Positions 1-64,000 of a stretch of DNA of 64,000 nt are shown piece by piece. Positions within the stretch are counted from its first letter, which is position 1. The number at the start of each line of letters is the position of its first letter. The position numbers and the translations under genes are program-made. Under the pieces are notes generated by a model that worked only from the letters and a program-made list of their open reading frames with translations, had not been told where the DNA came from and did not search any database. The stretch spans positions 1 to 64,000 of the forward strand of contig CAJXCD010000005.1 of NCBI GenBank assembly GCA_913051545.1, read 5' to 3'. This stretch comes from an uncultured Chloroflexota bacterium. GTDB taxonomy: Bacteria; Chloroflexota; Dehalococcoidia; Lucifugimonadales; CAJXCD01.

Positions 1-378
1 GATTCCCTGCTGCTGCCTCCCGTAGGAGTGGGGGCCGTGTCTCAGTCCCCCTCTGCCCGTTCATGCTCTCACACCGGATACCCGTCTTAGGCTTGGTAGG
101 CCATTACCCCACCAACTACCTGATAGGCCGCAAGCCCCTCCCAAAGCGGCGTCCGCCGAAGCGAAAACCTTTCCTTTTATCCAACATGTTGGATAAAAGC
201 GTACGGGGTATTAGACACGGTTTCCCGAGTTTATCCCCCTCTTTGGGGTAGGTTACTTACGTGTTACTCAGCCGTCTGCCACTATCCTGATAAGCCGAAG
301 CAAATCAGGACCGTTCGACTTGCATGCATTAAGCGCACCGCCAGCGTTCGTCCTGAGCCAGGATCAAACTCTAAGTAA
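1..378 (-). rRNA. rrs: 16S ribosomal RNA, 5' portion (3' part lies outside the window)
   Basis: Reverse complement carries the 27F-type motif AGAGTTTGATCCTGGCTCAG (at ~352-371) and the 338-region motif ACTCCTACGGGAGGCAGCAGC (at ~5-28). The exact 5' end is approximate. Confidence 0.97.
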
Positions 379-473
379 ATTAATTTCCTTCCACTATCTA
401 GTTGTTAAAGTGCTTGCAAGACAACACAACGCAAACCGCTAACCGGTTTCCGAAAACCCGCGCTGAACTTTCA

Positions 474-502
474 ATGATACTTAAACCAACGAATTCAGTC
501 AA
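474..502 (-). promoter_or_regulatory. Putative sigma70-type rRNA promoter (TTGACT - 17 nt - TATCAT)
   Basis: On the minus strand: TTGACT GAATTCGTTGGTTTAAG TATCAT, about 95 nt upstream of the 16S 5' end. Confidence 0.7.
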
Positions 503-559
503 CCCACTAAATGCACGAAAATCGACGCAAACCCGAACCAATTTTCAAGAATAAAAGAT

Positions 560-1582
560 TTAGAGGTCAATAAATTTGAGGTTTTTTGGAGAAGGATTAA
601 TTTCTCCCGCTTCCAATTCTTTTGCAATACGGTACAACGCGACGTTAACTGGTGTGGAAACGCCTAATTCTATTCCTTTAGATATCACATAACCATTTAA
701 GTGTTCTATTTCAGTCTTTCGTCCCTTCATAACATCTTGAGCCAAAGACGGTCTACCTTCTCCTAGACTTCTACCTTGTTCAATTAATGCCTCTCTAAGT
801 AACTTCATACTTCTAGGACTTTCTACCGCATCAAGGTAAGAAGCGGGGACTTGACCATTTATATCCTCTACGTGGACTCCTAAGGACATTGCTACCTGAA
901 TCACCTCAGCCACCAATTTCACTGCAATTTCTCCTGCAACGGGATCATTTCTTAATTCAAATGAGGTAAGACCCGAAACAGCAGCCAAGGCATTCGCCAT
1001 GCAGTTTGTACCTAGTTTGGCCCAACGCTGCCCCCAAAGATTAGTGGTAGTTTTCGTAATACCAACAGGTCCCATGACTTCTACCATGGATTCGAGTCTG
1101 GGGGTGATCATGCCACTCGGCTCCCCTAGTACAAATGCTGGTCTAGATACTGTACTGGTTCGGCAAGGATTGCCTGGCTCATACAAACTTGCTCCAATTG
1201 TGACTACACACCCCATAACACGAGTCCAACCAATCTCTTCCGCTACTCTAAACTCGTTGATACTATTCTGAGCTGATACTATAAATCCACCTTCAGCAAG
1301 ATATGGCTCGATAAACTTAACCGCCCAAGATGTGTCATCAGACTTCACTGACAGTATAAGAACATCAAATTTTGGCCTGGTAGCTGATAGCTCTCCGATA
1401 TGAAGAGCGACTGGGAAAGTGATGAACTCTTCCTCCACAGAAGTAACTTTGAGTCCGTTTGATTTGATGCGTTCAATATTTTCTGGCCATGTGTCCACCA
1501 ACGTAACTTCCTCCCCAGCACGAGCTAAGTACCCTCCAATCACACCTCCGATTGCTCCAACTCCCAATAAACCTATCCTCAT
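560..1582 (-). CDS. 2-dehydropantoate 2-reductase family protein (ketopantoate reductase-like)
   Basis: N-terminal Rossmann motif MRIGLLGVGAIGGVIGGYLARAGEEVTLVD; full-length ORF with ApbA/PanE-like C-terminus. Confidence 0.8.
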   Translation of the reverse strand: MRIGLLGVGAIGGVIGGYLARAGEEVTLVDTWPENIERIKSNGLKVTSVEEEFITFPVALHIGELSATRPKFDVLILSVKSDDTSWAVKFIEPYLAEGGFIVSAQNSINEFRVAEEIGWTRVMGCVVTIGASLYEPGNPCRTSTVSRPAFVLGEPSGMITPRLESMVEVMGPVGITKTTTNLWGQRWAKLGTNCMANALAAVSGLTSFELRNDPVAGEIAVKLVAEVIQVAMSLGVHVEDINGQVPASYLDAVESPRSMKLLREALIEQGRSLGEGRPSLAQDVMKGRKTEIEHLNGYVISKGIELGVSTPVNVALYRIAKELEAGEINPSPKNLKFIDL

Positions 1583-1698
1583 AAAAGAACATATCCTTTC
1601 CGTACTAAATTTCGCGTGAAACCTTCACTACAGCTAATCATTGAAAACCTAACTCACTACGATATCAAGATAGCACTGGCTTCATTACGAAATATGTA

Positions 1699-4083
1699 CT
1701 AATTCCCGGAACGAATCTTATATGAATTATTTCCGCTACGGTTCAGGTTTTCCCACTCCATGGACAAATAGTGGAGACCCCCCTCGATCCAATCTTGAAA
1801 CTGATCGCCATAGTTACTGCTACCAGGATGTCCTGATTGGCCTGAATGATCCACCGTCCATAATCCGCAACCAGGCTCACTCATATCCACAACTATTCGG
1901 TAGTTGGCACCTCCCACACCTTTACTTCCCGAGGACATACTATAAGGTACGGCACCTACATTGCCTACAGTTAACGAAGTTCCAGAAACGGGCCCGCCAC
2001 CTCTATCAAGTAACTTCCCTAAATCTCCAACATCCGATAGATGATGAGGGAGGTATGCTTTATTCACATGCCCCCAACTCCATTGGTCCATATCGTCACC
2101 TAAATCATTACGGAGACGTTGCAGAGCAAGAGTCATCGCGGATCCTAGAGCCATCTTGCGATCATCCGTAAACCATCCATAATTATCACTTGAAAGGAGT
2201 TCAAAAGCTAAACCTCCAATCGCTGCGCTAATCGGCTTGGTGAATTCCGGTGAGAATCTCTGCGCTGCCACTATTAAACACCATTGGTTAAAAAATTCTT
2301 CGAAAATAATGGCAGGAACACTGTCTTCGTTCATCCGAAAGTCCCACGATGCAAAATGTGCCAAGGCTTCACCAACTAACACATTGTCTGTATCACTAAG
2401 ATTTTCCTTCAAAATTGGCACAGATGAAGCAGCTCTAAGTGAAAGTACATCAACTTGCATTTTAGACACGCTATGTAGGGAATGAATAGAGTCCGATTCG
2501 ATCATATGCCTAATTCTTTTGGCTCGTAGACCACTAGGCCACATGCCTGATAGTGGGTACGGGAAATCGCCAGGTGCAGTCCTATTATTAGCAGACCTGA
2601 TCCATCCCTCGGGAGGATCAATCATGAAAGGCATCGATTCAAACGGGATTATATCTTTCCACTGATGATCAGTATTCCATCCTTGTAGATAACCGCGATC
2701 CCAAGATCGACGCACAGGTATGCTTCCAACACATTGATACCCTATGTGACCTTGAGTATCAGCAAAAGCAATACTGAAAGTAGGAACCTTGAACTCTCGA
2801 AAAGCTTCTCGGAACTCTGATATGTTTGTGGCTTTGTGAGCAGTGTGAAAACACGACATTTCGTCTGAGAAAAATTGACCCATCCATTTTAAAGATATCG
2901 GATCTGAACTGGATTCGTTTGGCGATAGTAATTCATTTACTATCGGTCCATTGCGCGTCGAAGAAACTAAATGGTCTACTGGCTCCGCATCCCTGATTTC
3001 AATTCGTTCCACTCTCTTTACACTCTGCTCCCAGTTACCATCAAATAGATAATGATCGGGCCTTTGAGGGTCAGATTTTTCTCTATATAAATCCCTTTGA
3101 GAACAAATATTATTAGTTAAACCCCAAGAAACATGTTCATTCCTACCAAACATCAAAAATGGGACACCAACGTATCCTCCTCCTGCTACATTTAGGTAAT
3201 CGCCAGACAAATGAACTTGATACCAACACGAAACTGCACCAAATGCTATGTGGGGATCACTGGCTAAAATAGGCATTCCGTTCTGAGTCAAATTTGGACC
3301 AATCACCCAGTTATTGCTACCCAATCCTTCGTAAGGACCACTTCCTCCTTGAAATATATTTTCTTCAGAAAGCGTATCCGGATCATAATTTCCTACAGAA
3401 ACAATACTTTCATCATCAGCCTCAGTGGTCAAAAAAGCCCGGTACAAGTCAGGGTTTTTCAGCAACTGTTTAGCAGACTCACATAAGGCTATCCCACTTA
3501 ACCTACCAGTTAAATACCACCGAAAATCGCACCAAATAGATATAGAATCCTGGGGTTTCCATGGTTCTGGCTCATAACTCAACAAATCAAATTCAATGGG
3601 GAGATTCCCGTAAGATTCATCAATATACCGGTTGATACCCTTAGAAAATGATTCTAATAAATTAGCAGTGCCAGACTCTATAAGACCTGTCTCTCTCTCA
3701 GAAATCTGTCTGATACCCAATGTCCTAGAAACTACGTCGCGATCAAGTCCTTCACTTCCTATCACTTCAGATAATGTACCCAAGGCTTTCCGACGCAAAT
3801 AGTCCATTTGCCATAAACGATCTTGTGCCATGGCATAACCATACCCATAAAACAGATCATCCGCTGAAGATGAACGTATATGTGGAATTCCCAATTCATC
3901 CCTAAATATATCTACATCCTGTGACACATTTCCTAGGGGAGATCTAGTGAAGTCGGGAACTCTTCGGATGATCTCATTCTGCCACCATTCATTAAATTCA
4001 CGGCCAGACATACCTGACTCAGACATGATCTTCTCTATGGAATTGCCGGATCCAAGTTTCCTAAGAATATCCTTGTCATTCAA
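1699..4083 (-). CDS. Penicillin acylase (penicillin amidase) family protein
   Basis: Motifs typical of the Ntn-hydrolase family: DELGIPHIRSSSADDLFYGYGYAMAQDRLWQMD, GLGSNNWVIGPNLTQNGMPILASDPHIAF, SWGLTNN. Confidence 0.9.
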   Translation of the reverse strand: MNDKDILRKLGSGNSIEKIMSESGMSGREFNEWWQNEIIRRVPDFTRSPLGNVSQDVDIFRDELGIPHIRSSSADDLFYGYGYAMAQDRLWQMDYLRRKALGTLSEVIGSEGLDRDVVSRTLGIRQISERETGLIESGTANLLESFSKGINRYIDESYGNLPIEFDLLSYEPEPWKPQDSISIWCDFRWYLTGRLSGIALCESAKQLLKNPDLYRAFLTTEADDESIVSVGNYDPDTLSEENIFQGGSGPYEGLGSNNWVIGPNLTQNGMPILASDPHIAFGAVSCWYQVHLSGDYLNVAGGGYVGVPFLMFGRNEHVSWGLTNNICSQRDLYREKSDPQRPDHYLFDGNWEQSVKRVERIEIRDAEPVDHLVSSTRNGPIVNELLSPNESSSDPISLKWMGQFFSDEMSCFHTAHKATNISEFREAFREFKVPTFSIAFADTQGHIGYQCVGSIPVRRSWDRGYLQGWNTDHQWKDIIPFESMPFMIDPPEGWIRSANNRTAPGDFPYPLSGMWPSGLRAKRIRHMIESDSIHSLHSVSKMQVDVLSLRAASSVPILKENLSDTDNVLVGEALAHFASWDFRMNEDSVPAIIFEEFFNQWCLIVAAQRFSPEFTKPISAAIGGLAFELLSSDNYGWFTDDRKMALGSAMTLALQRLRNDLGDDMDQWSWGHVNKAYLPHHLSDVGDLGKLLDRGGGPVSGTSLTVGNVGAVPYSMSSGSKGVGGANYRIVVDMSEPGCGLWTVDHSGQSGHPGSSNYGDQFQDWIEGGLHYLSMEWENLNRSGNNSYKIRSGN

Positions 4084-4221
4084 TGCTACTCAAACCCCCT
4101 AGTATTTAAAAAAAACGCTCCTAGAATTGAATGATACTATGCGGCGATTGTAAAGATATACTAAACGCGTGCGCTGAAAATTGTTGACACTTGAACTTCG
4201 GTAGGATTACACTCCGCTTTT

Positions 4222-4266
4222 CGTAAGTAACTTACGCTACTGTTCTCATCATAGTTACCAGAACAG
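4222..4266 (+). promoter_or_regulatory. Two adjacent dyad-symmetric elements in the 5' leader of the CehA/McbA-like gene
   Basis: CGTAAG-TAA-CTTACG (4222-4236) and CTGTTCT-13 nt-AGAACAG (4240-4266), downstream of a TTGACA (4184-4189). Confidence 0.4.
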
Positions 4267-4293
4267 GATAATTTAACTAAGTGGTAAAAAACA

Positions 4294-6840
4294 ATGTCAG
4301 ATTATGAACCTATAAACCTTTCCTCCTGGTGTAATTCCGGGATTGAAATCTTGGAGAATAACAAAAATGTCAATCTTGGCGCTCAGACCATGCGAGGATT
4401 ACCATTTGCAGTAGGATCCCCACAAAATCCTTCCAAGGATCGATGCTACATAAGTATTGACAGCTCCGACAGTAATCTAACCATACCAATAAACAAAACT
4501 GCCCAGAGAGTTATATTCGCACACAGGCTGCTTGAATCTCAGCTTCTTATAGGAGGTTATCCTGGTAATAAAGTCGCTAAATATGTTTTTCATATGACAG
4601 ACGGCACCTCACAGCAAGCTGTGATAAGAGAGAGGTTCGAGATAGGTATCCTCCCTCCTGAGACAGGAAATTATGGATCAGTTACGCACCAAATGGCTAG
4701 AAATCAAATGGCATTAATTGGTCATCCTTATCTAGCTGTGTACGATAAATCTGAAGAATTATTCCCAAGACATGACGGCCCATGGCACCTAACCGGTAGG
4801 CGACAAACTGAAGCAATGCCAGCTGAACCTAGAGAATATTACCTGTGGTCCTGGGAAAACCAGAGGCCTAGCACATCAATAAAATCCATAGATATAATTC
4901 CCACGGGACCAAAATTCCTAATCGCCGCCATAACATTAGGTAATCTGGACGAACATCCGTTTGCCAGGGAAGCTAGGCGCCCAGTCAAAATCACACTTCC
5001 AAATCGTGATGATAGTGACAAATCATTTAATGTCGACGTTGATGTAGACCGTGGCGACTCCACATATGCGAATCCACTCCCATCCACTGGCAACTACGAT
5101 AACCTAAGCGATTCAATTAAAGGTTGGGGACAAGAAAAGAGCACCAAATCCAACCCTTCCTATGTAGAAATCGGGGCTACGCCTTCTGCCACAGTAACAG
5201 TTAATGAAGATGGTAAGAAACTGGGATCTGTAAATTGGGGAAAAGTAGAAAAAGAAGGTTCTGCTGAAGATAACGGAGTCCGTTTAGAACTACTCGACAC
5301 AGGCAAAAACTGGGTCCACGTCACAGTCATAGATGAAGATACTGGAATGCCTGTACCATGCAGAGTCCACTTTCGATCCCCTGAAGGGGTTCCATATCAA
5401 CCACACGGACATCATAACCAAGTCAATTCAAATCTAGACACGTGGCATATTGATGTTGGTGGAGATGTACGTTTAGGCCAGATTACATATGCATACATAG
5501 ATGGCAAATGCCAGGGATGGCTCCCTCGGGGAGAAGTTATAGTAGACGTTGCTAGAGGGTTCGAATACGAGCCCCTAAGAACAAAAATCAATATAGAGCC
5601 TGGGCAACAAAACCTCACTCTCAACCTCAAACGTTGGTCAAACATGAACTCCCAAGGTTGGTATAGTGGAGACTCACATGTCCATTTCCTGTCAACTCAA
5701 GGATCTCATACTGAGTCCCAAGGTGAAGACCTAAACGTAGTTAACTTACTACAATCCCAGTGGGGTAGCCTTTTCACTAACACGGAAGACTTTACTGGAG
5801 CTCCAAGTATAATGCGTGACGGTAATAATATAGTTTACGTAGGACAAGAAAATCGTCAGCACTTTCTAGGGCACATGATTTTGTGGGGGCTAAAAGAACC
5901 CATAATGCCATGGTGCAGTGATGGTCTATCAGAAGGTGAATTAGCGGGTGCTATGGAAACCACCTTAAGCCACTGGGCCGATGAGGCTCACGCACAGGGT
6001 GGATACGTAATAAACCCTCATTTCCCTAACCCTAATGGAGAACCTGCGGCACTAATAGCTACTAATAGATTAGACGGCATTGAAATGCTACGTCAGGGAG
6101 TGTGGGAACATCAGCAATATTACGGTTATTTAAACTGTGGTTACCGACTTCCATTAGTGGGCGGTACAGACAAAATGTCCAGTGATGTACCAGTGGGTCT
6201 GTACAGAACCTATGTAAAAATCCCTGAAGATCAAGAGTTCAATTACGAGACGTGGTGTCAGAACGTCGCTAAAGGACGAACTTTTCTAAGCGGGGGACCA
6301 ATAATACATTTCTCGGTTGATGGACTAGAAATTGGAGACACCTTGAAACTTTCTGGGCCTGGAACAATAGAAGTCGAAGCCTGGGCAGAAAGTATAATTC
6401 CTATAAATACATTAGAAATAGTACAGGGCGGACGAGTAATAGCATCATCTGAATCTATTGAACCAACCCGTAGGCTACATATTAAAGATAAGTTTAAAAT
6501 CCAAGGTAATACCTGGCTCGCTGCACGATGTGGTGGACCTGAATATTTAGGTACTACACACTATGATGAATGGAGACGAGGCGTATTTGCTCACACATCT
6601 CCCATATACGTAGCAACTGACAAGAAATGGGAAATGTTCGACGAGGCAATGGCCAAATACATGCTAACAATGATAGAAGGTGACCTAGAGTACATCAGAC
6701 ATTCCTCAAGACAAAACACGATCAATAACGTAACGCATCATCACGGCGAAAAAGACCATCAGAAATACTTAGAGCGCCCACTGTTAGAAGCCCAAAGTGC
6801 TATCCATGATCGACTACATCGTTACGGAATATCTCACTGA
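4294..6840 (+). CDS. CehA/McbA-like metallohydrolase domain protein (PHP-type)
   Basis: Motifs GWYSGDSHVHFL, YVINPHFPNPNGEPAALIATNRLDGIEM and LVGGTDKMS, consistent with the PHP/CehA-McbA metallohydrolase domain. Confidence 0.75.
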   Translation: MSDYEPINLSSWCNSGIEILENNKNVNLGAQTMRGLPFAVGSPQNPSKDRCYISIDSSDSNLTIPINKTAQRVIFAHRLLESQLLIGGYPGNKVAKYVFHMTDGTSQQAVIRERFEIGILPPETGNYGSVTHQMARNQMALIGHPYLAVYDKSEELFPRHDGPWHLTGRRQTEAMPAEPREYYLWSWENQRPSTSIKSIDIIPTGPKFLIAAITLGNLDEHPFAREARRPVKITLPNRDDSDKSFNVDVDVDRGDSTYANPLPSTGNYDNLSDSIKGWGQEKSTKSNPSYVEIGATPSATVTVNEDGKKLGSVNWGKVEKEGSAEDNGVRLELLDTGKNWVHVTVIDEDTGMPVPCRVHFRSPEGVPYQPHGHHNQVNSNLDTWHIDVGGDVRLGQITYAYIDGKCQGWLPRGEVIVDVARGFEYEPLRTKINIEPGQQNLTLNLKRWSNMNSQGWYSGDSHVHFLSTQGSHTESQGEDLNVVNLLQSQWGSLFTNTEDFTGAPSIMRDGNNIVYVGQENRQHFLGHMILWGLKEPIMPWCSDGLSEGELAGAMETTLSHWADEAHAQGGYVINPHFPNPNGEPAALIATNRLDGIEMLRQGVWEHQQYYGYLNCGYRLPLVGGTDKMSSDVPVGLYRTYVKIPEDQEFNYETWCQNVAKGRTFLSGGPIIHFSVDGLEIGDTLKLSGPGTIEVEAWAESIIPINTLEIVQGGRVIASSESIEPTRRLHIKDKFKIQGNTWLAARCGGPEYLGTTHYDEWRRGVFAHTSPIYVATDKKWEMFDEAMAKYMLTMIEGDLEYIRHSSRQNTINNVTHHHGEKDHQKYLERPLLEAQSAIHDRLHRYGISH

Positions 6841-6874
6841 ATTTAGTCAGCTCTAATACACGATATACGACTCA

Positions 6875-6918
6875 AAAAACGCTGCCAGGAAACTATGCAA
6901 AGCATAAAGTCTAGGCAG
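6875..6918 (-). terminator. Putative intrinsic terminator overlapping the creatininase-family stop codon
   Basis: Minus-strand CTGCC-TAG...TATGC-TTT-GCATA...CTGGCAG followed by CGTTTTTTG. Confidence 0.6.
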
Positions 6919-7843
6919 ATGGAGGCCATTGATCCCCATTCTCATTGGCATCAATCATACTCTGTAACTTATTGGCTACGTGACGTATATGTATAGACAG
7001 CAACGCTTCACCTTTTTCAGCAGAAGCATGCTGAGCATTTTCTTGACGAGCACGATCCCTAGGATTTTCAGGATTAGGGCCACCTTTGGGCCACCCAGAA
7101 TTGATGGTAAAAGGAGTCATATACTTCTCAACGTCAGGGGATAGATTGTTGGCATAATCCAATCCAAGTTCATCGTACTCTTCCATTGTGAAAGGCCGAA
7201 CACGTTCCGGCATTGCAGCAAGCATAATTGATGTTTCATCCTCACCGGCATGATTAAGAGCAGTTTGGCGTGCAATGGTATCTAATTTACCGTCTCTGAG
7301 ATCCCTATACCCTTGAAGAATGTTCTCTTGTTCTTCTTTCGTAATTCCTTCCCAATAGTTCATCTCATCAATGATAATTCCTCCAAGTTGAAATCTCCAC
7401 TCTGGCAAAACGCCCTTCAGCAAACTCCCATTCCCGCCATGGCCATTTACAGTCAGAATACATTCAATGCCATGAGCCTTCAGGCACTCTGCTACATCAT
7501 ATATATATGCGCGAAGTGTTTCTTTTCTGAGGGTTAGAGTGCCCTTTCGAGCCATATGATAAGGCGAATACCCTACTTGACATGGAGGAGCCACAGTGAC
7601 TTGTGGGTAAAGACGCAAGGCGACCTGCTGAGATACAAAAGTAGCCATTGCTATGTCAGCATTTAGAGTGAGATGTTCATTATGTTGTTCTATGGAACCT
7701 AATGGAATAATAGCCGCCTTAAGATCACCACTATCCAATGCCTCTCGGACCTCCTTGCGGGTATTTTCTGCCAACATTACTCTGTCTGGATTTACATATT
7801 TCTTACTTGGGTCCAACATTATTTTATCTCCTGATCTACACAC
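6911..7843 (-). CDS. Creatininase family protein
   Basis: AAIIPLGSIEQHNEHLTLNADIAMA, VNGHGGNGSLL and HAGEDETSIMLA motifs of the creatininase fold. Confidence 0.9.
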   Translation of the reverse strand: MCRSGDKIMLDPSKKYVNPDRVMLAENTRKEVREALDSGDLKAAIIPLGSIEQHNEHLTLNADIAMATFVSQQVALRLYPQVTVAPPCQVGYSPYHMARKGTLTLRKETLRAYIYDVAECLKAHGIECILTVNGHGGNGSLLKGVLPEWRFQLGGIIIDEMNYWEGITKEEQENILQGYRDLRDGKLDTIARQTALNHAGEDETSIMLAAMPERVRPFTMEEYDELGLDYANNLSPDVEKYMTPFTINSGWPKGGPNPENPRDRARQENAQHASAEKGEALLSIHIRHVANKLQSMIDANENGDQWPPSA

Positions 7844-7887
7844 AATATTAACTCTAGAGGCTATAATCTAGCACCAGTGAAACAGTT

Positions 7888-8895
7888 TTGACAACTAACC
7901 ATTTAAGAGGTAACCAAATAAATCGATTCAGAATTGCACGAGACAAAGGCGGGAAATATCTGAGCAAGTTTCTCCACAGTGACGGAAGCTTCGGAGATCC
8001 TTATATAGGCGCCGCAGAATACTACAAGGCGCCTGCTGCACTGATGGCAAGTGGTGAAACCGAATCAGCTAATCGACTTCTAAGCTGGATACGAAAATAT
8101 GGCATTACCGAAGAAGGTGACTTCGGACCTAGGCATCCGGCAGAGAAGAATACCTATTAATACGCTTACTACAATACTTGGATAATAATAGCTTCTCAAC
8201 GAATGAGGCAATTTGACCTTTCCCGTAGAGGGATGGATTTTCTTCTAAATTTCAGGGATCCAGAAACTGGAGGATTTTATTCAAGTCTTATAGAAAGAAA
8301 ACCATCCACGCTCCAAGATATATGGGTAGTGAGTGGATGTGGAATAGCAGCACTGTCTACAGGAATGATAGATATAGCCAAAGGAGTGGGATATTGGCTA
8401 AACAATATTCTTTCTATTCAACCGGACTACCCAAAAAAACTGTATACAGTCTACAGCCGTTCTAATGGTCTTTATACACCTACCAATTCACAAGATCCCT
8501 TTCGTCATGTTTTAGATACTGAGTTAGAAAAAGATCAATCTTTCTTCCACCCTGGAATTGCCGGTGGATTTCTAGCACTCTTATACCAAGCAACTGGAGA
8601 AAATAAGTGGATTGAACTATCTAAGGAATATATGCTTTTAGCCGAGACAGCCAATCCATACCTATGGCGTCTTCTCCGTGCAGGTAAAATCGGTTGGTGC
8701 GCTTCAGTGCTTTATACACTAACAGGAGAGAAAATCTACAAAGATATGGCAATTAAAGTGGGAAACAATCTTATATCGGCCCAATCAGAAGAAGGATACT
8801 GGAAGGCAGATGGATCTGATAATCCCAGTAACGATATTACTGCCGAAATGGTAGTTTGGCTTGACGAAATATACCAATCAATCGGATCACTTTAG
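7888..8895 (+). pseudogene. Alpha/alpha-toroid (6-hairpin glycosidase / prenyltransferase-like) protein interrupted by one in-frame TAA
   Basis: ORFs 7888-8160 and 8203-8895 are in the same frame. The region between (TAA TAC GCT TAC TAC AAT ACT TGG ATA...) has no other stop and continues the repeat-like fold (YAYYNTWIIIASQRMRQFDLSRRG). Confidence 0.65.
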
Positions 8896-9016
8896 CCAAC
8901 GAGTGTGTCCCAAAACCAGCCAGAACTAGTCAATGCTTTAAGATATACACCAGTTGCGCACACTGAATACCAAATATGTAATTTAAATATCTATTTACAG
9001 TATCTACTGAGGATTA

Positions 9017-9853
9017 TTATAAAACCCCATCCAAGGCAAGCTTGGTTTGTTTGGCTATATGTTGGTACTCTGATAACACGTCACTGCTATTAAGCACGGT
9101 AGGTCTTTGTGTATCTCTATATTCTTCCCTTAGTTCCAATCTGCCTAGGAACGGAATTCCAACTTCTTTAGCCATTTCTTCTCCACCGCCAGAACCAAAA
9201 ATGACACCTGAATAATTTTCAACCACACCTAATACCTTAACCTGTAATGTCTTTATCATATTAATGGATCGTTTAGCATCGATACGAGCTAATTCCTGAG
9301 GTGTAGCAACTACCACAAACCCATCAAGAGTTAGTGTTTGCATTACAGTCAATGGAGAGTCCGACGTCCCAGGTGGGAGATCTATTATCAAATAATCTAA
9401 TTCGCCAAAATGTGTAGACTGAAGCAACTGGTTGATGGCATTATGGATCATTGGACCACGCCATATAGTCGCTTCTTCTTCATTTTTTTGGAAAAACGAC
9501 ATAGACATCACGCTTACTCCAAACCGCTCCGGAGGAATAAGCTTTTTATCATCTCCTACCATAGGTCCTTCAGACAACTTAATAGCCTTCACTACGTTAG
9601 GGCAGTCTATATCTACATCCAAGATTCCTACCCTAGCTCCTTCCTGTGCAAGTACAACTGCTAGGTTAACTGCTACCGTTGTCTTTCCGACACCACCCTT
9701 ACCACTATAAACACCAATCTTGTATTTGATTCCTGACAGACCTTCTGCAACCGCACGTTTCTGATCAAATGTGCGTTTCATCTGCTCTATTTTTGAACGA
9801 GCCTGAGCTGCTTGGTGAGGATTAGGTTTCTGAGTCACTAGATCACACTCCAT
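9017..9853 (-). CDS. mrp: Mrp/NBP35-family ATP-binding iron-sulfur carrier protein
   Basis: Walker A YSGKGGVGKTTVAVNLAVVLA plus DYLIIDLPPGTSD. Confidence 0.9.
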   Translation of the reverse strand: MECDLVTQKPNPHQAAQARSKIEQMKRTFDQKRAVAEGLSGIKYKIGVYSGKGGVGKTTVAVNLAVVLAQEGARVGILDVDIDCPNVVKAIKLSEGPMVGDDKKLIPPERFGVSVMSMSFFQKNEEEATIWRGPMIHNAINQLLQSTHFGELDYLIIDLPPGTSDSPLTVMQTLTLDGFVVVATPQELARIDAKRSINMIKTLQVKVLGVVENYSGVIFGSGGGEEMAKEVGIPFLGRLELREEYRDTQRPTVLNSSDVLSEYQHIAKQTKLALDGVL

Positions 9854-10016
9854 TCGGTCATTTATATAATAGAATTAGACGACACTCTGGGAACTAAACG
9901 CGAGAGCAAGTCACATTGCCCAGTTAAAAACAAGCTATCTATCGGACACATCCCAAGACAACTTTCTCGAGGTACCATCTACCTCTAACATAGTTTAAGG
10001 AATGTAATTCAGATAA

Positions 10017-10331
10017 TTAGTCAAGACCCAGTGCAGCTTTACCTTCTTCGGATATCAAGTCTGGTGACCAAGGTGGCTCGTATACCATCTCTACTTCTAC
10101 ATCCTCAACTTCTTCTATTTCAGCTATCCGCCATTCAGCTTGTTGGGCTATATAAGGACCCATACCGCACCCAGGGAAAGTGAGCGTCATCTTAACATTT
10201 ACATCTCCGCCTTCAACATGGCAATCATAGACTAATCCCAAATCAACAACATTTACTGGTATTTCAGGATCATAGACCTCTTTCAGAGCCTCCAACACAT
10301 CTTCTTTCTTCAAAGTAGTGGTATCAGACAT
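10017..10331 (-). CDS. MIP18/SufT-like metal-sulfur cluster assembly protein (DUF59)
   Basis: VLEALKEVYDPEIPVNVVDLGLVYD...MTLTFPGCGMG; adjacent to mrp. Confidence 0.88.
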   Translation of the reverse strand: MSDTTTLKKEDVLEALKEVYDPEIPVNVVDLGLVYDCHVEGGDVNVKMTLTFPGCGMGPYIAQQAEWRIAEIEEVEDVEVEMVYEPPWSPDLISEEGKAALGLD

Positions 10332-10404
10332 TTATATTTATCCCTCGCAATTAACTGCTAATGCCATTGATTGTAGTACCTTGTGATTAGAAGTGTCAAA
10401 AGAT

Positions 10405-10449
10405 AGCATTACTTAAGAACATTACGGTGGCAGGTTCTTAAGTAATGCT
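10405..10449 (-). terminator. Long inverted repeat embedding the uvrB stop codon; putative terminator or 3' stabilising hairpin
   Basis: AGCATTACTTAAGAAC (10405-10420), 13-nt loop, GTTCTTAAGTAATGCT (10434-10449): perfect 16-bp arms, followed on the minus strand by ATCTTTTG. Confidence 0.6.
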
Positions 10450-12435
10450 TGCGGGATCCACAGCCATTATCTTTCGTAAATCCACTATCTGATCTCGAAG
10501 CAAGGCCGCCTTCTCAAACTCAAGATCTCTAGCAGCAACCTTCATCTGGGCTTCAAATTCCTTAATGAGTTTAATGATTTCCGTCTCGGATAAGTCGCCT
10601 CGAGGGGAATACTGCGACTTAGTCTCTGAATAATCTCTAACTCGCTCGGTTATATCACGAACAGTTTTTTGTATACCGATAGGGGTGATACCATGATCTG
10701 AATTATAAGTTTCCTGAATTTGCCTTCTACGATTAGTTTCATCAATCGACCTTCGCATTGAATCGGTCACTCTATCAGCGTACATAATAACTCTACCATT
10801 GATATGTCTTGCGGCCCTTCCTATAGTCTGAACTAGGGAAGTCCAAGACCGTAAATAACCTTCTTTATCTGCATCTAGTATAGCTACAAGACTAACTTCC
10901 GGTAAATCAAGACCTTCACGCAGTAAATTAATTCCAACAATAACGTCATAAACACCCAATCTTAGATCCCTCAGTATCTCGCTACGCTGAAGTGTGTCCA
11001 CTTCTGAATGAAGATAGTGAGTTTTGGTACCAACCTCCTTTAGGTAATCCGCCAAATCTTCCGCCATTCTTTTAGTTAAAGTAGTTATCAGACAGCGTTC
11101 CCCTCTTTCAACACACAGTCTTATCTGCTCTAGAAGATCATCTATTTGTCCTTCAATTGGTTTAACATCTATTAAGGGATCAACAAGCCCCGTAGGGCGG
11201 ATAACTTGTTCAACTATCTGTTCACTTTTTTCGTATTCATACGGGCCTAGGGTAGCAGAAACGAAAACAACCTGATTCGTACGATCTACAAATTCGTCAA
11301 AATTCAAAGGACGATTATCCATTGCTGATGGCAATCTAAATCCGTAATCTACAAGTGCCTTTTTACGAGACCTATCCCCCCCATGCATTGCCCTAATCTG
11401 AGGAAGGGTCATGTGAGACTCATCCACAAAAACGATGAAGTCTTCCGGGAAATAATCTAGGAGAGTATATGGTGAGCTACCTGGAGATCTACCCGATAAA
11501 TGTAACGAATAGTTCTCTATACCTGCACAATACCCAGTCTCTCTCATTATCTCCAGATCATAGTGAGTTCTTGACTCCAGGCGTTGAGCTTCGATATTTT
11601 TATTCATCCCTTTCAGGATCGTCAAACGATTCTCAAGCTCGGACTCAATATCATCAATTGCTGTCCTTAATTTTTCTTCAGAAGTCACAAAGTGTTTGGC
11701 GGGATAGACCTCCACTTCTTCACAATCCTCTAACATCTCTCCCGTAAGTGGATCCAGCCGAATAATACGATCAATGACATCCCCCCAAAATTCTATTCGT
11801 ACACCAACTTCATCTTCGTATGCAGGTAATATCTCTAGCGTATCTCCTCGAACTCTAAATCTCCCTCTGGACAAATCATAGTCGTTCCTCTCATATTGCA
11901 TATCCACCAACTGCCTTATAAGACGACCCCTGGAACGATGTTCACCTTTTCTTATAAATGCTACGAAGCCTTGATATTCCTCAGGAGATCCTAGTCCAAA
12001 AATACAGGAAACAGATGCCACTATTAATACATCGCGACGAGTTAATAAAGCCTTCGTTGCTGCATGGCGTAGTTTGTCTAGTTGATCATTGATATCCGCA
12101 TCCTTTTCTATAAAAGTATCTGTCCTTGGGAGATAAGCTTCTGGTTGATAGTAATCGTAATAACTTACAAAGTACTCAACAGCATTGTCTGGCAAAAAAT
12201 CCTTGAACTCCATTGCCAACTGGGCTGCAAGGGTCTTGTTGTGAGCTATAACTAATGCGGGACGTTGCAATTTCTCTAGCGCACAAGCCATAGTAAAGGT
12301 CTTGCCGCTACCAGTAACACCTAACAGGGACTGATACCTCATCCCACGATCAACTCCATCAACCAAATTTTCTATAGCACTAGGTTGATCACCGGTTGGA
12401 ATAAAATCTGAAATTATTTTGAATTTTGGCATCAC
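10438..12435 (-). CDS. uvrB: Excinuclease ABC subunit B
   Basis: Highly conserved motifs: [62 protein letters not shown]-terminal UVR motif. Confidence 0.98.
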
Positions 12436-12557
12436 GTAATCTTACAAAATAGGTATAGATATGGAGGCCTACGACCACGGTTGAAGTTTACTATAGGTTC
12501 CAATTAGTTTCAGCACTCCATAGCAACAGGAATACATATCAAATATTTCAATCATCA

Positions 12558-13796
12558 CTACGATGGTCGTTTTTGGGGAGATTCCGGTCGTTGACCTAAC
12601 CTTACTCGCACCTCATCCAACAATTCCTCTAGCCCATTCTGGTTCCGAAAAACGCTCAAAGTAACCTCATCACCCGGGCGGTTATTCTCTAATAAATAAG
12701 TGATGATTTCAGACATGTTTTGAACATCTGTACCTTCGATGGCAGTAATCACATCTCCCCCCACCGTTAAGTCAGAGCCTTCCGCACTAGCCATATAATC
12801 CCCTCCATTTATTCCAGCTACATCAGCCGGACCGCCATCTATCACATCAACTACAAGAACTCCTCTTGTAGTTGATGGCAATCGATTAATTTCATTCAAT
12901 TTAGGACGCAACGTCACTCCACTAATACCAATGTATGGATAGTCGAATTTCCCATATTTGATCAGGTCAGGGATAACCAATTTTGCCATATTTATTGGAA
13001 CAGCGAATCCCACGCCCGAACTAGACCCACTATAACTGATTATTTGAGAATTTATACCAATGATATCTCCATTTCTGTCGAGTAGAGGGCCTCCTGAATT
13101 TCCAGGATTTATTGGCGCATCAGTCTGTATAACTTGAGGAATACTGAAGGAGCCGTTAGGGGCATTAATAAGTCTTCCAAGAGCACTCACTATTCCACTA
13201 GTCATGCTGAAACTTTGTCCGAAAGGAGTACCGATAGCAACAGCAAACTGGCCTACCTTTACAGAAGAACTGTCCCCTAGCCTTACCGGAGACAGATAAC
13301 CGGGAGGGGCAGCTATTTTCAAGACTGCTAGATCTGAATCGGGATCACTGCCTATAAGTCTACCTTCGTATTCAGAACCGTCTTCGAACACAATCGTAAT
13401 ACCATCACCACCATCTACAACATGGTGGTTAGTAACAATATGCCCTTCTGAACTCCAAACAAATCCAGAACCCTCGCCTCTTTTTGATTCAAATAGTGTA
13501 GACGAATTTCTTGGCTGATTAGTAACCTCAATACGAACCACAGATGGCAACAATGACTGATATATATCAACCATAACCTGCTCATGCGCTTGAACCACAA
13601 GGCCGTATTCATCGATAGTTCCATAATCTGCCTGGGGGCCTTGTGGCCCCCGTGGACCAATAGCACCAGCTATTCCCTTTTCACCAGGTGGTCCTGCTTC
13701 ACCTCTAGGACCTTGACATGCTACTAGAGCCGCAATTAAAAAAACTGAGATAATTAATATTTTAGTAAGCATAATCGACCTAAACAAATTACCCAT
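12558..13796 (-). CDS. HtrA/DegP-like trypsin-family serine protease with PDZ domain; lipoprotein with a short collagen-like Gly-X-Y tract
   Basis: Lipobox-like LVAC, Gly-X-Y run GPRGEAGPPGEKGIAGAIGPRGPQGPQ, catalytic HHV / SDLAVLK / NPGNSGGPLL, PDZ C-terminus. Confidence 0.93.
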   Translation of the reverse strand: MGNLFRSIMLTKILIISVFLIAALVACQGPRGEAGPPGEKGIAGAIGPRGPQGPQADYGTIDEYGLVVQAHEQVMVDIYQSLLPSVVRIEVTNQPRNSSTLFESKRGEGSGFVWSSEGHIVTNHHVVDGGDGITIVFEDGSEYEGRLIGSDPDSDLAVLKIAAPPGYLSPVRLGDSSSVKVGQFAVAIGTPFGQSFSMTSGIVSALGRLINAPNGSFSIPQVIQTDAPINPGNSGGPLLDRNGDIIGINSQIISYSGSSSGVGFAVPINMAKLVIPDLIKYGKFDYPYIGISGVTLRPKLNEINRLPSTTRGVLVVDVIDGGPADVAGINGGDYMASAEGSDLTVGGDVITAIEGTDVQNMSEIITYLLENNRPGDEVTLSVFRNQNGLEELLDEVRVRLGQRPESPQKRPS

Positions 13797-13990
13797 TATT
13801 TTCTCCTATACAATCATCTGACTTGAACACCTATCTCCGGTAAATTAAACGTACTCATGAATATTTTAGTTAGCTATGAGACTGCAACAAGCAAGTTTGA
13901 TTCTGTCCAAAACTTTCGATGACACCAAAACGTAAAACATGTTAGAGTTCTTCATCAAATAAATCTCTGAGTAATATGATTCATGGTAGC

Positions 13991-14008
13991 GTGTTCATAA
14001 CAGAACAC
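13991..14008. promoter_or_regulatory. Dyad-symmetric putative operator upstream of the phytanoyl-CoA dioxygenase-like gene
   Basis: GTGTTC-ATAACA-GAACAC, about 43 nt upstream of the ORF start. Confidence 0.35.
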
Positions 14009-14051
14009 ATACTATAAAAATGGAATTCATACACAAATCTATACTGTAGTA

Positions 14052-14900
14052 ATGGGTGAAAAAATGCTGTCTCCGAAACAAATTAATCAATATAGTGAGA
14101 ATGGATTTACAGTAAAAAGGGGAATGATTAGCAAAAATGATATATCAAAATTGTTAGTGGAAATTGACCGAATCGTTGGTGAAAGTACTGCGTCACATTT
14201 TGATCCAGATACTCTTGAAATGGAACCAGATCAAGACTATTCTGGAAGACTGGTGAGACGCATATACGATCCATGTACAAAATACGAACCATTTGTGAAT
14301 CTTTCAGAAAATATTGAGGTACTTAACTGCGTCGAACAACTTATAGGCCCAAACTTGGTTTTCAATCAGAGTAAAATCAACATGAAATTGCCTCAAATTG
14401 GATCTGAGGTAGAATGGCACCAAGACATGGCTTATGGATTACTTACCAATAAAAAATGTCTCGCGCTTCTACTTTACCTCGATGATGCCGATAAAACCAA
14501 TGGATGTCTCCAAGTAATTCCACAACAGCACAACAATCGCCTATTTGACCATTCACTTAAAGGGGTTTTCCAAGGCAAAGTAACAGAAAATATTGACAAA
14601 AATAATGCAGTTGCAATAGAAGCGGAAGCCGGAACCGTAATCTTCTTACACTGTATGACACCTCATTCCTCGCTACCCAACACTTCAAACAAACCCCGCA
14701 GAACCGTAATATGGGGCTACCGGGCAGCAGACGCCTATCCTGTAAATATTGGAGATGAAGGCCTTGTAGACGTAGACAGAATAGTTAGAGGTCAAAAATC
14801 TCATAATGCAATATTTGAAGAAATGAACCTCCAAGTACCAATGTACCCCCAGAAGGGGATGTCACTCTATGAAATACAAGAGAGATCCAAAAATATTTAA
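14052..14900 (+). CDS. Phytanoyl-CoA dioxygenase (PhyH) family protein
   Basis: GFTVKRGMISKNDISKLLVEID, VEWHQDMAYG, NGCLQVIPQQHN, TPHSSLPNTS: Fe(II)/2OG dioxygenase pattern HxD...H. Confidence 0.88.
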   Translation: MGEKMLSPKQINQYSENGFTVKRGMISKNDISKLLVEIDRIVGESTASHFDPDTLEMEPDQDYSGRLVRRIYDPCTKYEPFVNLSENIEVLNCVEQLIGPNLVFNQSKINMKLPQIGSEVEWHQDMAYGLLTNKKCLALLLYLDDADKTNGCLQVIPQQHNNRLFDHSLKGVFQGKVTENIDKNNAVAIEAEAGTVIFLHCMTPHSSLPNTSNKPRRTVIWGYRAADAYPVNIGDEGLVDVDRIVRGQKSHNAIFEEMNLQVPMYPQKGMSLYEIQERSKNI

Positions 14901-14910
14901 TTAATGCATA

Positions 14911-15453
14911 TCAGGATCTAGACATCCATTCAGAAGACAGTATAGGGTAATTTTCAGTAATTTTTGCCAGAGTGTTATCTGGTATTTCCAGGAAAGTACC
15001 AGATGCTTCAGCAGCAATCGACCCGTCATCTAAAATTACACTTCCAAGCACTTTCCATATGCCTAGACGTTTGCTGGACTTGTATCCCACCGCCGTAACA
15101 TCCTCATCTACCTCAATAGGATTCCTAAACCGAATATCAATACGAGCAGTCATGGTCCATATGCCCTCCAAAAGTGACACCCTGCTCATAACTTCATCAA
15201 GTAAGGCAGTTATAACGCCCCCATGAACCCTACCCGGAAAGCCTTGGTGTTGAAGGCCACCTCTAAATTTAGTCTTGACAGAATCACCGTCGCGCGTGAA
15301 CCTAAGCCTAAGTCCAGACAAATTATTAGGGCCACACACAAAACATTGACCATAGTCTGTGTCATCATTAAGTGACATATTACGCATAAATGTCTCCTCA
15401 ATAAAACTGTAACATTGGAATCTTTGCCAGAATAGGTTTAACATAACTATCAT
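14911..15453 (-). CDS. PaaI-like hotdog-fold thioesterase (start uncertain; Met at ~15387 likely)
   Basis: CFVCGPNNLSGLRLRF...GFPGRVHGGVITALLDEVM. Confidence 0.8.
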   Translation of the reverse strand: MIVMLNLFWQRFQCYSFIEETFMRNMSLNDDTDYGQCFVCGPNNLSGLRLRFTRDGDSVKTKFRGGLQHQGFPGRVHGGVITALLDEVMSRVSLLEGIWTMTARIDIRFRNPIEVDEDVTAVGYKSSKRLGIWKVLGSVILDDGSIAAEASGTFLEIPDNTLAKITENYPILSSEWMSRS

Positions 15454-15539
15454 AGATTTCCAACAGAATAGTCTTAATTAGATACGGTACAATTTACATC
15501 AAGAATTACATCAAGAAACAAAACTTCCAAAACCCACCT

Positions 15540-16928
15540 ATGCAATTGAAAAAATATTCGACATACAAATTTCCACCACAAGATTTCTTGCGAAATACAC
15601 AAATCTTATTAATCGTCTTGTTTTGTGTAAATATTCTTTTGTCAGGGTGTGCAGATGAGGCTGAACGAAAACACAAAGCAGGGATTAAGTTTTACGAAGA
15701 CGGGCTACTGGAAGAGGCTATTGTCGAATACGATGCAGCGATAACATTAAACCCTGATCTATCAATTGCATACCTGTCTAGAGCACAAGCATATTCAGGC
15801 CTAGAAAGACATTGGAGTGCTATTCAAGACTACAACGAGCTTGTAAAGCTAAATCCAGAGTCAGGAGAAACATACCTAAAACGTGCGGAAAGTAAAATGA
15901 ATCTAGGAGAGCCACGTTCAGCAATATGGGATTTTGACCAAGCACTAAATCTAGGGTACATGAACCCTGAGTTGTATCACAAAAGAGGCGAGGCATATCT
16001 AATGGTTAATGAATATGAACTCGCGTTAACAGATATAAATAAGGCACTCAGTATGGGACTGCAGAATGCTGATTTATATTTGTTAAAAGGAACCTCACTG
16101 CTATTACTCAACAGAATCAACGAAGCTTTGCCTGACTTGGACAAGTCATTAGACTTAAACCCAAACAACTTTATCGCTTACCTTACCCGAGGAGATGCGC
16201 TCCTTAAAAAAGGGGATCTTATTAATGCGATCAGAGATTACGACCTAGCTGCAACTATAGACAATTTTTCACCCGAGCCTTATATAAAAAGAGGATTTGC
16301 TAATCTGTCGTTAGGGAACAAGCTCCTTGCAATTGATGACTGGAACAGAGCAGTTACCCTTGGATCGGTGGATTCTGAAATCCATTCAATTATAGCAAGC
16401 ACCTACGTTGAACTAGACATGTATAAGGAAGCTCTCGACGAGTATGGGAAGGCTATATTAATTAACCCCAACAACCCTGATTTGTTTAATAACATAGGCT
16501 CCATTTTCTTCACCCTGAACGAACTAGGTCTAGCTATAGAAAACTATGGCACCGCTATAACCATAAACCCTAACTACGCCGAAGCTCATAATAATAGAGG
16601 TCTAGCATTCTACAAGTTAGGGGATATTAACCGCGCTATTTCAGATTACAGTAAAGCTATAACACGTAACCCAGATTTCTTAGAAGCTTACACTAACAGA
16701 GGAAATTCTTATATCGAACTTAAAATGCCAAAAAAAGCGATATTGGATTTCAACTTGGTGATTAATAAGGACCCGGAATCTAAATCAGCCTACGCTGGAC
16801 GCACCATTGCAAACACAATCCTGGGTTATGTGAAAGCCGCAGACCACGACTATTTGAAAGCTATAGAATTAGGCATTGAAGAGGAAATATTATCCAATAA
16901 AATTCAATATACACTAGAGAACTATTAG
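15540..16928 (+). CDS. Tetratricopeptide-repeat lipoprotein
   Basis: Lipobox-like LLSGC followed by many TPR units (e.g. AYLSRAQAYSGLERHWSAIQDYNELVKLNPES). Confidence 0.85.
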   Translation: MQLKKYSTYKFPPQDFLRNTQILLIVLFCVNILLSGCADEAERKHKAGIKFYEDGLLEEAIVEYDAAITLNPDLSIAYLSRAQAYSGLERHWSAIQDYNELVKLNPESGETYLKRAESKMNLGEPRSAIWDFDQALNLGYMNPELYHKRGEAYLMVNEYELALTDINKALSMGLQNADLYLLKGTSLLLLNRINEALPDLDKSLDLNPNNFIAYLTRGDALLKKGDLINAIRDYDLAATIDNFSPEPYIKRGFANLSLGNKLLAIDDWNRAVTLGSVDSEIHSIIASTYVELDMYKEALDEYGKAILINPNNPDLFNNIGSIFFTLNELGLAIENYGTAITINPNYAEAHNNRGLAFYKLGDINRAISDYSKAITRNPDFLEAYTNRGNSYIELKMPKKAILDFNLVINKDPESKSAYAGRTIANTILGYVKAADHDYLKAIELGIEEEILSNKIQYTLENY

Positions 16929-17026
16929 ACCTAGTGCATCGGTTAGGTTCACAAAATAAATGATGAATCATCCACATTTTACAATCTGGCTTAACAACTT
17001 CAAAGTATTTAAATCACATATATAAA

Positions 17027-17056
17027 TTGACACCACAAGCATAGCCCTGCTATATT
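17027..17056 (+). promoter_or_regulatory. Putative sigma70-type promoter for korAB (TTGACA - 18 nt - TATATT)
   Basis: TTGACA 17027-17032, TATATT 17051-17056. Confidence 0.65.
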
Positions 17057-17088
17057 TGGCATAGATACAAAAAGTGAGTGGATATCAG

Positions 17089-17179
17089 TCGCCCGGGGTG
17101 TGTATTTAGGTAAAGCCTGTGGTCACGAAAGGTTTTTCCTTAAAACCCTCGGGCGATGTTGTGGTTCCAATCACAACAT
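17089..17179 (+). ncRNA. Candidate structured 5' leader RNA (possible riboswitch-type element) upstream of korAB
   Basis: TCGCCCG (17089-17095) pairs with CGGGCGA (17150-17156), enclosing small hairpins. Immediately followed by a perfect 8-bp hairpin ATGTTGTG-GTTCCAAT-CACAACAT (17156-17179). Lies between a promoter and the gene start. Confidence 0.5.
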
Positions 17180-17214
17180 TGAATCATTAATTGTGCTATA
17201 CGGGAGAAGTTGAT

Positions 17215-18927
17215 TTGAATAAGTCTGACTTCGTTGTACGGTTTGCTGGTGAAGGCGGACAAGGTTTCATGACTGCGGCCATAGGCCTAGCAGCCGCTAA
17301 TACCCAATCTGGCTATCATGCCCAGACCTTTGCTACATTCCCATCTCAAATCACAGGTGGACCAACTTGGATGCAGGTTCGCATATCGACCGATACGGTC
17401 CTGAGTAGAGGAGATGAACTTGATGTCTTGGTCGTTTTTAATGAAGAGGCATATTCAATACACAAAGACGAAGTACGTAATGGTGGAGTTATTATCTACG
17501 ATTCAGACGGAATGGACCTCGAAGGAGGGGAAAGTCTAGGAATACCGTTTGATAAATTAGCTAAATCTACAGGCAACTCCAGATCTGCCAATATGGTAGT
17601 AATGGGTGCTCTGGCTGGTCTCATAGGGATTCCTCAATCAATACTTGAAGAATTCGTAAAACGACGCTGGTCCAACACTGCTAGGTATGGAGAAACTATA
17701 GTTCCTACCAATATACATGCCCTGACTTTGGGAAGAGAAGCAGCCTCTTCCAGCGGGTTTGAAATAGGTGAACTAAATCCACCCCAAAAACCTAACTATG
17801 AACAGATATTCGTTGATGGTAACCAAGCCATATGTTTAGGAGCTGTTGCCTCAGGCGTACAATTTTATTGCGGGTATCCCATATCACCTGCCACAACAAT
17901 ACTCATCTGGATGGAAAAGAATCTAGTTGGTAAAGGCAAGTTTGCCTATCAAGTCAGTTCTGAAATCGAAGCAATCACCTCACTAATTGGTGCGGGATAT
18001 GCTGGAACTAAAGCGATGAGTGCTACTGCAGGACCAGGATTTTCATTGATGAGTGAAGGTCTTGGCATGGCATGGATGGCAGAAATTCCGTTAGTGATCG
18101 TTAACGTACAACGAGGTGGTCCGGCAACTGGCTTACCAACTAAAACTGAACAATCTGACTTACTTAATGCGATTAATCCTGCACATGGAGATGTATCTCT
18201 CCCAGTTATAGCACCCGGTACAGTTGAGGAATGTTTTTATGGTACCGTACAAGCGTTTAACTGGGCTGAAACCTACCAAGGGCCAGTAGTACTACTGAGT
18301 GAGCATTCCTTGTCCGAAAAACAACAGAATATACCTAAGCCAAACTTGGAAACACTGGAAGTACAGAACAGGATACTCTATGAAGGCAAAAATGGGTACC
18401 AGAGGTACGAACCCGGTGAAATCTCACCTATGCCTATTCCCGGTGGCCCAGGTAGTTATGTCGCTAATGCCAGTGAACATGATGGCATAGGAGACACAAC
18501 TCATTTATCTGAACGGCATATACAAATGACTAACCGAAGATTCCGAAAACTAGAATCTCTCATGGATAGCCCTTACGAACACGATAAAATAGACGCTGAT
18601 GTAGCAATTATGCCTTGGGGGGGCTCCAAGGGGCCAGCCAAAGAAGCATATGAAAAATTGCTAATAGATGGTAAAGACATCGGGTGGTTCTACACCATGT
18701 TTTTGAATCCAATTAATCCTACTCTGCTCGAGGAATTAAGAAACAAAAAATTGGTACTCGTGCCAGAACTTAACTATTTGGGCCAATTCGCTAGCGTGCT
18801 AAGATCTCAAGGGGTAAATGCAGAGCCGATAACACAGTATACTGGTCTGCCTTTCAAAGTCAAAGATCTAGTTCAACGTATCTCTTCACGACTCGCTGAG
18901 TTGGAAAACAGGAGATCTGCTTCATGA
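17215..18927 (+). CDS. korA: 2-oxoacid:acceptor (ferredoxin) oxidoreductase, fused gamma-alpha subunit
   Basis: FVVRFAGEGGQGFMTAAIGLA (gamma) followed by alpha domain GYPISPATTILIWM...ATAGPGFSLMSEGLGMAWMAEIPLV. TTG start at 17215 preceded by GGGAGAAG fits better than the ORF-track start at 17191. Confidence 0.9.
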   Translation: MNKSDFVVRFAGEGGQGFMTAAIGLAAANTQSGYHAQTFATFPSQITGGPTWMQVRISTDTVLSRGDELDVLVVFNEEAYSIHKDEVRNGGVIIYDSDGMDLEGGESLGIPFDKLAKSTGNSRSANMVVMGALAGLIGIPQSILEEFVKRRWSNTARYGETIVPTNIHALTLGREAASSSGFEIGELNPPQKPNYEQIFVDGNQAICLGAVASGVQFYCGYPISPATTILIWMEKNLVGKGKFAYQVSSEIEAITSLIGAGYAGTKAMSATAGPGFSLMSEGLGMAWMAEIPLVIVNVQRGGPATGLPTKTEQSDLLNAINPAHGDVSLPVIAPGTVEECFYGTVQAFNWAETYQGPVVLLSEHSLSEKQQNIPKPNLETLEVQNRILYEGKNGYQRYEPGEISPMPIPGGPGSYVANASEHDGIGDTTHLSERHIQMTNRRFRKLESLMDSPYEHDKIDADVAIMPWGGSKGPAKEAYEKLLIDGKDIGWFYTMFLNPINPTLLEELRNKKLVLVPELNYLGQFASVLRSQGVNAEPITQYTGLPFKVKDLVQRISSRLAELENRRSAS

Positions 18928-19790
18928 CGGACAAAAATCCGGAATATGACTTTAAATGGTGCCCTGGGTGCGGTGACTTTGGAGTGAGACGTGCCCTAGA
19001 ACAAGCTTTACAGAAATACATCATTGACACAGAAATACCCATCGAAAATAATGTGATAGTTGCTGGAATCGGATGCTCTGGGAATATGGTGCATTTACTG
19101 GAAGGACAACAACCATTTGGTATACACGGGCTTCATGGTCGTACCCTGCCTATTGCCATGGGGATTAAATCTAGTCGACCAGATTTAAATGTTACTGTAG
19201 TTGCAGGAGATGGCGACTTCTTGAGTATAGGCATGGAGCATATCGCGCCTCAGGCTCAGCGCAACCTTGATGTATGCGTAATAGTAATGGACAATGCGGT
19301 ATACGGCCTTACCAAAGGTCAAAGCTCACCTACATCCCATGAAGGTATGATAACCAGTTCCACGCCATACGGTAAAATGGAAGACGCGGTAAACCCCCTG
19401 AAGCTCTACCTTACGCTCGGTGTGTCTCATGTTGCATCAGCTTTATCTAGTAAGATCAAAGATTTATCACAAATGATATATGACGCGATGAAATATCCAG
19501 GATTCGCGATAGTACACGTGCAGTCTCCATGTACTGAATATAACAACACCTATGAACAACTCAAGGGTAACGTCAAAAAGGGGATACAACCGATGGCATG
19601 GTCCTTGCCTGAAGACCATAATCCGGAAAGCGTATCAGATGCCCAAAATATAGTAGACCGGGATGGTATACCACTAGGATTAATCTACCAAGCTAAAGAT
19701 CGTACTTCGTTCTCAAAGCGCGTAGAAGAAACTACTTCTTCAATGAACGGGAAATCTGCAGAAGATATCATAACCCTTTATTCAGTATAA
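18924..19790 (+). CDS. korB: 2-oxoacid:acceptor (ferredoxin) oxidoreductase, beta subunit
   Basis: KWCPGCGDFGVRRALEQAL, GIGCSGNMVHL, VVAGDGDFLSIGMEH TPP-binding motifs; 4-bp overlap with korA. Confidence 0.93.
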   Translation: MTDKNPEYDFKWCPGCGDFGVRRALEQALQKYIIDTEIPIENNVIVAGIGCSGNMVHLLEGQQPFGIHGLHGRTLPIAMGIKSSRPDLNVTVVAGDGDFLSIGMEHIAPQAQRNLDVCVIVMDNAVYGLTKGQSSPTSHEGMITSSTPYGKMEDAVNPLKLYLTLGVSHVASALSSKIKDLSQMIYDAMKYPGFAIVHVQSPCTEYNNTYEQLKGNVKKGIQPMAWSLPEDHNPESVSDAQNIVDRDGIPLGLIYQAKDRTSFSKRVEETTSSMNGKSAEDIITLYSV

Positions 19791-19808
19791 AACCGGAACG
19801 CTACAACC

Positions 19809-19830
19809 TGTTAAGAATATACACTTAACA
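19809..19830. terminator. Possible weak terminator hairpin between convergent korB and ccmE
   Basis: TGTTAAG-8 nt-CTTAACA. Confidence 0.3.
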
Positions 19831-19834
19831 TAAT

Positions 19835-20314
19835 TTACCCTGATGCAATATACTTGGAAGGGCATTTAACTGTAACGTGGTGACTTTGAAATTTCCCGTC
19901 AGATTTGTAAAGCCCTTCAAGTATTATCTCTGAGTGTTCATTAAAAAATAAATCTGGCAACACTCCATCATGAATAGCACTAAGAACATGAGTACCATCA
20001 GTGAGTTCAAATGTAGCTATAGTAGAGTCATCTTGACGAATAAAGGAACCGGATACCAACTTTCCACTAACTCTCACTGATTCCCCTTCTACCGATGCGC
20101 CACGTTCAACCAGCTCGCCTACAGTAAGATAGAATAGTGTTGCACTATCAAAAGCCATAAATGCAAAATATCCGAAGGCTGATGCAAGAACACCTAACAC
20201 CAATATAATACGCATCCTATTTCGGATCTTGGATACGTACCCTAATCCATCATGATTTCCTGGGATATTAACCTGCAACGGCTCACCACTACTCAATATT
20301 GATGTCCACCTCAC
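19835..20314 (-). CDS. ccmE: Cytochrome c maturation protein CcmE (heme chaperone-like)
   Basis: VRVSGKLVSGSFIRQDD...FELTDGTHVLSAIHDGVLPDLFFNEHSEIILEG OB-fold; position downstream of ccmC. Confidence 0.82.
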   Translation of the reverse strand: MRWTSILSSGEPLQVNIPGNHDGLGYVSKIRNRMRIILVLGVLASAFGYFAFMAFDSATLFYLTVGELVERGASVEGESVRVSGKLVSGSFIRQDDSTIATFELTDGTHVLSAIHDGVLPDLFFNEHSEIILEGLYKSDGKFQSHHVTVKCPSKYIASG

Positions 20315-20652
20315 TCATTGCTTTGAGATTTAGACTCAATCTCTGTATGCTTGGACTTCAAGTATTCAATCTCTAGATTTATATCACGTTGCCGCCGGGA
20401 CAACATAAAAATGTAAGCAAAAAAGCCTGCCCATGTAATAGTATACACGGCGAAAAGAAACGGTAGATTAGCCTCAGGTTCTCGATTTTCTTGCTTCATA
20501 TGATCCATATATCTACTACCAATAATTTCCTCAGAGTTTTCATAAGTCGCCAACACTGGTTTAGCCCATACAGCTGACATAATAGATGCAATCAATAAAA
20601 TAGATATAGTCAGGATGATCCGGATTTTATCCAATCTTATAATAAATCTCAT
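20311..20652 (-). CDS. CcmD-like small membrane protein with N-terminal extension
   Basis: Single TM segment followed by SRRQRDINLEIEYLKSK, located between ccmC and ccmE. Confidence 0.6.
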   Translation of the reverse strand: MRFIIRLDKIRIILTISILLIASIMSAVWAKPVLATYENSEEIIGSRYMDHMKQENREPEANLPFLFAVYTITWAGFFAYIFMLSRRQRDINLEIEYLKSKHTEIESKSQSNE

Positions 20653-21343
20653 CTACCTCCCCCTCAGATCGTCTTAGGTAAAACCTCTGTATTAAAACGT
20701 ATACGTACAAAAACGTGAAAGAAATGAGCGAAATCAATAAGGTAATTTGCATCCTAGAATCCAGAGAATCAGATTCCGCTAACGGTCCTATGTTCATTTC
20801 AGGGTGTGCTGTGCGCCACCAAACAGTCGCCATGTATATTATAGGCATATCAATAGCACCTATTAAAGCAATTATTGCACCGTATCGCGCCCCTTGGGAT
20901 CCTTTAGGACCATAAGCACGAAGCATTATATAACTCACGTATATAAACCAAAGTATAAGTGTTGTAGTTAATTTTGCATCCCATGTCCACCAAACACCCC
21001 ATACAGGCTTGCTCCACATTACTCCAGTAGCTAAAAGCAGAGTAAAGAAAACTACCCCTACTTCTGCACCCGCATAAGCCAAATGATCCCATTTTTCTCT
21101 ACCCGTAATTAGATGGATAGCACTAGAAACAGACACTATAATTATTGATACCATTCCAATCCAAGCCAGAGGAACATGAAAATAAAAAATACGCTGCGAT
21201 ACACCAAGATTACTTTCAGTTGGAACCCAGAGGAATACCATATACATAGTCAGAATCATGAAGATGGCACTACCAACTAAAACAAAATCTTGAAAGTATC
21301 TGGTCCAGCGTCCATAAGATCTGAATTCGATGTCAGGAATCAT
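20627..21343 (-). CDS. ccmC: Heme exporter / cytochrome c biogenesis protein CcmC
   Basis: QRIFYFHVPLAWIGM, KPVWGVWWTWDAKLTTTLILWFIYVSYIMLR (WGxxWxWD tryptophan-rich motif). Confidence 0.92.
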   Translation of the reverse strand: MIPDIEFRSYGRWTRYFQDFVLVGSAIFMILTMYMVFLWVPTESNLGVSQRIFYFHVPLAWIGMVSIIIVSVSSAIHLITGREKWDHLAYAGAEVGVVFFTLLLATGVMWSKPVWGVWWTWDAKLTTTLILWFIYVSYIMLRAYGPKGSQGARYGAIIALIGAIDMPIIYMATVWWRTAHPEMNIGPLAESDSLDSRMQITLLISLISFTFLYVYVLIQRFYLRRSEGEVDEIYYKIG

Positions 21344-21430
21344 GTTAAAAACCTACCACAAATTTACCAGTATTGCTAGAATATTCGCTTAAAATTAGAA
21401 TTAATAATTACGACCTGATAGACTCCAATT

Positions 21431-21793
21431 ATGAACACTAACCAATTCGAAGAATTAGTCAGATCAGCCCTGAATAATATCCCTCAAGGTATCCGAGAAC
21501 AGTTACAGAATATAGACATTATCGTAGAAGATGTCCCTAAACAGGACCAATTAGGCGGCATTGAGATAGACAACGAAAACTTGCTTTTGGGACTTTATGA
21601 AGGAATTCCAATCACTCTACGTGATGATTACAGTATGGTTCTTCCAGACAAGATAACACTTTTTAAGGAAGAAATAGAAAAAATATGCGATACGGAAGAA
21701 GAGATAGTAGAAGAAATCCAAAAAACCGTCATACACGAAGTCGCCCACCATTTTGGAATCGATGACACGTCTCTAGATACGTTAGGAATATAA
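21431..21793 (+). CDS. Minimal zincin-like metallopeptidase family protein
   Basis: NQFEELVRSALNNIPQGIREQLQNIDIIVEDVP...VIHEVAHHFGIDD. Confidence 0.85.
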   Translation: MNTNQFEELVRSALNNIPQGIREQLQNIDIIVEDVPKQDQLGGIEIDNENLLLGLYEGIPITLRDDYSMVLPDKITLFKEEIEKICDTEEEIVEEIQKTVIHEVAHHFGIDDTSLDTLGI

Positions 21794-21893
21794 CCCATCC
21801 CTATTCGAAACCATCTGGCAATCCTAGATGAATTTACCCATCCAAAACAACAATACTAATCGTTATAGATTACCGTGGGCAAAAGTCAATCCC

Positions 21894-23549
21894 TTAACTT
21901 GTGTCTGGACCAAAAAGATCTTCCACATCACTCTTAACTTGCTGAGCAAGTTCACGGTCATCCTTCCAACCTAACTCACGATAAGATTCTGAAGAACCAT
22001 ACTCACGAGTTCTAATTACGACAGGCATCGGCAGTGCATCACCAAATGCTAAAGCCTGCTGCTTAGACTCAAGTCTTGAAAGGACAGAGCGTAACTTACG
22101 ACTTCCAGATACTCCTGACAAAACAGAATTAACGTCTCGTTCACTATCTAAAAGACATGTTATTTTAGTGCCAAGCTGACTCATAACCTCTTCATCTATA
22201 CCACTAGGCCTCTGATCAACAACCAACAACGTTACATTATATTTCCTCATCTCACGTGCAATCGAACCAAAAATGGTCTGACCAGCAATACCTGGAGTTA
22301 AGAATTTATGAGCTTCTTCAATTGTAATCACCACCGGTCTTGGTTCTCCAATTCCGTCTACGGATGATCTATCTTTGAGATAAACATACCTGTCATGAAT
22401 ACGTCTTGTTAATATGTTAGCTACCAGGATATAAGCCGCTAAACTATTCCCGTAACGACCGAACTCTAGTACTACATGCATGCCTCTTTCTAAATAGTGA
22501 AGTAGCTGTTTCACAGAATCATTCTTATCCGATTCGTTTATAAAATCAAATCTTTTAAGTCTAGAAAGTCTATTATGTAGTGTAGAAAGTGCGCGCTCAT
22601 TAACACTAATTTCTTGAGCCAGTTCGAGTAATTGTTCAGATTTAAGATTCAGAAAATCTCTTAGCCACTGTGGACCTAGTCGCTGACGGAGATTGTAGCT
22701 CGATTCAGCGGCAACTTCGGACAAACCCATGGTCTCCCTAAGAAGTTGTATATCTTCCGGTTCAATTTCTCCATAACCTATTTTCGCTACATAATCTGGT
22801 GTTAAACCTCTTCTACGTGAACTTTCTTCGTCGAGGGAGAAGACGGCAACTTTCGATGAGAATAACTGCTTTAGACCTTTAACCTCTTTATTATCTTCGC
22901 TACTACCCTTCCATCCATATTCACTATGCATATCAAAAACCAAATTTACCGCCGCACTATTTTGCAGAATTCCTATAAGAAGCAAGCGAGTCAGGAAGGT
23001 TTTCCCAGTGCCACTCTTACCAAAAACACCATTGCTACGCTTAACCAATTCTTTTACGTCAAGACATAATTTAGTCTCCATATCCAATGGTGTCCCAATA
23101 TAAAAATGTGACTCGTCTTCCTTACCAAAAATAAACTCTATGTCCGTCTCTGATGCTATAGAAACCTCTGCAAAATGAGCAGGTACTGTCTTGGCCGGTA
23201 ATGGGCCTTCTAAACTAGAAGTGGGATCCTTGTCGTCTCCCAAAGTCAACATAGGCTCTACAGTGAGTGTCCCGTAAACTGTAGTTCCAGAAACAACCTC
23301 GTGTATAAAAGGATTCGTTACATCCGGAGGAATCGAGGTTAAGCTAGAGTCCATAGAATCCAAAGATACATCTGTAACCACACCAAAAAATCGCATCAGT
23401 TCTCCTCGAATGCTAACAAAGGTCCCAACCTTAATCTGCTCAGTTGACACGTTTGAAGCTAATTTTATCCGAACACCTTCTGTGAGAGATCCCGCAAGTA
23501 CCATACCAAGTACATTCGATACATCTTCACATTTTTTGTCCGTTTCCAC
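21894..23549 (-). CDS. herA: HerA-like ATP-binding protein / DNA-translocase (DUF87)
   Basis: NGVFGKSGTGKTFLTRLLLIGIL Walker A, DMHSEYGWKG, VVITIEEAHKFL Walker B, VVDQRPSGIDEEVMSQLGTKITC. Confidence 0.88.
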   Translation of the reverse strand: METDKKCEDVSNVLGMVLAGSLTEGVRIKLASNVSTEQIKVGTFVSIRGELMRFFGVVTDVSLDSMDSSLTSIPPDVTNPFIHEVVSGTTVYGTLTVEPMLTLGDDKDPTSSLEGPLPAKTVPAHFAEVSIASETDIEFIFGKEDESHFYIGTPLDMETKLCLDVKELVKRSNGVFGKSGTGKTFLTRLLLIGILQNSAAVNLVFDMHSEYGWKGSSEDNKEVKGLKQLFSSKVAVFSLDEESSRRRGLTPDYVAKIGYGEIEPEDIQLLRETMGLSEVAAESSYNLRQRLGPQWLRDFLNLKSEQLLELAQEISVNERALSTLHNRLSRLKRFDFINESDKNDSVKQLLHYLERGMHVVLEFGRYGNSLAAYILVANILTRRIHDRYVYLKDRSSVDGIGEPRPVVITIEEAHKFLTPGIAGQTIFGSIAREMRKYNVTLLVVDQRPSGIDEEVMSQLGTKITCLLDSERDVNSVLSGVSGSRKLRSVLSRLESKQQALAFGDALPMPVVIRTREYGSSESYRELGWKDDRELAQQVKSDVEDLFGPDTS

Positions 23550-24199
23550 TATGAAATTCTCCTTAGTAAAGCGTTCAATCTGTGCACATCTCCAGCCAGA
23601 ATCGCAGCTATATGCTTTCCTGCATCCACCAGGAATTTCTTCGGGTCAGGATGAGACACGCTTGCTGTACGTAAGAATGCAGCAACAACATCATCCGGAG
23701 AACCCACCGAAGAAGTAATTAAAACTGATAGAAATTCGAGTGACATAGTCAATTCCCGAACCTCTTCAAATTGACAAATCGATACTTGAGCATGAATTTT
23801 AGTAGGTACAGGTGACAAATATCTGAATAATTTACCATCTGCTTTATGAGCCACAACTATTAAAGATATTTCTGTTGATAGCAGTCGACTGATTTGGGGA
23901 TGGCGATTATATATATCATCCACGGTATCTTCTCCCTGAGACATTGCCAGCGGACGACGACTAGGATCAATACTCTTAGTAGAAACATCGGCTACGACGC
24001 TGAATGCTGTGCTATCTTCTTCAGTACGAACTAAGTCACCTAGAGAAGGAGCCGCATAAAGACGATGACACTGTGCCAATAAATACGTTGTCGATGCTTC
24101 TACTATTTCTCCGAACGGAGAAATAGTAGAAGCATAATTACCCTTACTAACCCCTACTAAATCCGAAGATCTATTACCATTATCCGCACTGGCATCCAT
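23549..24199 (-). CDS. Conserved-position hypothetical protein between herA and nurA
   Basis: 216-aa ORF abutting both herA and nurA on the same strand; family not recognised. Confidence 0.7.
   Translation of the reverse strand: MDASADNGNRSSDLVGVSKGNYASTISPFGEIVEASTTYLLAQCHRLYAAPSLGDLVRTEEDSTAFSVVADVSTKSIDPSRRPLAMSQGEDTVDDIYNRHPQISRLLSTEISLIVVAHKADGKLFRYLSPVPTKIHAQVSICQFEEVRELTMSLEFLSVLITSSVGSPDDVVAAFLRTASVSHPDPKKFLVDAGKHIAAILAGDVHRLNALLRRIS
24094..24135. repeat. Perfect 42-nt palindrome (20-bp arms, 2-nt centre) inside the herA-nurA intervening ORF
   Basis: ATGCTTCTACTATTTCTCCG-AA-CGGAGAAATAGTAGAAGCAT read directly from the sequence. Confidence 0.97.
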
Positions 24200-24239
24200 A
24201 TCTATACCTTTCAGTTATTCTAAAAATTAAATTATAGTG

Positions 24240-25451
24240 TTATAACCAACGCAACCTCTTTGAACGTGCCTTTTCAGAAGTATAGACATCGGAACCCTTT
24301 TTATGTAATACCTGCTCAACTAATTGCACGAAATTACGTCGGTCAGATACACCAACAACTGCCTGTTCATGAGCCTCCATAAGAGCCACCGGATAACCTC
24401 TACCACGTTCACACTGGTCAACAATAAGTGAATGTACCAAATCCAGAGAGGAACGGTTGTCCGAAACCCACGACGGCATCTCGACTCTACCAATCTCAGT
24501 ACCTACATTAACATAGAAAAAAGTGATTCCAGTCCCAAGATAGTGATTTTCTACAACTGGTGAATTCACTCCGAAAACTGATGATCTTTCTCCTGGTTTG
24601 AGTAATTTCCAAAAAATATCTCTATCTAATACACCACTGATACATTTTTCACACGGATTAGTGCTAAAACTGCTATTATCGCAACGCAAATTGGAATCCT
24701 TGATGGGATAAACACAACCCGTCACATTAAGTGCATTAACAACATCCGAATGTGCTGGCATACTGATGTAACTTGCTAAACCAAAAGATCTGTTTTCTGA
24801 GAAGTCTCTGATATGGTTCATAGATTTGATAAACCCATCCTCTATTAATTCTCGCAAAACGAAATCATGGTACCCATGACCAACTAACCCCATCATCACT
24901 AGAGACCCATCAACCAGATAAATACTAGGAGTATTAGAATCTAAACCACTAGCTTCCTCTGCTAAAATTGAAACCTCTGCTACCGCACGTTTCGCCCCCA
25001 GAACAGCCCCTTCAATAGATTGCTGTCGTCCAGTAGCAATTTCACTTATAACTAAATCTTCTTGAGCTGCATAAAGACGAGGAACACTATACAAAGTTGC
25101 ATTAGGGTAGTCTCCATAAGTCAATGCAGATACCCCAACGTTTATAAGAAAACATCTTACCGCCAAGTGCCTATCAACTTCTATATGGGATCCATCAGAA
25201 GAAACCACACGAAAATTCCCGGGAGGCAGATCTGGTTTATAAACACTAGAGGGGTGCTCTAAGATTTCAGGAACAATTCTATACCGTCCCCCTTGAGATT
25301 CATTGCTAATATCCAAATATCTATCAAGCTGGAATTCATTAAGTGCTATGAATGCACTCTCTACACGTCTCACGCGTTCTCCCTGCCTAGCCTGAAGATC
25401 TACAACCATACTCTCAATTTGTGCTGCAGTGCTGTTCAAATCTAGTGACAT
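24240..25451 (-). CDS. nurA: NurA-domain nuclease
   Basis: FRVVSSDGSHIEVDRHLAVRCFLINVG, SIYLVDGSLVMMGLV, EVSILAEEA...RVEMPSW...ALMEAHEQAVVGVSDRRNF; operon with herA. Confidence 0.8.
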   Translation of the reverse strand: MSLDLNSTAAQIESMVVDLQARQGERVRRVESAFIALNEFQLDRYLDISNESQGGRYRIVPEILEHPSSVYKPDLPPGNFRVVSSDGSHIEVDRHLAVRCFLINVGVSALTYGDYPNATLYSVPRLYAAQEDLVISEIATGRQQSIEGAVLGAKRAVAEVSILAEEASGLDSNTPSIYLVDGSLVMMGLVGHGYHDFVLRELIEDGFIKSMNHIRDFSENRSFGLASYISMPAHSDVVNALNVTGCVYPIKDSNLRCDNSSFSTNPCEKCISGVLDRDIFWKLLKPGERSSVFGVNSPVVENHYLGTGITFFYVNVGTEIGRVEMPSWVSDNRSSLDLVHSLIVDQCERGRGYPVALMEAHEQAVVGVSDRRNFVQLVEQVLHKKGSDVYTSEKARSKRLRWL

Positions 25452-25521
25452 CTATGATACGATCCTATCCCTTTATAATGAACCCATCCAATAATTTCTT
25501 TAGGATCCAATACAAAATTCA

Positions 25522-27381
25522 TTACTTAAGTACACGCGAATCACCTACCCGTCGAGTGACACCTTTATGGTCTAAATGCTCCATCAAGGCCAAGGCATAT
25601 TTCCTAGAGGTACCAAACATGTCCCTTACCTCACCAACAGTAATTCCGTTTGCCTCTCGAATGTGAGTAGTAATCCTTTCTACGATTTTGGAATAATGAG
25701 TCGATGGAAATACTATCTCATCATTAACCTTTACTACTCTACCTTCATCTGCAAGCAAGGCGAGTATATCAGGATCTAAATACAAGTCCGTTGGTGGCGA
25801 AAATGGATCATATTCCAACGATTTAATATAATTCGCAGCTGATTCGGATTGAACACTATTAAGAGATCTCTCGTGACTAGGAATTCTAATAAACAATCCT
25901 TCATCTACAATAATTTCTTCCCTGAACAGTCGTAACACAACAAGGGTGAACACTTGATGAGGCAATTCCAAAAAATTCCTCAACTGCTCTTTAGGCAGAC
26001 CTAATTCTAAAGGATGATTATTATGGTACTCTCCCAGATACTTACACACCTTTCCAATGAGGAGTGACCATCCTCCCGATGTGTATAAGTATTTTTCTTG
26101 AACATCGGATCCTGACAAAACTACAACAAGCCCTGAAGAAGTCATGTTTTTAATAAGAAAATCGACATCGGACTGCGCGAAATTTACTGCCGTTCCTACA
26201 GAATGTGACGTTGTGGGCTCAGACAATTGAATAACACTGCTTATGATCTCAATATCAGAGCCATTCTCCATGATTTCAAGATGATGTATTAAAGATTCTT
26301 GCTTTCTCTGATGCCGACGTCCTTTTGAATCAACAACGACTCCCCCTCCTAAAGTCCTATTATTCGATCTTATTATGAAACGATCACCTTTAACTACAAC
26401 CATAGGATTGTCAAATTTAAGCTGAGCCCAACCATATTCCCCCGGAATCACGCTATCCGTTTCAAGTAGTCTTAGCCGAGCGATGGTTTCCGTTGCTCCA
26501 ATATGAACTGTCACAAACATGTTGTGTCTAACCGAACGAGGAGAATTGCTAATTACCTTGAGATGAACATCTATAGCTATAGTAGTGCTCAGCCATCCAC
26601 TAGAAGAAAGAACATCACCCCTTTCAATTTGATCGTGTGAGACTCCCGACAAATTAACAGCTACTCGAGACGCTGGTCCAACTCGATCTAATTTCTGATT
26701 GTGCGTTTGCAAGCCTCTAACGCGGGCCTTATTGCCTTTAGGCAGGAGTTCAATTTCTTGACCTTTATCCAGGAACCCATCTATCAACGTACCAGTAACA
26801 ACTGCACCAAATCCGGGCATTGTAAACACCCTATCTATTGGTAATCTTGGTCGTCCTAGGTCTCTCTTTGTAACAGAGTTGTGCAAAGAGCTGGCAATAT
26901 GTGCAGCAACTTCCTGGACTCCATCTCCGGTCACTGCAGAAACTGTAAGAATGGCAGAATTACGTAAAGTAGTGTCGGCTATAAAAGACTCTACCTCTTC
27001 TACCACTAATCCGAGCCACTCTGAATCAACGAGATCTTTTTTAGTAATAGCTACAAGTCCAGAATTAACATTTAATAGCTCGAGAATATCTAAATGTTCC
27101 TGAGTTTGAGGCATTATCCCTTCATCAGCAGCTACAACCATAATTGCTAGATCTATACTTGCTACACCAGCAAGCATATTGCTTATAAATCGCTCATGAC
27201 CCGGAACGTCGACAATGCTAACTTGATTGCCGTCTGTAAGTGTGAGGTCAGCAAATCCTAAATCAATACTTAACCCCCTATCTTTTTCTTCTTTGAGACG
27301 GTCAGTATCAATTCCAGTTAACGCCTGAACCAGAGTGGATTTCCCGTGATCTACATGGCCTGCTGTGCCTATTACGTACAA
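25522..27381 (-). CDS. selB: Selenocysteine-specific translation elongation factor SelB
   Basis: MYVIGTAGHVDHGKSTLVQALTGIDTDRLKEEKDRGLSIDLGFA, VDVPGHERFISNMLAG, with C-terminal winged-helix region (VGEVRDMFGTSRKYALALMEHLDHKGVTRRVGDSRVLK). Confidence 0.96.
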   Translation of the reverse strand: MYVIGTAGHVDHGKSTLVQALTGIDTDRLKEEKDRGLSIDLGFADLTLTDGNQVSIVDVPGHERFISNMLAGVASIDLAIMVVAADEGIMPQTQEHLDILELLNVNSGLVAITKKDLVDSEWLGLVVEEVESFIADTTLRNSAILTVSAVTGDGVQEVAAHIASSLHNSVTKRDLGRPRLPIDRVFTMPGFGAVVTGTLIDGFLDKGQEIELLPKGNKARVRGLQTHNQKLDRVGPASRVAVNLSGVSHDQIERGDVLSSSGWLSTTIAIDVHLKVISNSPRSVRHNMFVTVHIGATETIARLRLLETDSVIPGEYGWAQLKFDNPMVVVKGDRFIIRSNNRTLGGGVVVDSKGRRHQRKQESLIHHLEIMENGSDIEIISSVIQLSEPTTSHSVGTAVNFAQSDVDFLIKNMTSSGLVVVLSGSDVQEKYLYTSGGWSLLIGKVCKYLGEYHNNHPLELGLPKEQLRNFLELPHQVFTLVVLRLFREEIIVDEGLFIRIPSHERSLNSVQSESAANYIKSLEYDPFSPPTDLYLDPDILALLADEGRVVKVNDEIVFPSTHYSKIVERITTHIREANGITVGEVRDMFGTSRKYALALMEHLDHKGVTRRVGDSRVLK

Positions 27382-27463
27382 AATAAAACCTGAATACTCT
27401 TGAAGGTTGTCCTAAATTATCACACAGTGCGACAAGCATCAATTACAAACGAACAGTCCACAC

Positions 27464-27925
27464 CTATTCTTGATTTCTATATTTATTTCCCATTCGCCTA
27501 ACACTTTTAAGCATATTTTTATCGAAGCTCGAAAGGATATACCCTCTTGGCTGAGGCGGTGTAGCGCCAACACCAAGAAGTGAAAGAACATCCTTATTAC
27601 TGTAATAGCCCTTATATGTATGCTCTACTAATATTTCGAAATAGTGAGGGAATATTTTTTCAACATAGGTCAAAATACCAATTTTATTATCCTGTGCTAA
27701 TAATTCGAATTTTGACTCGTATTGCGTCATGGATGCATTTTGTATTACTGATATGATTTTACGGATAGCTTTATTTAAATCATGAGATGTCGACATAGCG
27801 GAACAAATGTAATTAACTATACCTGCTTCTCCAGCACCAATAACTACGCCATCTGGCGGAATCAGACAGTCCAGAACATTACTGATCAAATTCTTCTGAT
27901 TTTCACTCAACTCTTTAATATCCAT
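27464..27925 (-). CDS. Gluconate 2-dehydrogenase subunit 3-like protein
   Basis: Small ORF immediately downstream of a GMC oxidoreductase; NLISNVLDCLIPPDGVVIGAGEAGIVNYI matches the usual partner subunit. Confidence 0.7.
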   Translation of the reverse strand: MDIKELSENQKNLISNVLDCLIPPDGVVIGAGEAGIVNYICSAMSTSHDLNKAIRKIISVIQNASMTQYESKFELLAQDNKIGILTYVEKIFPHYFEILVEHTYKGYYSNKDVLSLLGVGATPPQPRGYILSSFDKNMLKSVRRMGNKYRNQE

Positions 27926-27951
27926 AACAAATCATTCTTGAAAAATTACCG

Positions 27952-29571
27952 CTAAGTCACACCTAGAAAACGAGATGATTTTTTAAGATTATCAGCAATG
28001 TACAATGCCAAGGCTTGTATAGTGGATGTGGGATTTACTGCGCCCGCGGTAACGAATATGCTTCCGTCTATAACATACAAATTTTTTACATCGTGACAGG
28101 CACCAAATCTATCTACCACTGATCGCTCAGGGTCAGTACCCATTCTAGCCGTTCCCATCAAATGCCACCCCGCTGCAGACAGCAATGGATCGTGATGAAT
28201 GGACTTGGCGCCGGCAGCACCAAGAACCTCTATCGCTCTATCAATACCAAATTTGATCAGCTTTTTACTATTTTCGCTCTCTACATAATTAATCTTCGGA
28301 GAGGACACACCATCTGAGTCCGACATTTGGTCATCTAATTCCACTCTATTAGACAATTCGGGCAAATCTTCTCCCATAACTGCTACCCTTATGGTATTAC
28401 CCATTCTCTGAGAAAATATTCTGTGATGTTCTTCACCCCAAGGTACACGATTACCAGCTGCACCTGATCCTAATGACACATGTACAGGACCCTCAGAACG
28501 ATTAACCTGGAGTTGACTACCTCGCACAAACCCTCGAGAGATATCAGTTTCATAAAATTCATAACTCGTTATTGAACATGAGAGAGGACCCTTAAATCCC
28601 TGGAGATTTTCTTCAAAGACACCGTCTACGACTGCGACTGGGTGAAACATCAGATTCCGGCCAACCAATCCACTGTGATTAGCTAATCCATTTGGAAAGA
28701 CCGGAGAGACCGAATTCAACAACAGTCGTGGTGTCCCAACACCATTACACGCTAACACCACTACAGAAGCTTTTTGCTCTTTTAGCATTCCTTTTTCATC
28801 ATAGTAAATTACACCGGTAGCGAATCCATGTTTATTGACAGTGACCTCTTTGACTCTGCAACCGGTCTTAAGTGATGCGCCTTTAGCTATGGCTTTTGGC
28901 CAGTAAGTAACGTCGGAGCTAGCACGTGAAGCATTGTGACATCCTAGAATACAGGGCCCGCAGTTGTTGCAAGCTGGCCTACCGTCGTAAGGCTCAGAGT
29001 TTATAGCACTCTCAGCTGGCCACCAATGCCAACCAAGTTTTTCAAAACCCCTCGCTATAGTTTCACCATGTTTTCCGATAGGCAGCGGTGGAGTTTGCCT
29101 CATTGGCATAGGTGGATAAGCTGGGTTCCCGTTAAGTCCTGACACACCCACCATCCTATCATTGAGATCAAAATAGGGTTCTAACTCATAATAGGTCAAT
29201 GGCCAATTATCAGCTACGCCATCTAAATCTTTTACGCGAAAATCTGAGGGTCTCATGCGAGGGAAATGTGCTCCCCAATGTATACCACTACCCCCAACGG
29301 CATTGATCATAAGCGGGGTTATACAAGTATTTTCATTATTGATTGGATAGTCTTGAGGTAATTTTCGGTAATTTGGATCTAAGTTATAATCGGTATAAGT
29401 ATGGAGTTCCCAATCTTCGTGAGTACTCGGAGCATCTTCTGGACTCAACCAAGGACCCTGCTCAAGACACATTACATCGTATCCCGATTCACTCAAACTC
29501 CATACAAAAGCACCACCTGCTGATCCTGCCCCAACAACCAAAATATCTACTATCTCTCCACTTTTCCCCAT
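27952..29571 (-). CDS. GMC-family FAD-dependent oxidoreductase
   Basis: DILVVGAGSAGGAFVWSLSESGYDVMCLEQG; C-terminal WHLMGTARMGTDPERSVVDRFGACHDVKNLYVIDGSIF...NPTSTIQALALYIAD. Confidence 0.92.
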   Translation of the reverse strand: MGKSGEIVDILVVGAGSAGGAFVWSLSESGYDVMCLEQGPWLSPEDAPSTHEDWELHTYTDYNLDPNYRKLPQDYPINNENTCITPLMINAVGGSGIHWGAHFPRMRPSDFRVKDLDGVADNWPLTYYELEPYFDLNDRMVGVSGLNGNPAYPPMPMRQTPPLPIGKHGETIARGFEKLGWHWWPAESAINSEPYDGRPACNNCGPCILGCHNASRASSDVTYWPKAIAKGASLKTGCRVKEVTVNKHGFATGVIYYDEKGMLKEQKASVVVLACNGVGTPRLLLNSVSPVFPNGLANHSGLVGRNLMFHPVAVVDGVFEENLQGFKGPLSCSITSYEFYETDISRGFVRGSQLQVNRSEGPVHVSLGSGAAGNRVPWGEEHHRIFSQRMGNTIRVAVMGEDLPELSNRVELDDQMSDSDGVSSPKINYVESENSKKLIKFGIDRAIEVLGAAGAKSIHHDPLLSAAGWHLMGTARMGTDPERSVVDRFGACHDVKNLYVIDGSIFVTAGAVNPTSTIQALALYIADNLKKSSRFLGVT

Positions 29572-29599
29572 ATGCCACTACCTAATTACATTAAATTTT

Positions 29600-30844
29600 C
29601 TATATTTTCACTGGAAAAAAACTACTAAACACCTCATTGCCAAATAGACGACCTTTATCTGTAAGCCGTATACACCCACTCACTGCCTCAAGCAACCCAT
29701 CAGAAACAAAACCGTCTATAATTTTGCCGTACACATTATCCGGCGAAATCCCAAACCTATCAACAAAATTATCTGAATTTATTCCATCACTCAACCTTAG
29801 GCCCATCATCATGGTCTCAGCCATCTCAAGATTATTGTTAACTGATTCCACTTTTTCAACAACTGGCACGGATTCAGGAAATTCGTAGCTAAATACTTTG
29901 TTTTCTCTATTTTCACTCCCAAGCCTCGTAATATACTCCCTTGGGGATTTTATATTTTGAAACCTGCAATCTGAAATATATGAATGTGCTCCTGGTCCAA
30001 CCCCTAAATAAGGCAAATTCTTCCAATACGTAAGATTATGTTTACTCTGAAATTCTGGCTTAGACCAATTTGAAATCTCATAATGACAATATCCTAATGC
30101 ATCCATTCTTTCTTCTGCCAAAAGATACATGTCTGCTGCTAGGTCTGGGTCTGGATCTATCATTCTACCTAATGCAATCCAGTTCTCCATAGGAGTACCT
30201 TCTTCTATAGTAAGGGCATAGATGGAAATATGGTGAGGGTCCAGCTGCTTCACTGTATCAAGTGTCTCAGACCATATCTCCATAGTCTGCTCAGGTAATC
30301 CATACATCAGGTCGATACTAACATTAGTAAAACCGGCTTTAAGTGCTAATTCGAAAGCTTGAAGAGCCTGTTCACTGGTATGACGTCTACCTAAAAGCTT
30401 CAACATCTGGTCATCAAAACTCTGCACACCTATACTTAACCTACCTACTCCTAGGTTCAAATAGTTTCTTAAGGTTGATTCGTTCAAATCTCCAGGATTG
30501 GACTCCAAAGTAATCTCCATTCCTTCGGAAATATTGAATGAACTCGTTATAGAGTCAAGAATAGAACTCAGCCCTTCCACAGGCACATATGAAGGAGTAC
30601 CACCTCCAAAAAATACCGTGCCCAATATTGGAGATCTAAGCATATCCCCCCAAATTTCAATCTCTACTCTAAGAGCCTCTAGATATGAAGGCATCATGGA
30701 CTCTATACGCGAATATGTATTGAAATCGCAATATGGACATTTAGTCTCGCAAAATGGAATATGAACGTACAAAGAAAGGGGAAAGGAATCCGGTGAATAT
30801 ACATTTAGATCATTAGTGTTAAGATGCATATTGATCCTCAACAA
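29600..30844 (-). CDS. hemW: Radical SAM heme chaperone HemW (coproporphyrinogen III oxidase-like)
   Basis: LYVHIPFCETKCPYCDFNTYS, FFGGGTPSYV, GVQSFDDQMLKLLGRRHT, NLTYWKNLPYLGVGPGAHSY. Confidence 0.94.
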   Translation of the reverse strand: MLRINMHLNTNDLNVYSPDSFPLSLYVHIPFCETKCPYCDFNTYSRIESMMPSYLEALRVEIEIWGDMLRSPILGTVFFGGGTPSYVPVEGLSSILDSITSSFNISEGMEITLESNPGDLNESTLRNYLNLGVGRLSIGVQSFDDQMLKLLGRRHTSEQALQAFELALKAGFTNVSIDLMYGLPEQTMEIWSETLDTVKQLDPHHISIYALTIEEGTPMENWIALGRMIDPDPDLAADMYLLAEERMDALGYCHYEISNWSKPEFQSKHNLTYWKNLPYLGVGPGAHSYISDCRFQNIKSPREYITRLGSENRENKVFSYEFPESVPVVEKVESVNNNLEMAETMMMGLRLSDGINSDNFVDRFGISPDNVYGKIIDGFVSDGLLEAVSGCIRLTDKGRLFGNEVFSSFFPVKI

Positions 30845-30859
30845 GTATAGGAAAATCTT

Positions 30860-31858
30860 TTACGAATATCCATCAACCCGCATACATGAAACCCAGTGAT
30901 CTGGACTAACTTCCTGTAAGTCAGGCACCCTAGCAACACATCCTTCCACAACTATCGGACATCTGGTGTGAAACACACAACCCACTGGATATTGCATAGG
31001 GCTAGGCACTTCTCCTTCCAAAAGAATACGCTCTCTTTTTGTCTCTATCTCTGGGTCAGGTATGGGTACAGCTGATAAAAGTGCCTGAGTATATGGATGT
31101 AACGGATTATTATAAAGTTCATCCTTATCTGCAATTTCCACTATTTTACCCAAATACATCACAGCAACTCGATCTGAGATGTGTCTAACCACAGAAAGAT
31201 CATGAGCAATAAATAGATAAGTAAGGCCATACTTTGACTGCAGATCTTCTAATAAGTTGATTATCTGCGCTTGTATAGATACATCCAAAGCAGAAACTGG
31301 TTCATCGCAAACTATAAAACTTGGAGATACAGCTAGTGCTCTAGCTATGCCTATACGTTGTCTTTGTCCTCCACTAAATTCATGGGGGTAACGATCAGCC
31401 ATATATGGATTCAATCCTACCGTATCTAATAGTTCTGTAATTTTTTCACGATATTCTGATTTGTTAGAAGTGAGATTATGAACAATGAGAGGCTCTCCTA
31501 TTATATCCCCGCAGGTCATCCTTGGATCTAACGAACCAAATGGGTCTTGAAATATAATCTGCATCTTCTTCCGTATAGATTGCATGTTTTTCCCGGTCAT
31601 CTGGTCAATCCTATCACCATCAAATTTTACTTTTCCGGATGTCAGATTCACCAACCGTAAAATGCTTCTTCCAAGAGTAGTTTTACCGCTACCACTTTCT
31701 CCTACCAGACCAAGAGTTTCGCCCTTTTTAATTGTTAATGAAACATCGTCTACTGCTCTTATAAAAGCCCTTTTATTGCGAGAAAATATCCCTGAAGTCA
31801 CAGGAAAATGCACTCGCAGTTCACTAACATCTAAAAGTACTTCTTGACCGTAAGTCAC
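30860..31858 (-). CDS. Oligopeptide/dipeptide ABC transporter ATP-binding protein (OppF-like)
   Basis: GLVGESGSGKTTLGRSILRL, LSxxQ-type signature FSGGQRQRIGIARALAVSPSFIVCDEPVSALD, oligo_HPY C-terminal domain. Confidence 0.94.
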   Translation of the reverse strand: MTYGQEVLLDVSELRVHFPVTSGIFSRNKRAFIRAVDDVSLTIKKGETLGLVGESGSGKTTLGRSILRLVNLTSGKVKFDGDRIDQMTGKNMQSIRKKMQIIFQDPFGSLDPRMTCGDIIGEPLIVHNLTSNKSEYREKITELLDTVGLNPYMADRYPHEFSGGQRQRIGIARALAVSPSFIVCDEPVSALDVSIQAQIINLLEDLQSKYGLTYLFIAHDLSVVRHISDRVAVMYLGKIVEIADKDELYNNPLHPYTQALLSAVPIPDPEIETKRERILLEGEVPSPMQYPVGCVFHTRCPIVVEGCVARVPDLQEVSPDHWVSCMRVDGYS

Positions 31859-32869
31859 TTATTCCCCTCTAACATGAGTACGATTGGCAATACTTGGAAT
31901 CTCATTCAACCTCCAGCATGCCGAAAAATGATCGTCACCAACCTTAATCAACTCTGGAGATTTTTCATTACAAATATCTGAGCTAAAAGCACATCTCGGA
32001 GAAAAACTACAACCTATAGATGTCTCTATCAAGTCTGGAGGTATCCCTTGTATAGGTAAAAGTCTCGTGCCGGAAGGCTTATCCAATCTAGGCACTGAAC
32101 CAAGCATACCTATAGTATATGGATGGCTGGGATTATTGTACGTATCTATAGATCTACCAGATTCGATTATTTTACCTGAATACATTACTAAAACCCTGGT
32201 AGCATACCTAGCCACCACACCCAAATTATGCGTAATAATTACAAGAGCAGTGCCGATTTCATTGGTTAAAGACTTCAACAATTCAAGAATTTGAGCCTGA
32301 ATAGTGACATCAAGTGCTGTGGTTGGCTCATCAGCAATAATCACTTTGGGATTACAACTAATAGCTATAGCTATCATTACTCTTTGTCTCATACCACCAC
32401 TAAGTTGATGCGGGTAATCCTTTAATCGTTGACTCGGGTCTGAAATACCTACCATATCTAATAGTTCGAGAGCCCTCTTGTATGCCGATCTAGTTGTCAT
32501 GCCTAAATGTAATACCAAAGTCTCCGTAAGTTGCTTCCCGATGGTCAATACTGGATTCAATGAAGTCATAGGCTCTTGAAAAACCATAGAAATTCGGTTA
32601 CCACGAACGTTTCTCATCTCTGATTCACTTAGATCCAACAGGTTTTGGCCTTCAAATAACACCTGTCCCGATACAATTTTCCCAGGAGGATCTGCTATCA
32701 AACGCATTACAGATAAAGCGCTAACACTTTTCCCGCATCCACTCTCTCCAACAATCCCTAATATTTCACCTTCATTTAGTTGATAGGACAAATCCTGAAC
32801 CGCCCTAACAACTCCCTCATCTGTATAAAAATGAGTTGTCAACCCCTTCAATTCAAGTAGATTTACCAC
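31859..32869 (-). CDS. Oligopeptide/dipeptide ABC transporter ATP-binding protein (OppD-like)
   Basis: GIVGESGCGKSVSALSVMRLI, LSGGMRQRVMIAIAISCNPKVIIADEPTTALDVTIQAQIL. Confidence 0.94.
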   Translation of the reverse strand: MVNLLELKGLTTHFYTDEGVVRAVQDLSYQLNEGEILGIVGESGCGKSVSALSVMRLIADPPGKIVSGQVLFEGQNLLDLSESEMRNVRGNRISMVFQEPMTSLNPVLTIGKQLTETLVLHLGMTTRSAYKRALELLDMVGISDPSQRLKDYPHQLSGGMRQRVMIAIAISCNPKVIIADEPTTALDVTIQAQILELLKSLTNEIGTALVIITHNLGVVARYATRVLVMYSGKIIESGRSIDTYNNPSHPYTIGMLGSVPRLDKPSGTRLLPIQGIPPDLIETSIGCSFSPRCAFSSDICNEKSPELIKVGDDHFSACWRLNEIPSIANRTHVRGE

Positions 32870-32965
32870 CTACACACCTCAGATATTGTTGCCTGGACTA
32901 ACCTAGCTTAGCATATAGGTTATGATAGTAGCCGAGTATATATAAAAATTACAATCCTTTTTTTC

Positions 32966-32994
32966 TTGACACTCCTGTATGTGAATGCTAGATT
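32966..32994 (+). promoter_or_regulatory. Putative sigma70-type promoter for fmdB-dtd (TTGACA - 17 nt - TAGATT)
   Basis: TTGACA 32966-32971, TAGATT 32989-32994. Confidence 0.55.
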
Positions 32995-33055
32995 TTCTTA
33001 GTGACATTTATAAATATGTTGAGATGTCGATCCGGAATTCATTTTGGGGGAACCG

Positions 33056-33364
33056 TTGCCACGCTACGACTATAGATGCAGTAACTGCGATTTAGTTTTT
33101 GAGGTGAAGCAAAGCTTCTCTTCAGAACCAGTTAGTACGTGTCCAGATTGTAAGAGTAAAGCCCAAAGAATTATACATTCAGTACCAGTAGTTTTTAAAG
33201 GTAGTGGATTCTACGTAAACGACTATGGTAAAGGAACCGGATCATCAGGGTCTATCTCAAAACCTAAAGAGTCCCAAACTTCAAAAACAAGTAACTCTAA
33301 CGAATCTGAAGGTAGCAAAAAGCCTAAGGCAGATTCAGCTAAGGATACTAAAAAAGATACTTAA
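33056..33364 (+). CDS. FmdB-family zinc-ribbon protein
   Basis: MPRYDYRCSNCDLVFEVKQSF...TCPDCKSKAQRIIHSVPVVFKGSGFYVNDYGK; TTG start at 33056 after GGGGGAACC preferred over 33044. Confidence 0.9.
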   Translation: MPRYDYRCSNCDLVFEVKQSFSSEPVSTCPDCKSKAQRIIHSVPVVFKGSGFYVNDYGKGTGSSGSISKPKESQTSKTSNSNESEGSKKPKADSAKDTKKDT

Positions 33365-33385
33365 ACCTACGTAGGAGGCTGTCTA

Positions 33386-33838
33386 TTGCGGGCTCTCGTT
33401 CAGCGGGTTAGTGAAGCCTCCGTATCAGTAGAAGGCAAAATGGTCGGATCCATTAATAGTGGATTCGTGGTGTTCTTAGGAATATCCAAAAAAGATACTG
33501 AGATAGAAGCAAAATACGTAGTGGATAAAGTATCTAATTTGCGAATATTCGACGACGACGAAGGTAAGTTTAGTTACTCCCCCTTAGATATGGGAAAAGA
33601 AATTCTAGTCATAAGTCAATTTACTCTTCATGCTGATACACGCAAGGGTCGCAGACCAAGTTTTACCGAAGCAGCAAGACCAGAAATTGCAAAAAATTTA
33701 TTCGAATACACGGTCAGCCTGTTCAAAAAAACGGGGCTCAAAATTGAAACGGGGTTATTCCAAGAATATATGTCAGTATCCCTAAAGAATGATGGCCCAG
33801 TCACTATAATTATTGACTCTAATAGTTCAATTAGTTGA
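33386..33838 (+). CDS. dtd: D-aminoacyl-tRNA deacylase
   Basis: MRALVQRVSEASVSVEGKMVGSINSGFVVFLGI, SQFTLHADTRKGRRPSFTEAARP; TTG start. Confidence 0.96.
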   Translation: MRALVQRVSEASVSVEGKMVGSINSGFVVFLGISKKDTEIEAKYVVDKVSNLRIFDDDEGKFSYSPLDMGKEILVISQFTLHADTRKGRRPSFTEAARPEIAKNLFEYTVSLFKKTGLKIETGLFQEYMSVSLKNDGPVTIIIDSNSSIS

Positions 33839-33897
33839 TCTCTAAAAGTATTGGCTTATAACCTTCTTCAGAATCAAATGCTAAAAAAAGTGTAGTA

Positions 33898-34764
33898 CTA
33901 GAATAAATCAAGACCTATATCCAGTGACGTTGATGAATGGGTAAGTGACCCAACCGATATATAATCTACTCCTGTTGACGCTACATCACGCACATTAGAC
34001 AAAGTTATCCCTCCAGACGCTTCCAGCAGAGCTATTCCGTTCGATATACAAACACATTCCCTAATTTCATCGATGCTCATGTTATCAAGTAAGATTCTTT
34101 TTGCACCGGCGTCCAATGCCTCTTTAAATTCGCTTATACTCTCTACTTCTACCTCTACCTCGTAAGCACCATTGGCTTTAATAAGAGCTTTACGCACAAT
34201 ATCTCCCATACCGAAACCAACACCCTTAAGAGCCTTAATGTGATTATCTTTTACGAGAATACTACCCCCCAAATTAAATCTATGGTTGTTCCCACCACCA
34301 GACCTTACGGCATGTTTCTCCATATGACGTAATCCCGCTGTCGTCTTGCGCGTATCTAATATACTTACTTCGTAACCTTCAACAGCCTTAACATAACTCC
34401 TTGTCAAAGTGGCTATACCACTCAAATGTTGGACAATGTTAATTGCGGTCCGCTCCGCTTTGAGTATAGAAGCAAGCAAACCATCTATTTGTGCTAAAGA
34501 GTTCCCAGAAGATATATCTGAACCATCCTCTATAAGCCTATTTAAATTAAGTGTTGAATCTAATCTTTGAAACACTTTTAATGCAAAATCAATCCCGGAA
34601 AGAACTCCACTGTCTCTCGCTACAATAGTGGCCTCACCCTTTAAATCAGATGCTAAAAGTAAATCTGTAGTAGGATCGCCATCCGACAGATCTTCTGCAA
34701 GAGATCTCTCGATGAGTGAATCTAGACCAAAATCTGCTAAAAACAAAAATCTACCCTCAACCAA
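33898..34764 (-). CDS. nadC: Nicotinate-nucleotide diphosphorylase (carboxylating)
   Basis: SLAEDLSDGDPTTD, AERTAINIVQHLSGIATLT, ILDTRKTTAGLRHMEKHAVRSGGGNNHRFNLGGSILVKDNH. Confidence 0.96.
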   Translation of the reverse strand: MVEGRFLFLADFGLDSLIERSLAEDLSDGDPTTDLLLASDLKGEATIVARDSGVLSGIDFALKVFQRLDSTLNLNRLIEDGSDISSGNSLAQIDGLLASILKAERTAINIVQHLSGIATLTRSYVKAVEGYEVSILDTRKTTAGLRHMEKHAVRSGGGNNHRFNLGGSILVKDNHIKALKGVGFGMGDIVRKALIKANGAYEVEVEVESISEFKEALDAGAKRILLDNMSIDEIRECVCISNGIALLEASGGITLSNVRDVASTGVDYISVGSLTHSSTSLDIGLDLF

Positions 34765-34834
34765 TGGACCGCACTGAATAGAGATTACTTAAAAATTACT
34801 ACCATAGGACATATCTGCCTACATAGAACGTTAA

Positions 34835-36046
34835 TCATCCAGCTAAAGAGAGCATCCTATCTAAAGCTACCTGAGCTTCAATAGAAGTCTTATCATCTAC
34901 CTTAACCTGATTCACCACTACTCCCTCTTTCAAACCATCTAGCACCCATGCTAAGTAAGCTGGATGTATGCGGTACATAGTAGAACAAGGACATACCACC
35001 GAGTCCAAACAAAAAATGGTTTTGTCAGGGTTTTCCTTCGAAAGACGATTTACTAAACTGATTTCAGTCCCAACGGCCCATGTTGTATCGGACGGAGCTT
35101 CTTTTACAACTTTTATGATGTACTCAGTAGACCCGTTCAGGTCTGCTAATTCTACGACATCCCGTGTACACTCTGGATGGACAACTACCGTAACATCCGG
35201 GTGTTTTGCCCTGGCATCTTCTATCTGAGAAGTACTGAACCTTGTATGGACAGAGCAGTGTCCCTGCCAAAGAATTACTTTCGCATCCCGAAGTGCTTGT
35301 TCAGTATGACCACCAAGGTATTTGTATGGATTCCAAACTAACATCTCATCATTGCCAATTCCTAATTTGTGAGCGGTATTCCTACCTAAATGCTGATCCG
35401 GAAGAAACAACACCCTTTGACCTCTCTTAAAAGCCCATTCGAAACTTGCCGAAGCGTTGCTAGAAGTACAAACAATTCCCCCATTCCGACCACATAAAGC
35501 CTTGATAGCTGCCGTGGAGTTCATGTAGGTAATTGGTATCACTCCTCCTACACTAGATAATACTGATTCAAGTTCCTCCCAGCAATCCAAAACATCATCT
35601 GTTGAAGCCATATCTGCCATCGAGCATCCGGCTGTTATGTTAGGTAATATAACTTTCTGATGCGGACCACTCAAAACATCGGCTGTTTCGGCCATAAAAT
35701 GCACACCGCAAAACACTATGTGCTCAGCCTTATTTTGAGTAGCAGCAAATTGGGATAGCTTAAAAGAATCTCCACGTAAATCAGCAAACTTGATTACTTC
35801 TTCTCTCTGATAGTGGTGACCAAGAATTAGTACATTTTCACCGAGAGCTTCTTTTGAATCACTTATTCGACTTTCAAGGTCTTCTGGACTGCATTTCAAA
35901 TACTCAATAGGTATTTTTTGCCATCTTACTCCCGCTTGAAATTCCTCTTCAAGCGTCTTAGCCTGAAGGTCATCATCAGTTTGACAAAATGCAGCCTGTT
36001 CTATTTCAGTTATGGGCAATATCATGGTCTTCGTATCAGAAGTCAT
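34835..36046 (-). CDS. nadA: Quinolinate synthase
   Basis: VLILGHHYQREEVIKFADLRGDSFKLS, FCGVHFMAETADVL, CSMADMAS, conserved cysteines incl. VVCPCSTMYRIHPAYL. Confidence 0.96.
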   Translation of the reverse strand: MTSDTKTMILPITEIEQAAFCQTDDDLQAKTLEEEFQAGVRWQKIPIEYLKCSPEDLESRISDSKEALGENVLILGHHYQREEVIKFADLRGDSFKLSQFAATQNKAEHIVFCGVHFMAETADVLSGPHQKVILPNITAGCSMADMASTDDVLDCWEELESVLSSVGGVIPITYMNSTAAIKALCGRNGGIVCTSSNASASFEWAFKRGQRVLFLPDQHLGRNTAHKLGIGNDEMLVWNPYKYLGGHTEQALRDAKVILWQGHCSVHTRFSTSQIEDARAKHPDVTVVVHPECTRDVVELADLNGSTEYIIKVVKEAPSDTTWAVGTEISLVNRLSKENPDKTIFCLDSVVCPCSTMYRIHPAYLAWVLDGLKEGVVVNQVKVDDKTSIEAQVALDRMLSLAG

Positions 36047-36124
36047 TTAGATAAATATCCTGTACAAAATATATTACTAACTCTCCAAAACAACATTACC
36101 ATCAGACCATATCCACTAAAACAA

Positions 36125-37456
36125 CTACGATAAACTTCCATTGAGGGACCAGGGACTAGTTTCCTTAATTGTAACATTAACCATACTCCCTATTGTATCT
36201 TCAGGCGCATCCACATACACAAGCTTATCGCTCCTATTCCTTCCATAAATTCTCCCGCGTTTCATACCTTCAATTAAAACTTGGGTTTCAACGTCTACAT
36301 AACTGCTATTAAGTTCAGTTTGAATCTGTTCCTGCAATTCATCCACTGCTCTAAGACGATATCGCTTATCTTCATCAGAGACATCGTCTTTCATTTTGCG
36401 ATCTGCTATGGTACCTTCACGAGTCGAATACGCAGCTGAGTGGACCTTATCAAACCTAATTTCTCGAAGCATATCCAACGTTTTTTCGAATTGGGAATCA
36501 GACTCACCGCAGAATCCGACTATTAGGTCAGTGCTAATAGACACTGTTGGGATCCGATTTCGTATCTTCTCTACCAATCTGATGTAATCGTCAGAAGTAT
36601 ATCCTCTTCTCATATCTAACAATACTTGGTCGTCTCCAGCCTGAAAAGGAAGATTGATATTCTCACAGACTTTTTCCAATTCAGCCACCTTGTCAATGAT
36701 ATGATCACTCATATCATTAGGATGGGAAGTAAGGAATCTTACTCTCTGTATAGAAGTTATTTCATTGACCTCACTTAGCAAATCACCTAGGTCTGGGTTT
36801 CCAGGAAGATCATGACCATATGAATCTACATTCTGCCCTAATAATGTAACCTCCTTAACCCCTCTATGCGATAAGAGTTCTGCCTCCCGAACAATTTCAG
36901 GAATTGGACGGCTAATTTCACGACCCCTCCTGTAAGGAATGATACAAAATGTGCAGAATTTATCACAGCCATGAATGATAGGAATGTATGCAGTTACATT
37001 GGGACTTGCCGTTAAAGTACCTATACACCCCTCAGCGTCGATTCCTAATCTCTCACCAATAAGATTTATAAGAGGCTCATACTGTTGGGGTCTTAAAAAA
37101 ACATCCACGTACGGAAATCGTTGCTCAAGTACATCTGTCTTAGGACCAACCATACAACCCATAAGTGCAACTATTTTCCCTGGGTTATTAACCTTAAGTG
37201 GCTTAAGAGATCCGAGTGTACCCACAACTTTATCTTCCGCACTCTGCCTAACTACACAACTATTTAAGAAAATAACATCGGCATCGTCTGGAGATGAAAC
37301 AGAGGAAAGTCCCATTTGAACCAAAGCACTCTCCAATCTCTCAGAATCTGCCTTATTCATCTGGCATCCGACTGTCCAACTGTAATAGCTATTCATGACT
37401 CTCGATGAATTTCCTGTGATCCTTAAGCATTCAAAACAAACCGGAACATATTTCAC
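36125..37456 (-). CDS. miaB: tRNA-2-methylthio-N6-dimethylallyladenosine synthase
   Basis: YSWTVGCQMNKADSERL, IIHGCDKFCTFCIIPYRRGREISRP radical SAM motif, TRAM-like C-terminus. Confidence 0.95.
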   Translation of the reverse strand: MKYVPVCFECLRITGNSSRVMNSYYSWTVGCQMNKADSERLESALVQMGLSSVSSPDDADVIFLNSCVVRQSAEDKVVGTLGSLKPLKVNNPGKIVALMGCMVGPKTDVLEQRFPYVDVFLRPQQYEPLINLIGERLGIDAEGCIGTLTASPNVTAYIPIIHGCDKFCTFCIIPYRRGREISRPIPEIVREAELLSHRGVKEVTLLGQNVDSYGHDLPGNPDLGDLLSEVNEITSIQRVRFLTSHPNDMSDHIIDKVAELEKVCENINLPFQAGDDQVLLDMRRGYTSDDYIRLVEKIRNRIPTVSISTDLIVGFCGESDSQFEKTLDMLREIRFDKVHSAAYSTREGTIADRKMKDDVSDEDKRYRLRAVDELQEQIQTELNSSYVDVETQVLIEGMKRGRIYGRNRSDKLVYVDAPEDTIGSMVNVTIKETSPWSLNGSLS

Positions 37457-37486
37457 TAAACCCTAATAAGTATACCGAAAGATTGG

Positions 37487-37575
37487 CGGAGGGAATGGGA
37501 TTCGAACCCATGAGAGAGCTTTCACCCCCTAAGCGCTTAGCAGGCGCCCGCACTAGGCCACTATGCGATCCCTCC
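37487..37575 (-). tRNA. tRNA-Ser (anticodon GCU)
   Basis: Reverse complement GGAGGGATCGCATAGTGG...CTGCTAA (GCT)...long variable arm...GGTTCGAATCCCATTCCCTCC; class II tRNA fold. Confidence 0.95.
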
Positions 37576-37782
37576 GTTAAGTCTACCAGAATTAGGGACT
37601 TGAATATAACAGAGACGATCGTTCAAGTGCAATGAGAAATCTTCACTTTCATTATGCAATGGGATTTCAGAATAAATTATTCATATATTTAAATAGGCTA
37701 ACTCACAAGCACCGAGTCGACTAAGTCCATATTGCGTAAAATCATTATGGATTTATACTGCAGTGAATCAATAATTGCCAAC

Positions 37783-38811
37783 TCAGATCATTATCAATTT
37801 TAGTATTTTGTACAAGGTGAATGCCAAAATACCTACTATTGGAAATGTTAGTACCCAACCGTATACGATCTCCCGTGCAACTCCCCATCGGACTGCTGAT
37901 ATACGACGTGTGGAACCCATACCTAGAATGGATGATGTAATGACATGGGTAGTACTTACTGGAATTCCTGTACGTGATGCGAATTCTATCACTGATGCCG
38001 CTGCTGCCTCAGCAGAGAAACCGTGGGGTGATCTCATGGTAACGATACGAACACCCAATGTGTGAATAACTCTACGTCCACCTAAGTAAGTTCCTATACC
38101 CATGACCACCCCTGAGACAATAATTACCCACATAGGCACCTCAAATGGTATACCTTTAATCTCCCAATCGTAGTAAACGCTCAGTGCTAGTGTGATGATG
38201 CCCATTGTTTTCTGAGCGTCATTAGACCCATGGCTAAACGCCATAGCAGCGGCTGTTCCGATCTGAAGTTTTCCAAATAAGGCTGACACTAGTGTAGGGG
38301 TAGCTTTTTGGAAAATCCAATATATAGCCAGCATAATAATGTATCCAAACAAGAATCCGAGTATCGGTGAGAAAATCAGCCCAAGACCTATCTTCTGGAT
38401 ACCAGCTCCGACCAGTATGCCCCAGCCGGCATGAGCAATACCGGCACCCGCAACACCGGAAACCAAACTGTGGCTGCCACTTACCGGCATACCAAACCGT
38501 GTTGCAGTGAATACCCAGAGTGCCGCAGCCAGGACTCCGGCTCCTACAGTTAACATTCCAAATTCTCCAGAAAGCGCCCCTGGATCTACAACCCCTTTAC
38601 CGACCGTTTTGGCAACAGCTGTACCGGTGATAGCACCAACAAAGTTCATGATTGCCGCCATAAGCACAGCTTGAAACGGGGACATGACACGGGTGGATAC
38701 TACTGTAGCAATAGCATTGGCGGCGTCGTTAAATCCGTTAGAAAGTTCAAAAACAAGGGCGATTATGATAACAAGTACGAAAAAAGTGAAAGAGGACGGA
38801 TCAATTATCAT
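37783..38811 (-). CDS. Inorganic phosphate transporter, PiT family
   Basis: FELSNGFNDAANAIATVVSTRVMSP, FSHGSNDAQKTMGIITLAL, GIPVSTTHVITSSILGMGS. Confidence 0.95.
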   Translation of the reverse strand: MIIDPSSFTFFVLVIIIALVFELSNGFNDAANAIATVVSTRVMSPFQAVLMAAIMNFVGAITGTAVAKTVGKGVVDPGALSGEFGMLTVGAGVLAAALWVFTATRFGMPVSGSHSLVSGVAGAGIAHAGWGILVGAGIQKIGLGLIFSPILGFLFGYIIMLAIYWIFQKATPTLVSALFGKLQIGTAAAMAFSHGSNDAQKTMGIITLALSVYYDWEIKGIPFEVPMWVIIVSGVVMGIGTYLGGRRVIHTLGVRIVTMRSPHGFSAEAAAASVIEFASRTGIPVSTTHVITSSILGMGSTRRISAVRWGVAREIVYGWVLTFPIVGILAFTLYKILKLIMI

Positions 38812-39443
38812 GAGTGTTTAAGTACTATTCCCTCCAACACATTAGCTGCATCTTCTGACCAGTCAGTCGCCTCTTCTAAAGTATTGTATATATCTCTCCA
38901 CTTCAGAATGTTTATCACGTCACTCCCGTTGCTAAAAAGGTGCCCCATCGCTTGACTAAGAGCTTTATCAGCTTCACTTTCTAGACGGTTAATTTCGACC
39001 GTTATTGGCAGGATATCTTTTAACCGTGATCCACTAGTCGACAGCATACCAAGAGCCTTCTCTAGTTGAGCGGCACAGTCAACAATTATCTTGGTCAGTT
39101 TACGAGCATGCTCTGTGGAAGCTGTTATCTTATACTCAAAAATGTACTGTGCAGCCTCGTTGATAGAATCAATAACGTCATCTAACCTGCCAGCCAAAGA
39201 CATTATATCTTCCCGATCAATCGGAGTAACGAACGTTCGATGGAGCGATAGGGTGATATCGTGTATAACCTCGTCCCCAAATTCTTCAAGATCCTTGATT
39301 TCCTGAACCTTACCTTCTACGTTATCAAAGTCCTCCATAAGGTCATGAAGACAAAGAGCCACCTTTTGCATATTTAAGGTGCTTTGATGTAACAAAAAAA
39401 AGAACCTGTCCTCTTTAGGAAGAAACGACAGAGAAAATTTCAT
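38808..39443 (-). CDS. DUF47/PhoU-like phosphate-transport regulator
   Basis: MKFSLSFLPKEDRFFFLLHQ... EEFGDEVIHDITLSLHRTFVTPIDREDIMSLAGRLDDVIDSI; overlaps the start of pit by 4 bp. Confidence 0.93.
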   Translation of the reverse strand: MKFSLSFLPKEDRFFFLLHQSTLNMQKVALCLHDLMEDFDNVEGKVQEIKDLEEFGDEVIHDITLSLHRTFVTPIDREDIMSLAGRLDDVIDSINEAAQYIFEYKITASTEHARKLTKIIVDCAAQLEKALGMLSTSGSRLKDILPITVEINRLESEADKALSQAMGHLFSNGSDVINILKWRDIYNTLEEATDWSEDAANVLEGIVLKHS

Positions 39444-39456
39444 TAACTACCCTCCG

Positions 39457-39495
39457 AAAAAAAACAAAAAAAAATCTCCGTCAGGTCGACGGAGA
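39457..39495 (-). terminator. Intrinsic-terminator-like hairpin with U-tract, directly upstream of the DUF47 start codon
   Basis: TCTCCGTC-5 nt-GACGGAGA stem (39475-39495), followed on the minus strand by TTTTTTTTTGTTTTTTTT, then CGGAGGGTAG and ATG. Confidence 0.75.
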
Positions 39496-39567
39496 CTACG
39501 GTTTCGAACAAAATTCAGTGTCAATTCAGTAAACTTTTCAATCCTGTATTCTAAAACCTCCGGCGAG

Positions 39568-39597
39568 ATTATAACCCTTCAAAAAAGTCTGTGTCAA
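39568..39597 (-). promoter_or_regulatory. Consensus sigma70-type promoter for DUF47-pit (TTGACA - 18 nt - TATAAT)
   Basis: Minus strand TTGACACAGACTTTTTTGAAGGGTTATAAT; both hexamers are perfect consensus. Confidence 0.8.
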
Positions 39598-39658
39598 GGG
39601 CCTATTTATCAGAAATAAATCGTACTTTCTATGACTTATTCGTCCAGCTTATTAATGC

Positions 39659-40084
39659 TTACGAATGAGTAGATGAAAATTCACTGCCCACCCAAACTTC
39701 ACCATCTTCGAAATACTCTTTCTTCCATATGGGAACAGTCTCCTTAATACGATCAACAGCATACTGGCACGCCAGAAATGCATCCTTACGGTGGGGTGTA
39801 GAAACAGCAACTATAAGACTCGCTTCACCAATCTCCAGTTTTCCAATCCTATGAACTATGGCAATGTTTTCTACGGACCATCGTTGGCGAATTTCCAGAA
39901 CAACTTCAGATAGCTTATTGTCAGCCATTGGACGATAAGCCTCATATTCAAGGTGAAGAACTTTCCTTCCTTCCGTAACATTACGAGTAGTTCCAAGAAA
40001 AACCGCTACAGCACCATTTGAATCCCTTCTTACACACGATATCACCCTGTCATGATCAATCTTATCTGGGGTAATTTCGATCAT
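39659..40084 (-). CDS. moaE: Molybdopterin synthase catalytic subunit
   Basis: GAVAVFLGTTRNVTEGRKVLHLEYEAYRPMA, IVHRIGKLEIGEASLIVAVSTPHRKDAF. Confidence 0.94.
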   Translation of the reverse strand: MIEITPDKIDHDRVISCVRRDSNGAVAVFLGTTRNVTEGRKVLHLEYEAYRPMADNKLSEVVLEIRQRWSVENIAIVHRIGKLEIGEASLIVAVSTPHRKDAFLACQYAVDRIKETVPIWKKEYFEDGEVWVGSEFSSTHS

Positions 40085-40335
40085 TTGCTTCCCCCACTAA
40101 CCGGCGGTATTAATGCAACTTCATCACCCTCCGTCAGGCAATAGGTATGGTCCACATACTCGTAATTAACTGCAATCACTAATTTCCCAGGGGCACTCGT
40201 CAATAGAGGATACCTACCTGATAATTTGATTATTAAATCCGATACAGATGAACCTTCTGGCATCTCCATTAATACTGTGGATTTGCCAACCAGATCTCTA
40301 TAGCTTGCGAATAGACGAACTGAAAAACAAGACAA
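40081..40335 (-). CDS. moaD: Molybdopterin synthase sulfur carrier subunit
   Basis: Ubiquitin-like, C-terminal DEVALIPPVSGGSK with GG motif; overlaps moaE. Confidence 0.9.
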   Translation of the reverse strand: MSCFSVRLFASYRDLVGKSTVLMEMPEGSSVSDLIIKLSGRYPLLTSAPGKLVIAVNYEYVDHTYCLTEGDEVALIPPVSGGSK

Positions 40336-40549
40336 CTCATCACCTTACGGGGAATTCCTTCCGAATGTAGAATGATTACGAGGCGATTATAGCATGATCA
40401 ATGGTATCTCTATAACAACGGAACTTTAGCAAAACCTTAGGGAAATTAGCGACCTTAATTATAGAAAGGCATGATTGATCTCACAATCCATCTAGAGGAT
40501 TCCACCTATTGTGTATAATGGTTCGTAATTTTAAGCAGTGCTGAATTAG

Positions 40550-40582
40550 CTAAATTTCACGATCATTAAAAACGAAATTTAG
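40550..40582 (+). repeat. Inverted repeat in the 5' region of the acetyl-CoA synthetase-like gene
   Basis: CTAAATTTC-15 nt-GAAATTTAG. Confidence 0.5.
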
Positions 40583-40630
40583 ATTTGAGTATATCGAGGA
40601 GAAAATCAGTATTCAGAAAGGTGACGGAAT

Positions 40631-42739
40631 ATGGCAAACCAAAATGATAAAACAGATGTAAGTGAAGGCCAAATAGCTGCGCACTGGAAAGAAGAAGAAT
40701 TCATATTTCCAACTACAGGATTTGTCGGTCAGGCAAACATGGCAGACCCAAACGTATTTGAACGTTTCGGTGAAGATAATTACCCAGAATGCTTCAGAGA
40801 GTATGCAGATTTGTTAAGTTGGGACCAATACTGGCACACAACTCTGGATTCGTCCAACCCTCCTTTCTTCAACTGGTTCGTAGGAGGGAAACTAAATGCT
40901 TCTTACAACTGTGTTGATCGGCATTTAGAAAAAAATGGTAACAAAGTTGCCTTCACCTGGGTATCGGAAATTGAGGAAGAACCTGACCGTGTAATCTCTT
41001 ATCGGGAATTGTGGGTAATGGTGAACGAATTTGCCGCTTTACTCAAGGATTTTGCCGGCGTGAAAACTGGCGATAGAGTCACCTTACATATGCCAATGGT
41101 GCCTGAACTCCCAGTAACTATGCTGGCGCTAGCTAGGCTAGGTGTAACTCACTCCCAAGTTTTCGGAGGTTTTAGCGGATCAGCCTGCGGGGATCGTATA
41201 GTTGATTCTGAAAGTCATATCTTGATAACGTCAGATGCCTATTATCGTAGCGGCACTTTGCTAGATCACAAAAGCAAGGCTGATGAAGCAGTAGAGCAAG
41301 CAAAAAAGGGAGGAATTGAAGTTAAAAAAGTACTGGTTTGGCAACGCTATCCCGGGAAATCATCGACCTCCACAGCTATGAAAAATAGCCGAGATTACTA
41401 TGTAAATGACATTATAGGTAAATATAGAGGACACCGAGTCGAACCAATCTCTCTCCCTGCAGACCATCCACTATTTCTTATGTACACGAGTGGAACAACA
41501 GCTAAGCCTAAAGGGTGCCAGCATAGTACAGGAGGATACCTCGCTTATGTGACTGGAACAACACAATATTACCAAGACATACGCCCAGAAGACGTATACT
41601 GGTGCATGGCTGATATCGGATGGATTACAGGGCACTCCTATATAGTCTATGGGCCTCTTTCCGTAGGGGCAAGTAGCGTACTTTTTGAAGGAGTACCTAA
41701 TTATCCAGATCCCGGTAGACCTTGGAGAATTGCCGAGCGTCTGGGGGTAAACATTTTTCATACTGCACCTACAACTATAAGAATGCTTAGAAAAGCTGGG
41801 CCTGATGAGCCAGCAAAATATGACTACAACTTCAAACATATGACGACAGTCGGAGAACCTATAGAACCCGAGGTGTGGCGCTGGTATTACGATGTAGTCG
41901 GCAAAGGAAAAGCAGCCGTCGTGGACACCTATTGGCAAACTGAAACTGGAGGATTTATAGGAACAACTTTACCCGCCCTAGAACCTATGAAACCCGGAAG
42001 TTGCGGGCCGGGTGCCCTAGGAATTGTACCCGTAATTCTTGATGACGATGGTAACAAAATTGAGCCAGGGTCGGGCAAAGCAGGTAATGTCTGCATGAGC
42101 AATCCATGGCCAGGCAGAATGCAAACTATTTATGGAGATCCTGATCGATTTGTTGACACTTACTATGGTAAGTATGCAAAGAAAGATAGCAAGAAATGGG
42201 AAGACTGGCCGTACGTGACTGGTGACGGAGGAACCCAAGGAGAAGATGGATACATTCGAGTCGTCGGAAGAGTAGATGATGTCATCAATGTCGCCGGGCA
42301 TCGACTCGGCACTAAAGAGTTAGAATCTGCTGCACTAACAGTTAGTGAAATTGGTGAGGCAGCAGCAGTACCTGCATTCGACGAACTAAAAGGCAGAGTT
42401 CCAGAACTGTACGTATCACTGAAACCAGGTGTAGATTCATCTGAAATAGAATCTCTTGTAAAAGGAGCAATCTCTACAATTATAGGACCTATAGCACGCC
42501 CATCAGAAGTATGGATAACATCAGATTTGCCAAAAACAAGGTCTGGTAAAATAATGAGACGAGTTATTGCTTCGATATCAAATTTTGTAGACGTGGGTGA
42601 CGTAACTACACTCGCCAACCCCGAAGTAGTTGAAGAGATCAAAGAACATGTACAAAGTGCAAAATTTAAATCAGGAAATGTACCCAAGGATTTACCTGAA
42701 TCTATGAAAAAAGAGATCGAGCGGTTCGGGGAAGATTAA
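40631..42739 (+). CDS. Acetyl-CoA synthetase-like AMP-forming ligase
   Basis: LFLMYTSGTTAKPKGCQHSTGGYLAYV, DTYWQTETGGFIGTTLP, YVTGDGGTQGEDGYIRVVGRVDDVINVAGHRLGTKELESA, TRSGKIMRRV. Confidence 0.93.
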   Translation: MANQNDKTDVSEGQIAAHWKEEEFIFPTTGFVGQANMADPNVFERFGEDNYPECFREYADLLSWDQYWHTTLDSSNPPFFNWFVGGKLNASYNCVDRHLEKNGNKVAFTWVSEIEEEPDRVISYRELWVMVNEFAALLKDFAGVKTGDRVTLHMPMVPELPVTMLALARLGVTHSQVFGGFSGSACGDRIVDSESHILITSDAYYRSGTLLDHKSKADEAVEQAKKGGIEVKKVLVWQRYPGKSSTSTAMKNSRDYYVNDIIGKYRGHRVEPISLPADHPLFLMYTSGTTAKPKGCQHSTGGYLAYVTGTTQYYQDIRPEDVYWCMADIGWITGHSYIVYGPLSVGASSVLFEGVPNYPDPGRPWRIAERLGVNIFHTAPTTIRMLRKAGPDEPAKYDYNFKHMTTVGEPIEPEVWRWYYDVVGKGKAAVVDTYWQTETGGFIGTTLPALEPMKPGSCGPGALGIVPVILDDDGNKIEPGSGKAGNVCMSNPWPGRMQTIYGDPDRFVDTYYGKYAKKDSKKWEDWPYVTGDGGTQGEDGYIRVVGRVDDVINVAGHRLGTKELESAALTVSEIGEAAAVPAFDELKGRVPELYVSLKPGVDSSEIESLVKGAISTIIGPIARPSEVWITSDLPKTRSGKIMRRVIASISNFVDVGDVTTLANPEVVEEIKEHVQSAKFKSGNVPKDLPESMKKEIERFGED

Positions 42740-43037
42740 AGGGATAGACTTAATAATACCAGCGTCTATTGTAATTTAGGCAATGTACATTCTGTGTAGC
42801 CCTGGCATCTGATCTGAATGGATAATTAAAACAAATTCCATCTTGTTTCGGACTAGATGTTAAATAGGATTTGTGTTGTCGTCTAAACCCAAAACAATAT
42901 CCTGACCTAATTGTAGCAATGATAACTTTAATCCTAATTCTAATTTTGTATCTATAACCATTTTGCTTAAAAGAATCCCATTGACGCAACAAATATTTAA
43001 AGCCACGTGAATTATATATTGAACCATCTGATTTAAG

Positions 43038-44672
43038 GTGAATAAAATGAATATTAGCCATATCTACCCTGAACCCAACCGTAAAGAGGCACTGGGAACA
43101 AATGGAGTCATAGCTACTGCACACCCTCTTGCAACTGGCGCAGCTTTACGAATTCTCCAAGATGGTGGAAACGCGTTTGATGCTGCAGTCTCCGCTTTAG
43201 CAACTCTGAATGTAGTTGAACCATACATGTCAGGAATGGGAGGGATAGGTGCCGCACTAGTTCATTCTGCCAGAGAGCAACGCGTACGCGCACTGGATTT
43301 TTCCGGTAAAGCACCTCTCAATTCTGACCCATCTAAATTCGACCATGAAGATCAGAACACTGGGACAAAAGCGCCATTAATTCCTGGAAACGTAGCTGGA
43401 TGGTTTGAACTACTGGAAAACTATGGATCAATGGATAAAAAACGAGTTTTCCAACCCGCTATAGATTATGCCAGATACGGGTTCCCTGTCACTGATTACA
43501 ATCACAGACACTTCACGGCGCACTCTGCAAGAGTATTGAAATTTCCTGAAGGGAAATCAATGATATACCCCTCAGGTAAACCCCTGATGCCAGGTGATAT
43601 TTTAAAAATGCCTGCGTTGGCAAATTCATTGGAACGCATATCGATGTATGGGAAAGACGACTTCTATACTGGAGAGATTGCAAACAAAATAATTGATTCA
43701 ATGAAAAACTCAGGTGGTATATTGACATCTGAAGACCTCGCAAATTACGAGGTAAATTGGACAGACCCTATATCTATAGAATATTCAGGACATCAGATAT
43801 TTACAATTCCACCCAATTCAAGTGCATTTCAAGTTCTTCAAACCCTGAAAATGGTGGAACACAACATAAACTATAATCTCTCCTATGAACATCCCGCTAA
43901 CCTTCATACCATGATAGAGTCTGTAAAACTCTGTATTGCAGACAGGGTTTTACACTCAGGAGACCCGAATTTTGTTGAAGTACCTCTAGAGATACTACTG
44001 TCAGACAAATATATCTCCCAGCGATGTACGTTGATTAACCCGATGACTGCAATGGTAAATGCTGGAGACCAATATCTGAAATCGAGACCAGAAAATGCTA
44101 TCGAAGCTGGCTCCCTGTCTGGATTAACTACACATCTGTCTGTAGCAGACAGAGACGGCAATGTCGTTAGCGTCACTCAGACATTAGGTGGTGGATTCGG
44201 ATCAGCTTTCGCGGTTCCAGGCACTGGGATTTTCCTAAATAACATGATTTCGTTTTTTGACTTAGATTCAGAAAGTAAAAACGTAATGAGCCCAAATAAA
44301 AGAGTGGACTTTCCGGTAGCTCCAACACAGATTTTTAAAAATGGCAATTTCTTTGTAAGTATCGGTACTCCTGGTGGCCATACGATTCTACAAACTACTC
44401 CGCAGATGATAATTAATATACTCAACTACGATATGAGCATCCAGCAAGCTATCGAAGCTCCACGTTTTTCAACTACTAGTAGAATAGGCGTTGGAATGGA
44501 GGAACGTTTCCCTCGACACATCCGCAGATCCCTGGATTTACGTGGACATGAAATAGATATTTTAGATGCATGGAACATTGGCGGTGCGCAGGGAGTATTA
44601 GTTGATTCTGACAAAGGAGTATTCTATGGTGGAGCGGACCCTAGGCGAGATGGTCTGGCCTTAGCATACTAG
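43038..44672 (+). CDS. Gamma-glutamyltransferase family protein
   Basis: GGNAFDAAVSALATLNVVEPYMSGMGGIGAALVH, TTHLSVADRDGNVVSVTQTLGGGFGS. Confidence 0.93.
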   Translation: MNKMNISHIYPEPNRKEALGTNGVIATAHPLATGAALRILQDGGNAFDAAVSALATLNVVEPYMSGMGGIGAALVHSAREQRVRALDFSGKAPLNSDPSKFDHEDQNTGTKAPLIPGNVAGWFELLENYGSMDKKRVFQPAIDYARYGFPVTDYNHRHFTAHSARVLKFPEGKSMIYPSGKPLMPGDILKMPALANSLERISMYGKDDFYTGEIANKIIDSMKNSGGILTSEDLANYEVNWTDPISIEYSGHQIFTIPPNSSAFQVLQTLKMVEHNINYNLSYEHPANLHTMIESVKLCIADRVLHSGDPNFVEVPLEILLSDKYISQRCTLINPMTAMVNAGDQYLKSRPENAIEAGSLSGLTTHLSVADRDGNVVSVTQTLGGGFGSAFAVPGTGIFLNNMISFFDLDSESKNVMSPNKRVDFPVAPTQIFKNGNFFVSIGTPGGHTILQTTPQMIINILNYDMSIQQAIEAPRFSTTSRIGVGMEERFPRHIRRSLDLRGHEIDILDAWNIGGAQGVLVDSDKGVFYGGADPRRDGLALAY

Positions 44673-44702
44673 CTCAATCCTAGAATACTTTAGGAGGATT
44701 AC

Positions 44703-45689
44703 ATGACACGTAAAAAGGTGTTTATGACGCGTAATTATCACCCGGATGCAACCGAACTATTAAAAGAACATTATGACGTGGATATATGGCAGGAAAACAA
44801 CACTCCACCCTACGACATTCTACGTGAAAAGGTAGAAAACTGTAGCGCGATTTTCATTGAATCATATGACAAAATTGATTCTGAATTATTATCTTCCTCG
44901 AAGGAACTTGAGATAATATCTACTAGAGCTGTAGGAACAGATAACATAGACATTGCAGCTGCCACTGCGCAAGGCGTTTTAGTAGCAAATACTCCAGGTG
45001 TGCTCGAAAATGCGTGTGCTGACTTCACATGGGCACTAATGCTTGATATTGCCAGGAGAATTTCATTTAGTGACCGGTCTGTAAGAGATGGAAAATGGAC
45101 GAAACTTGACCAGTTACCATACCTTAGCACCGATATTCATGGAAAAACTCTAGGCATAGTTGGCCTGGGAGGAATTGGATACAGAGTTGCTAAGCGCGCT
45201 ACTGGATTTGACATGCGAATTATATACCATTCCAGAACTAGAAAACGGGAGATCGAAACGGAACTTGGACTAGAGTGGGCAGAAAATCTAGAACTTGTTC
45301 TTAAAAGTTCTGACTACTTATCCCTTCATATGCCATTAACTCCCGAAACGGAACATATGATAGGTGAATATGAGTTAAATAAAATGAAAAAAGAAGCATT
45401 TTTGATCAATACTAGCCGCGGGCGTACCGTAGACCAACATGCTCTTACTAAGGCTCTAATCGAAAAGAAGATTGCTGGTGCAGCACTAGATGTCACAGAC
45501 CCAGAACCTATACCTAAAAACGATCTGCTAACTACCCTGCCAAACGTTGTCATAACACCACATATAGCTAGTGCAAGCACTGAGAATTTTGCAAATATGG
45601 CTAAAATGGCCGCTCAAAATATCATTGCAGCACTATCAAATACACCTATGCCTTCATGTCTAAACCCAGATGCATATCAATACCGATAA
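44703..45689 (+). CDS. D-isomer-specific 2-hydroxyacid dehydrogenase
   Basis: GKTLGIVGLGGIGYRVAKRATGFDMRIIYHSR, INTSRGRTVDQHALTKALIEKKIAGAALDV. Confidence 0.92.
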   Translation: MTRKKVFMTRNYHPDATELLKEHYDVDIWQENNTPPYDILREKVENCSAIFIESYDKIDSELLSSSKELEIISTRAVGTDNIDIAAATAQGVLVANTPGVLENACADFTWALMLDIARRISFSDRSVRDGKWTKLDQLPYLSTDIHGKTLGIVGLGGIGYRVAKRATGFDMRIIYHSRTRKREIETELGLEWAENLELVLKSSDYLSLHMPLTPETEHMIGEYELNKMKKEAFLINTSRGRTVDQHALTKALIEKKIAGAALDVTDPEPIPKNDLLTTLPNVVITPHIASASTENFANMAKMAAQNIIAALSNTPMPSCLNPDAYQYR

Positions 45690-47625
45690 CTATGATGTGG
45701 CAAACCCAAATCAAGCCACGCCAGAAATAGCCCTAAGACTAAAATCGGTCTTTGATGTACAACTTTCCCCTGACAAAAAATTTGTGGCCTACGTCGTAGG
45801 AAATAATTATACGGAACCTGGCAAACCAGCAAAATCTAGCATATGGATCGCGAATAATCACAGAAATGAAGAACGTCGGGTCACATACCAATCAGTCTCT
45901 GACATATCCCCGAGATGGTCACCAGACGGGAGAAGTTTCGCATTCCTATCAAAAAACCTTGCGGACGAAACGTACGAAATCTTCATCCAAAATATAGATG
46001 AAGATACTGCTCAGCGGGCAATCGATAATAACATTCAATCGAATCTTCCTGACTCCATACAATCTATACAGTGGTGTCCGGAAGGTAAAAGCATATCCTT
46101 TCTCGGTAAGAATCCCAAAAACCAATCTAAAAATGAGAAATACATCCAAGGCGATGATGCAATTGAATCACATGACAGCCAGAGATTCTTGCAACTTTAC
46201 ACAGTCAATCTCCACTCAGGAAAAGTTAAATGCATATCTCCAGACGGTCTTCAAATTTGGGAGGCATCCCTCTCTCCTAATGGTGATAGATTTGCTGCTA
46301 TTGTCTCAGACTATCCATCCGAAGGCAGTTGGTACAAAAGTAGACTGGTAACATTTTCAAGATATGGCAATTCAATAAAAACTTTATATTCATCAAGTCG
46401 ACAGATTGCTTCACCCGTGTGGTCCCCCAATAACAAATCCATAGCCTTCCTTGCATCAACCTGGAGTGACATTGGATTAAATGCTGGAAGCTTAATATCT
46501 ATATCGGCTAAAGATGGGTCTGTTTATTTCAAATCTGATTCTCCAGTTAGCACCCATAATATTACATGGCTTCAAAACAACGAAACCATACTGACTATTT
46601 CTCACAGATTTTCTGGATCGGAACTTGCAATTGAAAATCTGTCAAATGGTAATAAAAAGGTACTGTGGAAGGGATCTGAAACTATCACAGGTTCTGGTTC
46701 AGTCGTCCAAGATAATGAAGGAATATCCTTCGCAGTTACAAGAGAAAATTCTGACGAATCCCCAGACCCCTGGCTAATCCGCAACCTAGAAGACCAAATC
46801 TCATGGGAAAGAATCACAATAACAAACCCAAAATCTGCAGATATTGTACTTGGAATAACAGAAGAAATCAGATGGACAGGGGCTCACGGATTGGAAATAC
46901 AGGGGTTACTAATACGTCCAAATCATAAGGAAGGTCCCTATCCAATGGTCACTGTAATACATGGAGGCCCCACATGGGCTCACCTAAACCTATACTATGC
47001 AATGGATTCATGGTTTCAATCCTTAGTTGCACATGGGATAGCAGTTTTTCTACCAAATCCCCGTGGTAGCACCGGAAGGGGATTAGAATTTGCTGAAGCC
47101 AATATAGGAGAATTAGGTGACACGGACTGGGATGATGTCTTAAATGGCATAAAATACTGCGTGAAAAATGAATTAGCAAATTCAGATAAACTTGGAATTG
47201 CAGGAAGTAGTTATGGTGGATTCTTGGCCGCTTGGGGAATAACTCAAACTGATATTTTTAAAGCTGCAGTGCTAAAAGCTGGAATATATGACTGGCGTTC
47301 TTTTCATGGTACTACGCTGATACCAGAATGGGATCAAATTCATAATGGACAAGCAGACCCTTGGGATCCAGATGGCATCTATAGCACCCATTCGCCGATA
47401 GCTCATATACGTAATGTTAAAACGCCAACTCTGATATTACATGGCACGAATGACAAAGCAGTTCCAGTTGAGCAATCCTGTATACTCTACCGGGCATTGT
47501 TAGACCTTCAAGTAGAAGCAAGAATGGTTCTATATCCTCGAGAAGGTCACAGTATAAGAGAGCACTTGCACAAACTTGATCTTATGCAACGCTCAATCAC
47601 ATGGTTTTGTGAAAAATTGAAATAA
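45670..47625 (+). CDS. S9-family prolyl oligopeptidase-like serine peptidase
   Basis: WD40-like propeller repeats then YPMVTVIHGGPTW, GSSYGGFLAAWGIT, LILHGTNDKAVPVEQS. Confidence 0.92.
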   Translation: MHINTDNYDVANPNQATPEIALRLKSVFDVQLSPDKKFVAYVVGNNYTEPGKPAKSSIWIANNHRNEERRVTYQSVSDISPRWSPDGRSFAFLSKNLADETYEIFIQNIDEDTAQRAIDNNIQSNLPDSIQSIQWCPEGKSISFLGKNPKNQSKNEKYIQGDDAIESHDSQRFLQLYTVNLHSGKVKCISPDGLQIWEASLSPNGDRFAAIVSDYPSEGSWYKSRLVTFSRYGNSIKTLYSSSRQIASPVWSPNNKSIAFLASTWSDIGLNAGSLISISAKDGSVYFKSDSPVSTHNITWLQNNETILTISHRFSGSELAIENLSNGNKKVLWKGSETITGSGSVVQDNEGISFAVTRENSDESPDPWLIRNLEDQISWERITITNPKSADIVLGITEEIRWTGAHGLEIQGLLIRPNHKEGPYPMVTVIHGGPTWAHLNLYYAMDSWFQSLVAHGIAVFLPNPRGSTGRGLEFAEANIGELGDTDWDDVLNGIKYCVKNELANSDKLGIAGSSYGGFLAAWGITQTDIFKAAVLKAGIYDWRSFHGTTLIPEWDQIHNGQADPWDPDGIYSTHSPIAHIRNVKTPTLILHGTNDKAVPVEQSCILYRALLDLQVEARMVLYPREGHSIREHLHKLDLMQRSITWFCEKLK

Positions 47626-47645
47626 CCGTATGTTGGAGGTTTTCA

Positions 47646-48536
47646 ATGTCTATCAAAGTAGGCGTCGCTTCAGGCACTTGGGGTATAGGCCCTGTGGAAA
47701 TACCAGGACAAATCCCCTGGAACGTGTTCTTGGACGAGACTAAACTTGCAGGCTATAAATATATAGAAGCAGGACATTACGGATATCTCCCAACCGATCC
47801 CACGACCCTACTCAACGAATTGGCCCAAAGAGATATTCAGGTAATCGCTAGCACCGTTATGAACGGCCATTTGGACAAGCCTGACGACTGGCCTTCAGTA
47901 AAATCAGAACTCATGCTCGCTGGTAAGGTCGGGGCATCGTTGGGTGCAAAACACATAGTTTTAATAGATGACTTTTACTCATCCGAAAATAGGCTTCCTG
48001 AAACATCTGACAGAATTCTAACGGATGAGGGATGGAAACACCTGATAGAAACAACCCATAAAATCGCAGACATATCTAAGGAAGAATTTGGATTAGATAT
48101 AGCCTTTCACTCCCATGGGGACACCCATATCGAGACAACAGAACAGATTGAAAGGTTCTTGGAAGACACTGATCCTAACAAGGTCTCTCTATGCCTGGAT
48201 ACTGGACACCTTAACTATGGAGGAGGTAACTCCGTAGACTTCATGAAAAAACATCACGAGCGTGTTTCTTACATGCACTTTAAAGATGTAAACACTGAGA
48301 TTTTGGAAAGAGTAAAATCAGATAATATATCGATCCAAGATGCAACTACAATGGGCGTATTTTGTGACCTGGGTGAGGGCAACGTGAATTACCCAGACTT
48401 AGGCAAAGTCTTGAACGATATTGAATATAGCGGTTGGGTTATCGCTGAGCTAGACATGGGCACGCCTGTAACAAGGTCTCCTCTCAAAGCTGCTACTAAG
48501 GCACGCAAATATCTTGAGAGTGTTGGTGTTGGTTAA
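47646..48536 (+). CDS. Sugar phosphate isomerase/epimerase (xylose isomerase-like TIM barrel)
   Basis: LAGYKYIEAGHYGYLPTDPTTL, SLCLDTGHLNYGGGN, YMHFKDV. Confidence 0.88.
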   Translation: MSIKVGVASGTWGIGPVEIPGQIPWNVFLDETKLAGYKYIEAGHYGYLPTDPTTLLNELAQRDIQVIASTVMNGHLDKPDDWPSVKSELMLAGKVGASLGAKHIVLIDDFYSSENRLPETSDRILTDEGWKHLIETTHKIADISKEEFGLDIAFHSHGDTHIETTEQIERFLEDTDPNKVSLCLDTGHLNYGGGNSVDFMKKHHERVSYMHFKDVNTEILERVKSDNISIQDATTMGVFCDLGEGNVNYPDLGKVLNDIEYSGWVIAELDMGTPVTRSPLKAATKARKYLESVGVG

Positions 48537-48740
48537 AGATGTTGCCCCATATCAGTCTCAGGCTGTTGAAATTGGAAAGTATTTCAGGGATAGATTAGGT
48601 GTCTATAAGTTGGATTTCTCAGTGTGAGATTCAGCACACACTTCCAATCTTGATTCTTGAATAACAGGACAGACTGTCGATTTTGAGATATCGGACACTT
48701 GAGGAATCTGTTAAAACTATTGATTTCGTGCCTGGCTTAA

Positions 48741-48815
48741 TGGAGCGGGAGAAGGGGTTCGAACCCTCGACCTCGTCCTTGGCAAGGACGCGCTCTACCG
48801 CTGAGCTACTCCCGC
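48741..48815 (-). tRNA. tRNA-Gly (anticodon GCC), CCA encoded
   Basis: Reverse complement GCGGGAGTAGCTCAGCGGTAGAGCGCGTCCTTGCCAAGGACGAGGTCGAGGGTTCGAACCCCTTCTCCCGCTCCA. Confidence 0.97.
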
Positions 48816-48830
48816 TCAAAACTAAAGGAG

Positions 48831-48903
48831 TGCCGAGGGCCAGAATCGAACTGGCGACACCAGCGTTTTCAGCGCTGTGCTCTACCGACTGAGCTACCTC
48901 GGC
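48831..48903 (-). tRNA. tRNA-Phe (anticodon GAA)
   Basis: Reverse complement GCCGAGGTAGCTCAGTCGGTAGAGCACAGCGCTGAAAACGCTGGTGTCGCCAGTTCGATTCTGGCCCTCGGCA. Confidence 0.97.
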
Positions 48904-49021
48904 TCAACACCAATGGTAAATTCCGTTAGGTTAGACTGTCAAGCGATCTATTTGACCATCGAGGGCCAGTTCTAAACTCTAAGATTTGATTCTCCATAGT
49001 CTAAATTAAACGTACCAGGAT

Positions 49022-49036
49022 TGTGTTAATAACACA
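49022..49036. promoter_or_regulatory. Short palindrome, possible operator upstream of the DUF1501 cassette
   Basis: TGTGTTA-A-TAACACA. Confidence 0.3.
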
Positions 49037-49171
49037 CTTAATATTAAACAGATTTAACTCAACCAGAGTTTAGGTCTTGCGAGCATATTCAGTTTGCTGT
49101 AAATTATCTCTGTCTCTTGGCACGATATGGATTAACTAATATTTCGAAGAACTTAGGTGTAGGAGGTAATA

Positions 49172-50305
49172 ATGTCCTCGAGTAGTAACGAAAGAAACTT
49201 GGTAGTAATACAATTATCTGGTGGAAATGACTATCTCAATACTCTAGTACCATATAACAATGGACTCTACTACGACTACCGAAGTAGTGTGAGAATAGAG
49301 CCTGAAGACGTTCTGCCTCTGAATGACGAGGTCGGATTCAGAGGTAATATGGGTCCCGTCAAAAGACTCTGGGACGAGAATGCTGTCGCGATAATAAACG
49401 GGATAGGATACCCCGTCCCAAACCGCTCTCACTTCCGATCTATGGACATTTGGCACACCGCTCTGCCAGAAGATATTGGAACGGAGGGTTGGCTGGGACG
49501 ATCAATTCGTGAGATAGACCCAAAGGGTGAGAATGTATTAACTGGAGTTAATTTTGGGCGGGGATTACCAAGGGCCCTAGGATGTAGAGGCGTCCCTGTA
49601 GCGTCCGTAGGAAACCTGGAAACCTATGGACTTTTCCCTGATATAGGGGATGAAAATTTACGGAAATATGCTCTTGACACCTTTGCGAAAATGTATGGTG
49701 GAGCAAACGGTGGAGATGCAGTGATGGAATTCCTAGGACAGACTGGCACAGACGCTCTCAAAGGCGCAGACATCCTCCGAACTGCTCCTGAAAAATACAA
49801 CTCTTCAGTGGAATATGCTGCGAATCCTATAGCTCAAAGTCTGAAAAGTGTAGCCCAAGTAATGTTTGCTGATCTAGGCACTCGAATTTACTACACACAG
49901 CACGGCAGCTTCGACACACATGCAGGCGAAATTGAATCACACACAAAACTGTGGGATGAAGTTGGTGGTGGAATTGGAGACTTCATGGATGACCTCCGCG
50001 AGCATGGCCATGCTGAAAACACTTCAATATTAGTTTTCTCAGAATTTGGAAGACGCATAAAAGACAATGGGTCAGGAACCGATCACGGATCAGGGGGAGT
50101 TGCGTTCATGATAGGCGATCAGGTTAATGGCGGAATGTACGGAGAATATCCATCGCTGGAAGAGGAAGATCAATTAGAAGGTGATCTTCATTTCAATAAT
50201 GATTTCCGGCAGACGTACACATCTATCCTGGAACAATGGCTAAAGTTAGATGCTGAGCCCATAGTGAACGGTAAATTTGAACCTTTCGGACTATTCTCCA
50301 GCTAG
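49172..50305 (+). CDS. DUF1501 domain-containing protein
   Basis: NLVVIQLSGGNDYLNTLVPY, RSHFRSMDIWHTA, GWLGR, QHGSFDTHAGE, TSILVFSEFGRRIKDNGSGTDHGSGGVAFMIG. Confidence 0.93.
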   Translation: MSSSSNERNLVVIQLSGGNDYLNTLVPYNNGLYYDYRSSVRIEPEDVLPLNDEVGFRGNMGPVKRLWDENAVAIINGIGYPVPNRSHFRSMDIWHTALPEDIGTEGWLGRSIREIDPKGENVLTGVNFGRGLPRALGCRGVPVASVGNLETYGLFPDIGDENLRKYALDTFAKMYGGANGGDAVMEFLGQTGTDALKGADILRTAPEKYNSSVEYAANPIAQSLKSVAQVMFADLGTRIYYTQHGSFDTHAGEIESHTKLWDEVGGGIGDFMDDLREHGHAENTSILVFSEFGRRIKDNGSGTDHGSGGVAFMIGDQVNGGMYGEYPSLEEEDQLEGDLHFNNDFRQTYTSILEQWLKLDAEPIVNGKFEPFGLFSS

Positions 50306-50335
50306 AATTCCACATACATCAAATGGAGGACTTAA

Positions 50336-51775
50336 ATGGCAGACCGTAAAGTCTCAGAAATGGCTCATCTAATGAGACGAGCGGGATTCGGAGCAACACG
50401 TGACGAACTATCTGACCTTGTTGACCAAGGCTATGAAGCAACTGTGGATGCCCTTTTGAATCCTGCCAGTGATGAACGTATCCCTGATGATTTGATAAGG
50501 AGGTACCATCCAAGCCAATCAGCAATGATGGATCGAGGCAGCACTGCAGCTAACTGGCTGTACAGGATGATCTCAACCAAAGCGCCCCTTCATGAGAAGA
50601 CAGCCCTCTTCTGGCATGGCATTTTTGCTACCGGCTATCCAAAAGTCATGCACGGAAAATTAATCGCCGACCAAGTGAAAATGTTCCGGTCACATGGCTT
50701 AGGAAGCTTCAAAACACTACTGGTGGAACTCTCCAGGGATCCAGCGATGATTCTGTGGTTAGATAATAAAGATAACCATAAGGATTCAATTAATGAGAAT
50801 TACGGGCGAGAATTACTAGAACTATTCTCGATGGGTGTAGGGAACTACACTGAAGAAGATGTTAAAGAATGTGCTAAAGCTTTCACAGGCTGGACTATCG
50901 AAAATGAAGAATATATGTCTATTAAAGCAAATAATGATTCTATTTGGCCATATGGAAGATTGGCTGGAAGATTCGAATTCCTTAATGAAGATCATGACGA
51001 TGGAAACCGAGAATTCCTAGGTAATAGTGGGCATTTAGAGGGAAACGACATAATTGACATCATATGCGCGCATCCTGCAACATCTCGGTTCATATCTAGA
51101 CACCTCTACAATTTCTTTGTAGCTGATGAACCACAAGTTCCTGCGTGGCCACACACCCCACCCAAAGATCCAGAAGCAATAAACATTCTATCGAATGCTT
51201 ACTTTGAGAGCGATTACAATATTGGGCATATGCTAAAAGTACTATTTACTTCAGATTTCTTTAGGTCTGAAGAAAGTTGGTATCAGAAGGTTAAAAGCCC
51301 AGCTGAATTGGTAGCAGGAGTGAGTCGTTTAACGTGTGAATTCACTTCGCCTTCGAGAGCAATTGAGGATAGAAATCTTCAGATGACGGTCATGGGACAA
51401 GAATTGATCAACCCTCCCTCCGTTGAAGGCTGGCACACTGGTTCTGAATGGTTGAATACAGGGACCGTTGTGGAAAGAATCAATTTTTCGGCAGAGCAAT
51501 TAGGGGACACTAGCAAACCGGGCGTTCAAACTATGATCAACAATATAGTCCTGCAAAATAGTGGAGTGACTTCACCAGAACACATAGTAGATAGTTGCCT
51601 CGACCAATTAGGAGGGTATTCAGTTTCAAACCTAACCAGATCTTCAGTAGTCGATATGGCCTCTAAATTAGGGAATTTGAGTATAGATAATGGTCAGACA
51701 GATCAGACAACCAAAGACAAGTTGGGACAAATATTAGCAGTTCTGGCATCGGTACCCGAGTTCCAACGCGGATAG
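50336..51775 (+). CDS. DUF1800 domain-containing protein, copy 1
   Basis: MAHLMRRAGFGATRDELSDLVDQGYEATVDALL, INENYGRELLELFSMGVGNYTEEDVKECAKAFTGW. Confidence 0.93.
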   Translation: MADRKVSEMAHLMRRAGFGATRDELSDLVDQGYEATVDALLNPASDERIPDDLIRRYHPSQSAMMDRGSTAANWLYRMISTKAPLHEKTALFWHGIFATGYPKVMHGKLIADQVKMFRSHGLGSFKTLLVELSRDPAMILWLDNKDNHKDSINENYGRELLELFSMGVGNYTEEDVKECAKAFTGWTIENEEYMSIKANNDSIWPYGRLAGRFEFLNEDHDDGNREFLGNSGHLEGNDIIDIICAHPATSRFISRHLYNFFVADEPQVPAWPHTPPKDPEAINILSNAYFESDYNIGHMLKVLFTSDFFRSEESWYQKVKSPAELVAGVSRLTCEFTSPSRAIEDRNLQMTVMGQELINPPSVEGWHTGSEWLNTGTVVERINFSAEQLGDTSKPGVQTMINNIVLQNSGVTSPEHIVDSCLDQLGGYSVSNLTRSSVVDMASKLGNLSIDNGQTDQTTKDKLGQILAVLASVPEFQRG

Positions 51776-51804
51776 GAAAGAAAAAACAGATTTCATCAAA
51801 CGTC

Positions 51805-51829
51805 GGTATTGGGAAAACATCCCAATATC
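51805..51829 (+). repeat. Intergenic hairpin between DUF1800 copy 1 and NHL copy 1
   Basis: GGTATTGGG-AAAACAT-CCCAATATC (9 bp incl. one G-T); no strong T-tract. Confidence 0.5.
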
Positions 51830-51901
51830 AATTTGGTCCTAGAATTTCTTTGTCAGCGTTTTGTGTAAACAATGTGTAAAAATTGAGGAGTTAGAGGAAA
51901 A

Positions 51902-52930
51902 ATGACTTCGACACAAGTCCTCTCCAGTTCGGATTCTATGGTGTACAGCCACGCGATAGGGATATGTACCATGCGTGGGCGTGGCTTCTACTGCCCAGTT
52001 GACACAGTAATTGACCCCTCTGGACGAATACTAGTACTCAATAGATCTATAGACAGGGATATAGAAGGAATAAGAGTTACAGTATGCGGGCCCAATAGCG
52101 AATTTTACATGGTATTTGGACATGGTGGAACTGGTAACGGAGAATTTATTTGGCCCTCATCAATCACTTGTGACCGAAGTGGGAATAGCTATATTGCAGA
52201 TCAATACCTTAATAGGATAAGCATTTTTGATCCTGAAGGGAAATTTATATCAAATTGGGGTACCGAGGGTAGTTTGCCCGGTCAGTTCAATGGGCCATCA
52301 GGACTAGCAATGGATCCCGATGACAATTTACTGGTTGTCGATCATTTAAACAATCGGATACAGAAATACACTGCTAGAGGAGAATACATGTCTCAATTCG
52401 GATCTTCCGGACCAGCGGAAGGAGAATTGGATATGCCTTGGGGAATAGATGTAAATTATAAAGGCGAAATATTTATTGCTGACTGGAGAAATGACCGTAT
52501 CCAAGTATTTTCAACCAATGGAGACTTTATTGCCAAATTCGGTGAGTCTGGACAAGAAAATGGCCAGTTAAATAGACCTTCTAGTGTAACTGTAGATACT
52601 CAAGGCTTGATATACATCGCGGACTGGGGTAACGAGAGAATACAGATACTTGATAAAGAAGGTAACTTTGTAACTAAATTGAGAGGTGATGCAGGACTTT
52701 CTAAATGGGCTGATGAGTTCATGACTGCAAATGTTGATGAAGCAACAGCGCGAGAAAATTCTGAAATGGAACCAAACCTACCACACCTGAAAAACGATCC
52801 GCACGAAGAATCTTCTCACATAGAAAAATTGTTCTGGGGTCCTGTATCAGTGAATATCGATTCCGCCGGAAAACTATACGTAACTGAATCCAATCGTCAC
52901 AGGATTCAAGTCTATGATTGGTCAAGATAA
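51902..52930 (+). CDS. NHL-repeat beta-propeller protein, copy 1
   Basis: Repeated units such as FNGPSGLAMDPDDNLLVVDHLNNRIQKYTARGEYMSQFG. Confidence 0.9.
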   Translation: MTSTQVLSSSDSMVYSHAIGICTMRGRGFYCPVDTVIDPSGRILVLNRSIDRDIEGIRVTVCGPNSEFYMVFGHGGTGNGEFIWPSSITCDRSGNSYIADQYLNRISIFDPEGKFISNWGTEGSLPGQFNGPSGLAMDPDDNLLVVDHLNNRIQKYTARGEYMSQFGSSGPAEGELDMPWGIDVNYKGEIFIADWRNDRIQVFSTNGDFIAKFGESGQENGQLNRPSSVTVDTQGLIYIADWGNERIQILDKEGNFVTKLRGDAGLSKWADEFMTANVDEATARENSEMEPNLPHLKNDPHEESSHIEKLFWGPVSVNIDSAGKLYVTESNRHRIQVYDWSR

Positions 52931-52984
52931 ACGCGTTACATAACCTACAGTTAGGGATTCTTTATTGAATACAGGAGAATCAGA

Positions 52985-54400
52985 ATGTCTACTAGCGATC
53001 TCAAACTTATAGCACACTTAATGAGAAGAGCCGGATTCGGAGCAACTCGGCAAGAGCTCAAAGAGTTTGTATCCAAAGGGTATGAAAGTGTAGTGGAGGA
53101 TTTACTCCATCCAGGTGATCCCGAGAATCTCCCAGACGATTTAATCAGGAGATACCATCCAGACCATTCCGAGTTGAGGTTTCTGTATTCTGCAGCCGGT
53201 TACTGGCTATACCGCATGATCACTACTAGTAATCCACTCGAGGAAAAATTGACACTTTTCTGGCATGGACTGTTCGCAACCGGATACTCCAAGCTTAATC
53301 AAGCGAGATCATTATTAAATCAAATTGATATGTTTAGAGTAAATGGGTTAGGAAATTTCTCAGAAATTCTTTTGCAACTTTCAAAAGATCCGGCAATGTT
53401 ACTCTGGCTCGATAACAACGATAATCACAAAGGTGCCATTAATGAGAATTTCGGTCGTGAGTTACTAGAGTTGTTCTCAATGGGTATTGGTAATTACTCA
53501 GAGCAAGACATCAAGGAAGCTTCCAGGGCATTTACTGGGTGGACTCTTGGAAACGTGGACTATATGGCTATGCGAGCCAGTAAAGATTCTATCTGGCCCT
53601 ATGGAAGGATTGCCTGGCATTTTGAATATAGACCAGATGATCACGATAACGGTGAAAAAACTTTCCTGGGCGAAACTGGAAATTTTAATGGAGAACAAAT
53701 CATTGATCTAATTGCTAAGGACGAAGCAACAGCCAGATTTGTAAGTACTAGACTTTTTCAATTTTTTGCTGCTGACACGGTCGGAGAAAAAGAACAAGAA
53801 ACCATAGAATCCATGATGAAATCATACTTTGATTCTAACTACGAAATAAGGTCTGTCCTAAGAACTCTGTTCAATTCATCATATTTCAAATCCGAAAAAG
53901 CCAGATATTCAAGAATCAAGGGGCCTGTGGAACAAATCGTAGGAGCAATCCATCTAGCAGGCAGTTACTCTACACCAACTATAGGAATCGAAGAGGTGGC
54001 ACAACAGGCATTCTATATGGGGCAAGGCCTTTTGGAACCACCAACCGTTGAAGGTTGGCATGAGGGTGAAGAATGGATCGATAGCGGAGCCTTAGTCGAG
54101 AGAACGAATTTCGCATCTTCAGAGGTTGGGAATTTAGATAGTCCAGGTGTTCGAACTATGATCCAGAATATATGCACCAATAATGGTGGTTCGATGTCGC
54201 CTGAAACCGTGGTAGATAAGTGCTTAGATATGTTAGGGGCATTTGATGTGTCAGAAAAAACATTATCTGCACTTGTAGGTCATGTCTCCAGAAGTGGAAA
54301 TATAGACTTAAATGACAATGATGAATTTGAGAATTCAGAAAATAGGCTGGCAGAAGTGTTCAGGCTAATAACAGCCAGCCCAGATTTCCAGAGAGCATAA
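52985..54400 (+). CDS. DUF1800 domain-containing protein, copy 2
   Basis: LIAHLMRRAGFGATRQELKEFVSKGYESVVEDLL; INENFGRELLELFSMGIGNYSEQDIKEASRAFTGW; clearly paralogous to 50336-51775. Confidence 0.93.
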   Translation: MSTSDLKLIAHLMRRAGFGATRQELKEFVSKGYESVVEDLLHPGDPENLPDDLIRRYHPDHSELRFLYSAAGYWLYRMITTSNPLEEKLTLFWHGLFATGYSKLNQARSLLNQIDMFRVNGLGNFSEILLQLSKDPAMLLWLDNNDNHKGAINENFGRELLELFSMGIGNYSEQDIKEASRAFTGWTLGNVDYMAMRASKDSIWPYGRIAWHFEYRPDDHDNGEKTFLGETGNFNGEQIIDLIAKDEATARFVSTRLFQFFAADTVGEKEQETIESMMKSYFDSNYEIRSVLRTLFNSSYFKSEKARYSRIKGPVEQIVGAIHLAGSYSTPTIGIEEVAQQAFYMGQGLLEPPTVEGWHEGEEWIDSGALVERTNFASSEVGNLDSPGVRTMIQNICTNNGGSMSPETVVDKCLDMLGAFDVSEKTLSALVGHVSRSGNIDLNDNDEFENSENRLAEVFRLITASPDFQRA

Positions 54401-54442
54401 AAGTTCGGAATATATATTCAAAATACATATGGGAATAATCGA

Positions 54443-55471
54443 ATGCCAACATCAGCTGAGGAAAAGTTTAGAATCGAATATCTCAAAACCGTAGGAATAT
54501 GCAACAATGGATTTAGTGGTCGTGGATTTTCCAACCCCGTAGACATAGCTATCAATCCAGACAATCGTATATTCATCTTAAACCGTTGCGATCCTACAAG
54601 GCGCACTGCTATACGGATCGGCATATGTAATATAGAAGAGGACTATTTGGGCGAATTTGGTTATGGGTACGGAGATGGAGATGGCCAATTCGTACAGCCT
54701 ACGTGTATGGCATTTGACAAGCAGGATTTCCTACACGTAACTGATGAACATAACAATAGAGTATCCGTCTTTGACTCGTCCGGTAAATACGTCTCAAAAT
54801 GGGGAATTCCCGGAACCGGGGAAGGCAAGATTAATAATCCAGCTGGCATTGCATTTGATTCACAAAATTTTGGTTATGTTGTTAATCAGCTTGAGAATCG
54901 AATCCAAAAATTTACTTCGACTGGCGAATTTGTTATGGGTTGGGGTGAAGAAGGGTCAGGAACGGGTCAATTTAACAGACCCTGGGGAATAACAACCGAT
55001 GAAAACAATAATGTATACGTTGCTGATTGGAGAAATGACAGAGTTCAAAAATTCAGTAGTGAAGGCCTATTCTTAAAATCATTCGGTGATACGGGCGAAT
55101 CAGAGGGAAAATTTCAGAGACCATCAGACGTTGCAGTAGATAAGAACGGGAACATCTACGTTTCGGACTGGGGTAATGAACGTGTCCAAATAATAACAAG
55201 TACAGGGGATTTCCACACTACCCTTCTGGGTAGCGCCACTCCATCTAAATGGGCTAATGATTTTTTTGAATCTAATCAGGATGAACTGGTTGAACGTAAT
55301 AAATCTAATCTAAAACCAAATTTGCCACCTCACCTTAATTCTCCATATCACACTTCATCTCAGACTGAATCGTATTTTTGGGGTCCAATTGCAGTAAGCC
55401 TCGATAGTCAAGAACGGCTTTACGTTGTAGAAAGCAATCGTCACAGATTCCAAGTTTATTCTAAGGTTTAA
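54443..55471 (+). CDS. NHL-repeat beta-propeller protein, copy 2
   Basis: FNRPWGITTDENNNVYVADWRNDRVQKFSSEGLFLKSFGDTGESEGKFQRPSDVAVDKNGNIYVSDWGNERVQ; paralogous to 51902-52930. Confidence 0.9.
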   Translation: MPTSAEEKFRIEYLKTVGICNNGFSGRGFSNPVDIAINPDNRIFILNRCDPTRRTAIRIGICNIEEDYLGEFGYGYGDGDGQFVQPTCMAFDKQDFLHVTDEHNNRVSVFDSSGKYVSKWGIPGTGEGKINNPAGIAFDSQNFGYVVNQLENRIQKFTSTGEFVMGWGEEGSGTGQFNRPWGITTDENNNVYVADWRNDRVQKFSSEGLFLKSFGDTGESEGKFQRPSDVAVDKNGNIYVSDWGNERVQIITSTGDFHTTLLGSATPSKWANDFFESNQDELVERNKSNLKPNLPPHLNSPYHTSSQTESYFWGPIAVSLDSQERLYVVESNRHRFQVYSKV

Positions 55472-55586
55472 ATCAAACTATTTATACAACATAATAACCT
55501 CTAATAATCAACATTGTTTAGTAGGCTCTAGCATCGTAATCATGTATGACTTGGGTTTTGCCAGGGATGTTAAGGAGAGATAAAAG

Positions 55587-56603
55587 ATGCGAATAGGGAC
55601 TGGAAAATATACCTACGAGTGGCAAGAGGATTGGATTCAGTTCCCAAATCCAAAGAGTGCTAGCGAGGGATGGGCACACCACGGAGTGGTAGTAACCGAG
55701 TCCGGCAACATAATTACCCTGCATCACGGTGACATGAAAATAGTAACTTTCGACCCTGAAGGTGAATTGATAAATAGCTGGGATCTAGGATTGCAAGAGG
55801 CTCATGGCATGACTCTGGTGAAAGAGAACGGAGTTGAATATCTGTGGATAGCAGATAATGGACGAAAACGCACCCCTGAGACAGCCTATGAATACCCTAA
55901 TCCCGACGGGATTTACACTGGACAAGTAGTCAAGAAAACCCTGTCTGGTGACACAGTAATGGTTTTACCAAAGCCTCCATTACCCATATACTCCAATGGG
56001 ATTTATGCCCCCACTTGGGTTGCCATAAATGAGATTAGGAACGGAGGAAATGGTGATATATGGGTTACTGACGGTTACGGTCAAAATCAAATTCACAGGT
56101 TTTCTAAAGATGGTTCTTACATCAACAGTATAGACGGTTCGGAGGGGGAAGCGGGTAGATTTGATTGCCCACATGCCATTTTTATTGACTTACGTAAGAA
56201 TTCACATGAGTTGTTTATAGCTGATAGGGCAAACGGACGAATTCAAGTGTACGACCTTGCTGGTAAATTCATAAGGTGTTTCGGGTCAGAATACCTCACA
56301 AGTCCAAGTGGATTTGCCACCTATGAGAACCTCATGATAGTTGCTGAACTGCGTGCAAGGCTCACTATCATAGATACAAATGACAATCTTGTGACTTACT
56401 TAGGTGACAACGATGAGGTAGCTGATGTACCTGGGTGGCCAAATAATGTAGATGCAAATGGTTCGATCATCCCTAGCAAATTGTTAGAAGCCGGCAAGTT
56501 CAATAGTCCTCATGGTATGGCAGTAGACTCGAACGGAAATATTTTCGTAGCAGAGTGGTTAATTGGTGGAAGATTTGTAAAACTAGATTCTTCTACACCC
56601 TAA
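55587..56603 (+). CDS. NHL-repeat/6-bladed beta-propeller protein of a different subfamily
   Basis: GGNGDIWVTDGYGQNQIHRFSKDGSYINSIDGSEGEAGRFDCPHAIFIDLRKNSHELFIADRANGRIQVYDLAGKF. Confidence 0.85.
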   Translation: MRIGTGKYTYEWQEDWIQFPNPKSASEGWAHHGVVVTESGNIITLHHGDMKIVTFDPEGELINSWDLGLQEAHGMTLVKENGVEYLWIADNGRKRTPETAYEYPNPDGIYTGQVVKKTLSGDTVMVLPKPPLPIYSNGIYAPTWVAINEIRNGGNGDIWVTDGYGQNQIHRFSKDGSYINSIDGSEGEAGRFDCPHAIFIDLRKNSHELFIADRANGRIQVYDLAGKFIRCFGSEYLTSPSGFATYENLMIVAELRARLTIIDTNDNLVTYLGDNDEVADVPGWPNNVDANGSIIPSKLLEAGKFNSPHGMAVDSNGNIFVAEWLIGGRFVKLDSSTP

Positions 56604-56615
56604 CAAAACACACGT

Positions 56616-57893
56616 CTATTTTATTAATGTCGAATCGGTATCTGTACTCTGATCATATCGATACCTGGCTATGCCAGGTATCAGTTTCCATATAAATAAT
56701 ACTGCACCGACGGCTACAAATCCGCCTATTATCATGGTGCCTCCAGCACCAATTAATCCTGACACTAACCCTACTTCAATCTGACCTATATTATTGGCTC
56801 CCATTGCCGCAAAATCTTTTGCGCCACTAGTTCTACCCAACAATTTATCTGGCGTAGTCAATTGAGCTATAGCTTGCCTCATTGTCATTCCTACAGCATC
56901 AGTTGCCCCAAGAAGACACACGATTACTAACCCAATTACAAAGACACTATTTATCCCGAATGCTATCAGTAAAATAGAGTAAGCTAATGTTGCTATTAAT
57001 ACTAACAAACCTTTACGTTGCATCTTTTGAGTAAAAAATACAGCAAAACTGCCAATAATCGCACCTGTCGAATTTGCAGCACCTAATAACCCAGTCCCAG
57101 TAGCTCCCAAACCATAAAGATGGTCAGCGAATATGGGGAAAAGAGTTCGATAAAAACTGACGGCAGTAACTCCAACGTCTAACAAGAAAAGTCCTGGTAA
57201 AAGTTGATGCCCCATTACGAAAGCATATCCTTGTTTAAGTGAAGACAAAGGAGCACGAATCGTGGTGCCATCAGATTCCCCTGATGCTTTTATCAAAATT
57301 GGAGTAACCATGGAAACTAATGCAACGATCGCTGTGGCAGCCAACGACGCAGTGACACCAAATCCCTCAAAAAGTTGCCAAAATATGAGTGGTGCTAATA
57401 TCGAAGCTCCTTGAAAACTTATTGTTTGGGTCGTAACAGCATCAACAATAAGATTTCTAGGAACCGTCCTAGGAAGCATCGCAGGTCTAGCAGATCCACC
57501 TAAAAGGTTAACGATACTGGATACACCAGTAACCACAAATATATGCCAGGGAACAAGCCAATTTCCGAAAGCCAGCACTGTTAGGACAATTAGTATAACA
57601 AACGAAATTCCCTGAGTAACTGCCATGAGTTTTTTGCGATCAATAGTGTCAGCTAAAGTCCCTCCGTAAAGTGCCACGGGCAACTGTATTAATTGAACAG
57701 CTCCTAGCAGACCTAGCTGAATTTCCGAGCCCGTCTCTTCATAAAGCCACTGAGCACTTATCAGGAGCCTTAATGTCATGGCTACAGACATCGACACACC
57801 ACTAACCCACAATAAGGTAAAATCACGGTGATGAAAAACCTGAAGTAGCCCGAAGTTCATACCTGACACCTTATTATTTAGGTGTGAATTCAT
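56616..57893 (-). CDS. Major facilitator superfamily transporter
   Basis: Multiple predicted TM segments; FTLLWVSGVSMSVAMTLRLLISAQWLYEETGSEIQLGLLGAVQLIQLPVALYGGTLADTIDRKKLM. Confidence 0.9.
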   Translation of the reverse strand: MNSHLNNKVSGMNFGLLQVFHHRDFTLLWVSGVSMSVAMTLRLLISAQWLYEETGSEIQLGLLGAVQLIQLPVALYGGTLADTIDRKKLMAVTQGISFVILIVLTVLAFGNWLVPWHIFVVTGVSSIVNLLGGSARPAMLPRTVPRNLIVDAVTTQTISFQGASILAPLIFWQLFEGFGVTASLAATAIVALVSMVTPILIKASGESDGTTIRAPLSSLKQGYAFVMGHQLLPGLFLLDVGVTAVSFYRTLFPIFADHLYGLGATGTGLLGAANSTGAIIGSFAVFFTQKMQRKGLLVLIATLAYSILLIAFGINSVFVIGLVIVCLLGATDAVGMTMRQAIAQLTTPDKLLGRTSGAKDFAAMGANNIGQIEVGLVSGLIGAGGTMIIGGFVAVGAVLFIWKLIPGIARYRYDQSTDTDSTLIK

Positions 57894-58002
57894 AAGTAAT
57901 AATTAACCACGCAATTTGGTGTTAGCACAATCGAAAATTAACTTCTGAAACAACATACGTCAACAGTATAGTATTAAAACTATCAGATTAAACGGATTAA
58001 TA

Positions 58003-58680
58003 ATGTACGAAGTATGTCCTTTATGTTTGTCGATTGAAACCAAATTACTTTATTCATGGCATGAGAATCTCCCGAACCGTGATTTCCAACACTGCAATGA
58101 TTGTGATCTCGTTTTTGTCCCAACAAGATTTCATATTAGTGAAGAAGATCAATTGAAAAGATACGAATCGCACAATAATGACCTCAATGATCCTGATTAT
58201 GTAAAATTTTTGTCTCGTGTCCTGAATGAATTGAAGCCATACATAAAACCCGAATCTAATGCGTTAGATTACGGATCGGGACCCGGACCTGCCCTGGCAA
58301 AAATGTTACATTCAGAGGGTTTAACAGTAGATATTTATGACCCGTTCTTTCAACCCAATCGATCTGTGCTTAAGAAAAAGTACGACATAGTAACCTGTAC
58401 CGAGACTGCTGAACATTTTTCGAATCCAAGAGAAGATTTTCTCACACTAGATTCAATATTGGTTCGTGGTGGTTACCTAGGCATTATGACCAGCATGATA
58501 AAAAAATGGGATGAATTTCCCGAATGGTACTACCATCGTGACCCTACCCATATAAGTTTTTATAGCTTAAACACTATGGAATGGATTGCAGGAAACTTCT
58601 CTTGGGAATTGTATTCTCCAAGAGACCACGTAGTTCTATTTAAAAAAATGTATAATCGGAAGTTATTAATTCAAAAATAG
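58003..58680 (+). CDS. Class I SAM-dependent methyltransferase with N-terminal zinc-binding motif
   Basis: CPLCLSIETKLLYS...HCNDCDLVFVPTRFH; ALDYGSGPGPALAKML. Confidence 0.88.
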   Translation: MYEVCPLCLSIETKLLYSWHENLPNRDFQHCNDCDLVFVPTRFHISEEDQLKRYESHNNDLNDPDYVKFLSRVLNELKPYIKPESNALDYGSGPGPALAKMLHSEGLTVDIYDPFFQPNRSVLKKKYDIVTCTETAEHFSNPREDFLTLDSILVRGGYLGIMTSMIKKWDEFPEWYYHRDPTHISFYSLNTMEWIAGNFSWELYSPRDHVVLFKKMYNRKLLIQK

Positions 58681-58698
58681 ATGTACTGGAGCACATAA

Positions 58699-59748
58699 AT
58701 GTCAATTCCTAAATCTGGTTTACCTCCACACATGGTAAAGTTTGGCACCACCGACCTATGGGTATCGAAAATATGTCAGGGTACCGCATTTAGAAATATG
58801 CCCCGCTCGCCCGAAAATACTATCGGGCTAAAGGTATTACAACATTGCTTGGATGTAGGACAGAATTTTTTCGATTCGTCAAACGGGTATGGTATGGGAG
58901 GGGCAGAAAAACTACTTGGCAAAGCAATCGCTGGTCGTAGAAATGAGGCTGTAATCTGCACAAAATTAATAAGACACGATGTTACTGAATACACTAAAGA
59001 GGAAGATGTATTAGAACCAGCAAAATATTCTAGAGAACTAGTATTTAGTAATGTGGATAAATCCCTGAAAAGATTAGGCACAGAATATGTCGACTTAATT
59101 CTTCTACACCACAGAGATGGTGTTGATGATAGGCTAAAAAAATTGGAGCCTGGACCTGCAAAAAGAATAATGAGTATATCTGGAGATTCACCTCCTACTC
59201 CACCAGAGGAAATAGTAGACACAATGGATGCTCTTGTGAAATCAGGTAAAGCTCGTTACTGGGGGGTATCTGGGAGAAATACAGAGGAAGTAGAGGAGCT
59301 CCTAGATATAAGTTCCAGAAATGGGAAAGAGCCTGTCTCGTGTCTTCAAAATGGATATAGCCTTATCGGACGTGATTCAACTACAGAGGGTTTGTTTCCA
59401 CTACTCAAAAAAACTGGCTTAGGAGTTCAAGCTATTGGGCCACATTCTGCCGGCGTTTTAACGAAACCTGAAATCAAATCCTTCATAGATAATACATCCA
59501 ACCTACGACCCAAGCTTTCAGAATTAATAAATGTTGTAGACAAAGTTGCGTTGGAATTAAACGTACCAAGATCACAGATAAACGTAGCCTGGGTACTTTC
59601 ACATACTGAAATCACAACTTCTCTAGCAGCTGCTGAAACACCAGAGCATGTGAATGACAATCTGGCTGGGGCAATGCTTGAGATACCAGATAATCTTCTT
59701 GAGAAACTTAATGCTGCCAGTGATGAATTTATGGCACTAATAAATTAG
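58699..59748 (+). CDS. Aldo/keto reductase
   Basis: FFDSSNGYGMGGAEKLLGKAIAGRRNEAVICTKL, LKRLGTEYVDLILLHHRDGVD, KSGKARYWGVSGRN. Confidence 0.92.
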   Translation: MSIPKSGLPPHMVKFGTTDLWVSKICQGTAFRNMPRSPENTIGLKVLQHCLDVGQNFFDSSNGYGMGGAEKLLGKAIAGRRNEAVICTKLIRHDVTEYTKEEDVLEPAKYSRELVFSNVDKSLKRLGTEYVDLILLHHRDGVDDRLKKLEPGPAKRIMSISGDSPPTPPEEIVDTMDALVKSGKARYWGVSGRNTEEVEELLDISSRNGKEPVSCLQNGYSLIGRDSTTEGLFPLLKKTGLGVQAIGPHSAGVLTKPEIKSFIDNTSNLRPKLSELINVVDKVALELNVPRSQINVAWVLSHTEITTSLAAAETPEHVNDNLAGAMLEIPDNLLEKLNAASDEFMALIN

Positions 59749-59821
59749 GTATAATAGTAAAGGTTGTCCATTTACGGTTCAAAATATTATTCAAATTACA
59801 TATACAAAGTCCTAAAAACTC

Positions 59822-59859
59822 ACTGGAATAGTTTTCGAGAGGTTCAAAACTATTCCAGT
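59822..59859 (-). terminator. Putative terminator overlapping the stop codon of the resolvase-like gene
   Basis: ACTGGAATAGTTTT-10 nt-AAAACTATTCCAGT, perfect 14-bp arms; minus strand continues GAGTTTTTAG. Confidence 0.7.
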
Positions 59860-60272
59860 CTAAATTCTTTGAACTCCACGAAACCACTTTCAACTTGATC
59901 CCTTATTGCTCGTTGACGTTTAGAAAATGTACTACTAGCCGTCTTAAACTCTATTAGTACAATTTTATCATTCTCAAATTGAATACCATCTATCGGAGAT
60001 CCAATAAATCTGAAATCCTGTGGATTCCAAGGATAGTTGGAAATAAAAGGCATAAATTGCTCACTCATCTTGCCATATCTCGTACTCAGACTTTGGTTGT
60101 TTGAGCGTGACTCCTTAAGATCTGAAGCAGCAACTCTCCACAATCTCCATACAATAAATAACGAGATGATTGCCAACAGTAGCGCTGTCGAAAGCAATAA
60201 ATACAAAGAATCAAACACAAAAACACCTCCGAAAACATTTTGGCAGGCCCTAATTGAAGTCAAACACGCCAT
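59850..60272 (-). CDS. Holliday-junction-resolvase-like endonuclease-related protein with N-terminal TM segment (start uncertain)
   Basis: N-terminal hydrophobic helix, then FMPFISNYPWNPQDFRFIGSPIDGIQFENDKIVLIEFKTASSTFSKRQRAIRDQVESGFVEFKEFRL. Confidence 0.8.
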   Translation of the reverse strand: MACLTSIRACQNVFGGVFVFDSLYLLLSTALLLAIISLFIVWRLWRVAASDLKESRSNNQSLSTRYGKMSEQFMPFISNYPWNPQDFRFIGSPIDGIQFENDKIVLIEFKTASSTFSKRQRAIRDQVESGFVEFKEFRLE

Positions 60273-60462
60273 AGGTAGAAATTCAAACTGGCTTATAATA
60301 TTTTCTAGTCAGTCATTGACTCCAAAGTACACGAACCAACTAAAATTGTCACCTTAGGTAAAATTGACTAGAGTTCAGCTAGATGTGATAATCACGCTGT
60401 CAGAGTCCGAAAAATATTACGTAAAATTAGGCTGCAAATTGGTAATTCCACTAAAATCTGAG

Positions 60463-61407
60463 ATGAGTCGAGAATTTGAAAAATGCGGTTACGTGATACT
60501 CCGAGGGGTTCTAGACCCGATAGATGACCTTCAACCTGTTGCATCTGAGTACTCTAAACTCCTCAATTCCCTATCAAAAAAATGGTTTTCTGAAGGTAAA
60601 TTATCTAGTGAATATTCCGACTTATCCTTCGACAAACGTATATCTGCCGTCGCCTCTGAGATGGGTGGGGAATTCTATCAACCCTTCGACATATCTCTGC
60701 CTCAAAAAAATATAACAAACGACACCCCAATACATTTAGGGCCAGCCGTTTTTAATCTATTAAGAAATCAAAAATTATTAGATGCTGTCGAGTCTTTTAT
60801 AGGTCCAGAGATATATTGTAATCCAGTACAACACGTTAGAATCAAACCTTCTGAAAAGTGGCTAGACAACTCAGAAATAAGCAATCCCTCCATAGCTAGG
60901 ACTTACTGGCATCAAGATCAAGGAGTTATCACAGAAGAAGCAGATGAATCAGAAATACTTACGGTGTGGTTTCCAATGGTAGATGCTACAGTAGAAAATG
61001 GTTGCCTCCAAGTAGTTCCAGGAAGTCATAAAAATGGACTTGACATGCACTGCTTTACAAAAACTTCTAAAGGGATACCTGATGACTTTGTTGGAGATGT
61101 ACGTGTTCCTCTTCCTATGAAAGTAGGCGATGTCCTATTCATGAATAAGCTAACAAGACATGGCTCTCTTCCTAACTTAAGTGAGGATGTTAGGTGGAGT
61201 TTTGATCTTAGATACAATCCTATAGGTCAACCAATCGGAAGAAAATATTTCCCTGGTTTCGTCGCCCGCAGCAGGCAAAACCGAAATTCAGAGTTGCATG
61301 ACAGAAGCATATGGGAAAAAAAATGGCACGAGTCCCGATCAGCTCTATCTATAGGCCAATTGCCAAATTTCAACAGATGGGATCCGAATGATCCGGTATG
61401 TGCGTAA
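60463..61407 (+). CDS. Phytanoyl-CoA dioxygenase (PhyH) family protein
   Basis: FEKCGYVILRGVL, RTYWHQDQGV, ENGCLQVVPGSHKNGL, TRHGSLPNLSEDVRWSFDLRYNP; ATG 60463 preferred over the ORF-track start 60364. Confidence 0.88.
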   Translation: MSREFEKCGYVILRGVLDPIDDLQPVASEYSKLLNSLSKKWFSEGKLSSEYSDLSFDKRISAVASEMGGEFYQPFDISLPQKNITNDTPIHLGPAVFNLLRNQKLLDAVESFIGPEIYCNPVQHVRIKPSEKWLDNSEISNPSIARTYWHQDQGVITEEADESEILTVWFPMVDATVENGCLQVVPGSHKNGLDMHCFTKTSKGIPDDFVGDVRVPLPMKVGDVLFMNKLTRHGSLPNLSEDVRWSFDLRYNPIGQPIGRKYFPGFVARSRQNRNSELHDRSIWEKKWHESRSALSIGQLPNFNRWDPNDPVCA

Positions 61408-61505
61408 CTCTTCTGGCTCAAGAATACAAAGCCACTAACAACCATAAAGATCCTTTAACGTATAGTTTGTTATGAACCGTAGACCCGCCAAAAGAGGTGA
61501 TGATA

Positions 61506-61739
61506 ATGTCTTCGACAGAAAAAATGGTAGTCTACACCCACCCAGATTGCTCGTATTCTGATTCACTAAAGGAAACTTTGGACTCGTCTGGGATAGAATA
61601 TATTGAAGTGAATCTAGCACTTAACCCGGAGGAATGGAAAACATTAGAAAAAATTACTGATGGTAAACGTACGACGCCCGTAACAGTAGAAGGGGCTATC
61701 GTAACAGTGGGCTTCAACGGTTTTGGCTGAACTTATTAA
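61506..61739 (+). CDS. Putative UXX-star-type glutaredoxin-like selenoprotein; in-frame TGA (61728-61730) proposed as selenocysteine
   Basis: MVVYTHPDCSYSDSLKETLDSSGIEYIEV...RTTPVTVEGAIVTVGFNGFG-[TGA]-TY-stop. A SECIS-like hairpin follows directly, and selB is in the same window. Confidence 0.75.
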
Positions 61740-61759
61740 ATAGGACCGTCGGTCCTGTT
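61739..61759 (+). promoter_or_regulatory. Candidate bacterial SECIS element
   Basis: AATAGGACC-GTC-GGTCCTGTT: 9-bp stem including one G-T. The loop starts with G, 17 nt after the TGA. Confidence 0.6.
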
Positions 61760-61773
61760 AGCGTCCAATATCT

Positions 61774-62784
61774 TCACTTTCCTTCTGTAACCCGCGTCCT
61801 GTCAAGATACTCTTCAACCTGTTCCATACTGGGCATTCCTGCTGTATCACCTTTCTTAGTACATGTGAAGGCACCGCAGACATTTGCAATTCTAAGTGCA
61901 TAATTGATGATGTGATTGCGATAGAGTGGCTCCAGATTGAAAAAATCGCTGAATTGAATATCACGGAGAATTGATCCTAAAAACCCTGCCATAAAAGCAT
62001 CCCCAGCCCCTACAGGTTCTACCACATTAACAGTATAGCCTGGTTGAGATTTTACAGAATATCCATCAAAAGCAACTGCTCCAGCAGAACCAATTGTTAT
62101 TATTACAATGCCATTGTTCAAATTCTGAAAATGACGAGCATATTCGATTGCTGTCCATCGCTTTCCCCATACAATCTCTGCTTCATCATGACCAATTTTC
62201 AACACTTTAGAAGCCCTTATTATTCTCTCGAAAAATGGTTTGGCTAAATAAGGTTCCCACAACTGGTTTCGAAAATTAACGTCAAAACTTATAGGGATAT
62301 CAAACTGTCCTGCATAATTGAGAACTTCCAACACAGTCTCACTACAAGAATCACTTAATGCTGGAGTAATACCCGTAACGTGTATCAGATCACATTCCTC
62401 AAGATACGGTAATACATCTTGATATTCCAATTTGGAAGCTGCACTACCCTTCCTGTCATAAGTTTTAATGTGAGTGCCATCATCAAGGTGATTAAGGTAG
62501 CAAATTCCTGTCTTCTCTCCTGGGTATTTAGGAGCAGAAAAATGCGTCTTCCCATGTAAATCTCTGAGTATTAAATCAGCTGCTTCATCGTTGCCTAACC
62601 TACTAACCCAAATCGTTTCCACGTCTTTTAATCCTAATTTATTGAGGCATATCAAAAAATTTGACTCGGCACCAGCACAGTATTTGGAATAGCTCCCACC
62701 ATCAATATAAGGGCCCGTGTAATCAGCATTGTAAAGAACCATTGTTTCACCAAATGTGACAACTTTCACAATACATATCTCCAA
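61774..62784 (-). CDS. PfkB-family carbohydrate kinase
   Basis: VVTFGETMVLYNAD..., AGAESNFLICLNKLGL, VVEPVGAGDAFMAGFLGSIL. Confidence 0.9.
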   Translation of the reverse strand: MEICIVKVVTFGETMVLYNADYTGPYIDGGSYSKYCAGAESNFLICLNKLGLKDVETIWVSRLGNDEAADLILRDLHGKTHFSAPKYPGEKTGICYLNHLDDGTHIKTYDRKGSAASKLEYQDVLPYLEECDLIHVTGITPALSDSCSETVLEVLNYAGQFDIPISFDVNFRNQLWEPYLAKPFFERIIRASKVLKIGHDEAEIVWGKRWTAIEYARHFQNLNNGIVIITIGSAGAVAFDGYSVKSQPGYTVNVVEPVGAGDAFMAGFLGSILRDIQFSDFFNLEPLYRNHIINYALRIANVCGAFTCTKKGDTAGMPSMEQVEEYLDRTRVTEGK

Positions 62785-62840
62785 TTACCTATAGTGATAT
62801 TTACCGGAAATTCACAAGAAAAATCTACCCTGACTAATCT

Positions 62841-63596
62841 TTACAAATACACTGGTTCTGCAACTAAAAATTTGCCCTGTGTAGATACTTTAATAGCAAA
62901 ATCATAAGAATTTATATTTAGAGCAATCTCACGATCCATAGGATGGAACTGCTGCTGTCTGATATCTTCAAATTGTAATGAAGACTCACCTGAAAGAATC
63001 AAATTCCTAACCGAACATGAAGAAGGCTGACGTCCTTGCAATAAGTTTCTCAGATAGAGAGCACATTGCTCATCTTCATCCGTCCTATCACAACCTCCCA
63101 CTCCCATAGCAACTATAGTCACCAATTCAGGGTTTTGTTCACGAACGGCCTTAGCAGTAGCACTGGCTATAACCAATGAACTCACAAATAATGAATCGGC
63201 TTGCGTTGCAGACACTACTCCTACTGTCCCAGCCCTTGTTGACTGACATATAACCTTACCTGCAACTTCCGCCGTTAATATCTCAAATGGGGAATTACCA
63301 AAATTAAAACCATCTGGCTTTACTCCTCCTACCTCTCCCATACAGAGTTGAGCAATTCCTCTTCGACGAAGATCTAACGCCTCCTCAACTTCTGATACCA
63401 AATATATATGCGACGCACCTCTAGAAAATGCTACTGCAGCCGTAGTAAATGCTCTAAACACATCAATTATAATCACCGTGCCACGTGCTCGCGCCGCACC
63501 CTCTAAAAGACTATCTAATATCACCTTCATAAATACATCTTTCAAAAAAATTGGTTGTGAATAGGAAAACTTCGTGAACATTGCGATATGAAACAA
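62841..63596 (-). CDS. 2-phosphosulfolactate phosphatase (ComB) family protein
   Basis: GTVIIIDVFRAFTTAAVAFSRGASHIYLV, CMGEVGGVKPDGFNFGNSPFEI, STRAGTVGVVSA. Confidence 0.88.
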   Translation of the reverse strand: MFHIAMFTKFSYSQPIFLKDVFMKVILDSLLEGAARARGTVIIIDVFRAFTTAAVAFSRGASHIYLVSEVEEALDLRRRGIAQLCMGEVGGVKPDGFNFGNSPFEILTAEVAGKVICQSTRAGTVGVVSATQADSLFVSSLVIASATAKAVREQNPELVTIVAMGVGGCDRTDEDEQCALYLRNLLQGRQPSSCSVRNLILSGESSLQFEDIRQQQFHPMDREIALNINSYDFAIKVSTQGKFLVAEPVYL

Positions 63597-63667
63597 AAAT
63601 AACAGGCTAAATCATATACACATATTGAACATTATAACTTAGATACAACAAAGAGGGATATTGATTA

Positions 63668-64000
63668 TCACGCAATCTCTGATGGCAATACAAAATTCAC
63701 GTCTTCTTCAACACCGTCCATAACTGTTACTTCATCAGCCCCAATTTCTGCGACAACGGAATTCACTAATTCATCCGGAGTTGATGCACCAGATGTTATC
63801 CCAACATTTTCAATATCTCTAAGCCACTCCTTATCTAATTCTCCCGGACCATTGATCAAATATGCATTTATCCCCTGGGATTCAGCAACTTCTTTTAATC
63901 TGTTGCAATTGGAACTATTAGGGGCACCAATGACAAGTATCAATTCAACAAGTTTACAAAGCTTTTTAACTGCAACTTGCCTATTGGTAGTCGCATAACA
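63668..64000 (-). CDS. ispH: 4-hydroxy-3-methylbut-2-enyl diphosphate reductase, C-terminal part (gene truncated by window edge)
   Basis: Reading continues to the edge as CYATTNRQVAVKKLCKLVELILVIGAPNSSNCNRLKEVAESQGINAYLINGPGEL...VGITSGASTPDELV. Confidence 0.93.
   Translation of the reverse strand, partial: CYATTNRQVAVKKLCKLVELILVIGAPNSSNCNRLKEVAESQGINAYLINGPGELDKEWLRDIENVGITSGASTPDELVNSVVAEIGADEVTVMDGVEEDVNFVLPSEIA

Follow-up and report, generated by a model that had tools for sequence, protein, structure and literature searches.

A divergent UXX-star family 2 gene of a Chloroflexota bacterium, very probably read through UGA as selenocysteine, with its SECIS hairpin beyond the coding region

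Does the short glutaredoxin-like gene in this window (the whole stretch of 64,000 nucleotides analysed here) end at its apparent TGA stop, or is that codon read as selenocysteine (Sec)? Read directly on the plus strand, the frame runs from the ATG at 61506 to GGC-TGA (61728–61730) and on through ACT-TAT to TAA (61737–61739). With the TGA translated as U, the product is MSSTEK...VGFNGFG-U-T-Y. A sequence-only reading of this DNA had described the same continuation past the TGA, ACT TAT TAA with the tail GFNGFG-U-T-Y, and had proposed a UXX-star selenoprotein with Cys or Sec three residues from the end. Both descriptions match the sequence: the tail is GFGUTY-stop, and homologues have U or C in the same column. 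Very probably, then, the gene goes on through its apparent stop via selenocysteine insertion. The features of the locus are collected in Table 1.

Table 1. Features of the UXX-star gene, its SECIS hairpin and the selB gene on the same contig.
Feature	Coordinates	Strand	Basis
UXX-star family 2 glutaredoxin-like selenoprotein gene	61506..61739	+	77 aa with TGA as Sec, plus TAA stop; NF041211, NF041212 and Pfam Glutaredoxin scores
Shine-Dalgarno-like GAGGTGA, 5 nt ahead of ATG (putative)	61494..61500	+	Sequence reading; inference
N-terminal active-site motif C15-S-Y-S18 (CxxS)	61548..61559	+	Translation; CxxS in 70/70 Sec homologues
Predicted Sec-encoding TGA, Sec75, third residue from C-terminus	61728..61730	+	Homologues: TGA or TGC/TGT at column; stop two codons on in 65/66
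True stop codon TAA	61737..61739	+	Sequence, translation
SECIS hairpin, 9-bp stem and GTC loop	61739..61759	+	Fold -10.7 kcal/mol; best of 2493 TGA; covariation in 49 relatives
Apical loop G-U-C	61748..61750	+	G at loop position 1 or 2 in 66/66 distinct Sec homologues
selB, selenocysteine-specific elongation factor, same contig	25522..27381	-	TIGR00475, 339.2 bits over joined pieces, cut-off 242

The family assignment turns on the read-through. NF041211, the model of UXX-star family 2, is credited by a review (PMC13188914) to Haft and Tolstoy 2025; its curated threshold is 100 bits. Translating TGA as U gave a score of 103.8 bits over model positions 1–71 of 71, whereas the protein cut at the TGA scored 96.1 bits, under the cut-off; among the NCBI UXX-star models proposed as a check, this one was passed solely with the read-through. 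The protein also passed NF041212 (82.3 bits, cut-off 66) and Pfam Glutaredoxin (40.4 bits), and scored well under both cut-offs for families 1 and 3 (NF041114 and NF047338). The family 2 motif, GxGU with Sec third from the end, is present. UXX-star is an already curated family, cited in a 2026 review (PMC13188914), and the locus is a new, divergent member of the known family 2. The earlier expectation that automated callers would truncate the protein holds for plain ORF callers, but curated models for the family already exist at NCBI.

A protein scan of genome contigs with the single sequence returned just one distant relative; family-model searches found the homologues. Sampling 396 genomes of the class gave 33 that passed the family 2 cut-off; across the order, 196 of 250 had a match at an E-value of 1e-15 or better; the GTDB family contains this genome alone. 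We extracted 99 homologous genes together with the DNA that follows them. At the column where the window has TGA, the codon is TGA in 70 of them (66 distinct Sec forms) and TGC or TGT in 29, the Cys homologues that the sequence-only reading had suggested looking for. The stop codon follows exactly two codons past the Sec TGA in 65 of the 66 distinct Sec forms, while the Cys forms are looser and end 2, 3 or 4 residues after the column.

In 14 of the 66 distinct Sec homologues, TGA doubles as the true stop two codons past the Sec TGA (L040, L041, L045, L049, L054, L055, L059, L136, L143 and others). Such genes should therefore have two UGA codons, nine bases from each other, with different readings; the first alone is at SECIS spacing. 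Several f3-family relatives (L040–L054) have an apparent tRNA-Asp gene (GTC anticodon, identified by eye) close behind the SECIS hairpin.

The window hairpin is formed by the arms AATAGGACC (61739–61747) and GGTCCTGTT (61751–61759) around the loop GTC (61748–61750). Its stem starts at the last base of the TAA stop codon and has nine pairs, one of them T-G, with a folding energy of about -10.7 kcal/mol; the distance from TGA to loop is 17 nt. The 9-bp stem and G-first loop first described at this distance agree with these coordinates and pairings. Among the 2493 TGA triplets on both strands of the window, the one at 61728 ranked first for a hairpin with a G loop at the spacing of a SECIS, so the hairpin is more than chance. 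Published bSECIS constraints specify a loop of 3–9 nt on a stem of 4–16 bp, a G at loop position 1 or 2, a UGA-to-loop distance of 16–37 nt and a minimum free energy at or below -7.5 kcal/mol (PMC13188914). With its 3-nt loop GUC, 9 bp, 17 nt and -10.7 kcal/mol, the window hairpin lies within all four constraints, in line with the general bacterial SECIS spacing and loop pattern earlier claimed for it.

The hairpin goes with the Sec codon. All four constraints hold in 53 of 66 Sec forms vs 2 of 29 Cys forms, and the Sec forms outside them mostly have AT-rich or short stems. A hairpin exceeding 95% of shuffles was found in 59 of 66 distinct Sec forms and in 1 of 29 Cys forms. In every one of the 66 Sec forms, the loop of the best hairpin starts 17–23 nt past the TGA, whereas loop positions in the Cys forms are scattered.

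A hairpin without covariation had been named in advance as evidence against a SECIS; covariation turned out to be strong across the order. We measured it in a gap-free alignment of 49 relatives, with the window left out. Its anchor was a five-position loop with G in second place, so the alignment has an invariant G by construction. All seven stem pairs showed changes on both sides, and 90.1% of cells were paired, compared with 59.7% in shuffles, a pairing that is partly selected, since the best stem determined how each sequence was placed. The covariation score was 0.834, against 0.245 in shuffles (0 of 500 reached the score) and no more than 0.282 when the pairing partner was shifted along the alignment. 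The comparison with Cys forms and the fixed distance to the TGA are the safer evidence for the SECIS.

Could the TGA instead be an ordinary stop, with the protein ending at GFG and the hairpin acting as a transcription terminator? The sequence-only reading had itself raised this caveat, and a PfkB-type kinase gene (61774–62784, minus strand, assigned by inspection) does converge on the UXX-star gene, with the hairpin between the two; the truncated protein, too, is still family-like at 96.1 bits. However, a terminator scan gave no match at 61739–61759 on either strand, and we rejected an intrinsic terminator (GC-rich hairpin plus T run) at this position. Homologues, moreover, have either Cys or TGA at the column, and 65 of 66 Sec forms stop exactly two codons on. 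The hairpin accompanies TGA rather than Cys; compensatory changes alter its sequence, but its distance to the TGA is kept. We consider an ordinary stop followed by a terminator very improbable.

If the UGA is read as Sec, the decoding machinery is to be expected in the genome, here a 1.86-Mb draft that is 92% complete. selB is in the window, as had been claimed (Table 1). Of the three further components that the sequence-only reading had listed for a search of the rest of the genome, selA was found on contig C2 (526.8 bits) and selD on contig C3 (L022, 380.9 bits), each over its cut-off; the draft yielded no tRNA-Sec. SelD has a CAG-U-A motif with an in-frame TGA, so the UXX-star protein is not the only apparent selenoprotein of the genome. 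Another selD with an in-frame TGA, on the 3.2-kb contig C31 (L031), runs off the contig end; it could be a duplicate or stem from contamination.

In the draft, the top matches to the tRNA-Sec model RF01852 were tRNA-Ser and tRNA-Leu, the best of them a tRNA-Ser, and a pattern search gave random-looking matches, none of them convincing. tRNA-Sec was found in 36 of 40 relatives searched, including every one with TGA forms; of 16 relatives whose locus was examined, 13 have it immediately downstream of trxA (loci L105–L126). That trxA is absent from the draft as well: the sole thioredoxin match there has 270 residues, is of a different type and has no tRNA in its neighbourhood. Because the gene adjoining tRNA-Sec in relatives is also missing, the trxA and tRNA-Sec locus was probably lost from the draft through an assembly gap. 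The missing tRNA would also fit a former selenoprotein gene, truncated or decaying in a genome that has lost tRNA-Sec and with it Sec decoding. Such a history seems to us most unlikely: SelA, SelB and the Sec-type SelD all have intact frames, the SECIS stem keeps its 9 bp, and the absence of the neighbouring trxA points to a gap in the assembly.

The UXX-star selenoprotein candidate is thus supported by HMM read-through, the Cys column, the bSECIS fit, covariation, and selA, selB and selD. Computation shows the reading frame, the family membership, the Sec/Cys column, the covarying hairpin and the three Sel proteins. With high confidence, we take the product to be a selenoprotein of 77 residues that belongs to UXX-star family 2 and has a glutaredoxin fold, the UGA at 61728–61730 being read as Sec via the SECIS. 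Actual insertion at this predicted Sec codon, which we infer, would begin with SelB, carrying Sec-tRNA(Sec), binding the hairpin with its G-U loop 17 nt downstream of the UGA. The bound SelB would lead the ribosome to decode the UGA as selenocysteine, and termination would follow two codons past Sec, at UAA; the SECIS would thus lie outside the coding region.

What might the Sec do? An N-terminal Cys is present in 99 of 99 homologues. Within the order, the Sec forms have CxxS in 70 of 70 and the Cys forms CxxC in 27 of 29. Because the second N-terminal residue of the Sec forms is Ser and not Cys, we predict that the invariant Cys15 and the C-terminal Sec75 form a reactive pair (selenenylsulfide/selenolate-thiol). 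Judged from sequence, a Cys15–Sec75 redox pair is likely but unproven. On the tree, five Sec/Cys changes are needed, and the independent, well-supported differing pairs agree in direction but are too few for significance.

A strict rule, Sec with CxxS and Cys with CxxC, lacks significance on the tree and is weakened by relatives outside the order, in both directions; two of these outside relatives have Sec together with CxxC.

Sec75 might instead be a ligand of a metal or organometal rather than the redox partner of Cys15, a role compatible with Sec insertion. Sec in UXX-star families may be a metal ligand (PMC13188914). The glutaredoxin fold, the N-terminal Cys in every homologue and the CxxS of all Sec forms fit the predicted Cys–Sec pair, and we regard the ligand role as possible rather than probable.

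More broadly, and as a tentative proposal, the single N-terminal Cys and the C-terminal Sec may form a catalytic pair across the family, with a second Cys tending to arise where Cys replaces Sec, an active-site rewiring on selenium loss. Under the same tentative proposal the SECIS would lie past the stop as a rule, and in TGA-xxx-xxx-TGA genes spacing alone would separate the Sec-UGA from the stop-UGA. Taking the TGA as a stop loses the family's true C-terminus and its most reactive residue. Sec and Cys relatives with a covarying SECIS offer a clean natural experiment on Sec-to-Cys replacement, and the same relatives bear on SECIS elements beyond the stop and on how the ribosome discriminates two UGA codons at a distance of nine bases. 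What the locus and its relatives add is modest: evidence of covariation, a SECIS behind the stop, the split between CxxS and CxxC, and genes with tandem TGA codons.

How does the locus compare with known systems? According to the review, bacterial SECIS elements lie in coding regions (PMC13188914). The window SECIS follows the bSECIS consensus, as in E. coli fdhF, but sits beyond the coding region. It presumably also differs from that of fdhF in having no bulged U.

Glutaredoxin and NrdH (PF00462, TIGR02194) share with the window protein an N-terminal active-site Cys, a TxP region and, in a weak structure model, the order beta-alpha-beta-alpha-beta-beta. That single-sequence AlphaFold2 model has a pLDDT of 67, too weak to gauge the Cys15–Sec75 distance; among PDB matches to it none was significant, the best being NrdH (E 0.06). 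Unlike glutaredoxin, the window protein carries the Sec tail in place of the third helix, stopping about where that helix would start in the glutaredoxin fold. The Uxx-star subfamily NF041212 and families 1 and 3 (NF041114, NF047338) resemble it as glutaredoxin-like proteins with a C-terminal Sec or Cys; it falls under the cut-offs of families 1 and 3. The closest likeness is to UXX-star family 2 (NF041211), with which it shares a full-length model match, GxGU, Sec third from the end and the occurrence of both Sec and Cys forms; it differs in being divergent (103.8 bits at a cut-off of 100) and in its tail, U-T-Y.
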